46,471 nt of DNA from Brotaphodocola catenula (GTDB lineage Bacteria; Bacillota; Clostridia; Lachnospirales; Lachnospiraceae): assembly GCA_020686985.1 (NCBI GenBank), contig JAJEPU010000026.1, positions 1 through 46,471 on the forward strand. The letters run 5' to 3'. The position numbers and the translations under genes were made by a program. The notes beneath the pieces were generated by a model. That model was not told the DNA's origin. It was given only the letters and a program-made list of their open reading frames with translations, and ran no database searches. Below, piece after piece: positions 1-46,471 of this stretch; the stretch's first letter is position 1, and the number at the start of each line of letters is the position of its first letter.

Positions 1-87
1 GGTCGAGGGCTTAACCAAGACGGTTTAGGAAAAATACAGAAAACGGATGATTCAATGTGCAGTTTTGAAGGTATATGAAGAGAGGAG
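1..87. other. Unassigned left-edge sequence
   Basis: This stretch before the first terminator has no convincing reading frame and no recognised RNA. It probably belongs to the 3' end of a transcript from outside the window, because a good terminator follows at once. I could not identify it. Confidence 0.3.
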
Positions 88-121
88 AGCCGTGTTCCAG
101 AAATGGGATACGGCTTTTTTT
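88..121 (+). terminator. Rho-independent terminator
   Basis: An 11-bp stem (88-98 with 105-115, two G-U pairs) closes a six-base loop and is followed by seven T residues. It ends a rightward transcript that starts left of the window and insulates pdxS from it. Confidence 0.85.
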
Positions 122-164
122 GTGCCCATATAACTGGATTGGTTAAAATAATAAAAACTGGATA

Positions 165-192
165 TTTTCACAATGCCATTTATGCGTATAAT
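165..192 (+). promoter_or_regulatory. Candidate pdxS promoter
   Basis: A perfect TATAAT at 187-192 lies 16 bases downstream of a weak -35 (TTTTCA, 165-170). It sits between the terminator and pdxS, giving a leader of about 60 bases. The -35 match is poor, so an activator may be needed. Confidence 0.5.
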
Positions 193-259
193 GTAACCAT
201 CGGACGCACATCAATCCCGGGAAAACAAAACGATGCGCCGGAGAAAGGCGAAGAGAACG

Positions 260-1135
260 ATGAAAGAGAACAGATACGAACTGAACAAACAGCTGGCACA
301 GATGCTTAAGGGTGGAGTGATTATGGATGTAACGACACCGGAGCAGGCAAAAATCGCTCAGGAAGCCGGTGCATGTGCGGTTATGGCACTTGAGAGAATC
401 CCGGCAGACATTCGCGCCGCAGGCGGAGTTTCACGTATGAGTGATCCGGGAATGATTCGCGGAATTCAGGAGGCAGTCAGCATTCCGGTCATGGCAAAGT
501 GCAGAATCGGTCATTTTGTGGAGGCGCAGATCCTTGAGGCAATCGAGATCGACTACATCGATGAAAGTGAGGTTCTCAGTCCGGCAGATGATGTGTATCA
601 CATTGATAAGACGCAGTTTAAGGTTCCGTTTGTCTGCGGAGCACGCGATCTCGGTGAGGCACTCAGAAGAATCGCGGAAGGCGCATCGATGATCCGCACG
701 AAGGGCGAGCCGGGAACCGGAGATGTCGTTCAGGCAGTCCGCCATATGCGCGCAATGAATTCAGAGATTCGCCGTGTGCAGAGCCTGAGAAAAGACGAGC
801 TTTTCGAGACAGCAAAACAGCTTCAGGTCCCGCTCGATCTTTTGACCTATGTACATGAGAATGGCAAACTTCCAGTTGTAAACTTTGCGGCAGGTGGAGT
901 TGCAACTCCGGCAGATGCGGCACTGATGATGCAACTCGGAGCAGAGGGCGTGTTTGTCGGTTCTGGAATTTTCAAATCGGGAGATCCGGTAAAACGTGCG
1001 AGTGCGATTGTGCAGGCAGTCACAAATTACAAGGATGCAAAGCTGATTGCAGAGCTTTCGACCGGACTCGGTGAGGCGATGGTTGGAATCAACGAGCAGG
1101 AAATCAAGATCCTGATGGCAGAGCGCGGAAAATAG
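260..1135 (+). CDS. pdxS: Pyridoxal 5'-phosphate synthase, lyase subunit PdxS
   Basis: PdxS condenses ribose 5-phosphate, glyceraldehyde 3-phosphate and PdxT-supplied ammonia to pyridoxal 5'-phosphate in the cytoplasm (DXP-independent route). The 291-residue TIM barrel starts MKENRYELN. The catalytic Asp23 (VIMDV), Lys80 ([11 protein letters not shown]) and Lys148 ([10 protein letters not shown]) are all in their family positions. I chose the ATG at 260 over the in-frame ATG at 233. It has a purine-rich ribosome site (AAAGGCGAAGAG) just upstream, and the resulting length matches the family (about 290-294), whereas the upstream start would add nine basic residues not seen in the family. pdxT follows 81 bases later on the same strand. 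The two subunits form a 12+12 complex. Confidence 0.97.
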
Positions 1136-1216
1136 AATAAAACTTAAGGTAGAACTTAGGCGCTGGGGAAGGTAGCAGGCGCAAGCCAAAACAAGTGGCA
1201 AAGGAGTGGCAAAATC

Positions 1217-1822
1217 ATGACAGTAGCAGTGTTGGCTCTTCAGGGAGCGTTTGCAGAACATGAGGAGATGCTTAAAAAACTCGGGGTGGAACATTTTCAG
1301 ATTCGCCAGAAACGCGATCTGGAAAGACCGTTTGACGCACTGATTCTTCCGGGTGGAGAGAGCACGGTGATCGGAAAACTTCTTCGGGATGAGGGGATGT
1401 TTGAGGAGATCCGGACGAGGATTCAGGACGGTCTTCCGGTCTTTGGAACGTGCGCCGGAATGATCCTGCTCGCGGAGAAGGTCGAGGGCGGAGTGCCCTG
1501 CCTTGGAACGATGCAGATTCAGGTTAAACGAAACGCCTACGGTCGTCAGCTCGGCAGTTTCTACACTGAAGAAGTGTTTGGAGAAATGAAAGAGCCAGTG
1601 CCGATGACATTTATCCGCGCTCCTTACGTTGAGAAGGTTTGGGGAAATGCACAGGCACTGGCTGAGGTGAACGGTCACATTGTGGCAGTACGCCAGGGAA
1701 ATCAGCTTGTCACAGCGTTTCATCCGGAACTGAATCAGGATGTTCGGATTCATGAGTATTTCCTGAAACTGGTCGCTTCTGTTGGTAATATTCCGTCCAA
1801 TACTCTGAGCAAAGCCGGATGA
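1217..1822 (+). CDS. pdxT: Pyridoxal 5'-phosphate synthase, glutaminase subunit PdxT
   Basis: PdxT hydrolyses glutamine and channels ammonia to PdxS. The class I amidotransferase triad is visible: Cys79 in GTCAGM, and His169 and Glu171 in FHPEL. The oxyanion loop PGGEST is at 45-50. AAAGGAG lies 10 bases before the ATG. At 201 residues it is slightly longer than most PdxT proteins (about 190-196). The extra C-terminal residues are encoded where the gene overlaps the convergent LysR gene for 113 bases (1710-1822), and no terminator separates the two genes. It is co-transcribed with pdxS. Confidence 0.96.
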   Translation: MTVAVLALQGAFAEHEEMLKKLGVEHFQIRQKRDLERPFDALILPGGESTVIGKLLRDEGMFEEIRTRIQDGLPVFGTCAGMILLAEKVEGGVPCLGTMQIQVKRNAYGRQLGSFYTEEVFGEMKEPVPMTFIRAPYVEKVWGNAQALAEVNGHIVAVRQGNQLVTAFHPELNQDVRIHEYFLKLVASVGNIPSNTLSKAG

Positions 1823-2690
1823 ACTCTTTGAGAGGTTTGCTCAGGTAAGACCGCTTGGAGTAGCAGAAAGCGACATCCCAGTGCGGATGAGACGGAAGTG
1901 CAAACAGGCTGATGTCATTTCGCTCAAGTGCATAAAATTCGGGGATAAAGCCACAGCAAAGTCCGGAGGACACAAAGTAGGCAATGCTTCCGGCATTTGA
2001 AGTCTCGAAGAGAACATTTGGTGTGATGCCTGCCTCCCCGAAGATTGCATCCGTCAGAAAACGACAGCTCGATCCCGGATACATCAGAACAAAGGGTTCA
2101 TCTTGAAGGGCGGAGAGCTCGATTTCAGGAATCTGACCGGGAGAGCGAGAAATCGATTTGCTTAAGGGATGATTCGTCGGAAGTGCAACAAAAATCTCTT
2201 CTGAGTAGATTGTGTGATAGTTGCTGTTGATTTTCTGGCTGTCCCCGATCGTGAGAAAACCGAGGTCGAGTTTTTCATCAGCGATCAGAGACTGCTGGCG
2301 GTAACTGCTCATCTCAATCGGAGAGATCGAGACACCTGGAAATTTTTCCAGAAACTTCGGATAGACATGGGTAAACATGCGGATGCCACGACCGGGAGCG
2401 ATTCCGAGGGTGAAATGTCTCGATTCGCTTCCGAGCACATCAGCGATCTGGTTGTAGGCGGATTCCTTCAGACCGAGGATTTCCCGGGCGGTGCGGACAT
2501 AGATTTCTCCGACTTCCGTGAGTTGCCAGTTGTTCCGTGTGCGGAAAAAGAGAGGTGCGCTGAGATCTTTTTCCAACTTCAGGAGTTGTTGATTCAGCGC
2601 AGACTGGCTGATAAAGAGCTTTTCCGCCGCCCTTGATACATTTTTTTCATCTGCAATTTTTACGATATATTCAAGTTGTTTTAAGTCCAT
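1710..2690 (-). CDS. LysR-family transcriptional regulator
   Basis: This is a 326-residue LysR-type regulator. The winged helix-turn-helix is at about 3-62 (MDLKQLEYIVKIADEKNVS; SRAAEKLFISQSALNQQL), followed by a linker helix and a periplasmic-binding-protein-like effector domain at about 90-295. Family members usually end near residue 300. The last 25 or so polar residues here are an extension encoded inside the 3' end of pdxT. It is divergent from garD, with a 391-base intergenic region holding a dyad and both promoters, so control of garD by this protein is the natural inference. The effector is unknown. Its own ribosome site is weak (AAAAGAG about 12 bases from the ATG). Confidence 0.9.
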   Translation of the reverse strand: MDLKQLEYIVKIADEKNVSRAAEKLFISQSALNQQLLKLEKDLSAPLFFRTRNNWQLTEVGEIYVRTAREILGLKESAYNQIADVLGSESRHFTLGIAPGRGIRMFTHVYPKFLEKFPGVSISPIEMSSYRQQSLIADEKLDLGFLTIGDSQKINSNYHTIYSEEIFVALPTNHPLSKSISRSPGQIPEIELSALQDEPFVLMYPGSSCRFLTDAIFGEAGITPNVLFETSNAGSIAYFVSSGLCCGFIPEFYALERNDISLFALPSHPHWDVAFCYSKRSYLSKPLKEFIRLCSEYWTEYYQQKRPVSGNTHESEHPDSVPDETL

Positions 2691-2862
2691 AATAATCTGA
2701 TACTCTTTTCTGATTTTTATTTTCTTTATGTAAATCTAAGTTTTTTTGCTTTTTTATTCTTTCTGGTGTTCGCTTTTTACACATTGTTTCTGGTTCGTTG
2801 TTTCCTTCTGAGACCTTCAGAACTTCTTTCAGAATGTTTTCATTTTTTCTTTGTCTCAGCAC
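2671..2862 (-). CDS. Possible small charged upstream ORF overlapping the lysR start
   Basis: This 63-codon frame starts at GTG, with AAGGAG seven bases upstream, and ends 20 bases inside the LysR gene. That geometry would allow translational coupling. The peptide is rich in Lys, Glu, Asn and Arg and matches no family I know. Against it, the best promoter (-10 at 2878-2883) would start transcription at about 2871, inside the ribosome site. It may be only the A-rich leader read as protein. Confidence 0.22.
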   Translation of the reverse strand: MLRQRKNENILKEVLKVSEGNNEPETMCKKRTPERIKKQKNLDLHKENKNQKRVSDYYGLKTT

Positions 2863-2877
2863 GTTTTTTCTCCTTCA

Positions 2878-2907
2878 ACTATATCGAAAAAAGCAAGAAA
2901 AAGTCAA
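2878..2907 (-). promoter_or_regulatory. lysR promoter (leftward)
   Basis: Read leftward: TTGACT (2902-2907), an 18-base spacer, then TATAGT (2878-2883). It would give a lysR leader of about 180 bases. The surrounding region (about 2700-2920) is strongly T-rich on the plus strand and holds nothing else I recognise. Confidence 0.6.
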
Positions 2908-2945
2908 GCAAATCCATGTATTTTCCCATGTATTATCGGTTTTTC

Positions 2946-2959
2946 TAATACCCGTATTA
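2946..2959. promoter_or_regulatory. Candidate LysR operator upstream of garD
   Basis: This is a perfect dyad, TAATAC-CC-GTATTA, ending 11 bases before the garD -35 box. The ATAC/GTAT arms and the position suit an activation site for the divergent LysR regulator. The assignment is inferred. Confidence 0.45.
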
Positions 2960-2970
2960 AAAGGAAATAT

Positions 2971-2999
2971 TTTACACAAATCTCATCGTGGGATATAAT
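2971..2999 (+). promoter_or_regulatory. garD promoter
   Basis: TTTACA (2971-2976), a 17-base spacer and TATAAT (2994-2999), near the sigma-A consensus. The leader to the garD ATG is about 75 bases. AAAGGAGGAG precedes the start codon. Confidence 0.75.
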
Positions 3000-3081
3000 C
3001 AAATCATACAAAGGTCAGACGCAACGAGCTTGAGAGTCGAAGAAAAAGACAGTTGCGTTTCACGAAAAAGGAGGAGTTGAA

Positions 3082-4602
3082 ATGTCTGCACCGCTTTACA
3101 TTAAGGTGAAACCGCAGGATAACGTAGCAATCGCGGTTCATGACATCCCGCAGGGAACTGAAGTAATGCCGGGTATTCATGCAAATTGTGACATTCCGCA
3201 GGCACATAAGATTGCCCTGCAGCCGATTCCGAAGAATGAGCCGATCGTTCGTTATGGCGTTGTTCTCGGATACGCAAAAGATGATATCCAGACAGGAGAC
3301 TGGATCAATGAGCATATGGTGATTCTGCCGGAGAGTCCGGCACTGGATGATATGCCGTATGCAACTCACATTGTACCGAAGGAGGAGCTCCCGGAGCCGA
3401 CTGTTACGACTTGGATGGGTTACAAGAACGAGCATGGTCCGGCAGGAACCAGAAACCTTCTCGGAATTATGACAACCGTACAGTGTGTGGCTGGTGTTGC
3501 AAAGGTTGCCGTTGAGAGAATCAAGAAGGAACTGCTTCCGAAGTATCCGAATGTGGATGGTGTTGTTGCGGTCACTCATCCATATGGCTGTGGTGTTGCG
3601 ATCAATGCGCCGATGGCATACATCCCGATTCGTTCCCTTCACAACATCATTCATCACCCGAACTTTGGCGGTGAGGTCATGGTTCTCGGTCTGGGATGTG
3701 AGAAGCTGACTTATGAGCGTCTCATGGATCCGGAGGATATCACTCCGGAGAACTGCCTGACGATTCAGGAGTGCCACGGACATGATGAGATGATGAATCA
3801 GATCATGGCAATGGCAGAGAAAAAGCTCCAGAAGCTGAATCAGCGTAAGCGTGAACCGCTTCCGTTAAGTGAGCTTGTAATCGGTATGCAGTGTGGTGGC
3901 AGCGATGCATTCAGTGGACTGACTGCAAACCCGAGTGCCGGATATGCGGCAGATATGCTGGTTCGCGGTGGTGGTACCGTTATGTTCAGTGAGGTAACCG
4001 AGGTTCGTGACGGCGTTCATATGCTGGCAGCACGTTGCGTCAACAAGGAAGTTCGCGACCGTCTTGCTCAGGAGATGAAGTGGTATGACGACTATCTTGA
4101 CGAGGGCGGTGTAGACCGTGATGCAAACCCGACTCCTGGTAACAAGAAGGGCGGACTTGCCAACATCGTTGAGAAGGCAATGGGTTCAATCGCAAAGTCT
4201 GGTACTTCCCCGATCGTTGAGGTAACAGGTCCTGGCGAGAGACCGACCAAGAAGGGTCTGATCTACGCAGCAACCCCGGCATCCGACATCGTGTGCGGAC
4301 CGTCCCAGATTGCAGCAGGTATCGGCTTACAGTTATTCATGACTGGTCGTGGAACCCCGTATGGTCTGGAGATCGCTCCGGTTATCAAGGTATGTAGCCG
4401 TAACGAGATGAAGGATAACTGGTTCGATATGATCGATATCTCCGCAGGTCAGGTTGCAACCGGCGAAAAGACGATTGCAGAAGTTGGAACCCAGATCTTC
4501 AACTACATGATCGATGTTGCTTCCGGACGGAAACAGCCTTACAGCGATCAGTACGGATTCCACAATGACATGTGCATCTTCAACCCGGCACCGATAACCT
4601 GA
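3082..4602 (+). CDS. garD: Galactarate dehydratase (GarD/UxaA family)
   Basis: GarD removes water from galactarate (mucate) to give 5-keto-4-deoxy-D-glucarate, an iron-dependent cytoplasmic step of hexarate use. The 506-residue protein has the small N-terminal SAF-like domain (about 5-90) and the long UxaA catalytic region. Landmarks shared with GarD rather than altronate dehydratase are LPKYPNVDGVV, YGCGVAINAP, VGMQCGGSDAFSG-type (here IGMQCGGSDAFSG), GNKKGGLANIVEKA and the terminal FNPAPIT. It has its own promoter and a strong terminator, so it is a single-gene unit with the divergent LysR gene. No other hexarate genes are nearby, so the aldolase and transporter must lie elsewhere. Altronate dehydratase is the alternative but fits less well. 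Confidence 0.92.
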   Translation: MSAPLYIKVKPQDNVAIAVHDIPQGTEVMPGIHANCDIPQAHKIALQPIPKNEPIVRYGVVLGYAKDDIQTGDWINEHMVILPESPALDDMPYATHIVPKEELPEPTVTTWMGYKNEHGPAGTRNLLGIMTTVQCVAGVAKVAVERIKKELLPKYPNVDGVVAVTHPYGCGVAINAPMAYIPIRSLHNIIHHPNFGGEVMVLGLGCEKLTYERLMDPEDITPENCLTIQECHGHDEMMNQIMAMAEKKLQKLNQRKREPLPLSELVIGMQCGGSDAFSGLTANPSAGYAADMLVRGGGTVMFSEVTEVRDGVHMLAARCVNKEVRDRLAQEMKWYDDYLDEGGVDRDANPTPGNKKGGLANIVEKAMGSIAKSGTSPIVEVTGPGERPTKKGLIYAATPASDIVCGPSQIAAGIGLQLFMTGRGTPYGLEIAPVIKVCSRNEMKDNWFDMIDISAGQVATGEKTIAEVGTQIFNYMIDVASGRKQPYSDQYGFHNDMCIFNPAPIT

Positions 4603-4684
4603 TGAGGAATCGGACGAGCGGATTGTGGATGAATATCATTGAATAAAGTGATTTCATACAATAAGATTTGATTTTATAAAATTT

Positions 4685-4747
4685 AAAGACAGCTGATTTC
4701 ATGGACATACCCCACATTTTATGTCCGGAAGACAGCTGTCTTTTTTG
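4685..4747 (+). terminator. garD terminator, branched stem
   Basis: The outer stem AAGACAGCTG (4686-4695) pairs with 4733-4742. Inside it, GGACATA (4703-4709) pairs with TATGTCC (4720-4726). Six T residues follow. The rest of the 330-base gap to the next gene holds only the promoter listed next. Confidence 0.85.
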
Positions 4748-4823
4748 TTTTATAGAAAAGAAAGTTGCCAGTTTGCTGAGTCACCTTGGAAGATTACTAG
4801 GATCAGATTCCTTGCGGTAAGCA

Positions 4824-4852
4824 TTGCGAAAATATCGGTGTCCGTTTATAAT
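4824..4852 (+). promoter_or_regulatory. Promoter of the O-antigen-ligase-like gene
   Basis: TTGCGA (4824-4829), a 17-base spacer and TATAAT (4847-4852). The leader is about 75 bases and GGAGG precedes the ATG at 4933. This is the first promoter of the polysaccharide locus. Confidence 0.65.
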
Positions 4853-4932
4853 GAGGAAAGTACATTGTTTGATGACATGCAAAATCATAAGAAAAAACAA
4901 ATTTATAAGAAAATAAGAAATGGAGGTTTCAA

Positions 4933-6567
4933 ATGGCTGAAACAGAGAAAAAAACGCCCGTCTATGTGGAAGACAGTTTTTCAGAGACTTGTTCTGCGAT
5001 TTCCAGCGGAGTCATCACCTTTTTTCTGATGCTGATCACAACCGTATTTCCGCTGATCTACCACAATTCCTATATTGATATTCTGGAGACGAAATACAAG
5101 GCGTACTACATTCCCATGCTTGCGATGCTCGGAATCCTTTTGGTTCTCGGGCTTGTCATGATGCTGATTGATTTTAAGGAATGGGGAGGAGAGCACACGA
5201 AAGAGTTGTTCTCCAGTTTGAAACCCCAAAACTGGAAAGAGACGTTCTGTATCGCTGATGTGGCAGTTTTCCTTTTCTGGGTGATTGCGCTGATCTCGAC
5301 GCTTCAATCTGACTACCTGTATGAGTCTTTCTGGGGAAATGAAGGACGATATTCGGGACTCTTTCTGCTGACAATCTATGTGGTTGTCTACTTTGTCGTG
5401 AGTCGTTTTTGGAAGGTTCAGGGATGGATTCTCCAGCTCTTCTTGATTTCCGGAATGATCATGTGCGTGATCGGAATCACCGATTACTTCCAGCTCGACC
5501 TTCTTGATTTCCGTGGAAAGATCAAGCCGGAGCAGTCGACGATCTTCACCTCAACCGTCGGAAACATCAACACTTACACCGCCTATGTGGCAATCATCAT
5601 GGGATTTGCAGGTGCGCGTTTTACGCAGGAAGAAAATCGGTTCAAGATGATCTGGTACTATATCTGTATGACGGTATCCTTCTTTGCGATCATCATGGGA
5701 TGCAGTGAGAATGCCTATCTTGCGATCGGATCAATGTTTGCGTTTCTGCCTTTCGTGGTGCTTAAAAGTCGTCGTGGAATCCTGCGCTATTTTGTGATGA
5801 TTTCGACGTTTGTAACCGTCATTCAGTGTATCGACTGGATCAATCAGGTTTTTGCGGACATCGTCATCGGGCTCGACAGTCTGTTTGGAATCATCTCGAA
5901 TTTTAATGGACTCTTCCCGGCAATGATTCTGCTCTGGGTGCTGACGGCGCTCTGGTACTGGTTTATGGTTAAGGGTGTGCAGGATTCGGATGTATTTGCA
6001 CCTGGAAAACTTCTCAGAAGAATCTGGGGAGGACTTCTGATTGCCGGAGCGGTGGCTTTGATCTTCATGATCTACGATGCAAATGTGGGTGGAAATGGCG
6101 CTCGCTACGGCAGTCTGGCGGAGTATCTGGTGTTCAGCGACAGCTGGGGAACAAACCGTGGTTACATCTGGAAGGCATCCTTCCGTATGTATCAGAAACT
6201 CAAGCCAATTCACAAGTTGTTCGGCTTCGGTCCGGATACCTTTGGTATCATGACGACCGATAAGATCATGGCAGAGATGATCGATGCGACGGGTCAGATC
6301 TTTGACAATGCGCATAATGCCTACATCCAGTATTTTGTGACGATCGGACCGATCGGAGCGTTCGCCTATGTGGTATTTCTGATCTCTGGAATCGGCAGAA
6401 TCACGAAGAAGCGTGCACGAAGTCCCTATGCGCTTGCGTGCGCCGTAGCAGTGCTCTGCTATGTATGTCAGGCAATGGTCAATCTGGATCTCCCGATTGC
6501 GACCCCGATGATGTGGCTGCTGATGAGTGCCGGGATGGGGATTGCAGGAAAACGCAGAGAAAATTAA
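4933..6567 (+). CDS. O-antigen ligase / polymerase-like membrane protein
   Basis: This 544-residue integral membrane protein has about 12 hydrophobic segments. It carries the Wzy_C/WaaL-type signature in its last large extracytoplasmic loop (HKLFGFGPDTF at about 425, then FDNAHNAYIQYFVTIG with the conserved His). Such proteins transfer or polymerise undecaprenyl-linked glycans outside the membrane. GGAGG lies seven bases before the ATG. It opens the locus and has its own promoter. Because the locus also encodes an ABC exporter, which usually works with cytoplasmic polymerisation, the protein may act as a ligase attaching the exported glycan rather than as a polymerase. The sequence cannot decide between the two. 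Confidence 0.82.
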   Translation: MAETEKKTPVYVEDSFSETCSAISSGVITFFLMLITTVFPLIYHNSYIDILETKYKAYYIPMLAMLGILLVLGLVMMLIDFKEWGGEHTKELFSSLKPQNWKETFCIADVAVFLFWVIALISTLQSDYLYESFWGNEGRYSGLFLLTIYVVVYFVVSRFWKVQGWILQLFLISGMIMCVIGITDYFQLDLLDFRGKIKPEQSTIFTSTVGNINTYTAYVAIIMGFAGARFTQEENRFKMIWYYICMTVSFFAIIMGCSENAYLAIGSMFAFLPFVVLKSRRGILRYFVMISTFVTVIQCIDWINQVFADIVIGLDSLFGIISNFNGLFPAMILLWVLTALWYWFMVKGVQDSDVFAPGKLLRRIWGGLLIAGAVALIFMIYDANVGGNGARYGSLAEYLVFSDSWGTNRGYIWKASFRMYQKLKPIHKLFGFGPDTFGIMTTDKIMAEMIDATGQIFDNAHNAYIQYFVTIGPIGAFAYVVFLISGIGRITKKRARSPYALACAVAVLCYVCQAMVNLDLPIATPMMWLLMSAGMGIAGKRREN

Positions 6568-6626
6568 ATCTGCCAGATATTAATAAAAAAGTAAATAAAA
6601 CCTCAGAGTTTCCTAAAAAGGTGAGG

Positions 6627-6655
6627 TTGCGTTATTATTTACAGAATGATATACT
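6627..6655 (+). promoter_or_regulatory. Promoter of the sugar transferase gene
   Basis: TTGCGT (6627-6632), a 17-base spacer and TATACT (6650-6655). The short leader contains a hairpin, TTTCCTG (6665-6671) with CAGGAAA (6681-6687), without a T-run. A weaker stem, AACCTCA with TGAGGTT around 6600-6627, precedes it and may be a partial terminator for the gene before. Confidence 0.55.
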
Positions 6656-6725
6656 GTATTGAGGTTTCCTGGGCTTTTCGCAGGAAAGATGCAATGGAAG
6701 GTTAGATAGAAAGAAAAGAAACATT

Positions 6726-8060
6726 ATGAATAATTTTGAACAGTACAAAAGACTGATAAAGGTCGGATTTTCGGTGGTCCTGATTGCACTGCTTACAGGA
6801 GTATACGGAATGATCTGGACAGGCTGGTATAACAAAATCATCTGGGCCCCGTTTTTCAGACGGGGCAACTGGATGATGATTTTTATTTATGGACTCCTGC
6901 TGGTGTTCTTTATGCAGACATACGGCGGATTCAAAGTAGGTCAGCTCAAAAAGGGAAATCTGATTTATTCTCAGATTCTGTCTGTGATTTTTGCAAATAT
7001 TGTTACATATTTTCAGATTTCCGTACAGCATAAGCACTTCATCACACCGGTGCCTCTGATTTTGGATCTGGTGGTTGGAGTGGTTGTGATTTTGGTCTGG
7101 ACGCTTCTGTTTCAGTGGTTTTACAACAGCATGTTCCCGCCGAGAAGAATGCTCCTGATTTCCGGAGAACATTCCGATTATCATCTCGTGGAGAAGATGA
7201 ATGCCCGAGAGGATAAGTACATGATCAGCGAGATCATCAGCTACCGCGTCGGGATGGAGCGCCTGAAGCAGGAGATCGCCAAGTATGACGGAATTATCGT
7301 CGGTGATATGCCATCCCATGAGAGAAATCTGATTATCAAATATTGTTTTTCACAGAGAATTCGCACATACAGCGTTCCGAAGATCTCGGATATCCTGCTT
7401 CGCAGTTCTGTGGAGTTGAATCTTTTTGATTCCCCGCTTCTGCTGTCTCGAAATACGGGACTTCAGATTGAGCAGGAATTCTGTAAGCGTGCGATGGATA
7501 TCGTCGGTTCTCTGATTGCTGTGATTCTGACGGCACCGTTTTTCCTGATTATCGCGATCAGCATCAAGCTGACGGACGGCGGTCCAGTGATTTACAAGCA
7601 GACGAGACTTACAAAGGACGGAAAAACCTTTGAGATTTTTAAGTTCCGTACAATGATTCAGGACGCGGAGAAATACAGCGGAGCGGTGCTTGCTTCGGAG
7701 CATGACCCGCGAATTCTTCCGGTCGGACGTCTCTTAAGAGCGACCCGTCTCGATGAGCTTCCGCAGATTTACAACATTCTTCGTGGAGAAATGTCGATCG
7801 TCGGCCCGCGCCCGGAGCGCCCGGAACTTGCAGAAGAGATCGAGAAGGAGATTCCGGAGTTTTCCTACCGCCTGAAAGTCAAGGCCGGTCTGACCGGTTA
7901 CGCACAGGTTTACGGAAAATATAATACGACTTCCTATGATAAGCTGAAACTGGATTTGACTTATATTCGCAATTACTCCCTTTTCCTGGATTTGAAGCTG
8001 ATTATCATGACGCCGAAGATCATGTTTATGAAGGAAGCAACCGAGGGCGTAAAGGAATAG
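6726..8060 (+). CDS. Polyprenyl-phosphate glycosyl-1-phosphate transferase (WbaP/WcaJ type)
   Basis: This is the initiating enzyme. It moves a sugar-1-phosphate from a nucleotide sugar to undecaprenyl phosphate on the inner membrane face. In its 444 residues there are four N-terminal membrane segments (about 10-140), a Rossmann-like middle domain, a re-entrant hydrophobic helix at about 245-275 (KRAMDIVGSLIAVIL), and the catalytic sugar-transferase domain with KFRTM, RLDELPQ and SIVGPRPERPE. The C-terminal LDLTYIRNYSLFLDLKL and KAGLTGYAQVYGKY are also typical. The sugar is not predictable. It starts the main transcription unit of the locus, and no terminator is visible before the following glycosyltransferase. 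Confidence 0.93.
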   Translation: MNNFEQYKRLIKVGFSVVLIALLTGVYGMIWTGWYNKIIWAPFFRRGNWMMIFIYGLLLVFFMQTYGGFKVGQLKKGNLIYSQILSVIFANIVTYFQISVQHKHFITPVPLILDLVVGVVVILVWTLLFQWFYNSMFPPRRMLLISGEHSDYHLVEKMNAREDKYMISEIISYRVGMERLKQEIAKYDGIIVGDMPSHERNLIIKYCFSQRIRTYSVPKISDILLRSSVELNLFDSPLLLSRNTGLQIEQEFCKRAMDIVGSLIAVILTAPFFLIIAISIKLTDGGPVIYKQTRLTKDGKTFEIFKFRTMIQDAEKYSGAVLASEHDPRILPVGRLLRATRLDELPQIYNILRGEMSIVGPRPERPELAEEIEKEIPEFSYRLKVKAGLTGYAQVYGKYNTTSYDKLKLDLTYIRNYSLFLDLKLIIMTPKIMFMKEATEGVKE

Positions 8061-8201
8061 GGAGAGAAGCTCATAGCAAAAACTTTGGTGAAAAAATTTA
8101 GTAAGAAAATTCGGTAAGAGAATTTAACAAGAATCAAGAAAAGAATAGATTTGGCAAGAAGAGATAGGGAAATAGAATAGAAAACAAGCAGGAATTAAAG
8201 A

Positions 8202-9149
8202 ATGAGAGAGACACCTGATATTCGTATTTTTATCGCCTGCCATAAGCCGACTTATGTACCGGAGAATCCTCTCTTGTATCCGGTACAGGTGGGATCGGCT
8301 CTGGCAAAATCGCATTTCGAGGGAATGCAACGCGATGATGAGGGAGACAATATCTCCGTGAAGAATCCGGAGTATTGCGAACTGACTGCCCAGTATTGGG
8401 CATGGAAAAATGTGAGCTGTGATTATTACGGCTTTTTCCATTACCGGCGCTATCTGGCATTTGACGGAGTCTGTCCGGTTGACGAGCAGGGACATTTGAA
8501 GACGGGAAAGGGAAGAAGACCGTACACGGAATTGGATTCGATTTGGGACGATTTGGCGCCGTACCGCCTGCACTCAGACTGGATGAACAGCCAGATCCGT
8601 CAGTATGATCTGCTCACAGTATTTCGGGAGAGAATCAACACGACGGTGTACCGACAATTTTGCCAGTATCATCCGGCGGAGACTCTCGACCGGATTTTAA
8701 ATATTTTGAAGAGACGCTATCCGGAATATGCCGACTCGGCAGATGCCTACATGAATTCAAAAGAGATCTATTATATGAATATGTACATCATGAAGAAAGA
8801 CCTCTTTCAGACGTATATGGTATGGCTGTTTGGAATTCTGGAGGAATTTGAGCAGGAAAATAAGAGTGCCGACAGGCCGTCACAGCCTCGTCTTATGGGC
8901 TACTTAGCGGAGCGTCTGTTTGGCATTTTTTATTTTTATCAGAGGGCAAACGGCGCAAAATGTGCGGAATTGCCTTATCTGAAATTTTATAACACAGAGC
9001 CGGGAAAGGAGGCAAGCACGTCCAACGTTCGGACATTTCGGCTGAAACCCACGAAATTAGAGATTAAGATTGATATGCGCAAATTGAACCGTATGTTTCC
9101 GGCGGGAAGCCTGCGGAGAGTGATCCTGCGCAGTATCTTTTTGCGATAG
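8202..9149 (+). CDS. DUF4422 glycosyltransferase
   Basis: This 315-residue protein belongs to DUF4422, a family found in capsule and lipopolysaccharide clusters and thought to transfer sugars. Signature stretches are ACHKPTYVPENPLLYPVQVG at the N-terminus, CELTAQYWAWKN at about 65-77 and DYYGFFHYRRY at about 80-90. AGGAA precedes the ATG. Base composition is like the genome flanks, unlike the related fusion at 10802. Both proteins end with the same kind of tail (N-x-x-FPxGxxRR-x-x-L), which may bind the membrane or partner enzymes. Donor and acceptor are unknown. Confidence 0.82.
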   Translation: MRETPDIRIFIACHKPTYVPENPLLYPVQVGSALAKSHFEGMQRDDEGDNISVKNPEYCELTAQYWAWKNVSCDYYGFFHYRRYLAFDGVCPVDEQGHLKTGKGRRPYTELDSIWDDLAPYRLHSDWMNSQIRQYDLLTVFRERINTTVYRQFCQYHPAETLDRILNILKRRYPEYADSADAYMNSKEIYYMNMYIMKKDLFQTYMVWLFGILEEFEQENKSADRPSQPRLMGYLAERLFGIFYFYQRANGAKCAELPYLKFYNTEPGKEASTSNVRTFRLKPTKLEIKIDMRKLNRMFPAGSLRRVILRSIFLR

Positions 9150-9158
9150 TAGATAGTT

Positions 9159-9193
9159 GTTACCGTTTGTGCAACGCATGAACGAACGGTAAC
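9159..9193. repeat. Inverted repeat between DUF4422 gene and wzm
   Basis: GTTACCGTT (9159-9167) and AACGGTAAC (9185-9193) form a perfect 9-bp stem with a 17-base loop and no T-run. It lies just upstream of the wzm ribosome site, about 200 bases before the change of base composition. It could be an mRNA processing or stability stem, or an operator. Confidence 0.5.
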
Positions 9194-9219
9194 GTTGATT
9201 GCAAGAAAAAGGAGCGAGT

Positions 9220-10008
9220 ATGAATTTATTTTTGAAACGACTTGGCGGTTTTTACAAGTACCGTTTTCTGATGGAACAGCTGGTCACGAAGGACATCAAG
9301 CTGAAATACCGCAGAAGTTTTCTCGGATACCTGTGGAGTATCCTGAATCCGCTGATGATTATGGTCATTTTAGTTATCGTATTTTCAAATATGTTTCGAT
9401 CCGATGTTACAAACTTTCCAGTATATTTAATTATTGGACAGACACTCTTTAATTTTATGAATGAGTCTACGACTCAGGCAATTTCGTCTATAACAGGAAA
9501 TGCTTCATTACTTAAAAAAACATATGTACCTAAATATGTTTTTACAGTTTCTAAAGTGACAAGTTCCTTTGTAAATACATTATTTGCTATGGGAGCACTG
9601 GTAGTTGTTTTTGTAGTATGTAGAGTTACACCTAATATTTATTATTTGATGATTCCAGTAATTCTTCTTCAAGAGTATGTTTTTTGTTTAGGATTGGGTA
9701 TGCTATTAGCTCAGGGATCGGTGTTCTTTCGTGATATTCAGTATATTTATAACGCATTGTTAACTGCATGGATGTATTTAACTCCTTTGTTTTATCCGAT
9801 TGCTTTGTTGCCGGATGCGTTGAGGGATATTGTAGTTACATTTAATCCAATGTATTTTTTCATAACCGAATTTCGTCAGATTGTTCTGGAATGTAGAATG
9901 CCAGATCCGTATTTAATTATGGCAGGAACAATTTCTGCTATACTTGCAATTGTGATTGGAACGTGGGCATTCTTGAAAACTCAGGATAAGTTTATCCTTT
10001 ATATATAG
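9220..10008 (+). CDS. wzm: Polysaccharide ABC exporter, permease subunit (Wzm type)
   Basis: This 262-residue ABC-2-type permease has six membrane helices. The N-terminal amphipathic part includes LVTKDIKLKYRRSFLGYLWSIL, the classic start of Wzm/TagG-type transporters. With Wzt it flips the undecaprenyl-linked glycan across the membrane. I chose the ATG at 9220 (AAGGAG just upstream) over a TTG seven codons earlier. The first 150-180 bases have the GC-richer codon use of the flanking genes, and from about 9,390 the gene becomes AT-rich. It therefore looks like a recombination joint, with a conserved 5' end fused to an imported body. Confidence 0.9.
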   Translation: MNLFLKRLGGFYKYRFLMEQLVTKDIKLKYRRSFLGYLWSILNPLMIMVILVIVFSNMFRSDVTNFPVYLIIGQTLFNFMNESTTQAISSITGNASLLKKTYVPKYVFTVSKVTSSFVNTLFAMGALVVVFVVCRVTPNIYYLMIPVILLQEYVFCLGLGMLLAQGSVFFRDIQYIYNALLTAWMYLTPLFYPIALLPDALRDIVVTFNPMYFFITEFRQIVLECRMPDPYLIMAGTISAILAIVIGTWAFLKTQDKFILYI

Positions 10009-10017
10009 GGAGCAGTT

Positions 10018-10776
10018 ATGAATAGCGAAAAGGATTGTATTATAAAAGTAAGTGATGCTACAGTTCGTTTTAATATGGCGTCAGAAAAAATTGATAATTT
10101 AAAAGAGTATTTTGTTAAGTTAGTAAGACGAGAACTAATGTTTCAGGAATTTTTAGCACTGAAAAATGTCAGCTTTGAAGTTAAACGAGGAGAAGCGTGG
10201 GGACTGATCGGAACAAATGGTTCTGGAAAATCCACTCTATTAAAACTAATCTGTGGAATTTTAAAGCCCTATAAGGGAACCGTTGATGTATACGGAAGCA
10301 TCGCCCCACTGATTGAGCTTGGTGCCGGATTTGACGGAGAGTTGACAGCGACAGAGAATATTTACTTAAATGGCGCGGTTCTCGGATACAGCAAGGAGTT
10401 CATGGACAGTCACTATGATGAAATTGTAGACTTTGCAGAGCTCAAGGATTTCATGAATATGCCGATTAAGAATTATTCTTCTGGTATGGCAGCACGTCTG
10501 GGATTTGCGATTGCAACGATTGTACGACCAGAAATTTTGATTGTTGATGAAGTATTAGCTGTTGGAGATGCAGCGTTTCAGGAAAAATGTCAAGAAAGAA
10601 TGCATGAAATGTTGGCGGGTGGAACTACGTTGTTATTTGTATCACATACAATGCAGACAGTTCGCCAGTTATGTGATCATGCAATATGGTTAAACAAAGG
10701 AACTGTTGTGATGAAGGGAGAGGCAGAGCCAGTATGTAATGCATATATGGATAGCTTGTCTGTTTCAGATAAATAA
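10018..10776 (+). CDS. wzt: Polysaccharide ABC exporter, ATPase subunit (Wzt type)
   Basis: This ATPase powers the Wzm exporter. In 252 residues it shows Walker A (GTNGSGKST, 65-73), the ABC signature YSSGMAARL (about 155), Walker B ILIVDEVLAVGD (about 174-184) and the switch His (FVSHTM). The N-terminal FLALKNVSFEVKRGEAWGLIG is typical of Wzt/TagH. The C-terminal carbohydrate-recognition domain of O9a-type Wzt (about 430 residues) is absent, so export probably does not need recognition of a terminal cap by Wzt. It starts nine bases after wzm. The central part (about 10,180-10,500) is GC-richer with flank-like codons, while both ends are AT-rich, a mosaic pattern. Confidence 0.93.
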   Translation: MNSEKDCIIKVSDATVRFNMASEKIDNLKEYFVKLVRRELMFQEFLALKNVSFEVKRGEAWGLIGTNGSGKSTLLKLICGILKPYKGTVDVYGSIAPLIELGAGFDGELTATENIYLNGAVLGYSKEFMDSHYDEIVDFAELKDFMNMPIKNYSSGMAARLGFAIATIVRPEILIVDEVLAVGDAAFQEKCQERMHEMLAGGTTLLFVSHTMQTVRQLCDHAIWLNKGTVVMKGEAEPVCNAYMDSLSVSDK

Positions 10777-10801
10777 CTGATAGATTATGAGAGGAACCAT
10801 A

Positions 10802-12652
10802 ATGGAAAATTGCAATATTAAGATATATGTGGTTTGCCATAAACCGTCTTATATACCAGAAAACCCATATTTGTATCCTATTCAGGTGGGAGTGGCATTG
10901 GGAAAAAAGCGTTTTGCAAATATGTTATATGATGATGTGGGAAATAATATATCTGAAAAGAATAAAAGTTATTGTGAATTAACAGCGCAATATTGGGCAT
11001 GGAAAAATGATAATGCAGATTATTATGGTTTCTTTCATTATAGAAGGTATTTTTCGTTTGATCCGAATTTAAATCGCGATGATGGTTGGGGAAATATTGC
11101 CTATGATCGAATTACAGAAGATGTAATAAAAGAGCTGCATTTGAATTCGGATGAGATGAGTAAATTGATTACTCAATATGATATTATTTCGGTAAAGGGA
11201 AGAAAGTATCCTCGTATTCGGGATGAAGGAAAGTTGTTGGATGTCTATCATGAATATGGAAAAGACCCTTTTCAACATCGAGAAGACTTAGATAAAACGT
11301 TAAAAATAGTGTTGAATAAATACCCGAAATATAAAAAGGCTGTAGATACTTATATGTGTGATAACATAGCATATGAGTGTAATATGTTCATTATGAAACG
11401 AGAATTATATCAAGATTATTGTACGTGGCTTTTTGATATTTTAGGAGAAGTAGAGCATCAAATTGATATGACATGGTACAGCGTCAGAGAGTATAGAGTT
11501 ATGGGATATTTGGCAGAGCGGCTGTATGGAATTTATTATACACACTTAAAAGAAAATAAAGATATTCGAAGATTGGAACTTCCCAAAACGCTATTTCACA
11601 ATACAGAGCCGGAGCAGATATTGAAACCTGTATATAAAGAATGCATTCCTATTGTTTTGTCAGCAAATGATCAATTTTCCCCATACCTTGGGGTTATGGT
11701 GAAGTCTATTATTGAAAATGCATCTTCTGATAGAAATTATGATCTTATTGTATTGTTTAATGATATTTCTGAAAAGAATAGAAAATTAATTTTAGGAATG
11801 GCGAAAAACAAAAAGAATATTTCTATTAGGTTTGAACAGGTATGTCAGTATTTTGATAAATATAAATTATCAGTAACATACCACTTGTCAGTAGAAACAT
11901 ACTACCGTTTGATTATACCTGAAATTATGCCTGATTATGAGAAAGTGCTATATTTAGATGCGGATATGGTAACGGATGCGGATCTTGCGCATCTTTATGA
12001 TATAGACATTTCAAGGTATATGATTGCAGCAGCAAAGGATATTGAGTCGGCAGGGCGCGTAAAGATAGATAAAGATTGGAATAACTATATTAAAAACGAA
12101 TTAAAAATATCATCTGTATTTGATTATTTTCAGGCGGGAGTATTGGTACTGAATTTAAAAAAATTTAGAGAAGTGACAACTACTGAAAAGATGTTATCGC
12201 TTGCATCAGAACGGGCATGGCGTTGCCAAGATCAAGATGTGTTAAATATGATATGTAAGGATTCTGTATATTATTTGTCACAAGAATGGAATGTAATTAT
12301 GAACTGGCAAAGAATGGGTCAGTCAAGAATGCAGATAATGGAATTAGCACCAAGACAATTATTTGAGGAGTATGTAAAGGCTAGAGAAAACTTGAAAATT
12401 GCTCATTTTGCGGGATTACAAAAACCATGGGAATGTGTAGATTGTGATTTGGCAGAGTATTTTTGGCATTATGCAAGATTGTCGGTTTTCTATGAGAAAT
12501 TATTACTGAATTTAAAAGTAAATAATAAATCGGAAGATGGAACAAAAACGCGAATTTATAATAATGCATCAATACGAAAGAGTATTAATAAAATTTTTCC
12601 GATTGGTACACGTAGAAGAGAAGTTTTAAAATTAATTGCAGGAATAAAATAA
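10802..12652 (+). CDS. DUF4422-GT8 two-domain glycosyltransferase
   Basis: This 616-residue fusion has an N-terminal DUF4422 domain (about 5-240; CHKPSYIPENPYLYPIQVG, DYYGFFHYRRY). It is joined to a GT8 glycosyltransferase (about 275-545) beginning IPIVLSANDQFSPYLGVM, with the metal-binding YLDADM and the late AHFAGLQKPWE. GT8 enzymes are retaining transferases using UDP-sugars such as UDP-glucose or UDP-galactose. One polypeptide could thus add two consecutive sugars. The ATG at 10802 follows GAGAGG by seven bases and is preferred to the ATG at 10787, which lies inside that site. The DNA is AT-rich. The C-terminal tail resembles that of the 8202 gene product. Confidence 0.87.
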   Translation: MENCNIKIYVVCHKPSYIPENPYLYPIQVGVALGKKRFANMLYDDVGNNISEKNKSYCELTAQYWAWKNDNADYYGFFHYRRYFSFDPNLNRDDGWGNIAYDRITEDVIKELHLNSDEMSKLITQYDIISVKGRKYPRIRDEGKLLDVYHEYGKDPFQHREDLDKTLKIVLNKYPKYKKAVDTYMCDNIAYECNMFIMKRELYQDYCTWLFDILGEVEHQIDMTWYSVREYRVMGYLAERLYGIYYTHLKENKDIRRLELPKTLFHNTEPEQILKPVYKECIPIVLSANDQFSPYLGVMVKSIIENASSDRNYDLIVLFNDISEKNRKLILGMAKNKKNISIRFEQVCQYFDKYKLSVTYHLSVETYYRLIIPEIMPDYEKVLYLDADMVTDADLAHLYDIDISRYMIAAAKDIESAGRVKIDKDWNNYIKNELKISSVFDYFQAGVLVLNLKKFREVTTTEKMLSLASERAWRCQDQDVLNMICKDSVYYLSQEWNVIMNWQRMGQSRMQIMELAPRQLFEEYVKARENLKIAHFAGLQKPWECVDCDLAEYFWHYARLSVFYEKLLLNLKVNNKSEDGTKTRIYNNASIRKSINKIFPIGTRRREVLKLIAGIK

Positions 12653-12689
12653 GGATAAAAAATTCAAAATCAAAGGAGAAATATAAAAA

Positions 12690-13703
12690 ATGAATAAGAT
12701 TTTATCTGTTTCAATTGCAGCTTATAATGTTGCGAGTACACTGAGAGAGTGTTTAGATCCTTTTTTGGAATCTGAGGTTATGGAATTTTTGGATATTATG
12801 ATTGTGGATGATGGATCAAAGGATAAGACGGCTGTGATAGCAAAGGAGTATCAGGATAAATATCCGGATAGTATCAGACTTATTCAGAAACAGAATGGTG
12901 GATGGGGTTCAACCGTCAATTCTGGTATTCAGAATGCGAAAGGAAAGTATTTTAAACAGTTAGATGGTGATGATTACTATGAACCAAAAGCATTGAATGA
13001 ATTTATTGCTTATTTGGATAGTCAGTCCAGTGACATGGTGATTGCGCCGTATATTACATATGACAGTGAAACAGGGGCGGTAATTACCACGGAGAATTGC
13101 AATCCTGGATGTGAAGTGAGAAAGGTATTTGCACTGAAGGATGTAGAAGGTTTTTCTCCATTCATGCATAGTCTTGCAATTAAGACGGAACTTTTGAAAA
13201 AGGGAAATGTAAAAGTGACGGAGCATTGTTTTTATACAGACACAGAATTTGTGTTGAAAGCATGTAATCAGGCAGAAACAGTGTCTTTTTTTGATATGCC
13301 AGTTTATTATTATCGGAGAGCGGCAGTTGGTCAGAGTATGAGTCTGGGTGGATTTGAGAAACACTATATGGAACAATATAAGGTTATTGAGGTTTCTCTT
13401 GATTATTTACATACGGATGTAAAACGTGCAGAGGTCAAAAAGATATATGATAAGTTACTTGTAGGCACTTGTTGGTGGCAGTATTTGATTATGTTTTATA
13501 TTTCGGTTACTCCAGAGCACAAACATAACTTAATTGCGTTTGACAAGATGTTAAAGGCAAAGGCACCGGATTATTATGATCAGATTCATTTCCGAGAGTT
13601 GGATATTTTGAGAAAAACGCATTTCTTAGGTTATTCTATTTTAGCACCATACAAGAAGAAAAAGGATAACCGTTTTACAGAGGATGGTCGTTTAGCAAAT
13701 TAA
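12690..13703 (+). CDS. Glycosyltransferase family 2
   Basis: This is an inverting GT-A fold glycosyltransferase of 337 residues. The N-terminus LSVSIAAYNVASTLRECLDPFL, the nucleotide-binding DIMIVDDGSKDKT (about 36-48) and the DxD-type motif KQLDGDDYYEP (about 90-100) are clear. The acceptor side is not informative. AAAGGAG precedes the ATG. It sits 37 bases after the DUF4422-GT8 gene and 15 bases before another GT2, in one operon. Sugar and linkage are unknown. A galactofuranosyl transfer is possible given glf in the locus. Confidence 0.9.
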   Translation: MNKILSVSIAAYNVASTLRECLDPFLESEVMEFLDIMIVDDGSKDKTAVIAKEYQDKYPDSIRLIQKQNGGWGSTVNSGIQNAKGKYFKQLDGDDYYEPKALNEFIAYLDSQSSDMVIAPYITYDSETGAVITTENCNPGCEVRKVFALKDVEGFSPFMHSLAIKTELLKKGNVKVTEHCFYTDTEFVLKACNQAETVSFFDMPVYYYRRAAVGQSMSLGGFEKHYMEQYKVIEVSLDYLHTDVKRAEVKKIYDKLLVGTCWWQYLIMFYISVTPEHKHNLIAFDKMLKAKAPDYYDQIHFRELDILRKTHFLGYSILAPYKKKKDNRFTEDGRLAN

Positions 13704-13718
13704 AGGAGTATTACACAG

Positions 13719-14687
13719 ATGAAGCAAAATCCGTTAATAAGTGTTGTCGTTCCTGTATATAAAATCCCAGAAGATTTTTTACGAAGTAGTATTGAAAGTG
13801 TTTTGAATCAGACTGTACAAGATTTTGAATTGATTCTTGTTGATGATGGCTCTCCGGATAACTGTGGAGAGATTTGTGATGAATATGCAAAAAATGATGC
13901 TCGTATTATTGTAATTCATCAGAAAAATTCTGGTGTAAGTGCTGCTCGTAATGCCGGTATTAAAAAGGTTAGAGGCAAGTATTTAACATTTTTGGATTCT
14001 GATGATCTCTTAAAGTCAGATGCATGGGAAAAGGCAGTGGCTTTATTTGAAAAATATCATGTAGATTGTATTGTGTTTGGGTGGGAGGACTTTTCAGCAG
14101 ATGGAAAATGCCCTCATGTTGTAACAGAAAATATAACTCAATTAGATGCAAAAGAGGTTGTATACCAAATTGCTTCTGATAATTACAAATGTGGTGGCGG
14201 CTATCCGTGGAATAAAATTTGGAATGCGGATAATATTAGAAAAGCATATGGAAGCATTCCATCATTTACAGATGAGGTGTATACATATGAGGATAAACTA
14301 TGGATTATAGAGACGCTTGAAAAATTGCAGACTGTTTTGCTTATTCCAGAAATTCTATATGAGTACCGTTTTTTGGCGTCAAGTTTAACTCAAGATGCAA
14401 GTGCATGGAAGAGACGTCAGTTTAATGCATATGATGCATATGATATCATTCTTAATAAATTAAGAGGAAAGAATATAAAGGCATACAAGGGCGCGATTAA
14501 ATTTTATTTTGGATTCTGTTTTGTAGACGCACGGAATATGTATCCATATAGAAAGGATGATATTCAGCGTTTCAAAGATACGAAGAAAAGATTGCGTAAG
14601 TTGAGCAAACAGATTCGTCCGGGAGATTTACCTAGTTTAAAATACAATTTGGCATGGATATTTGTGCTGTTGTTTGGTTGGCTGTAA
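13719..14687 (+). CDS. Glycosyltransferase family 2
   Basis: This is a 322-residue GT2 enzyme of the EpsJ/WcaA sort. Visible motifs are ISVVVPVYKIPEDFLRSSIESVLNQT, FELILVDDGSPDNCGEICDEYA, the conserved SGVSAARNAGI (about 72-82) and the metal-binding TFLDSDD (about 91-97). AAAGGAG precedes the ATG. It is about as AT-rich as its neighbours. The C-terminus is hydrophobic (LAWIFVLLFGWL), which may hold it at the membrane. It probably adds one residue of the repeat unit. Confidence 0.9.
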   Translation: MKQNPLISVVVPVYKIPEDFLRSSIESVLNQTVQDFELILVDDGSPDNCGEICDEYAKNDARIIVIHQKNSGVSAARNAGIKKVRGKYLTFLDSDDLLKSDAWEKAVALFEKYHVDCIVFGWEDFSADGKCPHVVTENITQLDAKEVVYQIASDNYKCGGGYPWNKIWNADNIRKAYGSIPSFTDEVYTYEDKLWIIETLEKLQTVLLIPEILYEYRFLASSLTQDASAWKRRQFNAYDAYDIILNKLRGKNIKAYKGAIKFYFGFCFVDARNMYPYRKDDIQRFKDTKKRLRKLSKQIRPGDLPSLKYNLAWIFVLLFGWL

Positions 14688-14720
14688 GTTTTTAGCGTAA
14701 TTAGAAAGAATCGAGGAGTT

Positions 14721-17453
14721 ATGAAAAAAAATTTTTTGCTTGATGATATAGCAAATAAAAATAAGAACTGTACAGGGTGTTCGGCGTGCTATAATATTTG
14801 TCCGATTGATGCATTGAACATGAAGGCAGATAAATTGGGCTTTTTATATCCAGATATTTCCGAAGAAAAATGTGTTCACTGTTGTTTATGTAGTCAGACA
14901 TGTCCAATGTTAAATGCAAGAATAGAGAGTGAGGATCAAACTCCGATTTGCTATGCAGTTCAGGGGGAAGATGAATTACGAAAAAAAAGTTCTTCTGCGG
15001 GAGTATTTTCATTATTAGCTAGTGAAATATTAAACTTAAATGGGATGGTAGCAGGTGCATGTATGGATGAAACATGTACAGTTCGCCATAAGATAATTAC
15101 CTCTTCGGAAAAACTTCAAGAGTTGCGAAAATCAAAGTATGTTCAGAGTGAAATTGGACTTATTTATCAGAACATTGAGAAAAGCTTAAAATCCCAACAG
15201 TATGTGTTGTTCAGCGGAACTCCATGTCAGGTCGCTGGATTAAAGTCATATTTAGGAAAAGATTACGAGAGATTATTTACAATTGATATTCTGTGTCATG
15301 GAGTACCATCTCAAAAAATGTTAAATGATTTTTTGAATGAAACAAAAAATGAATCTGCAGTAAATGTGGATTTTCGTGCTTCTCAGTTTGGCTGGAAGAA
15401 AAATTCAAAAAACATGTTAATTAAAAATAAAAATGAAGAAGAAAAAACTTGTTTATATCAGAATAATGAATATGAACAGGGATTTCACAACGGATTAATA
15501 TTAAGAGAATGTTGTTATGATTGTGAATTTGCCGAAATACCAAGGCAGGGAGATATAAGTCTTGGAGATTTTTGGGGGATTGGAGATCATGACAAAACAT
15601 TAGATGACGATATTGGCACGGGCGCTGTTTTGATTAATAGTAAAAAAGGAAAATGTTTATTCGAGCGAATTGAAAACTCTCTAAAAATGAAAAAGGAAGT
15701 TCCTATAGATTGGCTAAGAGATAATCGAATTCATGCAAAACGAGAAGGAAGTCCGTATCGAAAATACTTTAATTTTTTATATGAGAATGGAAAATTTACA
15801 GAATCTGTAAAAAAAGCACTTGCATATAAGTTTTCGATAGGAATTGTTGGACCATGGATGAATATCAATTGTGGAGGTGCATTGACTTACTTCGCTTTAT
15901 ATTCCACGCTGGTTGATATGGGTTATTTTCCGATTATGATTTCACAGCCGGAGGGATTGGTATGGGATCCTTCTCCAGAGTACTGCAGATATAAAGAAAT
16001 TCCGTATCCGGAATATGCGATTGCCCCGATAAAAAAAGGGTATGCACAGCAACGTCAGTTTAATAATTCTTGTGATACTTTTATTGTTGGATCAGACCAA
16101 TTATTTACGGGTGAAATGATGCGAATCCTGGATGGATATGCGGACTTAGAATGGGTTAATAACAATAAAAGGAAAATTGCATATGCCGCTTCATTTGCAA
16201 AGAAAAATTTTGACGGAACAGAAATGCAACGGGAACAACTTCAATATTTTTTGAAACGTTTTAATTCATTTTCTGTGCGAGAAGAGAGTGGTGTAAAATT
16301 AGCGGAAGAAGAATTGGGCATTCATGCTGAATGGGTGCTTGATCCAGTGTTTTTATGCGAAATGAAGCATTGGAATAAGCTGATACAAAATGGCAAGCAG
16401 AGAGTTTCAAAAACTCCATATGTTTTTGGATATGTTCTTGATCCTAACAGAAAAAAAGCAGATGTAATTAAGCAGGTGGCATCTGTATTGAATACAGAGT
16501 ATTATGCTGCATCGGATGTGTGGAACGAACCAGATACAATCGCACAAATGTGGGACATTCCTACATTGGATAAGATTGGAAATGAAGAATTACTAGCACA
16601 AATAAAAAATAGTGAATATGTGGTGACAGATTCGTTTCATGGTGTATGCTTTGCGATTATTTTTCATAAACCATTTTCAGTCATTATAAATAAAGAGCGA
16701 GGAGCCAGTCGCTTTTATTCAATTCTTAAATTACTGGGAATTGAAAATAGAATCATAGATTTGAAAAATGATTTAGACATTAAGACTTTTACGGAAATCA
16801 TTGATTATGAGAATGTAGAACTTAGACTTTATAAAGAAAAGGTAAGATGTATTTCATGGTTGAGAGACGCAATTGAACAGCCGATTGATAATAAAAAAAT
16901 TACAGATTATGAAATGGCTTGCAATTATTGCGATCGAACTCAACAAATTATTGAAAAAGATTTAAAGTGGAATATAGATTCTTTAAATGGAAGAGTAGAC
17001 TGGCTAATTGGTCATACTGATCAAGCAGATTCAGATCTGTTAAATACAGATTTGAAACAGTGGGAACAATTAGAAGATCATAGAAAACGTTTAGATGGTT
17101 TGGATATAGTAGCCAATAGCTACGATCAAAAAATAAATGTTTTAGATGTAACGGATCAAAAGCAATGGGAGCAGTTAGAAGATCATCGGAAACGCCTAGA
17201 CGGTTTAGACCTTATTGTAAATAAAGTTGGTGTAACGGATCAAAAACAGTGGGAACAATTAGAAGATCATAGAAAACGTCTGGATGGTTTAGATTCACAT
17301 CAGAATGAAGAAAAAATACTTATTCAGCAATTAATGTTGAGACAACAGGACTATGAAAATAGAATAAAAAATTTGGAAACATCTTTTTCGTTTAAAATTG
17401 GAAGAATAATTACGTATTTGCCAAGAAAACTGGTTAGCATTTTAAAAAGATAA
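14721..17453 (+). CDS. FrhB-type iron-sulfur domain fused to polysaccharide pyruvyltransferase with repeat-bearing coiled coil
   Basis: This is a 910-residue three-part protein. Residues 1-70 hold two 4Fe-4S motifs (Cys17, 20, 23, 27 and Cys51, 54, 57, 61). To about 350 it resembles the coenzyme F420 hydrogenase beta-subunit family found in polysaccharide clusters (SGTPCQVAGLKSYL, DILCHGVPSQKM, GDISLGDFWG). From about 370 to 710 is a polysaccharide pyruvyltransferase domain (GPWMNINCGGALTYFAL; SEYVVTDSFHGVCFAIIFHKPF). The rest is a predicted coiled coil with three copies of KQWEQLEDHRKRLDGLD at residues 779, 814 and 842, then a basic amphipathic end (KIGRIITYLPRKLVSILKR). The enzyme probably adds a pyruvate ketal to the glycan. 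GAGGAG lies two bases before the ATG. The repeats and tail suggest a chain-length role (see findings). Confidence 0.88.
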   Translation: MKKNFLLDDIANKNKNCTGCSACYNICPIDALNMKADKLGFLYPDISEEKCVHCCLCSQTCPMLNARIESEDQTPICYAVQGEDELRKKSSSAGVFSLLASEILNLNGMVAGACMDETCTVRHKIITSSEKLQELRKSKYVQSEIGLIYQNIEKSLKSQQYVLFSGTPCQVAGLKSYLGKDYERLFTIDILCHGVPSQKMLNDFLNETKNESAVNVDFRASQFGWKKNSKNMLIKNKNEEEKTCLYQNNEYEQGFHNGLILRECCYDCEFAEIPRQGDISLGDFWGIGDHDKTLDDDIGTGAVLINSKKGKCLFERIENSLKMKKEVPIDWLRDNRIHAKREGSPYRKYFNFLYENGKFTESVKKALAYKFSIGIVGPWMNINCGGALTYFALYSTLVDMGYFPIMISQPEGLVWDPSPEYCRYKEIPYPEYAIAPIKKGYAQQRQFNNSCDTFIVGSDQLFTGEMMRILDGYADLEWVNNNKRKIAYAASFAKKNFDGTEMQREQLQYFLKRFNSFSVREESGVKLAEEELGIHAEWVLDPVFLCEMKHWNKLIQNGKQRVSKTPYVFGYVLDPNRKKADVIKQVASVLNTEYYAASDVWNEPDTIAQMWDIPTLDKIGNEELLAQIKNSEYVVTDSFHGVCFAIIFHKPFSVIINKERGASRFYSILKLLGIENRIIDLKNDLDIKTFTEIIDYENVELRLYKEKVRCISWLRDAIEQPIDNKKITDYEMACNYCDRTQQIIEKDLKWNIDSLNGRVDWLIGHTDQADSDLLNTDLKQWEQLEDHRKRLDGLDIVANSYDQKINVLDVTDQKQWEQLEDHRKRLDGLDLIVNKVGVTDQKQWEQLEDHRKRLDGLDSHQNEEKILIQQLMLRQQDYENRIKNLETSFSFKIGRIITYLPRKLVSILKR
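17055..17294 (+). repeat. Three intragenic 51-base repeats in the pyruvyltransferase gene
   Basis: The copies lie at 17055-17105, 17160-17210 and 17244-17294. Each encodes the same 17 residues. Copies 1 and 3 are nearly identical in DNA; copy 2 carries several silent changes. Start-to-start distances are 105 and 84 bases, that is 35 and 28 codons, both multiples of the coiled-coil heptad. Copies 2 and 3 also share the preceding VTDQ codons. Confidence 0.9.
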
Positions 17454-17509
17454 TATAAACAGTATATATGAGCGGAGGGATTATAAAAATATTCAGAGAG
17501 GGTTGAATA

Positions 17510-17532
17510 GGATTAATACGAAGTATTAATCC
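17510..17532 (+). other. Tight hairpin just upstream of the LTA-synthase-like gene
   Basis: GGATTAATAC (17510-17519), loop GAA, GTATTAATCC (17523-17532): a perfect 10-bp stem ending nine bases before the ATG at 17542. No ribosome site is visible between stem and start. GAGAGGG lies at about 17495-17501, before the stem. There is no T-run, so a terminator is unlikely. Confidence 0.7.
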
Positions 17533-17541
17533 CAGAATAAT

Positions 17542-19338
17542 ATGAAAAAAGTATTACAGCGACAATATATTTATCTATTATGTGTGTTATTAATATCGTG
17601 GATTATATTTTTACAACTAGAAATCGGTGATGGGTATGAGAAAATAGAACAGATTTTCGAGATGGAAACGAAATATATGCTTCTTAATGTTATTACAATC
17701 TATATGCTGATTTTTTGGCTTGGTGTTATAAGCAATCATCTGGGAATTGTTTCTTTAATATGCAGTACTTTGTTTTCGTTTATTGCGATATTAAATTATC
17801 ATGTAATAGCGTATAGAGGGCTTCCATTAACTTTTTTAGATGTTTATAATGCGGGAATGGCTGCAGATATTGGAAGATCATATGCTGTTATGGTGAATGA
17901 GTTCACAATAAAGATATTTTTATTATTTATTGTAGAACTGGCAGTAGGAATATTTATTGCCATTCAGGAACGGAAGAATAAAATTTGTTGGCGTAAGATG
18001 TCTGTACGCAATATTGTTTTCTTTTTTGGAACAATTATATGTGTATATGCAGGGTATTTAGCAGTAAATCCTATTAAACCCAAAGTGACAATAGGATGGC
18101 TTTGGAGTGAGGCTTATCATAAGTATGGATATTTGGCATGTTCAATTGAAAATGGGAGCCAGATGAGTAATGTGGTAAAAGAGCCTAAAGAGTATGATGA
18201 AAGTATAATCGATAATATAACTGTTCCCAAAGAACAAGAAAAAGATGAATTAAATCCAGATATTATATTGATCTTGAATGAGACTTTTTGCGACTTAAAG
18301 GAAATTACAGATTTAAAGACCGATGTAGACTATTTAAAAAATATTCATCAAATGGAAAATTTGATTCAGGGGCAGGTGGTTGTTCCAGTTGCAGGAGGTG
18401 GAACAAACAAATCTGAATATGAGTTGCTTACAAGTAATTCTATGGAATTAATGAATACAAGTAGCACAGATCCATTTAATATTCTTAAATTAAAAAATGC
18501 GAACAGTGTTGTCAGCATTTTGAAACAAAAAGGTTATCAAACATTAGCGTCACATTCCGAACCAGGTACAAATTATTCGCGTTCAACTGCATATCCCAAT
18601 CTTGGATTTGACATTGTTCATTTTCAAGATGATTTTAATAAAGAGTACTATGGTGACCGATGGTATGCTACAGATGAGAGTTTATATAAGAGTTTAACGC
18701 AGTGGTATGAAACTATGGGTGAAAATCCGCGTTTCTTATATTTATTGACAGTACAAAATCATGGCGCTTGGGATATGAATCCGCCAGAACGGGATTTAGT
18801 CCATGTAATTGATGGTGTATCTGAAGACCAAAAAGAAAAAGTGAATGAGTATTTATCTTGTATTGCTATGTCGGATCAAGCTTTCAAAAATTTAACGGAT
18901 TACTATTCAAAGGTTAATAGACCGGTGATTATTTGTATGGTGGGAGATCATGCGCCGGCATTTGCATTAGAACTTATTGATAGTAAGTATAATGAAATGG
19001 AAGCGGCACGGAGGTTAAGAACAGTTCCTTTTTTGGTGTGGAGTAATTTTGAACTAAAAAATGCACAAGAAGAAATGATAAGTATGAATTATGTTGTGCC
19101 TACTATATTAAAATGGTCAGGCATTAATAATTTATCATATTATTACAACTATATGTTATCAATGAAGAAAAATCTTCCCATTGTTAGTAGTTACGATGCA
19201 TATATCGATGTAAATAATAATATTTATCGCTATGAAGAAGAATCTCCCTATACAAACTTAATAAATGGTTATTTATATATGGAGTATAATAATTTGGAAA
19301 AACCGAGAAGGCAGGAGTTGTTTGAAGTTACACAATAG
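17542..19338 (+). CDS. LTA-synthase-like phosphoglycerol transferase (sulfatase fold)
   Basis: This 598-residue membrane enzyme has about five N-terminal helices (10-180) followed by an extracytoplasmic alkaline-phosphatase/sulfatase domain. The LtaS metal and catalytic residues are in place: Glu247 (ILNETF), the nucleophile Thr288 (GGGTNKSEYE), and Asp469-His470 (VGDHAP). HSEPGTNYSRSTAYPNLGFD and TVQNHGAWDM are further family landmarks. Such enzymes transfer phosphoglycerol from phosphatidylglycerol. Inside a polysaccharide locus it more likely decorates the exported glycan than makes lipoteichoic acid. The start codon has no obvious ribosome site, and a strong hairpin stands just before it. 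Confidence 0.88.
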   Translation: MKKVLQRQYIYLLCVLLISWIIFLQLEIGDGYEKIEQIFEMETKYMLLNVITIYMLIFWLGVISNHLGIVSLICSTLFSFIAILNYHVIAYRGLPLTFLDVYNAGMAADIGRSYAVMVNEFTIKIFLLFIVELAVGIFIAIQERKNKICWRKMSVRNIVFFFGTIICVYAGYLAVNPIKPKVTIGWLWSEAYHKYGYLACSIENGSQMSNVVKEPKEYDESIIDNITVPKEQEKDELNPDIILILNETFCDLKEITDLKTDVDYLKNIHQMENLIQGQVVVPVAGGGTNKSEYELLTSNSMELMNTSSTDPFNILKLKNANSVVSILKQKGYQTLASHSEPGTNYSRSTAYPNLGFDIVHFQDDFNKEYYGDRWYATDESLYKSLTQWYETMGENPRFLYLLTVQNHGAWDMNPPERDLVHVIDGVSEDQKEKVNEYLSCIAMSDQAFKNLTDYYSKVNRPVIICMVGDHAPAFALELIDSKYNEMEAARRLRTVPFLVWSNFELKNAQEEMISMNYVVPTILKWSGINNLSYYYNYMLSMKKNLPIVSSYDAYIDVNNNIYRYEEESPYTNLINGYLYMEYNNLEKPRRQELFEVTQ

Positions 19339-19414
19339 TTTTATTATATATATCGATAAGGGTAAATGGAGATTAGCTTAGATAAGAAATATAGAAATAC
19401 AATTTTCTAAAGCA

Positions 19415-19540
19415 ATGAACAATGATGCTCCAAATGATGATGTAAGAATGATAACAAAAACTGGTTATTTAGTTATATCATTATTTGGGGCTTTTGTTGA
19501 TTTAAATATTGATAAAAAGGCGGTGGATGATGAACAATAA
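19415..19540 (+). CDS. Unrecognised 41-residue ORF, possibly a gene remnant
   Basis: A short frame running MNNDAPNDDVRMITKTGYL and on through a hydrophobic stretch (VISLFGAFVDL) ends by overlapping the start of the acyltransferase gene by 11 bases. It lacks a ribosome site. The 190 bases between the LTA-synthase-like gene and the acyltransferase hold nothing else. It reads more like protein than random AT-rich sequence and may be the C-terminal scrap of a deleted gene, but I do not recognise it. Confidence 0.2.
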   Translation: MNNDAPNDDVRMITKTGYLVISLFGAFVDLNIDKKAVDDEQ

Positions 19541-20582
19541 AGAAACCTATAATCGCATGCTATATATTGATATATTGAATGTGGTTTCGTGTTTAGCTGT
19601 TGTATTTTTACATACAAATGAAATGTTTTGGGCATTTAGTTATGAACCATATTGGATTTCTGCAAATATTATTGAATGTGTTTTTTATTATGCGGTACCG
19701 GTGTTTTTTATGATAACAGGAACAACTTTAATTGATTATAGAAAAAAATACAATACAAAAGAGTTTTTTTGTAAGCGAATTTCAAAAACAATTATACCAT
19801 TTTTAATATGGAGTATTATAGCCGTTTTTTATTACAAGATTATGAAAAAGACGAATCTCACTACAGATTCTTTAAATGCGATACTTGATGGAATTATTAA
19901 TACCAAATATGTTCCAATATACTGGTATTTTATTTCATTAATACCAGTATATTTAAGTATTCCTGTACTATCATTAATTCCTGATGAGCAAAAAAAGAGT
20001 GCTTATTTTTATATAGTTATTTTGACATTTGTTTTTAATTCGTTGATACCGTTAATTTCTGAAATTACTGGAAATAGATTTGTATCCAATCCAGGTTTAA
20101 GAATGCCTTTGGGAGGTGGGTATTTATTTTATGCTTTATTAGGATATTTATTGTCACATAGTGATCTAAAGAGATATAAAAAGTGGATTTATTTATTGGG
20201 AATAGTAGGTTTGACTATACATATTATAGGTACTTGGTATTTATCGTATAGAATAGGAGATATTGGTCGAACCTTTAAAGGCTATTTAAATGTGCCGTGT
20301 ATATTATATTCTATAGCAGTATTTACATTTTTTAAGGAAAGAGATTATGGAAAATGTAATTTTAAGATATTTAAATTTGTAAAATATTTTAGTGGTACAA
20401 CATTTGGAATTTATTTAATGCATTGGTTTATCCTCGATATTTTTAAGCAAGTGACAGGTGGAAGATTCTCAAAAATGTTGAGTTATCGTATTGTTGGAGC
20501 GATAATTATTTTTAGTATTTGTGGTATATTTATAAAAAATGTTCAAAAAAATAAAATTGTTAAGAAAATAATTTTCCCATAA
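19530..20582 (+). CDS. Acyltransferase family 3 membrane protein
   Basis: This is a roughly 350-residue membrane acyltransferase of the OatA/OafA sort (acyltransferase 3), with about ten hydrophobic helices. It opens with YIDILNVVSCLAVVFLHTNE, where the His of FLHTNE is the conserved active-site residue. AVPVFFMITGTTLIDY is the typical second helix. It would add acetyl or similar groups to the glycan at the membrane. Two adjacent ATGs (19527 and 19530) follow AAGGCGG; I use the second because its spacing is better. The DNA is very AT-rich, and this gene marks the right end of the AT-rich block. Confidence 0.87.
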   Translation: MNNKETYNRMLYIDILNVVSCLAVVFLHTNEMFWAFSYEPYWISANIIECVFYYAVPVFFMITGTTLIDYRKKYNTKEFFCKRISKTIIPFLIWSIIAVFYYKIMKKTNLTTDSLNAILDGIINTKYVPIYWYFISLIPVYLSIPVLSLIPDEQKKSAYFYIVILTFVFNSLIPLISEITGNRFVSNPGLRMPLGGGYLFYALLGYLLSHSDLKRYKKWIYLLGIVGLTIHIIGTWYLSYRIGDIGRTFKGYLNVPCILYSIAVFTFFKERDYGKCNFKIFKFVKYFSGTTFGIYLMHWFILDIFKQVTGGRFSKMLSYRIVGAIIIFSICGIFIKNVQKNKIVKKIIFP

Positions 20583-20595
20583 AGGAGATCCACTA

Positions 20596-20624
20596 TTGAC
20601 AACACCTGTTCTTTTTGGCATAGT
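20596..20624 (+). promoter_or_regulatory. Candidate glf promoter with overlapping dyad
   Basis: A consensus TTGACA (20596-20601) is 17 bases from CATAGT (20619-20624). The dyad CCACTAT (20590-20596) / ATAGTGG (20620-20626) overlaps both boxes, so it could be an operator or a weak RNA stem. It lies exactly where base composition returns to that of the flanks. Confidence 0.5.
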
Positions 20625-20666
20625 GGGAAGAAGTGATGAAATGTTTATTTTCAGGAGGAAAAAATC

Positions 20667-21761
20667 ATGTATGATTATCTGATAGTAGGAGCAGGTCTCT
20701 ACGGCGCTGTATTTGCCCGTGAAGCCGTGAAAAAGGGGAAAAAGGTGTTGGTTATCGACCGTAGACCAAACATCGCAGGAAACGTCTATACGGAGGAGAT
20801 TGAGGGCATTAATGTCCACAAGTATGGCGCACACATTTTTCACACCAACAACAAAAAAGTCTGGGACTATGTGAATCAGTTTGCAGAGTTCAACCGTTTC
20901 ACAAACTCTCCGGTTGCAAACTACAAGGGAGAGCTGTATTCCCTGCCATTTAACATGTACACGTTTAACAAGATGTGGGGAGTTGTGACTCCGGAAGAGG
21001 CATTTGCAAAGATTGAGGAGCAGAAGAAAACTGCCGGAATCACAGAGCCGAAGAACCTTGAGGAGCAGGCGATCAGCCTGGTTGGAACAGACATCTATGA
21101 GAAGCTCGTAAAGGGTTATACCGAAAAACAGTGGGGTCGTCCGTGTTCAGAGCTTCCGGCATTTATCATCAAGCGTCTGCCGGTTCGATTCACGTTCGAC
21201 AACAACTATTTCAACGCGCTCTATCAGGGAATTCCGATGGGTGGTTACACGAAGATGGTTGCCGGCATGCTCGATGGCATTGAGGTGAAGCTGGGCGTTG
21301 ATTATCTGGAAAATAAGGCAGAGTATGATGCGATGGCAGAGAAGGTAGTTTACACCGGAGCGATTGATGCTTATTTTGATTTCTGTCTGGGAACACTGGA
21401 ATATCGTTCTGTGCGCTTTGAGACAGAGGTTCTCGACAAGCCGAATTTCCAGGGAAATGCAGCTGTGAACTACACCGATGCAGAGACACCGTGGACGAGA
21501 ATCATTGAGCATAAATGGTTTGAGTTTGGCACTCAGCCGAAAACGGTTATCAGCCGTGAGTACAGCTCCGAGTGGAAACCGGGGGATGAGCCGTACTACC
21601 CGGTAAACGATGAGAAGAACGGTGCGATGTACGAGGAGTACCGCAAGCTGGCTGAGAAGGAGAACAAGATGATCTTCGGTGGTCGTCTCGGCGAGTACAA
21701 GTACTACGATATGGATAAGGTAATCGAGTCTGCACTGAACATGGCGGAGAAAGAGCTGTGA
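20667..21761 (+). CDS. glf: UDP-galactopyranose mutase
   Basis: Glf converts UDP-galactopyranose to UDP-galactofuranose using reduced FAD, supplying galactofuranose for surface glycans. The 364-residue protein has the FAD-binding Rossmann start YDYLIVGAGLYGAVFAREA, the RRPNIAGNVYTEE region, KYGAHIFHT (about 52-60), the substrate region FNMYTFNKMWG, and YTEKQWG with conserved Trp. AGGAGG precedes the ATG. Its GC content matches the flanks, unlike the preceding genes. It implies that the polysaccharide contains galactofuranose. No galactofuranosyltransferase can be singled out from the sequence. Confidence 0.96.
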   Translation: MYDYLIVGAGLYGAVFAREAVKKGKKVLVIDRRPNIAGNVYTEEIEGINVHKYGAHIFHTNNKKVWDYVNQFAEFNRFTNSPVANYKGELYSLPFNMYTFNKMWGVVTPEEAFAKIEEQKKTAGITEPKNLEEQAISLVGTDIYEKLVKGYTEKQWGRPCSELPAFIIKRLPVRFTFDNNYFNALYQGIPMGGYTKMVAGMLDGIEVKLGVDYLENKAEYDAMAEKVVYTGAIDAYFDFCLGTLEYRSVRFETEVLDKPNFQGNAAVNYTDAETPWTRIIEHKWFEFGTQPKTVISREYSSEWKPGDEPYYPVNDEKNGAMYEEYRKLAEKENKMIFGGRLGEYKYYDMDKVIESALNMAEKEL

Positions 21762-21863
21762 ATGGAAAATTGCCCTGTGGATGTGATTAGAATGAGACAG
21801 ATACATAGGACAAACGCGAAAAGGCGACAACAAAAGAAATAGAAGTAGATAAAAAACAGATAA

Positions 21864-21923
21864 AAAAACAGAGAGCTTCAAACGGACGAATCAAAATGTC
21901 GTCAATTGAGGCTCTCTGTTTTT
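21864..21923. terminator. Bidirectional terminator between glf and the XRE gene
   Basis: A 13-bp stem (21864-21876 with 21911-21923), with A and T runs on both sides and a small inner stem (GACGA/TCGTC), lies between the convergent glf and XRE genes. It can stop transcription from both sides. Confidence 0.85.
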
Positions 21924-21963
21924 CTGCTTCATGGAATCGTGAGTCGTGAATAAATGAATCAGG

Positions 21964-22197
21964 TCAGGCATCTAGTGAATCGAAAAGATCGGAGTCATAG
22001 AACTCCCGGATGGAAACTCCAAGTGCATCCGCGATCCGGTTGATATTGACGATACCGGGGTTACGGCTTCTTCCGCTGAGAATGTTTTTGTAGGTTGTCG
22101 GTGGCATTCCAGCGAGGAAAGCATTGCGATAAGCGCTGATTCCTTTTTGTGCACAGAGCTCTCGGATACGGCAGTTCGTGGCTTCACAGATATTCAT
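21964..22197 (-). CDS. Small XRE-family DNA-binding protein (copy 2)
   Basis: This 77-residue protein is little more than a Cro/cI-type helix-turn-helix. The recognition unit is around residues 25-50 (NAFLAGMPPTTYKNILSGRS), followed by NPGIVNINRIADALGVSIREFYD, typical of small Lachnospiraceae XRE proteins. GGGGG precedes the ATG. It is about three-quarters identical to its upstream neighbour (22229-22468) and was evidently made by tandem duplication. Both are probably transcribed from the promoter region near 22.5 kb. The target is unknown; the polysaccharide locus is the obvious candidate. Confidence 0.85.
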   Translation of the reverse strand: MNICEATNCRIRELCAQKGISAYRNAFLAGMPPTTYKNILSGRSRNPGIVNINRIADALGVSIREFYDSDLFDSLDA

Positions 22198-22228
22198 ACA
22201 GATATCCCCCTTTATTCATTTATATATA

Positions 22229-22468
22229 TCATTCATCCTGATCCAGATTGTCAAAGACATCGGAATTGTAGAATTCTCGAATGGAAACTCCGAGTGCATC
22301 TGCAATCTTGTTGATATTGACAATTCCGGGATTTTTGCTTTTTCCGTTCAGGATGCTTTTGTAAGTGGATGGGGGCATTCCTGCGAGAAATGCAGTTCGA
22401 TAAGCAGTCTGGTTCTTCTCTTTACATAGTTCCCGAATTCGGGTGCTGGTTGCTTCACAAATAGTCAT
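22229..22468 (-). CDS. Small XRE-family DNA-binding protein (copy 1)
   Basis: This is a 79-residue XRE protein (MTICEATSTRIRELC, AFLAGMPPSTYKSILNGKS, NPGIVNINKIADALGV). The frame is open for 32 codons further upstream, but the ATG at 22468 has AGGAG eight bases ahead and aligns exactly with the start of the paralog at 22197, so I use it. It ends 31 bases before that paralog. A dyad containing an 0A-box-like sequence lies 50-90 bases upstream. Confidence 0.86.
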   Translation of the reverse strand: MTICEATSTRIRELCKEKNQTAYRTAFLAGMPPSTYKSILNGKSKNPGIVNINKIADALGVSIREFYNSDVFDNLDQDE

Positions 22469-22518
22469 CCGTCGTCTCCTTTTTATGGTAATTTTAGGAT
22501 AAATTTCCATCTGAAAGG

Positions 22519-22555
22519 GTCGACATATCATCCTATTTTGCGATTTTATGTCGAA
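22519..22555. promoter_or_regulatory. Dyad upstream of the XRE pair, 0A-box-like
   Basis: TCGACATA (22520-22527) and TATGTCGA (22547-22554) are perfect 8-base arms 19 bases apart. The right arm reads TGTCGAA (22549-22555), the Spo0A box consensus; the left arm read leftward gives TGTCGAC (one mismatch). The XRE promoter should lie here, so this is a plausible operator, either for Spo0A-type proteins or for the XRE proteins themselves. Confidence 0.4.
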
Positions 22556-22581
22556 AAACTGCATAAATATTCTATAAAAAT

Positions 22582-22599
22582 GTCTTTGCTTGCAAAGAC
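22582..22599 (-). terminator. Possible terminator of the GT4 gene
   Basis: GTCTTTGC / GCAAAGAC, with two bases between the arms. Read leftward it is followed by A then TTTTT. It is placed between the GT4 stop and the XRE promoter region. The very tight loop means it would open to a shorter stem, or it may instead be a palindromic operator. Confidence 0.4.
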
Positions 22600-22642
22600 G
22601 CCTGCGAATACGCTGATTTTTGCCTGCCTATACTTATTATGC

Positions 22643-23869
22643 TTACGTTGCACTTGCCCTAGTCCTATTTTCAGCCCTTGAATAAATCTTTCTCATAATG
22701 GATTCCACATGAGGTTGGGAGAAGTTTGTGCACCGGGAGGCGTTTCGGGTTCCCATTTCTTTTAACTTTTGAGGTGTGGCAATCAGAGTGAGAAGTCCCT
22801 TTGCGAAGCTGTCGACATCGTCGGCTTTGCGGATCATGATACCGCCGGAGCAGAATTCAAGATTGCCTTCCGAGCGTGATGGAGTTCCCATCAGATCCTG
22901 ATTTCCACGAATATCGGAGCAGAGCACCGGACAAGAGCAAGCCATCGCCTCGAGAAGTCCCATCGGAAGCCCTTCTTGATAGGACGGGAAAACATAGAGA
23001 TCGCATGCCTGACAGAGATCTAAGATATCTTTTCGATAACCGGCAAAAAGGACGATGTCCGTAATGGAAAGTTTATTTGCAAGTTCCTTGAGATAGGTGT
23101 CGAGTTTTCCGTGACCGCAGATTACATAGCGAACAGATGAGGTGAGTGTGCCGTCCTGTCGGAGTTTTGCGAGCGCTCTGAGAACCGTCTCATGATTCTT
23201 GCGTTTGATAAGCTCCCCGGAGGAAAGCAGAAAAATCGCATTGTCTGGAATCCCGAGCTCTCTGCGCTTTTGAAGATTCTTTTCTTCGCTGTATTCCGGA
23301 ATTCGATTTAAGTCGATTCCGGCTCCGGGAATATAGTCGACATAGCGCGCATGAAAACAGCGTTTTGCGCGATGATAGTCCTCCTGATTGATGCAGAGCT
23401 GTTGGAGGGTAAAACGCGACAGAAAGCGTTCCATCGGGTAATAAAAGAGCCAGTTGACGAGGTGTGCCCCCTTAAAAAAATGGAAGCCGTGAGCTGTGTA
23501 GATCACCGGACCGGTATGCGTGTGGTGGGAGGCAAGGCGAGCCATGACGCCACCCATCGGAGTGTGGCAGTGAACCAGAGAAAAGGATTCGTCTCTCATC
23601 ACCTGGCAGAGCTGGCGGAAAATTTTGATGTTGGATGGATCAAAAGGACTGCGGACGAAATCAATCTGGTGGCGGATGATTCCAGTTCCATCAAGGCGAT
23701 GGTTGTCATTGCCGTAAGATGGCATGTTGTAGTTTGTGGCGTAATGAACTTCATAGCCCATTTCCTGAAGAATCCGAACATTGTTCATCTCAAATTGCGG
23801 GACAAATCCGCTCACCGTAGTGATGAGAAGTGCCTTCTTTTTTGCATTGGTAGTAGTTGTATTGCTCAT
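22643..23869 (-). CDS. Glycosyltransferase family 4 (EpsD/EpsF-like)
   Basis: This is a GT-B fold retaining glycosyltransferase of 408 residues. The N-terminal domain has LITTVSGFVPQFEMNNVRILQEMGYEV and HCHTPMGGVMARLAS, and TAHGFHFFKGA follows. The C-terminal nucleotide-sugar domain has LSSGELIKRKNHETVLRAL and the E-x7-E motif in SYQEGLPMGLLEAMACSCPVL. Similar proteins add early sugars in exopolysaccharide synthesis. It is transcribed away from the main locus with its own good promoter. GC content equals the flanks, so it probably belongs to the conserved part of the locus. Confidence 0.9.
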   Translation of the reverse strand: MSNTTTTNAKKKALLITTVSGFVPQFEMNNVRILQEMGYEVHYATNYNMPSYGNDNHRLDGTGIIRHQIDFVRSPFDPSNIKIFRQLCQVMRDESFSLVHCHTPMGGVMARLASHHTHTGPVIYTAHGFHFFKGAHLVNWLFYYPMERFLSRFTLQQLCINQEDYHRAKRCFHARYVDYIPGAGIDLNRIPEYSEEKNLQKRRELGIPDNAIFLLSSGELIKRKNHETVLRALAKLRQDGTLTSSVRYVICGHGKLDTYLKELANKLSITDIVLFAGYRKDILDLCQACDLYVFPSYQEGLPMGLLEAMACSCPVLCSDIRGNQDLMGTPSRSEGNLEFCSGGIMIRKADDVDSFAKGLLTLIATPQKLKEMGTRNASRCTNFSQPHVESIMRKIYSRAENRTRASAT

Positions 23870-23901
23870 GTATATCGAACCTGAACCTTTCTGTTGTGGT
23901 T

Positions 23902-23930
23902 ATTGTATCTATTGTATCATATATGTGCAA
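23902..23930 (-). promoter_or_regulatory. GT4 gene promoter
   Basis: Read leftward: TTGCAC (23925-23930), a 17-base spacer, TACAAT (23902-23907). It lies 33 bases before the start codon, giving a leader of only about 25 bases. Confidence 0.65.
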
Positions 23931-24063
23931 ACGCGTGTTGACGCACTCATCTTCCTGCTGACGCAGGTATTTGCTTTTCTATTGCGCCCATTATATCATA
24001 ATTCTGAAACAAAATAAAAGGCGGAGCATGAACTTGAAATTTTGTGGAAAACTTGCGTGAGAC

Positions 24064-24092
24064 TTGCTTGTGGAAAACGACTCTGATATGAT
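24064..24092 (+). promoter_or_regulatory. Nudix gene promoter
   Basis: TTGCTT (24064-24069), a 17-base spacer, TATGAT (24087-24092), followed by a leader of about 75 bases. The 300 bases between the divergent GT4 and Nudix genes hold only these two promoters. Confidence 0.6.
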
Positions 24093-24174
24093 GGAATCAC
24101 GATGTTGAGGGAAAAAGAGATTCTTGAAGAAGTGGGGATAAGGAGACAGAAAAACGTTTGTGGAGGACAGGATT

Positions 24175-24714
24175 ATGATAAAAAAGTGGGAAGTGTTGGA
24201 GCGAAAGACCGTTTTGAAAGATAAGTGGATCGATATTGAGGCGAGCAAATGCAGACTATCTGACGGAACGGTGATTGAGCCGTTCTATGTGAATCACATT
24301 CCAGATTTTGCGGTAATTGTTCCTGTAACGGAAGAGGGAAAGATCGTGCTTGTGCGCCAGTATCGTCACGGTGTCGAGGAGGTTCTTTTGGAGCTTCCGG
24401 CGGGATGTATGGAGCCGGGAGAAGAGCCGGAAGTCTCTGCGCACAGAGAGCTTTCCGAAGAGACCGGATATACGGGAGGAGCCTGGAAATTCCTATTTAA
24501 GCTCTGCCCAGATGCATCGAAATCGAGCAATTACGCATGGTGTTTTGTGGCAGAAGGAGTCAAAAAAACGCAGGGTCAGCACCTCGATGAGACGGAGGAG
24601 CTTGAGATTGTCGAGATGACGATTCCGGAAGTGAGAAAGGCATTAAGAGAAGGAAAGTTTGTGCAGGCGGTTCACACTGCCGTGCTCTATGCATTTATAT
24701 GTGAGTGTGAATGA
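24175..24714 (+). CDS. nudF: Nudix hydrolase, ADP-ribose pyrophosphatase type
   Basis: This enzyme cleaves ADP-ribose, or a related nucleoside diphosphate sugar, to AMP and sugar phosphate. The 179-residue protein carries a complete Nudix box (G-x5-E-x7-RELSEETGY) at about 80-102, preceded by the FAVIVPVTEEGKIVLVRQYRHGVEEVLLELPAG typical of NudF. The ATG at 24175 follows GGAGG by eight bases; a GTG five codons earlier lies in front of that site. It is a single-gene unit with a strong shared terminator. Confidence 0.93.
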   Translation: MIKKWEVLERKTVLKDKWIDIEASKCRLSDGTVIEPFYVNHIPDFAVIVPVTEEGKIVLVRQYRHGVEEVLLELPAGCMEPGEEPEVSAHRELSEETGYTGGAWKFLFKLCPDASKSSNYAWCFVAEGVKKTQGQHLDETEELEIVEMTIPEVRKALREGKFVQAVHTAVLYAFICECE

Positions 24715-24818
24715 AACACGCACGAATGAAGGCGCACGCCAAATTTTTTTGTGTTGATTTGAAATAAGCCTGTAATTTGTTGTTTATATGTGTTTATGAT
24801 AAGAAATATAAAAGTAAA

Positions 24819-24870
24819 AATGCCGGTGTTCAGGTTGAATTTATAACCTATGCACCGGCATTCTTTTTTT
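24819..24870. terminator. Bidirectional terminator
   Basis: AATGCCGGTG (24819-24828) pairs with CACCGGCATT (24853-24862). An inner AGGTT/AACCT stem and flanking A and T runs let it serve both the Nudix gene and the convergent Spo0A-like gene. Confidence 0.88.
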
Positions 24871-24887
24871 GTTTATTTGTTTACTGT

Positions 24888-25430
24888 CTACTTATCCTTT
24901 GACTGCTTCTGCTGTTTCTGAAGCTCTTCGATTTCTGCGAGATATTTCTTCTTTTCTCCAAGTAGATCCCAGATCATATCGTGCATCCAGTCGATCGTCT
25001 CCTGCTGTTTGACTGCCTCGGATTCCATCTGAGCGATGCGATCTTTATAGTGTGTAGTGACTGCACAAAACTCACATAAATTTTTCTCTGTGATAGGGGT
25101 TTCCGATTTTAAAACCTGAACGAGCATTTCAATGAACCGGGAGTTGCTTGGACGTTTCTGATTGTCGGAATCCGGACCGCAGAAAAATTCTCTTCCGCCA
25201 CTTTTCCAGATCTTCTCAATCATCGTGCGAAGATTTCTCTCCACACATTTCAGACTTGTATGATGGAAATCTGCAAGTTCAGGATAAATGCATTTGGTGA
25301 TGGAATTCAAAGATTCCGGGTGTTCGAGAGCAATCTCGACAGCACTGATACAGAGTTTGTATCCGCTGTAATGTTCACCGACACCGAACTGTCGGAGAAG
25401 AGTTTCTAGTTCTGTTTTTCTTTCGTACAT
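24888..25430 (-). CDS. Stand-alone Spo0A C-terminal (DNA-binding) domain protein
   Basis: This 180-residue protein contains the Spo0A effector domain at about 10-125. FGVGEHYSGYKLCISAVEIALEHPESLNSITKCIYPELADFHHTS corresponds to the Spo0A region with 'KGYxYLxxAI' and 'ITKxxYPxIA', and CVERNLRTMIEKIWKSG is the recognition-helix segment. There is no phosphoreceiver domain. Residues about 130-180 are charged and helical (KDRIAQMESEAVKQQETIDW; EIEELQKQQKQSKDK), probably a dimerising coiled coil. The ATG at 25430 follows GGAGG by seven bases; a longer frame is open to 25529 but has no support. Tandem 0A-box-like sites stand 67-83 bases upstream. The role is unknown: it may compete with or replace Spo0A at some promoters. 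Confidence 0.85.
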   Translation of the reverse strand: MYERKTELETLLRQFGVGEHYSGYKLCISAVEIALEHPESLNSITKCIYPELADFHHTSLKCVERNLRTMIEKIWKSGGREFFCGPDSDNQKRPSNSRFIEMLVQVLKSETPITEKNLCEFCAVTTHYKDRIAQMESEAVKQQETIDWMHDMIWDLLGEKKKYLAEIEELQKQQKQSKDK

Positions 25431-25496
25431 GACAAAGCCTCCGCTTTCTGCTATTGCAATCTTATATGGTTCATATCTGGAAATCAAACAGAAGCG

Positions 25497-25513
25497 ATCG
25501 ACATTTTTCGACT
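25497..25513 (-). promoter_or_regulatory. Tandem 0A-box-like sites upstream of the Spo0A-domain gene
   Basis: Read leftward: AGTCGAA, three bases, TGTCGAT. Each matches the 0A box TGTCGAA in six of seven positions, and the 10-base repeat is the spacing at which Spo0A C-domains bind as a tandem pair. A possible promoter (TTTGAT, 16 bases, TATAAG) lies between the sites and the gene. Confidence 0.5.
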
Positions 25514-25704
25514 GGCACTTCCGGAGCATGGAGATTGCAAAATGAATTTTTGGTATGCTCTGAGTCTCATTAAATCAGACCGGATTTAAAAAGATGTATT
25601 ATTGATGAGCAGATTGGGGATCAAGGAAAAAAATTTGTGAGGAGAGTGTGGAAAATGCGGATAAGGGAGCGGTGTGGAAAAACCGGATTTGAAGGGATTC
25701 CTGA

Positions 25705-25733
25705 TTGCCATGCAGAAAGAAATAAGATATAAT
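25705..25733 (+). promoter_or_regulatory. glgB promoter
   Basis: TTGCCA (25705-25710), a 17-base spacer, TATAAT (25728-25733). The leader is about 90 bases and contains a small TGTCA/TGACA stem. The remainder of 25431-25827 holds nothing else beyond the 0A-like sites. Confidence 0.72.
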
Positions 25734-25827
25734 TATAATCAGAATTAAAACGAGAACAGTCCAAAACTGTCAGGTTTTTTTGACATTTTAGATTGTCTGC
25801 GGAACATCGATGATGAGGGGGAGACGG

Positions 25828-28653
25828 ATGGATAAGGTATTATATGATTTAATGGATTGGGCAGGAATTGAGGAGATTGTGTACTCGGAAGCGGGAAATC
25901 CAGAGCGTCTTTTGGGACCGCATCTGACGGAAGAGGGACTGGTGATTCAGGTATTTATTCCGCGTGCAGAGGCAGTGACGGTGAAACTTGCGACAGGCGG
26001 AAAAAAATATCCGATGGAACAGCAGGATGAGGCAGGATATTTTGCAGTTCGGATTCCGAGAAAGATCATGGCGAAGTACACGCTCCTGATCACCTGGGAT
26101 ACGGGTGCAGAGGAGGAGATTCACGATCCTTACGCGTTTGGATCTCAGTACACGGAAGAGGAGAAGAAGAAGTTTTCAGCGGGAACTTACTATGACGTTT
26201 ACGAGAAGATGGGCGCACATCCGATGGTAATCGATGGAGTGAGCGGTGTCTTCTTTTCAGTGTGGGCACCGTGTGCAATGCGTGTCAGCGTTGTCGGAAA
26301 TTTCAACACCTGGGATGGTCGCCGCCACCAGATGAAACGACAGGGGGATTCTGGTATTTTTGAGCTCTTTATTCCGGGACTCCAGAGCGGAGAGATCTAC
26401 AAGTATGAGATCAAGACACATCGCGGAGAGCCGATGCTTAAGGCAGACCCGTATGCGAACTATGCGGAGCTTCGCCCGAATAACGCTTCGATTGTCTGGG
26501 ATACGAATCGGTTTGCATGGACGGACGATGCGTGGATGGAGAAACGTGCAAAGACGAATTCAAAGGATTTGCCGATGTCCATCTATGAACTGCACCTTGG
26601 TTCCTGGATTCGCAAGGAACTTGGGGTTGATGAGAACGGACAGGAGGTAGTTGGTTCTGAATTCTACAACTATCGTGAGATTGCTCCGAGACTTGCCGAG
26701 TATGTAAAGAAGATGGGATACACCCATGTGGAGCTGATGCCGGTGATGGAGCATCCGCTTGATGCATCCTGGGGTTATCAGGTGACCGGATATTATGCTC
26801 CGACGAGCCGTTACGGAACTCCGGATGATTTCATGTATTTTATGAACTACATGCATGAGCAGGGAATCTCCGTGATTCTTGACTGGGTACCGGCTCATTT
26901 TCCGCGTGACAGCTACGGAATGGCATGTTTTGACGGAACCTGTGTGTACGAGCATCAGGATCCGAGACAGGGTTCTCACCCGCATTGGGGCACTCTGATC
27001 TACAATTATGGTCGTCCGCAGGTCTGCAATTTCCTGATTGCAAATGCGCTGTTCTGGGCTGAGAAATACCATGTAGATGGAATCCGTATGGATGCAGTCG
27101 CTTCGATGCTCTATCTGGATTATGGAAAGAATGAGGGCGAGTGGGTTCCGAATATTTATGGCGGACATGAGAATCTCGAGGCGGTGGAATTCCTGAAACA
27201 TTTGAACAGCATTTTCAAGAAACGTGAGAAAGGAGCTGTTTTAATTGCTGAGGAGTCAACTGCATGGCCACAGGTGACCGGAGCAGTGAAAGAGGGAAGC
27301 CTTGGGTTTGACTACAAGTGGAACATGGGCTGGATGAATGATTTCACCGGATACATGCAGTACGATCCGTATTTCCGCAGTCATCATTACGGAGAGCTGA
27401 CATTCAGCATGCTCTATGCGTACAGTGAAGATTTCATTCTGGTATTCTCCCACGATGAGGTTGTGCATGGAAAGGCTTCAATGCTCTTAAAGATGCCGGG
27501 TGAGACGTATGAGGATAAGGCTGCAAACCTGAGAACCGCCTACGGATTCATGTACGGACATCCGGGACGCAAACTTCTTTTCATGGGTCAGGAGTTCGGT
27601 CAGATTTCTGAGTGGAATGAGAATGAGGAACTGCCGTGGAACATTCTGGAATATCCGCTTCACCAAAATATGCAGGATTATGTGAAGGCGCTCAATGAGT
27701 TCTATACCTCCCATCCGGCACTGTATCAGAAAGACTTTGAACCGGAAGGATTTGAGTGGATCAATTGCAGTTCTGCAAATGATGATATTGTCGTTTTCCT
27801 CAGAAAGACGGATAAGCCGGAAGAGACGCTTCTGTTTGTCTGCAACTTTGCACCGGTGGAGCATGAGACCTTTGGTGTTGGTGTTCCGTTCCATGGAAAG
27901 TATAAGGAGATCTTCAACAGTGATGCAACCGCATTTGGCGGAAGCGGAAAGGGAAATCCGAGAGTCAAGACGAGCAAGGCGGAAGAGTGCGATGAGCGTC
28001 CGGAGTCGATTGTGATTGATGTACCGCCGATGTCTGTGACGGTATTCTCCTGCACACCGGTAGCAGTGAAGAAGACGACTACCACCCGCACAACAGCCAA
28101 GAAGAGCACAAAGAGTGTGAAGAGCACCGCAGAGAAGGCAGACAAAGCAGAGCAGACAAAAGCTGCGAAAACTGTGAAAGCTCCAAAGACTACAAGGACA
28201 GCAAAGGCTGTGAAAGAAAAAACTGCTGTAAAAGAGAAGACTGCGGAGAAAGCAGAAAAATCAGTAGAGAAAAAGCCGGCAAAAAAAGCAGAATCAGTGG
28301 TTACTCCGCTAGCAGAAGAGAAGAAAGCTGAGACGAAGCCGGTAAACGTTGTGGAGACTTCAGAGCCTGTAAAGCCAGTAGAGCCGGTAGTTGAGGTTGT
28401 AGTTCCAGTGGCTGAAGGGAAAGCAGAAGTCGAGGCGAAAGTAGAAGTGCCCGCAAAGGCTGAACCAGAGAAAGAAAAGCCAGTAGTAGAGGTTGAGGCT
28501 GAAACGAAGCCAAAGGAAAAGCTGGCAGAAGTTGTAGAAGCAAAAGCCGAGACGAAAACTGAGGGAACAAAGTCTGTTACAAAGAAACCGGCGAGAGGAA
28601 ACCGTACACGAGCAAAGAAGAATTTAAAGAAGCACACGAAAAAGAATAAGTAA
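25828..28653 (+). CDS. glgB: Glycogen branching enzyme with long C-terminal Lys/Ala/Glu-rich tail
   Basis: GlgB moves alpha-1,4-glucan pieces to alpha-1,6 branch points. The protein has 941 residues against a usual 630-750. Residues about 1-105 form an N-terminal extra domain and about 125-225 a CBM48 module (FFSVWAPCAMRVSVVGNFNTWDG). The GH13 barrel follows with nucleophile Asp422 (GIRMDAV), acid/base Glu475 (IAEEST) and Asp543 (FSHDEVVHGK), at spacings identical to E. coli GlgB. The C-terminal beta domain ends at about 744. The last 197 residues are low-complexity, rich in Lys, Ala, Glu, Val and Thr, and end in a very basic stretch. The ATG at 25828 follows GGGGGAG. No other glycogen genes are adjacent. 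Confidence 0.95.
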   Translation: MDKVLYDLMDWAGIEEIVYSEAGNPERLLGPHLTEEGLVIQVFIPRAEAVTVKLATGGKKYPMEQQDEAGYFAVRIPRKIMAKYTLLITWDTGAEEEIHDPYAFGSQYTEEEKKKFSAGTYYDVYEKMGAHPMVIDGVSGVFFSVWAPCAMRVSVVGNFNTWDGRRHQMKRQGDSGIFELFIPGLQSGEIYKYEIKTHRGEPMLKADPYANYAELRPNNASIVWDTNRFAWTDDAWMEKRAKTNSKDLPMSIYELHLGSWIRKELGVDENGQEVVGSEFYNYREIAPRLAEYVKKMGYTHVELMPVMEHPLDASWGYQVTGYYAPTSRYGTPDDFMYFMNYMHEQGISVILDWVPAHFPRDSYGMACFDGTCVYEHQDPRQGSHPHWGTLIYNYGRPQVCNFLIANALFWAEKYHVDGIRMDAVASMLYLDYGKNEGEWVPNIYGGHENLEAVEFLKHLNSIFKKREKGAVLIAEESTAWPQVTGAVKEGSLGFDYKWNMGWMNDFTGYMQYDPYFRSHHYGELTFSMLYAYSEDFILVFSHDEVVHGKASMLLKMPGETYEDKAANLRTAYGFMYGHPGRKLLFMGQEFGQISEWNENEELPWNILEYPLHQNMQDYVKALNEFYTSHPALYQKDFEPEGFEWINCSSANDDIVVFLRKTDKPEETLLFVCNFAPVEHETFGVGVPFHGKYKEIFNSDATAFGGSGKGNPRVKTSKAEECDERPESIVIDVPPMSVTVFSCTPVAVKKTTTTRTTAKKSTKSVKSTAEKADKAEQTKAAKTVKAPKTTRTAKAVKEKTAVKEKTAEKAEKSVEKKPAKKAESVVTPLAEEKKAETKPVNVVETSEPVKPVEPVVEVVVPVAEGKAEVEAKVEVPAKAEPEKEKPVVEVEAETKPKEKLAEVVEAKAETKTEGTKSVTKKPARGNRTRAKKNLKKHTKKNK

Positions 28654-28670
28654 TGAAATGTTGAAGAAAA

Positions 28671-28699
28671 TCGACATTTTTATTAATTCGTGATAATTT
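28671..28699 (+). promoter_or_regulatory. Candidate promoter of an antisense RNA
   Basis: TCGACA (28671-28676), a 17-base spacer, TAATTT (28694-28699) with a TG extension. It would start transcription near 28705, running into the toxin terminator region on the opposite strand. Confidence 0.4.
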
Positions 28700-28704
28700 T
28701 TTAT

Positions 28705-28796
28705 AGAAAAAGGATGCTACCGATAGACGGTTAGTCCGATATAAGCTGAAACAAAAATAGTCGCTTAGGTTATCAAACCGGGGCGGCTATTTTTGT
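28705..28796 (+). ncRNA. Candidate antisense RNA of the small toxin
   Basis: A rightward RNA of about 90 bases is predicted, from the promoter at 28671-28699 to the stem-loop at 28753-28794. It would pair with the 3' end of the toxin mRNA and share its terminator stem, the usual arrangement of TxpA/RatA-type type I systems. No expression evidence is available. Confidence 0.4.
28753..28796. terminator. Two-way terminator at the toxin 3' end
   Basis: AAAAATAGTCGC (28753-28764) pairs with 28783-28794 over 12 bases with one G-T pair, ending in T-runs on either strand. The toxin stop codon lies inside the stem. Confidence 0.75.
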
Positions 28797-28897
28797 GATT
28801 TATGATTATCTTTACCTAATGTGTATCCGACAGTGAAGCAGGTTAAGCCGAAGCTTACAACTGCGATAAAATCTACAATACTCATTGACTTAGCCAT
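28787..28897 (-). CDS. Holin-like type I toxin, small hydrophobic peptide
   Basis: This 36-residue frame begins MAKSMSIVDFIAVVSFGL, continues through one hydrophobic helix (about 6-28) and ends in polar KDNHKSQK. Length, composition and the stop codon inside a terminator stem match the putative holin-like toxin peptides common in Firmicutes. The start at 28897 directly abuts AAAAAGG. A five-codon frame (MKKDG, 28907-28890) with a better-placed AAAAGGA overlaps the start, so toxin translation may be coupled to it. The second Met (28885) is an alternative start. Confidence 0.6.
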   Translation of the reverse strand: MAKSMSIVDFIAVVSFGLTCFTVGYTLGKDNHKSQK

Positions 28898-28938
28898 CCT
28901 TTTTCATGGATTCCTTTTCAGGTCTCTATGTAATCAGA

Positions 28939-29043
28939 GGGGGCTGAGTGCCAGTGGCACTCGTGAAATCCCCCGCAAGGATGCGCACTCGGCGCAGGAG
29001 TAGATGGTTGCCGAAGCAACCGCGCCGAGGCACATTCTTTTTT
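28939..29043. repeat. GC-rich double-hairpin element, likely dispersed repeat
   Basis: Hairpin 1: GGGGG (28939-28943) with CCCCC (28970-28974), enclosing GAGTGCC (28946-28952) / GGCACTC (28956-28962). Hairpin 2: CTCGGCGC (28988-28995) with GCGCCGAG (29022-29029), enclosing GGTTGC-CGAA-GCAACC (29006-29021). A T-run at 29038-29043 follows on the plus strand. It is much more GC-rich than the DNA around it. It could end glgB read-through, but its compound structure suggests a mobile palindromic element. Confidence 0.5.
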
Positions 29044-29056
29044 ACATTGATATGGC

Positions 29057-30355
29057 TTAGAAATTGAAAGAATCCGTATCTGCGCGGTAAGCGATCTCAC
29101 CGTTGCAGATCGTGTAATGTACTTTTCCGAAAAGGGTCTCACCGATGAACGGGGAGTTGCTGGACTTGGAATGGAATTTCTCGACAGTCCATGATTCGTC
29201 CGGATCAAACAGGACGAGATCTGCATCAGAACCAGCACCGATCCAGCCTTTTGTGGACTCTAAATGATAGAGGGCTGCCGGGTTCAGCGTCATCTTTGCG
29301 AGAAGCTCAGAGAGGGACAAATGACCGGCACGCACAAGGCTTGTAACGCCGAGTGCGAGTGCAGTCTCAAGCCCGATGATACCGCTCGGGCACTCGGTCA
29401 GCGGTTTGGATTTCTCTTCTTCACTGTGCGGAGCGTGGTCCGTTGCAATGACGGTGATGATATTTTCCTTGAGTCCGCGGATGATCTCCTCACGGTCGGA
29501 CGGGGTGCGCAGTGGCGGGTTCATTTTGGCGAGGGAGCCGTGTTTGAGCACTGCGCTTTCATCGAGCGTAAAGTGGTGCGGGGTGACTTCTGCGACAACA
29601 TGAGTGCCGAGATCCTGAGCCACTTCGATCAGGCGGACGGAATGACCGGAGCTGAGATGCTGAATATCAATGACAGCGCCGGTGTCAAGTGCCAGCATGC
29701 AGTCGCGGGCAACGAGGACATCCTCTGCGACAGCCGGAGAACCGCCGATGCCAAGTTCATCGGAGACAGCTCCATGGTTGATGCCATTGTTTGTGATCAG
29801 AGCCGGGTCTTCCTCATGGAAACTCAACGGAACATTTAAGCGAACGGCTTCCTCCATCGCCTTGCGGACGAGAGCGGAGCTCTTGAGCGGGATACCATCA
29901 TCGGTAAAACCAACTGCCCCATGTGCCTTCAGCTCTTCCATATCTGTGAGGGTTTCGCCCTTCATGCCGATCGTGATATTGCCGGCGGTAAGCACGTTGA
30001 TTCCGGTCTTTTTGCCCTCACGGATGACGTATTCAAGAGTTTCTACGTTGTCAACTGGTGGTTTTGTGTTTGCCATACAGACAACGGTTGTAAAGCCACC
30101 GGCAGCGGAAGCCATTGCTCCGGTATGAATGTCTTCTTTGTAGGTGAATCCCGGATCACGGAAATGCACATGGACGTCGATAAGTCCCGGAGCCACCACA
30201 AGACCGTGGGCGTCAATAATCGGATCACAGTTTGGATAACGATCTGTCAGATCTTTTCCCATCTCTACAATTTTTCCATTTTCAACAGCTACATCCATGA
30301 CGGCATCGGTTCCTGTCTTCGGATCGATCACCCGTCCACCTTGAATCAGCATCAT
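29057..30355 (-). CDS. pyrC: Dihydroorotase
   Basis: PyrC closes carbamoyl-aspartate to dihydroorotate in pyrimidine synthesis. This 432-residue protein is a class I (PyrC/AllB-like amidohydrolase) enzyme. It has zinc ligands His62 and His64 in DVHVHFRDPG, further conserved VAEVTPHHFTL, and the late ATDHAPHSEEEK (about 310). The ATG at 30355 lies ten bases after AGGAGG; a TTG-started longer frame would begin before that site. A second ATG follows at once. It stands alone, with no other pyr genes beside it. A small AACAAT/ATTGTT stem just before the ribosome site could affect initiation, and I see no PyrR-type attenuator. Confidence 0.95.
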   Translation of the reverse strand: MMLIQGGRVIDPKTGTDAVMDVAVENGKIVEMGKDLTDRYPNCDPIIDAHGLVVAPGLIDVHVHFRDPGFTYKEDIHTGAMASAAGGFTTVVCMANTKPPVDNVETLEYVIREGKKTGINVLTAGNITIGMKGETLTDMEELKAHGAVGFTDDGIPLKSSALVRKAMEEAVRLNVPLSFHEEDPALITNNGINHGAVSDELGIGGSPAVAEDVLVARDCMLALDTGAVIDIQHLSSGHSVRLIEVAQDLGTHVVAEVTPHHFTLDESAVLKHGSLAKMNPPLRTPSDREEIIRGLKENIITVIATDHAPHSEEEKSKPLTECPSGIIGLETALALGVTSLVRAGHLSLSELLAKMTLNPAALYHLESTKGWIGAGSDADLVLFDPDESWTVEKFHSKSSNSPFIGETLFGKVHYTICNGEIAYRADTDSFNF

Positions 30356-30437
30356 AATCTTTTGTCCTCCTAACAATCCAATTGTTGAAACACTGAAAAA
30401 ACAGCCCTATGAAAATTCGGAAACTGTCTGTGAATTT

Positions 30438-30466
30438 AGCATATCACGAAATAGAGAAAATGAACA
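30438..30466 (-). promoter_or_regulatory. pyrC promoter
   Basis: Read leftward: TGTTCA (30461-30466), a 17-base spacer, TATGCT (30438-30443) with a TG extension just before the -10. Confidence 0.5.
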
Positions 30467-30545
30467 GGAAGAAGAGAGAAAAGGGAAGGAAGAAAATGCA
30501 CAAAAAGGGCAAAAGAACATGTACATAGGTGAGATTTGAACAGAC

Positions 30546-30591
30546 GAAAAGAACCGCAGTCGCCCGAAAAGAAAGTCAGGCAGACTGCGGT
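30546..30591 (-). terminator. Terminator of the DUF378 gene
   Basis: ACCGCAGTC (30553-30561) pairs with GACTGCGGT (30583-30591). Read leftward the stem is followed by TTCTTTT. Confidence 0.75.
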
Positions 30592-30605
30592 AGGATTCCT
30601 CATGG

Positions 30606-30809
30606 TCAGCTGTTGCTGTCGGATGCGTAAAAACTGATCAGATAGAGACCGCAGAGTCCGACCAGAGCGTAGATGATTCGTGAGAGCCAGGTCATGCTTC
30701 CAAACAGAAACGCGACGAGATTGAAATTGAAAAATCCGATTAGCCCCCAGTTGACGGCGCCGATGATGGAGAGTGTCAGCGCGGTGTAATCCATTGCTTT
30801 ATTCCGCAT
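30606..30809 (-). CDS. DUF378 family membrane protein
   Basis: This 67-residue protein of the DUF378 (YuzA-like) family has two membrane helices (about 10-30 and 42-60). It carries the hallmark ALTLSIIGAVNWGLIGFFNFNLVAFLFG. GGAGG lies 10 bases before the ATG. It lies 147 bases after the LysR gene on the same strand and has its own terminator. The function of the family is unknown. Confidence 0.88.
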   Translation of the reverse strand: MRNKAMDYTALTLSIIGAVNWGLIGFFNFNLVAFLFGSMTWLSRIIYALVGLCGLYLISFYASDSNS

Positions 30810-30956
30810 GGCAAATATACCTCCTTTTACAGACAGTATGACACGGAAGAAGCAGAATTATGCAATGACATACAAAATTGCACGCAGGCAAGAGCAAAAC
30901 CTGCAAAATAAAAACCTGTGAGAACGTTTATGTCCGCGAAAGCATTCTGTTTAAAA

Positions 30957-31889
30957 TTAAGACTTCTGCACAAGATTTCCAAGATAATTGCGGATTTCGC
31001 GGATATAGATTTCACCCATCTGGCTTAAAATGACATTTTTTTTGACGAGATAGCCGATCTCCATCGCACCGCCTGGATTGTCGCTCTCTCCCTCAAGTGG
31101 AATAGCGACGTACTCATCTCCGTTGAGCTCCTCGCAGATGATGCCGGAGCAAAGCGTGTATCCACTCAAGCCGATCATCAGATTCAGCATCGTCGCACGG
31201 TCGCAGGCTTTGATGATTCGTGAGTACTCATTTGTGCTCAGAATCTCCTCAGCAAAATAGAAAGAGCCGTTGTCGCCCTGCTCAAACGAGAGGCAGGGAT
31301 AGTCTGCAAGTTGGGCAAAACGGATCGACGGCAGAGAGGCAAGGGGGTGATTTCGCCACAGGTAAACATAGGGCTGGCAGTCAATCAGCTTATGAAATTC
31401 GAGGTTATTGGAGTGAAAGAGTTTTGTCAACACTGCCCGGTTGAAATCATTCAGATAGAGGATTCCGATCTCACTTCGCATCGTATTTACATCGTCAATG
31501 ACATCGCGTGTCTTCGTTTCACGGATCGCAAACTCATAGTCAGAGGTGTTAAAGTGTTTGACCATCTCCACAAAAGTCTTTACGGCAAAAGAATAGTGCT
31601 GGGTGGAGACACCGAATTTTTTCTTCAGGTTTCCGTTTTTTCCATATTTGCTCTGGAGAATCTCGTACTGGTGATAGATCTGTCGAACATAGCTCAAAAA
31701 CTCTGCTCCGTCATTTGTCAACGTCACTCCGCGTCCGCTCCGATGGAAGATCAGGATGCCGGTTTCGCGCTCGAGTTCCTGAATTGCGCTTGTCAGAGAC
31801 GGCTGTGCGACGTAGAGAAGTTCCGCTGCCTTATTGAAAGATCCAGTTTCGGAGATCGTGATCACATAATGCATCTGTTGAAGTGTCAT
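30957..31889 (-). CDS. LysR-family transcriptional regulator
   Basis: This is a 310-residue LysR regulator. The helix-turn-helix at 1-60 has MTLQQMHYVITISETGSFNKAAELLYVAQPSLTSAIQELE, and HRSGRGVTLTNDG forms the wing. The effector domain runs from about 90 to 300. The ATG at 31889 follows AGGAG by seven bases; the frame stays open 21 codons upstream into the pot terminator, which is not plausible as protein. Its target and inducer are not evident. Neighbours are the polyamine operon upstream and DUF378 downstream, and no divergent gene points to a target. Confidence 0.9.
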   Translation of the reverse strand: MTLQQMHYVITISETGSFNKAAELLYVAQPSLTSAIQELERETGILIFHRSGRGVTLTNDGAEFLSYVRQIYHQYEILQSKYGKNGNLKKKFGVSTQHYSFAVKTFVEMVKHFNTSDYEFAIRETKTRDVIDDVNTMRSEIGILYLNDFNRAVLTKLFHSNNLEFHKLIDCQPYVYLWRNHPLASLPSIRFAQLADYPCLSFEQGDNGSFYFAEEILSTNEYSRIIKACDRATMLNLMIGLSGYTLCSGIICEELNGDEYVAIPLEGESDNPGGAMEIGYLVKKNVILSQMGEIYIREIRNYLGNLVQKS

Positions 31890-31921
31890 AGAAAACTCCT
31901 TTCGTAAAAAATTCTTTTCAT

Positions 31922-31980
31922 AAAAAAACGTCCCGCCCCGGTCATATGCCATGCATGGATATTCAAACCGGAGTGGGACG
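31922..31980 (-). terminator. Terminator of the pot operon
   Basis: A 14-bp stem (31967-31980 with 31929-31942, one mismatch and one G-T pair), read leftward, ends in seven T residues. It separates the second potD from the LysR gene. Confidence 0.9.
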
Positions 31981-32047
31981 AATTGTGTAACGGTCTACTG
32001 TCAGCTAACGTGACGGACAGAAGGACGAGACGATGAAGCAAAAAAAT

Positions 32048-33145
32048 TTATTTGGATTTAACCTCTTTCCATGCCTCGTTGTAGAGGTCATCAACCTCAT
32101 CACCGAGATATTTGAGAACTTCACAGTTTTTCAGAGAATCCACATCCGGGAAGATTGCCTTGTTATTCTGAAGATCTGCATCGAGCAGGTCAAATGCGCC
32201 CTTGTTCGGGGTGGAGTAGGTGATGTACTCAAAGTTCTTTTTTGCAATCTCTGGACGGCAGAGAAAATCGATCCATTTCTCTGCATTTTCCTTGTGCTTT
32301 GCATTCTTCGGGATTACCCAGCAGTCGATGAAGAGATCAGTTCCCTCTTCCGGAATTACATAGATCAGGTTGTCGCCCTCATCAGCTTCGTTCTGAATGT
32401 AAAGCATCTCGCCGGAGTAAATGATACCGACAGCAGCTTCCCCACCGATCATCTTGTCGCGAACCTGGTCGACAACATAAGCCTGAACGAGAGGTTTCTG
32501 TGCGATCAGATCTTCTTTTGCTTTCGTGATCTCATCTGGATTCGTGCTGTTCATCGAGTAACCATTCTTCTTGAGACCGGTCATGAATGCACTGCGGATG
32601 CTGTCCTGCATCAGGATTTCGCCATCAAGGCGCTCATCCCAGAGATCCGACCACTTTGTCGGAGGTTCAACGCCAAGCTCCTCAAGACGTTCCTTGTTGT
32701 AGAGGATGCCGATTGTGCCCCAGGTGTACGGAACGGCATATTTATTTTCCGGATCGAAGGACTGAGCAAGCTCGAGATAGAGCGGGTCGATCTCCTTGAG
32801 ATTCGGAACATTGTCGAAGTTGATCTCTGCGAGAAGATCATGCTCGCGCATTTTCTGAATCATGAAATCAGAAGGGCAGACTGCATCGTAGGCGATACCG
32901 CCAGCTTCGATAACCGGGAACATTTCTTCGTTTGTCTCATACATATCGTAGACAACTTCGATACCGGTTTCTTTTTCAAACTCATCAATGACACTCTCAT
33001 CAATGTATTCGCCCCAGTTGTATACATAGAGCTTGTTGTCTTCGCTACCATCTTTTCCCTGAGAAGAAGATGAAGAGGAACCACAGCCTGCAAGAAGAAG
33101 GCAGGGGATAGTCAGTGCGGATGTAACCAGAAGCAGTTTTTTCAT
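32048..33145 (-). CDS. potD: Spermidine/putrescine-binding lipoprotein PotD (second copy)
   Basis: This substrate-binding lipoprotein (365 residues) belongs to a polyamine ABC importer. A signal peptide with lipobox LLAGC (Cys21) anchors it to the membrane, a Ser-rich linker follows, then the PotD fold (KLYVYNWGEYIDESVIDEFEKETGI, PSDFMIQKM, VPYTWGTIGILYN, IIYSGEMLYI, LFIDCWVIPKNAK). In the first 110 or so mature residues it is roughly four-fifths identical to the first copy upstream. It differs in its linker, lacks a four-residue loop near the YIQNE region, and has Cys where copy 1 has Ser (DSWV/DCWV). AAGGGA precedes the ATG. It ends the operon. Confidence 0.94.
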   Translation of the reverse strand: MKKLLLVTSALTIPCLLLAGCGSSSSSSQGKDGSEDNKLYVYNWGEYIDESVIDEFEKETGIEVVYDMYETNEEMFPVIEAGGIAYDAVCPSDFMIQKMREHDLLAEINFDNVPNLKEIDPLYLELAQSFDPENKYAVPYTWGTIGILYNKERLEELGVEPPTKWSDLWDERLDGEILMQDSIRSAFMTGLKKNGYSMNSTNPDEITKAKEDLIAQKPLVQAYVVDQVRDKMIGGEAAVGIIYSGEMLYIQNEADEGDNLIYVIPEEGTDLFIDCWVIPKNAKHKENAEKWIDFLCRPEIAKKNFEYITYSTPNKGAFDLLDADLQNNKAIFPDVDSLKNCEVLKYLGDEVDDLYNEAWKEVKSK

Positions 33146-33212
33146 GATATTTTTTCCCTTCTTAGTAAATATATGATGTCAGATTTTCAATTTAATGTTG
33201 ATATAAATGATG

Positions 33213-34340
33213 TTAGTTCGACTTAACCTCTTTCCACAGCTCATTGTAAACAGCGTCAACCTCATCACCGAGATACTCGAACACTTCGCTGTCTTTGAGA
33301 GAATCGATATCCGGGAAGAGAGCCTTGTTGTTCTGGATCTCCTCGTCGAGCAGATCGAACGCGCCCTTGTTTGGGGTGGAGTAGGTGATATAGTCAAAGT
33401 TCTGCTTTGCGATTTCCGGACGGCAGAGAAAATCAATCCACTTCTCAGCATTCTCTTTATTCTTTGCGTTCTTCGGGATTACCCAGGAGTCGATCCACAG
33501 GTTCGTTCCCTCCTCCGGGATCACATACTTAAGATCGTAGTCGAGACTGAGATCTTTGACTTCGTTCTGGATGTAGAGCATCTCGCCGGAGTAGATAACG
33601 CTGATGGCAGCCTCTCCGCCGATCATCTTGTCACGAACCTGATCGATGACGTAAGCCTGAACAAGCGGTTTCTGATCAATCAGATTCTGCTTTGCCTGCT
33701 GAAGCTCATCCTCATTATCTGAGTTCATCGAGTAGCCATCTTTCTTTAATGCAACCATGAAAGCGTCGCGCACGCTGTCCTGCATCAGGATCTCGCCGTC
33801 AAGACGCTCATCCCAGAGATCTGACCACTTTGTCGGTACATCCATGCCGAGCTCCTCAAGCTTCTTCGTATTGTAGAGGATGCCGACCGTGCCCCAGGTA
33901 TACGGAACAGAGTACTTGTTTTCCGGATCAAAGGACTTGGACATCTCGAGGTATGTCGGATCGATCTGATCAAGATTCGGAACATTGTCGAAGTTAATCT
34001 CAGCGAGAAGATCATTCTCACGCATCTTCTGGATCATGTAATCGGACGGGCAGACAACATCGTAGTTGACACCGCCTGCCTCGATAACCGGATACATCTC
34101 CTCGTTCGTCTCGAACATATCGTAGATAACCTTGATTCCCGTCTCTTCCTCAAACTGGTCGATCACGTCCTCATCGATGTACTCACCCCAGTTGTATACA
34201 TAAAGTTCATTGGAACCACTTCTGTTTCCGCCATTGTCTGCGGAGGACGAGCCGGCTGCGTTTCCGCCACAGCCGGAAAGAAGCAGGGCCGAGCATGCAG
34301 TCAGGGAGGTAAGGGATACTGCAAGTACTTTTTTCTTCAT
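33213..34340 (-). CDS. potD: Spermidine/putrescine-binding lipoprotein PotD (first copy)
   Basis: This 375-residue lipoprotein has signal peptide lipobox LLLSGC followed by a Gly/Ser/Asn-rich linker and the PotD fold (ELYVYNWGEYIDEDVIDQFEEETGI; VPYTWGTVGILYN; VIYSGEMLYIQNEVKDLSLDYDL). The ATG at 34340 follows GAGGAG by 11 bases; an earlier TTG lies too close to that site. It is 73 bases downstream of potC, followed 67 bases later by a second potD, so two receptors may serve one permease, possibly with different polyamine preference. Confidence 0.94.
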   Translation of the reverse strand: MKKKVLAVSLTSLTACSALLLSGCGGNAAGSSSADNGGNRSGSNELYVYNWGEYIDEDVIDQFEEETGIKVIYDMFETNEEMYPVIEAGGVNYDVVCPSDYMIQKMRENDLLAEINFDNVPNLDQIDPTYLEMSKSFDPENKYSVPYTWGTVGILYNTKKLEELGMDVPTKWSDLWDERLDGEILMQDSVRDAFMVALKKDGYSMNSDNEDELQQAKQNLIDQKPLVQAYVIDQVRDKMIGGEAAISVIYSGEMLYIQNEVKDLSLDYDLKYVIPEEGTNLWIDSWVIPKNAKNKENAEKWIDFLCRPEIAKQNFDYITYSTPNKGAFDLLDEEIQNNKALFPDIDSLKDSEVFEYLGDEVDAVYNELWKEVKSN

Positions 34341-34413
34341 AATATTCAAATCTCCTCAAAAATTCAAGATAGTTCTGTTATTTACTTATTTACTGCTCTG
34401 CCTTCTTGCGTGT

Positions 34414-35208
34414 CTACTGCTCCGCTTTCTTGTGCGGGGCGAAATTGCTGATGATAAGCAGGATGAGCACCGTAGCAAAGATCACTGTGGAGAGTGCGTA
34501 CATCGACGGCTTGATGCCTCGGCGCACTTCGCTGTAAATCAGGGTCGACAGGGTGTTGATGCCGGCTCCTCTTGTAAAGTGGGTGATGATGAAATCATCG
34601 AGGGACATCGTGAATGCGAGCAGAAAGCCGGAGAGCACACCCGGAAGAATGTCCGGGAAAACGACCTTGAAAAACGCGCGGAGCGGGCTTGCGCCGAGGT
34701 CAAGCGCGGCTTCGTAGGTAAATCGGCTTGTCTGTTTGAGTTTTGGCATGACGCTCAGGATCACATATGGAATGTTGAAGGTGATATGGGCGATCAGAAC
34801 CGTCTGAAATCCGAGGGAGATGCCAAATGCAATGAACGCAAGCATCAGGGAGATACCGGTCACGATGTCGGCATTGAGCATCGGGATATTTGTGATTCCC
34901 ATCAGAATCGTGCGCGGAACCGGCTTCATGCTGTTGATCGCGATCGAAGCCGCAGTTCCGATGATGACGGCGATCAGCGCAGATAAGAACGCGATCAGAA
35001 GCGTGTTCTGAAGAGCATCCATGATGTTACGGCTTGCGAACATTTCCGTGTACCAGCGGAGCGTAAATCCACCCCACTGGGTACGGGACTTGGAGCTGTT
35101 GAAGGACAGCACGACCATCGTCGCAATCGGCGCATAGAGGAAGATCATGATGATGACAAGATAAAAATCCTGCCAGATGCGCCGGAGATTCCATTTTGAG
35201 TTTTTCAT
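34414..35208 (-). CDS. potC: Polyamine ABC importer permease PotC
   Basis: This is a 264-residue inner-membrane permease with six helices. It carries the EAA loop that contacts the ATPase (EAALDLGASPLRAFFKVVFPDILPG, about 168-192). The N-terminus IFLYAPIATMVVLSFNSSKS and the FTMSLDDFIITHF segment are PotC-specific landmarks. It starts two bases after the potB stop, so translation is probably coupled. It forms the channel with PotB. Confidence 0.95.
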   Translation of the reverse strand: MKNSKWNLRRIWQDFYLVIIMIFLYAPIATMVVLSFNSSKSRTQWGGFTLRWYTEMFASRNIMDALQNTLLIAFLSALIAVIIGTAASIAINSMKPVPRTILMGITNIPMLNADIVTGISLMLAFIAFGISLGFQTVLIAHITFNIPYVILSVMPKLKQTSRFTYEAALDLGASPLRAFFKVVFPDILPGVLSGFLLAFTMSLDDFIITHFTRGAGINTLSTLIYSEVRRGIKPSMYALSTVIFATVLILLIISNFAPHKKAEQ

Positions 35209-35210
35209 AG

Positions 35211-36023
35211 TTAGAATCCGCTCCCTTCTCCATTTTTGTCATATTTTGCAATCAGCGCCATGCTGATCAGGATAAAGATCATAAGTACGAGGGAGAGACC
35301 GGAACCCATATTCCAGTTGCTTCCCTTTGTGAATTCCTGCTCGATGACATTTCCGATCAGAAGGATCTTACTTCCACCGAGGAGATTGGAGATGACGAAG
35401 GTCGTCAGTGCCGGCACAAATACCATCGTAATTCCACTGATGATGCCTGGAACGCTGAGCGGAAACCATACCCAGAGAAGCGTCTGGAAGAAGTTTGCTC
35501 CAAGGTCGCGGGCAGCATTGATCGTGTTGTCGTCAATCTTGCATAAAACGTTGTAAATCGGAAGCACCATGAACGGCAGGAAGTTGTAAACCATGCCGAG
35601 GACGATAGCTCCCGGAGTGTTAATCAGGTTCTGCTTCGGAAGATGAAGCATGCCGAGGATGCCGTTGATGACACCGGCTTTCTCAAGCAGGGTCTGCCAC
35701 GCGAGTGTGCGGAGCAGGAAATTCATCCACATCGGAAGGATGAAGATGAAGACGATGAAACTACCGCTTCCGACGTTTCGGTTTCTCAGAATCATTGCAA
35801 GCGGGTAGGCGAGCACAAGACAGATGATGGTGCTAACAAAGGACAGTCCGAGGGACAGCCAGAGTGCCTTGATGTGCTCCGGTGTGGAGATAGAGAGGAC
35901 GTTTGCGAGTGTGAACGCTCCGCTCTTGTCGGTCAGTCCGTAGAACACGATCAGGGCAAGCGGGATGATCGTAAAGCCGATCATCCACAGAATGTAAGGT
36001 CCGGATAATAGTTTCTTATTCAT
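35211..36023 (-). CDS. potB: Polyamine ABC importer permease PotB
   Basis: This 270-residue permease has six helices ([23 protein letters not shown] at the N-terminus) and the EAA-type loop [25 protein letters not shown] at about 172-196. I use the ATG at 36023, which overlaps the potA stop by eight bases (coupled translation); a start seven codons earlier is possible. The neighbouring order potA-potB-potC-potD is the classical one. Confidence 0.94.
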
Positions 36024-37092
36024 TGACTCCAACCGCCTCCTCATCTTCAGAAGCAGGCTTGTTCATGATCTGGATGTTGAACGGATCAACGCGCAGTCCC
36101 ACTTTTTTGCCGACCGGGCAGAGTGTGGTGGAGTGAACCAGCCACTCAAAACCGTCCGGAGTTGTGATCTCCATCTCATAGTGAACGCCCTTGAAGATCA
36201 GGTGTGTGCAGGTTCCAGTCAGAGTGCCCTGCTCTGGCTCGACAAGCTCGATGTCCTCCGGTCGGATCACGACGTCGACCGGCTTATTGACACCGAAGCC
36301 CCTGTCGACGCAGGCAAACTTTGCACCGAAGATCTCAACAAGCTCATCGTGAAGCATTACACCCGGAACGATGTTGCTCTCACCGATAAAGTCAGCGACG
36401 AATGCATTTTCCGGCTCATTGTAGATCTGCTCCGGAGTACCCATCTGCTGAATATAACCCTGGTTCATGACAACGATCGTGTCGGACATCGTCAGCGCCT
36501 CCTCCTGATCGTGGGTGACGTAGATGAAGGTGATGCCGAGCTCATTTTTCAGACGGATCAGCTCGTACTGCATGTCCTGACGCAGTTTCAAGTCGAGAGC
36601 GCCGAGAGGCTCATCGAGGAGCAGAAGACGAGGCTCATTCACGATCGCGCGCGCGATCGCGATTCGCTGTTGCTGACCACCACTCAAGGAGTCAACGGTG
36701 CGCTTCTCGTAGCCGTCGAGGTTTACGAGCTTGAGCGCATACTTGATTTTGTCGTTGATGTATGCTTTGGACTTGCCCTTGATCTTCAGACCAAAGGCGA
36801 TGTTCTCTGCAATGTTCATGTGGGAGAACAGCGCGTATTTCTGGAATACGGTGTTTAACTGGCGTTTGTTCGGCGGGAGATCATTGATCTCGGTGCCGTC
36901 GAAAATGACTTTGCCGGTGTCTGCTTTCTCAAAACCGCCGATGATTCTGAGGGTTGTGGTTTTTCCGCAACCACTCGGACCAAGAAGCGTGACAAATGTG
37001 TTTTCTTTTACGGAAAGATTTAAGTCATCCAGAACCATTGTCCCGTCAAAGCTCTTGGAAATATTCACTAAATCGATTAAAGACTGACCCAT
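36016..37092 (-). CDS. potA: Polyamine ABC importer ATPase PotA
   Basis: PotA is the 358-residue ATPase of the spermidine/putrescine importer. It has Walker [10 protein letters not shown] (about 38-46), Q-loop [10 protein letters not shown], signature [14 protein letters not shown] (about 135-148), Walker [13 protein letters not shown] and switch [11 protein letters not shown]-terminal TOBE-type regulatory domain runs from about 240 ([19 protein letters not shown]). GGAGG precedes the ATG. It lies 84 bases after the XRE-cupin regulator in the same transcript. Confidence 0.96.
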
Positions 37093-37176
37093 GTACGTCT
37101 CCTCCTCATGTATGTGATCTTCTGTGATCTATCTGTCCTATCTATCTGTCTTATCAGTCGATATGAAAGTTGAAAG

Positions 37177-37710
37177 TTAAAAACTTGGCGGAGAGCTGAC
37201 CCAGATCAGGGTTGCGCCCGTCTTGCTCGTCAAAAAGTGTTGTTTGTCCGCAGTGAAGTAGAAGGACTCACCTTTCTTTGCGCGGTAGGTTTTCTTTCCT
37301 ATGTGGATGGCGATACTGCCTTGCAGAACATATCCGAATTCCTCGCCCTCATGGGGAGTGTCCGGGTATGTGGAACCGTCGGCTTCCAGCGTGAGGAGGA
37401 TGGGTTCCATCACATTTTTCTGTGCATTTGGAATGATCCATTTGATTGTGTTTTTTAAGTCTGCCTCATATTTCTCAAAATAATCCGCTTTTCCGAATAC
37501 GATCTGCTCCTCGGGCGTCTCGTTGAAGAATTCTCCCAGAGAAGTGCCGAGACACTGTAAAATATCGGTCAGGGTCGCAATCGAAGGGGAAGTCAGATTC
37601 CTCTCCAGCTGGGAAATAAAGCCTTTGGACAGTTCCGCACGGTCAGCCAGCTCTTCCTGTGTGAGTCCTTTTAAGACTCTCAGCTCTTTTAGCTTTAAAC
37701 CGATATCCAT
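37177..37710 (-). CDS. XRE-cupin regulator of polyamine uptake (PuuR-like)
   Basis: This 177-residue regulator has an N-terminal helix-turn-helix at about 3-60 (LKELRVLKGLTQEELADRAELSKGFISQLERN). A cupin-2 sensor domain follows at about 105-172 (HEGEEFGYVLQGSIAIHIG, KKGESFYFTADKQHFLTS). This architecture is that of PuuR and of regulators placed first in pot operons, where the cupin is thought to sense polyamines. The ATG at 37710 follows GGAGG by seven bases. It is the first gene after the promoter, so it probably regulates itself together with potABCD through the dyads downstream of the promoter. Confidence 0.92.
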   Translation of the reverse strand: MDIGLKLKELRVLKGLTQEELADRAELSKGFISQLERNLTSPSIATLTDILQCLGTSLGEFFNETPEEQIVFGKADYFEKYEADLKNTIKWIIPNAQKNVMEPILLTLEADGSTYPDTPHEGEEFGYVLQGSIAIHIGKKTYRAKKGESFYFTADKQHFLTSKTGATLIWVSSPPSF

Positions 37711-37803
37711 ACAGATGCCTCCTAAAAATCCGAACATTTCCGGATGCTTTTTGTTGCTTTACATATCGAAGACGCGTCGAAGACACGCCTGATGATTAAC
37801 CAA

Positions 37804-37861
37804 AAAGTTTAGAAATATTAAATCAATGTAAAATTAATCTCAAAGTTTAGTATTAATAAAC
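37804..37861. promoter_or_regulatory. Two operator-like dyads below the pot promoter
   Basis: Site 1: GTTTA (37845-37849), seven bases, TAAAC (37857-37861). Site 2: TTTA (37808-37811), seven bases, TAAA (37819-37822). Both share AAAGTTTAG (37842-37850 and 37804-37812) and are 38 bases apart, within the first 70 transcribed bases. They are likely binding sites of the XRE-cupin protein. Confidence 0.5.
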
Positions 37862-37875
37862 ACAAAACAACATTC

Positions 37876-37903
37876 ATTATACAGAAAAATCTTGGTATGT
37901 CAA
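37876..37903 (-). promoter_or_regulatory. Promoter of the regulator-potABCD operon
   Basis: Read leftward: TTGACA (37898-37903), a 16-base spacer, TATAAT (37876-37881), a full consensus match in both boxes. The leader to the regulator ATG is about 160 bases. Confidence 0.85.
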
Positions 37904-38003
37904 TAGATTCTCAATAGATTTTTTCAGGAGAGTGTGGTAATATAGAAACAGTGTTGTGAAGATAAACGAGAGACCAATCAGGGGATTCAAGGAGGAATGA
38001 AAA

Positions 38004-39065
38004 ATGGCTGTTTCAGGAAAATATATGGCATATGTAGGTTCCTATTCTTACACAGGAAAAGCGAAGGGCATTACCGTTTATGATGTGGATGTGGAGAAGG
38101 GTGTTTTCCATAAGCGCTGTGAGGTGGAAGTGGACAACTCTTCCTATGTAATTGCCTCCAGTGATGGAAAGACGCTTTACTCGATCGCAGATGAGGGTGT
38201 TGTGGCATTCCGGATTCTCGAGAACGGAAGTCTTTCCAGATTGAACAGTGCAAAGATCAATGGCATGAGAGGATGTCACCTCTCGACAGATGCCGATGAC
38301 AAATATATCTTTGTATCGGGCTATCACGATGGAAAGGCGACGGTTCTGCGCCTTGGAAAAGACGGAGCAGTCGGTGAGATTGTGGACGGTGTTTTCCACA
38401 AGGGACTTGGAAGCGTTGCGGAGAGAAACTTCCGCCCGCATGTAAGTTGCTGTCGTCGTACTCCGGACAACAAGTTTGTTCTGGCAGTTGACTCCGGTCT
38501 GGATCAGGTAAAGATCTACAAGTTTGATGAAAAGGACGAGCATCTGGTACAGGTTGACATGATTCCGTGTGACATGGAGTCTGCACCGCGCTGCTTCCGT
38601 TTCAGCTCCGATGGAAAGTTTGCATACCTGCTGTCTGAGCAGAAAAACACGATCGATGTATTCACTTATGAGACGGGGGCTCGTGTGCCGAAGATCGAGA
38701 AGATTCAGACGATCGCGACGACCGGAAAGAAGGCAAGCCAGCAGACGGCTGCGTGTGCGCTTAGATTCTCCCCGGATGAGAAGCATATGTTCTGTGGAAA
38801 TGCCGGAGATGAGACGGTTTCCGTATACAATCGTGATCCGGAGACTGGTCTGCTGACCCAGATCTGCTGTCTGCCGATCAGCGGAGAGTATCCGAAGGAT
38901 ATTGCCGTATTCCCGGATGACAAGCACATCGCCTGCATCAACCATGGAAGTGGCACGATCACGTTCTTCAAGGTGGACTATGAGAAAGGTCTGCTGATTA
39001 TGAGTGCAAATGAGATCAAGTGCAACGAGCCGAACAGCTGTGCAATCGTCAAAGTCAGCGACTAA
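38004..39065 (+). CDS. Lactonase of the 6-phosphogluconolactonase (YbhE/Pgl) beta-propeller family
   Basis: This 353-residue, cytoplasmic seven-bladed propeller belongs to lactonase family PF10282. It opens YMAYVGSYSYTGKAKGITVYDVD and contains the family segments FRPHVSCCRRTPDNKFVLAVDSGLDQVKIYKFD and GEYPKDIAVFPDDKHIACINHGSGTITFFK. In E. coli the homologue hydrolyses 6-phosphogluconolactone, but in Firmicutes the substrate is not settled. AAGGAGG precedes the ATG. A TG-extended -10 (TAATAT, 37938-37943) may serve as promoter. aroC follows 54 bases later, so the two are probably co-transcribed without an obvious metabolic link. Confidence 0.85.
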   Translation: MAVSGKYMAYVGSYSYTGKAKGITVYDVDVEKGVFHKRCEVEVDNSSYVIASSDGKTLYSIADEGVVAFRILENGSLSRLNSAKINGMRGCHLSTDADDKYIFVSGYHDGKATVLRLGKDGAVGEIVDGVFHKGLGSVAERNFRPHVSCCRRTPDNKFVLAVDSGLDQVKIYKFDEKDEHLVQVDMIPCDMESAPRCFRFSSDGKFAYLLSEQKNTIDVFTYETGARVPKIEKIQTIATTGKKASQQTAACALRFSPDEKHMFCGNAGDETVSVYNRDPETGLLTQICCLPISGEYPKDIAVFPDDKHIACINHGSGTITFFKVDYEKGLLIMSANEIKCNEPNSCAIVKVSD

Positions 39066-39119
39066 GCAATTAAGAGAGACGGCGACTTAAAATTTCAGGT
39101 AATTAGGAGTGAAAAGAGA

Positions 39120-40196
39120 ATGGCAGGATCAACATTTGGAACGGTATTCCGTGTTATGACCTGGGGAGAGTCGCATGGAAAGGGCATCGGCGTCACGATT
39201 GACGGATGCCCAGCGGGACTTCCGCTGAGCGAGGAGGATATTCAGCCGTATCTGAATCGAAGAAAACCGGGGCAGAGCCGTTATACGACAGCGAGACAGG
39301 AGAGTGATCTTGTAGAGATCCTGTCCGGCGTCTTCGAGGGAAAGACGACGGGAACTCCGATTGCGATGATGGTGAGAAACACCGATCAGAGGTCCAGAGA
39401 CTACGGAAATATCATGAATGTATACCGTCCGGGACATGCGGACTTCGGTTTTGATTCCAAGTATGGATTCCGCGATTACCGGGGTGGTGGACGTTCGTCC
39501 GGAAGAGAGACGACGGCGCGCGTAGCGGCGGGTGCAGTCGCATGCAAACTGCTTGAGCATTTTGGAATCAAGGTGACAGCGTATGTGAAGAGCATCGGAG
39601 AGTTCGGGATCGATCCGGAGCGTTTTGACATTGCGGAGCGCGATCGAAACCCATTAAATATGCCGGACGCAGTCTGTGCAGTCGAGGCGGGGGAGTATCT
39701 TGCGCGCCTGATCGAACAGCAGGATTCCGCGGGCGGTGTTGTCGAGTGTGTCGCAGATGGAGTTCCGGCGGGAATCGGAGAGCCGGTTTTTGACAAGCTC
39801 GATGCCTGCCTTGCGAAGGCGATCATGTCGATCGGGGCAGTCAAGGGATTTGAGATCGGAGATGGATTTGCAGTCGCAAAGATGCGTGGATCTGAGAACA
39901 ACGATCCGTTCCGGATTGCGGAGGACGGAAGTGTTGAGAAGACATCCAATCATTCTGGTGGAATTTTAGGTGGAATGAGTGATGGAAGCCAGATTGTTCT
40001 GCGTGCGGCTTTCAAGCCGACACCGTCAATTTCGAGACAGCAGAATACCGTGAACCGTTCCGGTGAGAACACCGAGATTGAGATTCACGGAAGACACGAC
40101 CCGGTGATTGTGCCGAGAGCGGTTGTCGTTGTCGAGTGTATGACAGCGCTGACGATTGCGGATCTTCTGCTTCAGAATCGCTGTGCAAAGCTGTGA
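39120..40196 (+). CDS. aroC: Chorismate synthase
   Basis: AroC removes phosphate from EPSP to give chorismate, the last shikimate step, using reduced FMN. The 358-residue protein begins GSTFGTVFRVMTWGESHG and contains GHADFGFDSKYGFRDYRGGGRSSGRETTARVAAGAVA, NHSGGILGGMSDG and RHDPVIVPRAV, all family signatures including the two active-site His regions. Length equals the family norm. AGGAG precedes the ATG. It lies between the lactonase and rpiB genes on one strand. Confidence 0.97.
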   Translation: MAGSTFGTVFRVMTWGESHGKGIGVTIDGCPAGLPLSEEDIQPYLNRRKPGQSRYTTARQESDLVEILSGVFEGKTTGTPIAMMVRNTDQRSRDYGNIMNVYRPGHADFGFDSKYGFRDYRGGGRSSGRETTARVAAGAVACKLLEHFGIKVTAYVKSIGEFGIDPERFDIAERDRNPLNMPDAVCAVEAGEYLARLIEQQDSAGGVVECVADGVPAGIGEPVFDKLDACLAKAIMSIGAVKGFEIGDGFAVAKMRGSENNDPFRIAEDGSVEKTSNHSGGILGGMSDGSQIVLRAAFKPTPSISRQQNTVNRSGENTEIEIHGRHDPVIVPRAVVVVECMTALTIADLLLQNRCAKL

Positions 40197-40273
40197 TACA
40201 TTTCATCTATTAATATTGTTGTATTATTGTGTATTGTTGTTTATTATAATTTTTTTTTGGAGGAGACAGGAAA

Positions 40274-40717
40274 ATGAAAATTGCAATGGCAAATGATCAC
40301 TCAGCAGTGGAAATGAAAAACGAGATCAAGGCATATGTGGAGTCAAAGGGATATGAGGTCATTGACTTCGGAACGAACTCTTCTGAGAGCTGTGATTATC
40401 CGGCATACGGAGAGAAAGTCGGACGTGCGGTTGCTTCCGGTGAGGCAAAGTACGGCATTGCAATTTGTGGAACAGGAATCGGAATCGGTATTGCGGCAGG
40501 CAAGGTAAACGGTGTGCGTGTCTGCACTTGCAGTGAGCCGTACAGTGCCCGTATGTCAAGAAAGCACAATGACACGAATGTCCTGACCTTCGGTGCCCGC
40601 GTGATCGGTGTCGAGATGGCAAAGATGATCGTAGATGAGTGGCTTGACAACGAGTACGAGGGTGGTCGTCACCAGCGTCGTGTCGATATGCTGATGGAGA
40701 TCGAGAAGAACGCATAA
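40274..40717 (+). CDS. rpiB: Ribose 5-phosphate isomerase B
   Basis: RpiB interconverts ribose 5-phosphate and ribulose 5-phosphate. The 147-residue RpiB/LacAB fold has MANDHSAVEMKNEIKAY, the catalytic Cys in AICGTGIGIGIAAGK (Cys66), and RKHNDTNVLTFGARVIG. The usual HD of the phosphate-site loop is replaced by SE (CSEPYSARMSRKHND). This is seen in some clostridial members, and an allose- or galactose-phosphate isomerase role cannot be excluded. GGAGGAG precedes the ATG. A very strong terminator follows. Confidence 0.93.
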   Translation: MKIAMANDHSAVEMKNEIKAYVESKGYEVIDFGTNSSESCDYPAYGEKVGRAVASGEAKYGIAICGTGIGIGIAAGKVNGVRVCTCSEPYSARMSRKHNDTNVLTFGARVIGVEMAKMIVDEWLDNEYEGGRHQRRVDMLMEIEKNA

Positions 40718-40767
40718 AAGGTGTAAGATGCGCCGTGTTTTTGATTGAAAAGACAGATATGACAGAT

Positions 40768-40848
40768 AAAAAAGAGGGAGCCTCGCGGGCGATTGCGAGG
40801 CTCCCTCTTTTGTGGATGTCCCCTGCCTTGATTGGAGGGGATATCCAC
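40768..40848 (+). terminator. rpiB terminator plus adjacent second hairpin
   Basis: A perfect stem of at least 16 bp (40771-40786 with 40795-40810) with A and T runs is a textbook terminator. Directly after it, GTGGATGTCCCCT (40812-40824) pairs with 40836-40848, a second 13-bp hairpin without a T-run. It may protect the end of the leftward adh transcript. Confidence 0.88.
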
Positions 40849-40963
40849 TCTGGATTATAAAAAGTTAGTGGTAAAGGAATTTTGCAGTTGTGGTTTCATG
40901 GCCTTCTTTGCATATCTATTTATATAAGCATTAGGCTTTATATAGCTTATGTGAGTGACGGAT

Positions 40964-42145
40964 TTAGAAATCAACTTCCGTTCCATAGTAGGTGCAGGTG
41001 AACAGTTTCTCCATCTGCTCCGGGGTGATGGATCTCGGGTTCGATCCGGTGCAGGCATCACCGACAGCGTTGACAGCGATCGTTGCAACCTTCTCCTTGA
41101 ACTCAGCCTCATCGATACCGAACTCTTTCAGAGTGTGCGGGATGTTCAGCTTCGTGTTGTATGCGCTGATCAGATCGCACAGAGCGTTGACCTGAGAGTC
41201 CTCGGATACTCCGCCAAGACCGATTCTTCTCGCGATATCGGCATAACGACGCTTTGCCTCCGGCTCATGTGCATTGTACTTGATAACGTATGGCAGATAA
41301 ATTGCATTTGCACAGCCATGCGGGATGTGTCCGGTTGAGAATGCTGCACCGGTCTTGTGTGCCATCGAGTGAACGATGCCGAGCAGGGCATTGGAGAATG
41401 CCTGACCTGCAAGACACTGTGCGTAGTGCATCTGCTCTCTTGCGTCCATGTTGCATTTGTAAGATGCCGGCAGATTGTCTACAACCATCTCGATTGCCTT
41501 GATTGCGAGAGCATCGGTGAACGGGGTGTGCAGGGTGGAAACATATGCCTCGATTGCATGGGTCAGAGCGTCCATACCGGTGTAAGCAACCTGCTTAACC
41601 GGAAGGGAAGCAACGAGATCCGGGTCGAGGATCGCAACATCCGGGGTGATCTCAAAGTCAGCCAGCGGATACTTGATGCCCTTTGCGTAATCGGTGATAA
41701 CGGAGAAAGCGGTTACCTCGGTTGCAGTTCCGGAAGTAGAAGGAATTGCACAGAAGTGAGCTTTCGTTCTCAGCTTCGGGAAGTTGAACGGAACGATAAG
41801 ATCTTCAAAGGTCGTATCCGGGTACTCATAGAATGCCCACATTGCCTTTGCGGCATCGATTGGAGAACCACCGCCGATGGCAACGATCCAGTCAGGCTGG
41901 AATTCGGTCATTGCCTGTGCGCCTTTCATAACGGTCTCAACGGACGGGTCTGGCTCAACGCCCTCGAAAAACTTAACTTCCATGCCGGCTTCCTTCAGAT
42001 AAGCCTCAATGCGATCGAGGAATCCGCCCTTTCTCATTGAGTGACCACCGGATACAACGATTGCCTTCTTGCCCTGCAATTTCTTCAGATCTTCAAGTGC
42101 GCCTTTACCATAGTACATATCTCTCGGTAATGTAAATCTCATCAT
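40964..42145 (-). CDS. Iron-containing alcohol dehydrogenase
   Basis: This 393-residue group III (iron-dependent) alcohol dehydrogenase of the butanol/propanediol dehydrogenase type reduces aldehydes with NAD(P)H in fermentation. The coenzyme site is AIGGGSPIDAAKAM (about 88-101). The metal ligands lie in GMDALTHAIEAYVS (Asp, His), GIVHSMAHKTGA and FSTGHIPHGCANA (His, His). Two ATGs are adjacent; the first, ten bases after GGAGG, is used. It is a single gene behind a consensus promoter overlapped by a Rex-like operator, so expression probably follows the NADH/NAD ratio. The exact alcohol is unknown. Confidence 0.94.
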   Translation of the reverse strand: MMRFTLPRDMYYGKGALEDLKKLQGKKAIVVSGGHSMRKGGFLDRIEAYLKEAGMEVKFFEGVEPDPSVETVMKGAQAMTEFQPDWIVAIGGGSPIDAAKAMWAFYEYPDTTFEDLIVPFNFPKLRTKAHFCAIPSTSGTATEVTAFSVITDYAKGIKYPLADFEITPDVAILDPDLVASLPVKQVAYTGMDALTHAIEAYVSTLHTPFTDALAIKAIEMVVDNLPASYKCNMDAREQMHYAQCLAGQAFSNALLGIVHSMAHKTGAAFSTGHIPHGCANAIYLPYVIKYNAHEPEAKRRYADIARRIGLGGVSEDSQVNALCDLISAYNTKLNIPHTLKEFGIDEAEFKEKVATIAVNAVGDACTGSNPRSITPEQMEKLFTCTYYGTEVDF

Positions 42146-42244
42146 AATAACATATCCTCCTATTCTAAGTTCTAAAATGTTATTGGTCTGAGCTCATGTT
42201 CCTTGCTTCATTCATCACATCTGTAGTTTCATCACTTCTGATTT

Positions 42245-42260
42245 CGTTAATATTTTAACG
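42245..42260. promoter_or_regulatory. Rex-like operator on the adh promoter
   Basis: CGTTAA-TATT-TTAACG is a perfect dyad containing the Rex core GTTAA-N4-TTAAC. It covers the -10 box (42252-42257), so a bound repressor would block RNA polymerase. Rex control of alcohol dehydrogenases is established in Firmicutes; the site here is inferred. Confidence 0.65.
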
Positions 42261-42280
42261 CTAAAAATTCTCAATGTCAA
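42252..42280 (-). promoter_or_regulatory. adh promoter
   Basis: Read leftward: TTGACA (42275-42280), a 17-base spacer, TAAAAT (42252-42257). The leader is about 100 bases. Confidence 0.78.
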
Positions 42281-42312
42281 GAGTAAATATAGGAAAAGTG
42301 AAAGGAATGTGC

Positions 42313-42366
42313 AAAAAAAGCGGGCAATCCATAGGAAAAACCGGCAAGATTCCTATAAATGCCCGC
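42313..42366 (-). terminator. Terminator of the ktr operon
   Basis: GCGGGCA (42360-42366 on the leftward strand) pairs with 42320-42326, with an inner ATAGGAA/TTCCTAT stem, then seven T residues (42313-42319). It lies between ktrA and the adh promoter. Confidence 0.88.
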
Positions 42367-42424
42367 GCGAAGTTAATGTAAAGAATGTGAAAATATCTAC
42401 AATTTCAACAATATCCGACAGCGC

Positions 42425-43114
42425 TTATCGATGATTTTCCTCATTCCATTCATTTAAACGGAAGAGACCGTTACGGCTTCCGCAGAGAATAATCGTATCA
42501 TTCTTCTGGAACACATAGTCCGGACGGATGTTGTCAGTCACGGTCTGTCCACTCTCGATTGCAATGATATTTAAGCCGAAGCGGGAGCGCAGGTTGGCCT
42601 CGAGGATGCTGACTCCGGCGAGACGGTCGGGAATGACAAGTTTTGAGATGTTGATTTCCTCGCTCAGCTGAATCGAATCAAGAACCCGGCTGTTGTCGAG
42701 ACGGTTTGCAAGGCGAATTGCCATGTCGCGTTCCGGATAAACGACCTTTGCACCGAGTTTTTCAAGAATCTCACCGTGCTCCGGGCTGTTTGCCTTTGCG
42801 ATGACAGTCGGAACACCGAGGCTGACAAGGTTTAGGGTAGTCAAAATTGAGACTTCCATCTGGCTTCCGATGCAGACAACAACGACATCACAGTTCTGAA
42901 TGCCGGTGTCCATCAGCGTTTTTTTATCAAGATTTCCGACGACGAGAGCATTCTCGGTCAGCTCTCGTGCCTCACGGACTTTGTCCTCATCGCGGTCGAG
43001 AACGAGGAGGTCTGCATCTGCCATCGCAAGTTCTGCGGTCAGAGCTGAGCCGAACCGTCCAAGACCGATGATTCCGTAAGAGGTTTTTTCTGGTTTATGT
43101 TTTCCAAAGATCAT
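42425..43114 (-). CDS. ktrA: Potassium uptake regulatory subunit KtrA (RCK protein)
   Basis: This 229-residue cytosolic gating ring subunit has an N-terminal RCK domain with Rossmann motif GIIGLGRFGSALTAEL (about 14-29) and acidic DRDEDKV, which binds ATP/ADP. A C-terminal RCK domain runs from about 145 to 225. It opens KtrB for sodium-coupled potassium uptake. It lies 49 bases downstream of ktrB in the same transcript. Confidence 0.94.
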   Translation of the reverse strand: MIFGKHKPEKTSYGIIGLGRFGSALTAELAMADADLLVLDRDEDKVREARELTENALVVGNLDKKTLMDTGIQNCDVVVVCIGSQMEVSILTTLNLVSLGVPTVIAKANSPEHGEILEKLGAKVVYPERDMAIRLANRLDNSRVLDSIQLSEEINISKLVIPDRLAGVSILEANLRSRFGLNIIAIESGQTVTDNIRPDYVFQKNDTIILCGSRNGLFRLNEWNEENHR

Positions 43115-43163
43115 GAATAAAAGTCCTCCATAGGACAGGCAGAAAGTTTTTTGCTTTTACCTG

Positions 43164-44471
43164 TCAACCGATTGAAATATTGCCTTCCGGGTAGCGGACG
43201 CGTTCTCCGAGCGTGTAGTGCCAGATGGAGAAGATCGTCAGCGGACCGAGACGACCGATGTACATGACAAGGATGCACAGCAGTTTGGAAGCGGTGCACA
43301 GTTGCGTCGTGATTCCGGTGGAGAGTCCGACGGTACCGAACGCACTCACGGACTCAAAGAGAAGATCGGTGAGCGGAATCTGCGGTTCTAAAATTGAGAG
43401 CAGATAGGTACAGACGAAGACAATGCTTCCGCCGAGAATTGTGATAACGGAGGCTTTGCGGAATGCACCCTTCGGGATTGCATAGTGAAAGGCTTTCTCT
43501 GTGTGGTTCGTTGCTGCTGACTTTATTCCCTGGATCAGGACGAAAACCGTGCTCGTCTTGATACCGCCGGCAGTCGAACCCGGCGATGCGCCGATGAACA
43601 TCAGCACCATCATCACGAGGAGTCCCGGCGTGTGGAAATCTCCGAGCGGATAGGTGGAAAATCCTGCGGTTCTCGCGGAGACGCTGTGGAAAAATGCGAC
43701 GAGCCAGGAGAAATCCTCTGTCATTTTTAAGAGAATCATGCCCCCGAATGTCAGAAAAAAGCTGACAGAGAGGACAACGCGGGTGTGCATCGACATTTTG
43801 CTCCAGTGAAGCCGTGTCTGCACGAGCTCACAGATCACAAGGAAGCCGATGCCTCCAAAAAAGATCAGTGCACAGGTTACAAGATTCAGAAATACATCGT
43901 CCCGATAAGGAATCAGATTCTGCATTCCGCCTAAGATATCAAAACCGGAGTTGTTGAAGGCGGCAATCGAGTGGAAGATACTGATTCCGATTGCCCTGAA
44001 CGGGGGATAATTTCGTGAAAATACAAAAAAACTGAGTACAGCACCAATTGATTCAATGAGAATGGTGGTAAAAAACACGGCGCGAATAAAGCGGATCATT
44101 CCTTTTCCGGAATCGAGGTTCATCGCCTCGCGGATCAGGGTGCGTCCCTTTAAGTTAATCTTGCGTCCGATCGCAAGGATGATTCCGGCACCGATCGCTG
44201 TGACGCCGAGACCGCCGACCTGAATCATGACCGCGAGGAAAAACTGGCCGAGTGGGGTAAAGGTGTCACCCGCATCGACTGCGATCAGTCCGGTGACGCA
44301 GATTGCACTTGTCGCGGTGTAGAGGGCATCGATATAGTGCAGATGGACACCGGCTTTCAGACTGCACGGCAACATCAGCAGACCGGAGCCTATTAGAATC
44401 GCAAGGGCAAATCCAAGCGAAATGATTCTGACGGGAGTGGTGCGCTTGAGCATTCGGATTAAAAAATCCAT
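43164..44471 (-). CDS. ktrB: Potassium channel/transporter subunit KtrB
   Basis: This 435-residue membrane protein of the TrkH/KtrB superfamily has four pore repeats. The four filter segments are visible: SAICVTGLIAVD (about 52-63), AAFNNSGFD, SARTAGFST and SAFGTVGLST, each with the single essential Gly. AAGGAG precedes the ATG. A block of four tandem TTACnGTAA-like motifs and a long hairpin lie between asnA and this gene and may regulate it. Confidence 0.95.
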   Translation of the reverse strand: MDFLIRMLKRTTPVRIISLGFALAILIGSGLLMLPCSLKAGVHLHYIDALYTATSAICVTGLIAVDAGDTFTPLGQFFLAVMIQVGGLGVTAIGAGIILAIGRKINLKGRTLIREAMNLDSGKGMIRFIRAVFFTTILIESIGAVLSFFVFSRNYPPFRAIGISIFHSIAAFNNSGFDILGGMQNLIPYRDDVFLNLVTCALIFFGGIGFLVICELVQTRLHWSKMSMHTRVVLSVSFFLTFGGMILLKMTEDFSWLVAFFHSVSARTAGFSTYPLGDFHTPGLLVMMVLMFIGASPGSTAGGIKTSTVFVLIQGIKSAATNHTEKAFHYAIPKGAFRKASVITILGGSIVFVCTYLLSILEPQIPLTDLLFESVSAFGTVGLSTGITTQLCTASKLLCILVMYIGRLGPLTIFSIWHYTLGERVRYPEGNISIG

Positions 44472-44507
44472 AATTACGACTCCTTATGAAATTGTTATCA
44501 GAATGAT

Positions 44508-44541
44508 TTCCCGAAGTCAAGTGGGAAGGTGACTTCGGGAA
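44508..44541. other. Long hairpin between asnA and ktrB
   Basis: TTCCCGAAGTCA (44508-44519) and TGACTTCGGGAA (44530-44541) pair perfectly over 12 bp, with further TCAGAA/TTCTGA pairing outside. The T-rich side is on the plus strand, so it is not a standard terminator for asnA, which is read leftward. It may be a processing or attenuation stem in the ktrB leader. Confidence 0.6.
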
Positions 44542-44565
44542 GATTTTTCTGAAAATCAAAAATGA

Positions 44566-44614
44566 ATTACGGTAAAAAATTATAGTAAAGCATTACAGTA
44601 AAAATTACAGCAAG
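44566..44614. repeat. Four tandem TTAC-n-GTAA motifs before ktrB
   Basis: Copies of ATTAYRGTAAA start at 44566, 44579, 44592 and 44604 (spacing 13, 13, 12). Each is nearly self-complementary (TTAC-N-GTAA). The last overlaps the asnA stop codon. They could be a regulator-binding array or the ktrB promoter region (one copy read leftward contains TATAAT). Confidence 0.6.
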
Positions 44615-45612
44615 ATGATGTTGTGCTCGCGGCAGGTCTTGCGCATCTCTTCCGGCCACAGACTTGCCTGTACCTCGCCGACATGGGCGCGGTCGAGAAG
44701 AAGCATGCACAGACGGGACTGACCGATACCACCGCCGATCGTGCACGGAAGCTCACCATTTAACAGCATCTTGTGGTACGGAAGCTCACGGCGCTCCTCA
44801 CAGCCGGCTTTCTTTAACTGCTCTGCGAGAGATTTTTCGTCAACACGGATTCCCATGCTGGAGATCTCAAGTGCGCAGTTTAAGTGCTCGTACCAGAACA
44901 GGATGTCACCGTTTAACTGCCAGTCATCATAGTCCGGGGCACGTCCGTCATGAGGCTCGCCACATTTCAGTTTGTCACCGATCTTCATCAGAAATACACA
45001 GCCGTATTTCTCGGTGATCAGGTTTTCGCGCTCCTTCGGGGTCTTGTCCGGATAAAGCTCCTCAAGTTCCTCGGAGGTGATGAAGGTGATGTCGTTCGGA
45101 AGCTCTTTTACTGCCTGCGGGTACTTGTACCACACCTCATGTTGCATGTGCTTGATGATCTTGAAGATTGTGCGAACAGTCTCCTCAAGTGTCTCGATCG
45201 TGCGCTCTTCGCGGGTGATAACGCGCTCCCAGTCCCACTGGTCGACGTAGCAGGAGTGCAGGTTGTCAAGCTCCTCGTCACGGCGGATTGCGTTCATGTT
45301 CGTGTAGAGACCTTCACCTGGCTGGAAGCCATACTCTTTGAGTGCCATACGCTTCCATTTTGCGAGGGAGTGAACAACCTCAACCGTCTGTCCTGGGATA
45401 CCGGCGATGTCAAAAGAAACCGGACGCTCCACACCGTTTAAGTTGTCGTTTAAACCGCTCTCGCGGGTGACGAACAGCGGTGCAGAGATACGCTCGAGAT
45501 GCATCTCGCGTCCGAATTCTTTCTGAAAGGTGTCGCGGATGTATTTGATTGCCTCCTGGGTTTCCCGAACACTCAGGTGCGGGTCATAGTTTTCTGGAAT
45601 AATCAGTGCCAT
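44605..45612 (-). CDS. asnA: Aspartate-ammonia ligase (asparagine synthetase A)
   Basis: AsnA makes asparagine from aspartate, ammonia and ATP through an aspartyl-AMP intermediate. The 335-residue protein has the class II synthetase-like fold. Landmarks are [65 protein letters not shown] and the terminal [14 protein letters not shown] (ATP-binding motif 3). GGAGG lies seven bases before the ATG. It is read toward ktrB. The leader contains a TCAAGTC/GACTTGA stem; I see no T-box. Confidence 0.97.
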
Positions 45613-45720
45613 AGGGGTTCCTCCAAATCAATGAGTCGTTTGCAGCTGAGAAAAGTTGCGTCAAGTCGTTGCGTTGCATGTGTGGACTTGAACCAAAACT
45701 TAAAACAGTTACTATTCCTT

Positions 45721-45749
45721 ATGGTATCATTTTGCAGGAATCTGCACAA
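45721..45749 (-). promoter_or_regulatory. Candidate asnA promoter
   Basis: Read leftward: TTGTGC (45744-45749), a 17-base spacer, TACCAT (45721-45726) with a TG extension. The leader is about 100 bases and holds a hairpin, TCAAGTC/GACTTGA, flanked by AAGTT/AACTT. Confidence 0.5.
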
Positions 45750-45816
45750 GAGAAAATTTCAGCTAATGCTCCCTCAGCGCAAGAATTCCGTGCAAACGCG
45801 CTCTCGCTCCGGGTTC

Positions 45817-45997
45817 GGCGTAGCAGTGCATAAGACCGCAAAGTACGCGGTCTAAACACTGACGCCTCACACGGGTTTGCCCTGGAACTTCTTCGCCTCG
45901 GGAGCCGAAATGTAGATATTTCAAGCCAACGCTTGCTAAGACTTGGCGCGTGATTCTGGTCAGCTTTGCTGACATCTTCCAATCAGAATTACAGCGC
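45817..45997. ncRNA. Strongly structured GC-rich region, unassigned
   Basis: There are two long nested hairpins. First: GGCGT (45817-45821), CAGTG (45824-45828) and AGACCGC (45833-45839) pair with GCGGTCT (45847-45853), CACTG (45857-45861) and ACGCC (45862-45866). Second: GCGC (45946-45949), ATTCTG (45953-45958) and GTCAGC-TTT-GCTGAC (45959-45973), then CAGAAT (45984-45989) and GCGC (45994-45997). No convincing protein frame exists here. It is not RNase P, tmRNA, SRP, 6S or a T-box as far as I can see. Strand is undetermined. Confidence 0.4.
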
Positions 45998-46019
45998 ATC
46001 CACTCTGAGTTATATATGG

Positions 46020-46160
46020 TTGATGAATTACCACGTCTGAAGTCTCCGTTTCCTACGCCATCAGGCGTGGTTTCCAAAAGACTACGATAAGTGGCTTATG
46101 GCTATTCACAAAGCCCTATCCCAGTGGGATTACTTTTAAGCGACAGTTTGACGAAAAGCG
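46020..46160 (-). ncRNA. Probable omega-RNA region and right end of the tnpB element
   Basis: Downstream of tnpB, read leftward, is a typical IS200/IS605 3' region with short paired segments (CACGCC with GGCGT; ACGTGG near the end). It finishes ...GTGGTAATTCATCAAC. TCAA at 46020-46023 is a plausible right-end cleavage site. In this family such RNA starts inside tnpB and carries its guide just beyond this point. The boundary is inferred. Confidence 0.4.
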
Positions 46161-46471
46161 CATTTTTTTCGTCGCTGTCGCTTTTCTTTTGATTTGCTAA
46201 ATGAATTTTTTGCTTGTAATTGTTTTTGACGATTCTTTTTTTGATTCTCATAATCAGGATGAAGAATGATGAAAACATTCTCAAAACAAGGCAGACTTTC
46301 CCCATCAAAGGCTTGTGGATATGCTTTTCTCAGGATATTCGCAGATCCATTTAAATCGGAGTTGATGATCGTACCATTTGGGGTTTTATAAAGACCACGA
46401 AATCCATCCTTTTTATACATTCCGGCATAGTGAGTCGGTTTTCGTTTACCAGAAAATGTATATTTCGTGGA
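46136..46471 (-). CDS. tnpB: TnpB (IS200/IS605 OrfB), C-terminal part, runs off the right edge
   Basis: TnpB is the RNA-guided nuclease of IS200/IS605 elements. Only the last 111 residues are inside the window. The segment FRGLYKTPNGTIINSDLNGSANILRKAYPQAF is the RuvC-III motif region, with catalytic Asp in NSDLNGSANI. The tail is long and very basic, rich in Lys, Arg and Gln. The zinc-finger and the rest of RuvC lie outside, so intactness cannot be judged. The gene ends at a stop at 46136 and is followed by the probable omega-RNA. Confidence 0.85.
   Translation of the reverse strand, partial: STKYTFSGKRKPTHYAGMYKKDGFRGLYKTPNGTIINSDLNGSANILRKAYPQAFDGESLPCFENVFIILHPDYENQKKNRQKQLQAKNSFSKSKEKRQRRKKCAFRQTVA

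Follow-up and report, generated by a model that had tools for sequence, protein, structure and literature searches.

A predicted coiled-coil arm on an FrhB–pyruvyltransferase-family fusion in a Gram-positive Wzm/Wzt locus: a possible WbdD-like glycan ruler

The coiled coil is an established ruler of glycan length in E. coli O9 and Klebsiella O12 (PMC11231755; PMC3482155), and in the Klebsiella O-antigen systems of PMC11231755 the coil ruler carries the terminator at its distal tip. The WbdD fragment described in PMC3482155 is a trimer; the coil region falls within residues 460-708, and WbdA is also recruited through the C-terminal part of the protein. Pyruvate has been considered as a terminating group as well. 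In Klebsiella O1 the terminal pyruvate influences length modestly at most, and chain termination by pyruvate with length regulation was proposed in 2023 for B. vietnamiensis G4 and P. protegens (PMC10629545, which near these candidates cites a bioinformatics survey, Mann 2019). Gram-negative candidates for termination by pyruvate have already been published. WsaE of the Gram-positive Geobacillus stearothermophilus is a cap enzyme on a multidomain protein from a Wzm/Wzt locus, with a methyl cap and two glycosyltransferase domains in the same protein; the word "coiled" is absent from the review concerned (PMC2943079).

We analysed a stretch of 46,471 nucleotides from Brotaphodocola catenula (the window), in which an enzyme of this general kind had been predicted to lie in a locus with a Wzm/Wzt exporter whose Wzt lacks the cap-recognising domain. 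Both points were borne out: the two exporter genes were found, and the Wzt matched Pfam ABC_tran without Wzt_C, its best NCBIfam matches being teichoic acid and galactan export, under their cut-offs. Upstream of the fusion gene the order was Wzy_C/ligase-like, glycosylphosphotransferase, DUF4422, Wzm, Wzt, DUF4422-GT8 and two GT2 genes, and 3' of it lay the LtaS-like sulfatase-family protein, an acyltransferase and glf. The features of the locus were as follows (motif loci are those carrying the 17-residue motif described below).

4933..6567, + strand: Wzy_C/O-antigen-ligase-like protein
6726..8060, + strand: initiating polyprenyl glycosylphosphotransferase (above the TIGR03025 cut-off)
9199..10008, + strand: Wzm-like ABC-2 permease (NCBIfam galactan_ABC_perm, E 3.1e-18, under its cut-off)
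10018..10776, + strand: Wzt-like ATPase, 252 aa, lacking Wzt_C (Pfam ABC_tran)
10787..12652, + strand: DUF4422 plus GT8 fusion (Pfam)
12690..13703, + strand: GT2a, candidate polymerase partner (69-71% identity in two other motif loci)
13719..14687, + strand: GT2b, candidate polymerase partner (61-62% identity in two other motif loci)
14721..17453, + strand: FrhB, PS_pyruv_trans, predicted coil and amphipathic end fusion, 910 aa (open reading frame and Pfam)
17542..19338, + strand: LtaS-like sulfatase-family protein (LtaS model far under its cut-off), a candidate for phosphoglycerol decoration

Within the 910-residue protein, FrhB is followed by the PF04230 domain, a polar tail of about 158 residues and a basic amphipathic end.

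14766..15692, + strand: Fe-S/FrhB redox domain, residues 16-324 (Pfam and cysteine alignment)
15867..16691, + strand: PS_pyruv_trans domain, residues 383-657, with NCGG in place of NxGD and with SVRE and DSFHG kept
16902..17375, + strand: predicted coiled-coil arm, residues ~728-885 (from periodicity, limits set by eye)
17055..17105, + strand: 17-residue motif, copy 1, residues 779-795
17160..17210, + strand: 17-residue motif, copy 2, residues 814-830
17244..17294, + strand: 17-residue motif, copy 3, residues 842-858
17376..17450, + strand: basic amphipathic C-terminal end, residues 886-910, a likely membrane anchor

The predicted union of FrhB and polysaccharide pyruvyltransferase was confirmed by Pfam, with Fer4_7 at 16-62, FrhB_FdhB_N at 78-145, FrhB_FdhB_C at 162-324 and PS_pyruv_trans at 383-657 (E 5.6e-28, 99.1 bits against a cut-off of 25.3); ferredoxin cysteines and the N and C domains of the FrhB/FdhB type were all present. 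The motif, KQWEQLEDHRKRLDGLD, occurred in exact copies at 779, 814 and 842, 35 and then 28 residues apart. Residues 723-900 held no proline. The basic amphipathic end was likewise as anticipated: the net charge over the last 22 residues was +6, and the final 18 residues (IGRIITYLPRKLVSILKR) had a larger hydrophobic moment than any other 18-residue stretch of the protein, so that this end is likely a membrane anchor. WbdD reportedly has a membrane-binding C-terminal end, and the charge and moment of the window protein are consistent with one.

As in WbdD (E. coli O9a/Klebsiella O3) and the terminators of Klebsiella O4, O7 and O12, a catalytic head is followed by a C-terminal coil in an ABC-transporter locus; in the window, domain order and heptad phase place the head distal to an extended predicted coil, and Wzm and Wzt are in the locus. 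Unlike those proteins, the window head is FrhB plus PF04230 rather than methyltransferase/kinase or Kdo transferase (Pfam), the Wzt lacks Wzt_C and the host is Gram-positive; the likeness is one of architecture. By its domain layout the window protein thus resembles a WbdD-type ruler and departs from it in two features, the WbdD-like head and the cap-reading Wzt domain. With WbbZ of Klebsiella O1 it shares a pyruvyltransferase assignment and an ABC-exported glycan, and the O1 exporter is not selective for the cap; WbbZ keeps NxGD, unlike the window protein, and the available part of the source mentions neither FrhB nor a coil for it (PMC10629545). What links the window protein to the candidates from B. 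vietnamiensis G4 and P. protegens is the proposed termination by pyruvate with regulation of length; those candidates are Gram-negative. The window protein and WsaE both come from Gram-positive Wzm/Wzt loci, and no WsaE-type methyltransferase or rhamnosyltransferase domain was found in the window protein by Pfam.

We next consider the arm, for which a predicted coiled coil of about 150 residues had been proposed. Self-identity at offsets of 7k, computed without reference to motifs, was reached by none of 2000 shuffles in the window protein, L037, L089 or L088a, and in L088b no heptad excess was seen (149/2000 shuffles reached it). Among in-frame motif spacings in five proteins, covering three different motifs with patterns picked by eye, 11 of 12 were multiples of 7. 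The copies lie 42 residues apart in L037; in E. plexicaudatum (L043) the starts of four units are 63, 63 and 62 nt apart (63 nt being 21 residues), the 62-nt spacing crossing a frame change and therefore omitted from the twelve; WHTERLD-like units in L089 are spaced by 14, 14, 28, 21 and 35 residues; and RLHGVDNWI units in L088a by 35. The sole exception, a spacing of 15 in L088a, came from a loose second pattern. The arm therefore seems to change length by heptads. The hydrophobic a/d register gave weaker evidence in the window than self-identity did (p 0.01, and 0.008 in the tail survey). It was clear in L037 and L088b (p 0.0005 each) and in L088a (p <0.0005), borderline in the short tail of L086 (p 0.05, or 0.08 in the tail survey), and not significant in L089 (p 0.056, about 0.06; 0.35 on a longer segment) or L121 (p 0.056). 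From this periodicity we take the window tail to be a genuine heptad arm whose length varies by heptads, in keeping with the predicted coil. R-h-x-x-h-E is a trimer motif; the window repeat fits it loosely (RLDGLD) and L089 poorly, and hence no oligomer is claimed.

Relatives of the protein were sought at several distances. Among the matches listed from the 61 genomes nearest by kinship, only the window's own covered both domains. A search of 397 family genomes with the 179-residue tail gave the window and one true relative, G425 (L037), whose homologue has 926 residues, 43% identity and two exact motif copies. The same search also matched a protein that by eye is glycosyltransferase-like (L036), which shares the C-terminal end alone, and a by-eye RecN-like protein (L035), taken as chance. 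Scanning the GTDB species collection with a pattern matched 156 stretches and led to two loci, L042, taken with G425, and L043, from the mouse commensal Eubacterium plexicaudatum ASF492. The ASF492 order is that of the window (Wzm, Wzt, GT2a, GT2b, FrhB, pyruvyl domain, tail), except that DUF4422-GT8 pieces and a transposase-like open reading frame lie upstream of Wzm, and several frames in this assembly are broken. In L089, Wzm, Wzt and DUF4422-GT8 directly precede the fusion enzyme. No trace of Wzm/Wzt was found on the 20-kb contig of L037 (19,972 bases), where the enzyme and both GT2 genes lie. With a profile built from three fusions, matches at E<=1e-70 were obtained in 71 of the 397 family genomes sampled, the window's own included; most involved the FrhB part alone, and linkage to PF04230 was checked in fetched loci only. 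Twenty stretches with fusion-like long frames were fetched, with three more from outside the family (a 398-genome phylum search). Viral contigs gave no pattern match for the whole protein and no relative of the tail, and plasmids gave five partial matches at E<=1e-40, the best spanning residues 10-408. Nine further Wzm/Wzt loci held no clear case of a coil-tailed cap enzyme of other chemistry; in one of them the three proteins scanned with Pfam were radical SAM, GT2 and GT4.

Twenty-two proteins with a C-terminal pyruvyl domain were surveyed for their tails. Six had a long proline-free tail with a basic end (window, L037, L088a, L088b, L089 and L121), the register being p 0.06 in L089 and L121 and <=0.008 in the other four. 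L109 had a long proline-free tail without a basic end, and its FrhB part lay in another frame. Eight had a basic end without a coil (L081, two in L082, L083, two in L084, L090 and, weakly, L085), four had no tail (L080, L087, L122, L123), L078 and L079 had an additional C-terminal region, and L086 had a short tail and no basic end. As a control, 402 non-overlapping open reading frames of at least 250 aa were taken from the fetched loci, together with the window protein and excluding the other window frames. By criteria fixed after the tails had been seen, a long proline-free polar tail with a basic end was found in 6/40 pyruvyl-domain frames versus 6/362 others, and with a register p<=0.05 in 4/40 versus 0/362.

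In a tree of 41 pyruvyl domains (L043, broken and too short, was left out; L088_9521 was a long branch), all seven coil-tailed rows fell into one ten-row clade with support 99/98, the remaining three rows being L078, L079 and L087. The coil label required three changes, and none of 500 shuffles was that low. The neighbouring 17-row clade held nine tail-tested proteins, none with a coil, and six with a strongly basic end (L081, two in L082, L083, two in L084). This distribution would be accounted for if the coil had arisen once and later been lost or replaced, though the tree does not show it. Wzt presence, as counted by reading the loci, did not separate coil fusions from the others (6/7 loci versus 10/20, the search around the coil loci having reached further; the one coil locus without it was the L037 contig), and a Fisher test gave p 0.18 (6/7 versus 9/19). 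Since related enzymes without a coil occur in Wzm/Wzt loci, neither enzyme nor exporter needs the coil.

A WbdD-like ruler is plausible and the best single reading of these data, although unproven; docking is its main rival, and both may hold together. We would put the ruler somewhat short of an even chance. A membrane-anchored modifying enzyme would work at the tip of a rigid helical arm, and a polyprenol-linked glycan would be stopped or marked once it was long enough to reach the head, presumably at its non-reducing end. Arm length would then set chain length, the ~158 residues corresponding to ~23 nm at 0.15 nm per residue if they form one straight helix. The 17-residue motif may provide a docking site for the GT2a/GT2b polymerase, comparable to the way in which WbdD recruits WbdA through its C-terminal region, and the finished chain would leave through Wzm/Wzt, coupled by proximity rather than by a Wzt cap-binding domain. 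Architecture, the Wzm/Wzt locus and heptad-phased arms of differing length in one clade favour the ruler part of the original prediction; a merely passive spacer would not need 17-residue motif copies that differ only synonymously. If the ruler holds, Gram-positive gut bacteria join the organisms with coil-based length control, and a redox-linked cap joins the head chemistries involved. Proline-free tails among the relatives range from none to ~180 residues, and relatives with differing tail lengths form a natural series for the ruler idea.

Points noted against a ruler were the modest register in the window and its lack of significance in L089 and L121, the missing heptad excess in L088b, the single spacing of 15 in L088a, the Wzt without Wzt_C, the L037 contig with no trace of Wzm/Wzt and the coil-less relatives in Wzm/Wzt loci. 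Also counted against it was Klebsiella O1, where terminal pyruvate is described without clear length control (PMC10629545).

Alternatively, the arm could oligomerise the enzyme while the motif holds GT2a/GT2b, so that every repeat unit is modified and copy number reflects partners docked rather than chain length; such a docking scaffold is possible, and we hold it with more doubt. Six exact motif copies occur in three loci (three in the window, two in L037, one in L043), and they differ from one another at 3-12 of 51 nt, all synonymously, as choosing the copies by exact amino-acid match dictates; even so, 11 nt separate window copies 1 and 2 while every residue is the same. Exact copies that differ synonymously are more than a passive spacer needs, which makes docking likely. 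The motif was seen only beside close GT2a and GT2b homologues (3/3 loci). Among these loci GT2a is 69-71% and GT2b, in two pieces in L043, 61-62% identical, whereas FrhB and the pyruvyl domain, over longer alignments, reach only 39-44%. Of 319 family genomes sampled, a single one, that of the window itself, gave GT2a at E<=1e-70; the sample evidently lacked G425 and ASF492, both GT2a carriers. Motif conservation and GT2 co-occurrence suggest, from comparison of sequences, docking as well as spacing. However, L089 and L088a have long heptad-phased arms without the motif or the close GT2 pair, and ASF492 also carries degenerate copies, both of which speak against docking.

The arm might also be a plain membrane tether and oligomerisation stalk, with neither counting nor docking, and with side positions decorated. 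The coil-less proteins of L081, L082 (two), L083, L084 (two) and L090 end directly in a strongly basic stretch, and that of L085 weakly so. A GT2 protein (L085:16667-18037) also has a coil-like tail and an SFSYRFG end, and the L036 protein ends like the window protein; such ends are therefore not special to cap enzymes. We nevertheless consider a plain tether unlikely, since seven of the ten members of one clade retain the coil, the heptad phase is preserved from unit to unit and three loci share the 17-residue motif. That the tail is no true coiled coil and its repeats a functionless low-complexity duplication is very improbable, the glycine in every repeat and the modest hydrophobic register being outweighed by the heptad phasing of motif spacings across five proteins and three different motifs, and by exact copies that differ synonymously only.

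Returning to the head of the putative ruler, we compared its residues with those of known enzymes. NxGD, R and H motifs are common to the characterised pyruvyltransferases, and the D106A mutant of Pvg1p has almost no activity (PMC10629545). In the window PF04230 domain N383, G385, R520 and H640 are kept, and the D position of NxGD is G386 (NCGG). Among 57 non-redundant pyruvyl rows (nine duplicates dropped), with columns matched by motif and not by structure, 51 cover this position and only one is acidic (S 25, A 12, G 6, N 6, T 1, D 1), while R520 is R in 50/51 covering rows and H640 is H in 46/53. A PDB search with a 10-row pyruvyl profile gave four chains to E 10 (best 0.052), none a pyruvyltransferase, with WbbZ and Pvg1p not among the matches listed. 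The window protein has all 12 of the FrhB cysteines checked, and each is kept in 52-54 of the 58 aligned rows (not de-duplicated), the rest being mostly gaps; the redox domain is therefore under constraint. The pyruvate capping that had been predicted thus keeps its PF04230 profile match and is put in doubt by the missing NxGD acid and the fused redox domain. On these residues the pyruvate label of the window head is weak, and that of FrhB-linked PF04230 enzymes in general is called into question.

Ketal formation from PEP needs no redox step, and MurA and MurB make the lactyl ether of muramic acid by adding a PEP-derived unit that is then reduced. With the NxGD acid missing and an intact redox domain fused on, a reduced product is conceivable, and it may be a 1-carboxyethyl (lactyl) ether. 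Combined with the ruler, PF04230 would add a PEP-derived three-carbon unit and FrhB would reduce it to a lactyl ether at the measured chain end, the heptad-adjustable arm would also dock the polymerase, and no cap-reading Wzt domain would be needed; this full scheme we regard as quite unlikely, more so than the plain tether. In the portions available of the literature found on FrhB-pyruvyltransferase or lactyl ethers, nothing assigns a chemistry to the FrhB-PF04230 fusion. Klebsiella K22 and K37 reportedly carry carboxyethyl sugars. Pyruvyltransferase genes but no pyruvate are described for Klebsiella K8, K22, K37 and K66 (Pan 2015, PMC4616057), and one F420-hydrogenase gene appears among the loci of that study, which we note as a lead only.

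The C-terminal end of a glycosyltransferase-like protein (named by eye) in one of the loci fetched for comparison, SLSFKVGRAITYIPRK, resembled that of the window protein, SFSFKIGRIITYLPRK, and the anchor-like end was therefore common to other glycan enzymes.

Features of the fetched loci
L036:31-1608 (+), glycosyltransferase-like protein with this end
L078:7367-10138, coil-clade protein, no basic C-terminal end
L079:8005-10719, coil-clade protein, no basic C-terminal end
L121:8292-11213 (+), coil-tailed fusion, ~180 additional N-terminal residues
L088:9521-12568 (+), coil-tailed fusion, ~180 additional N-terminal residues
L082:7117-12444 (-), giant PS_pyruv_trans/FrhB protein, 1776 aa
L084:9352-14712 (+), giant PS_pyruv_trans/FrhB protein, 1787 aa
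L087:14817-16649 (-), N-terminally extended Wzt-like ATPase, locus with FrhB-pyruvyl fusion
L092:9242-11020 (-), N-terminally extended Wzt-like ATPase, locus with FrhB-pyruvyl fusion
L043:2770-4011 (-), ORF judged by eye to be transposase-like, flanked by DUF4422-GT8 and Wzm

In the coil-clade proteins of L078 and L079, a short coil-like stretch was followed by a further region of ~120 residues replacing the basic end. The L121 fusion gave a weak methyltransferase match (E 0.0026, under the cut-off).

In each giant protein a single FrhB domain accompanied three stretches of PS_pyruv_trans, and the Wzt of each of these two loci (442-443 aa) contained Wzt_C (E ~1e-40). Both loci are candidate Gram-positive systems in which the exporter reads the cap. 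The N-terminal extensions of the Wzt-like ATPases (~350-400 residues) had no Pfam match. In this assembly of E. plexicaudatum ASF492 (L043), genes adjoining the transposase-like ORF contained frame breaks.
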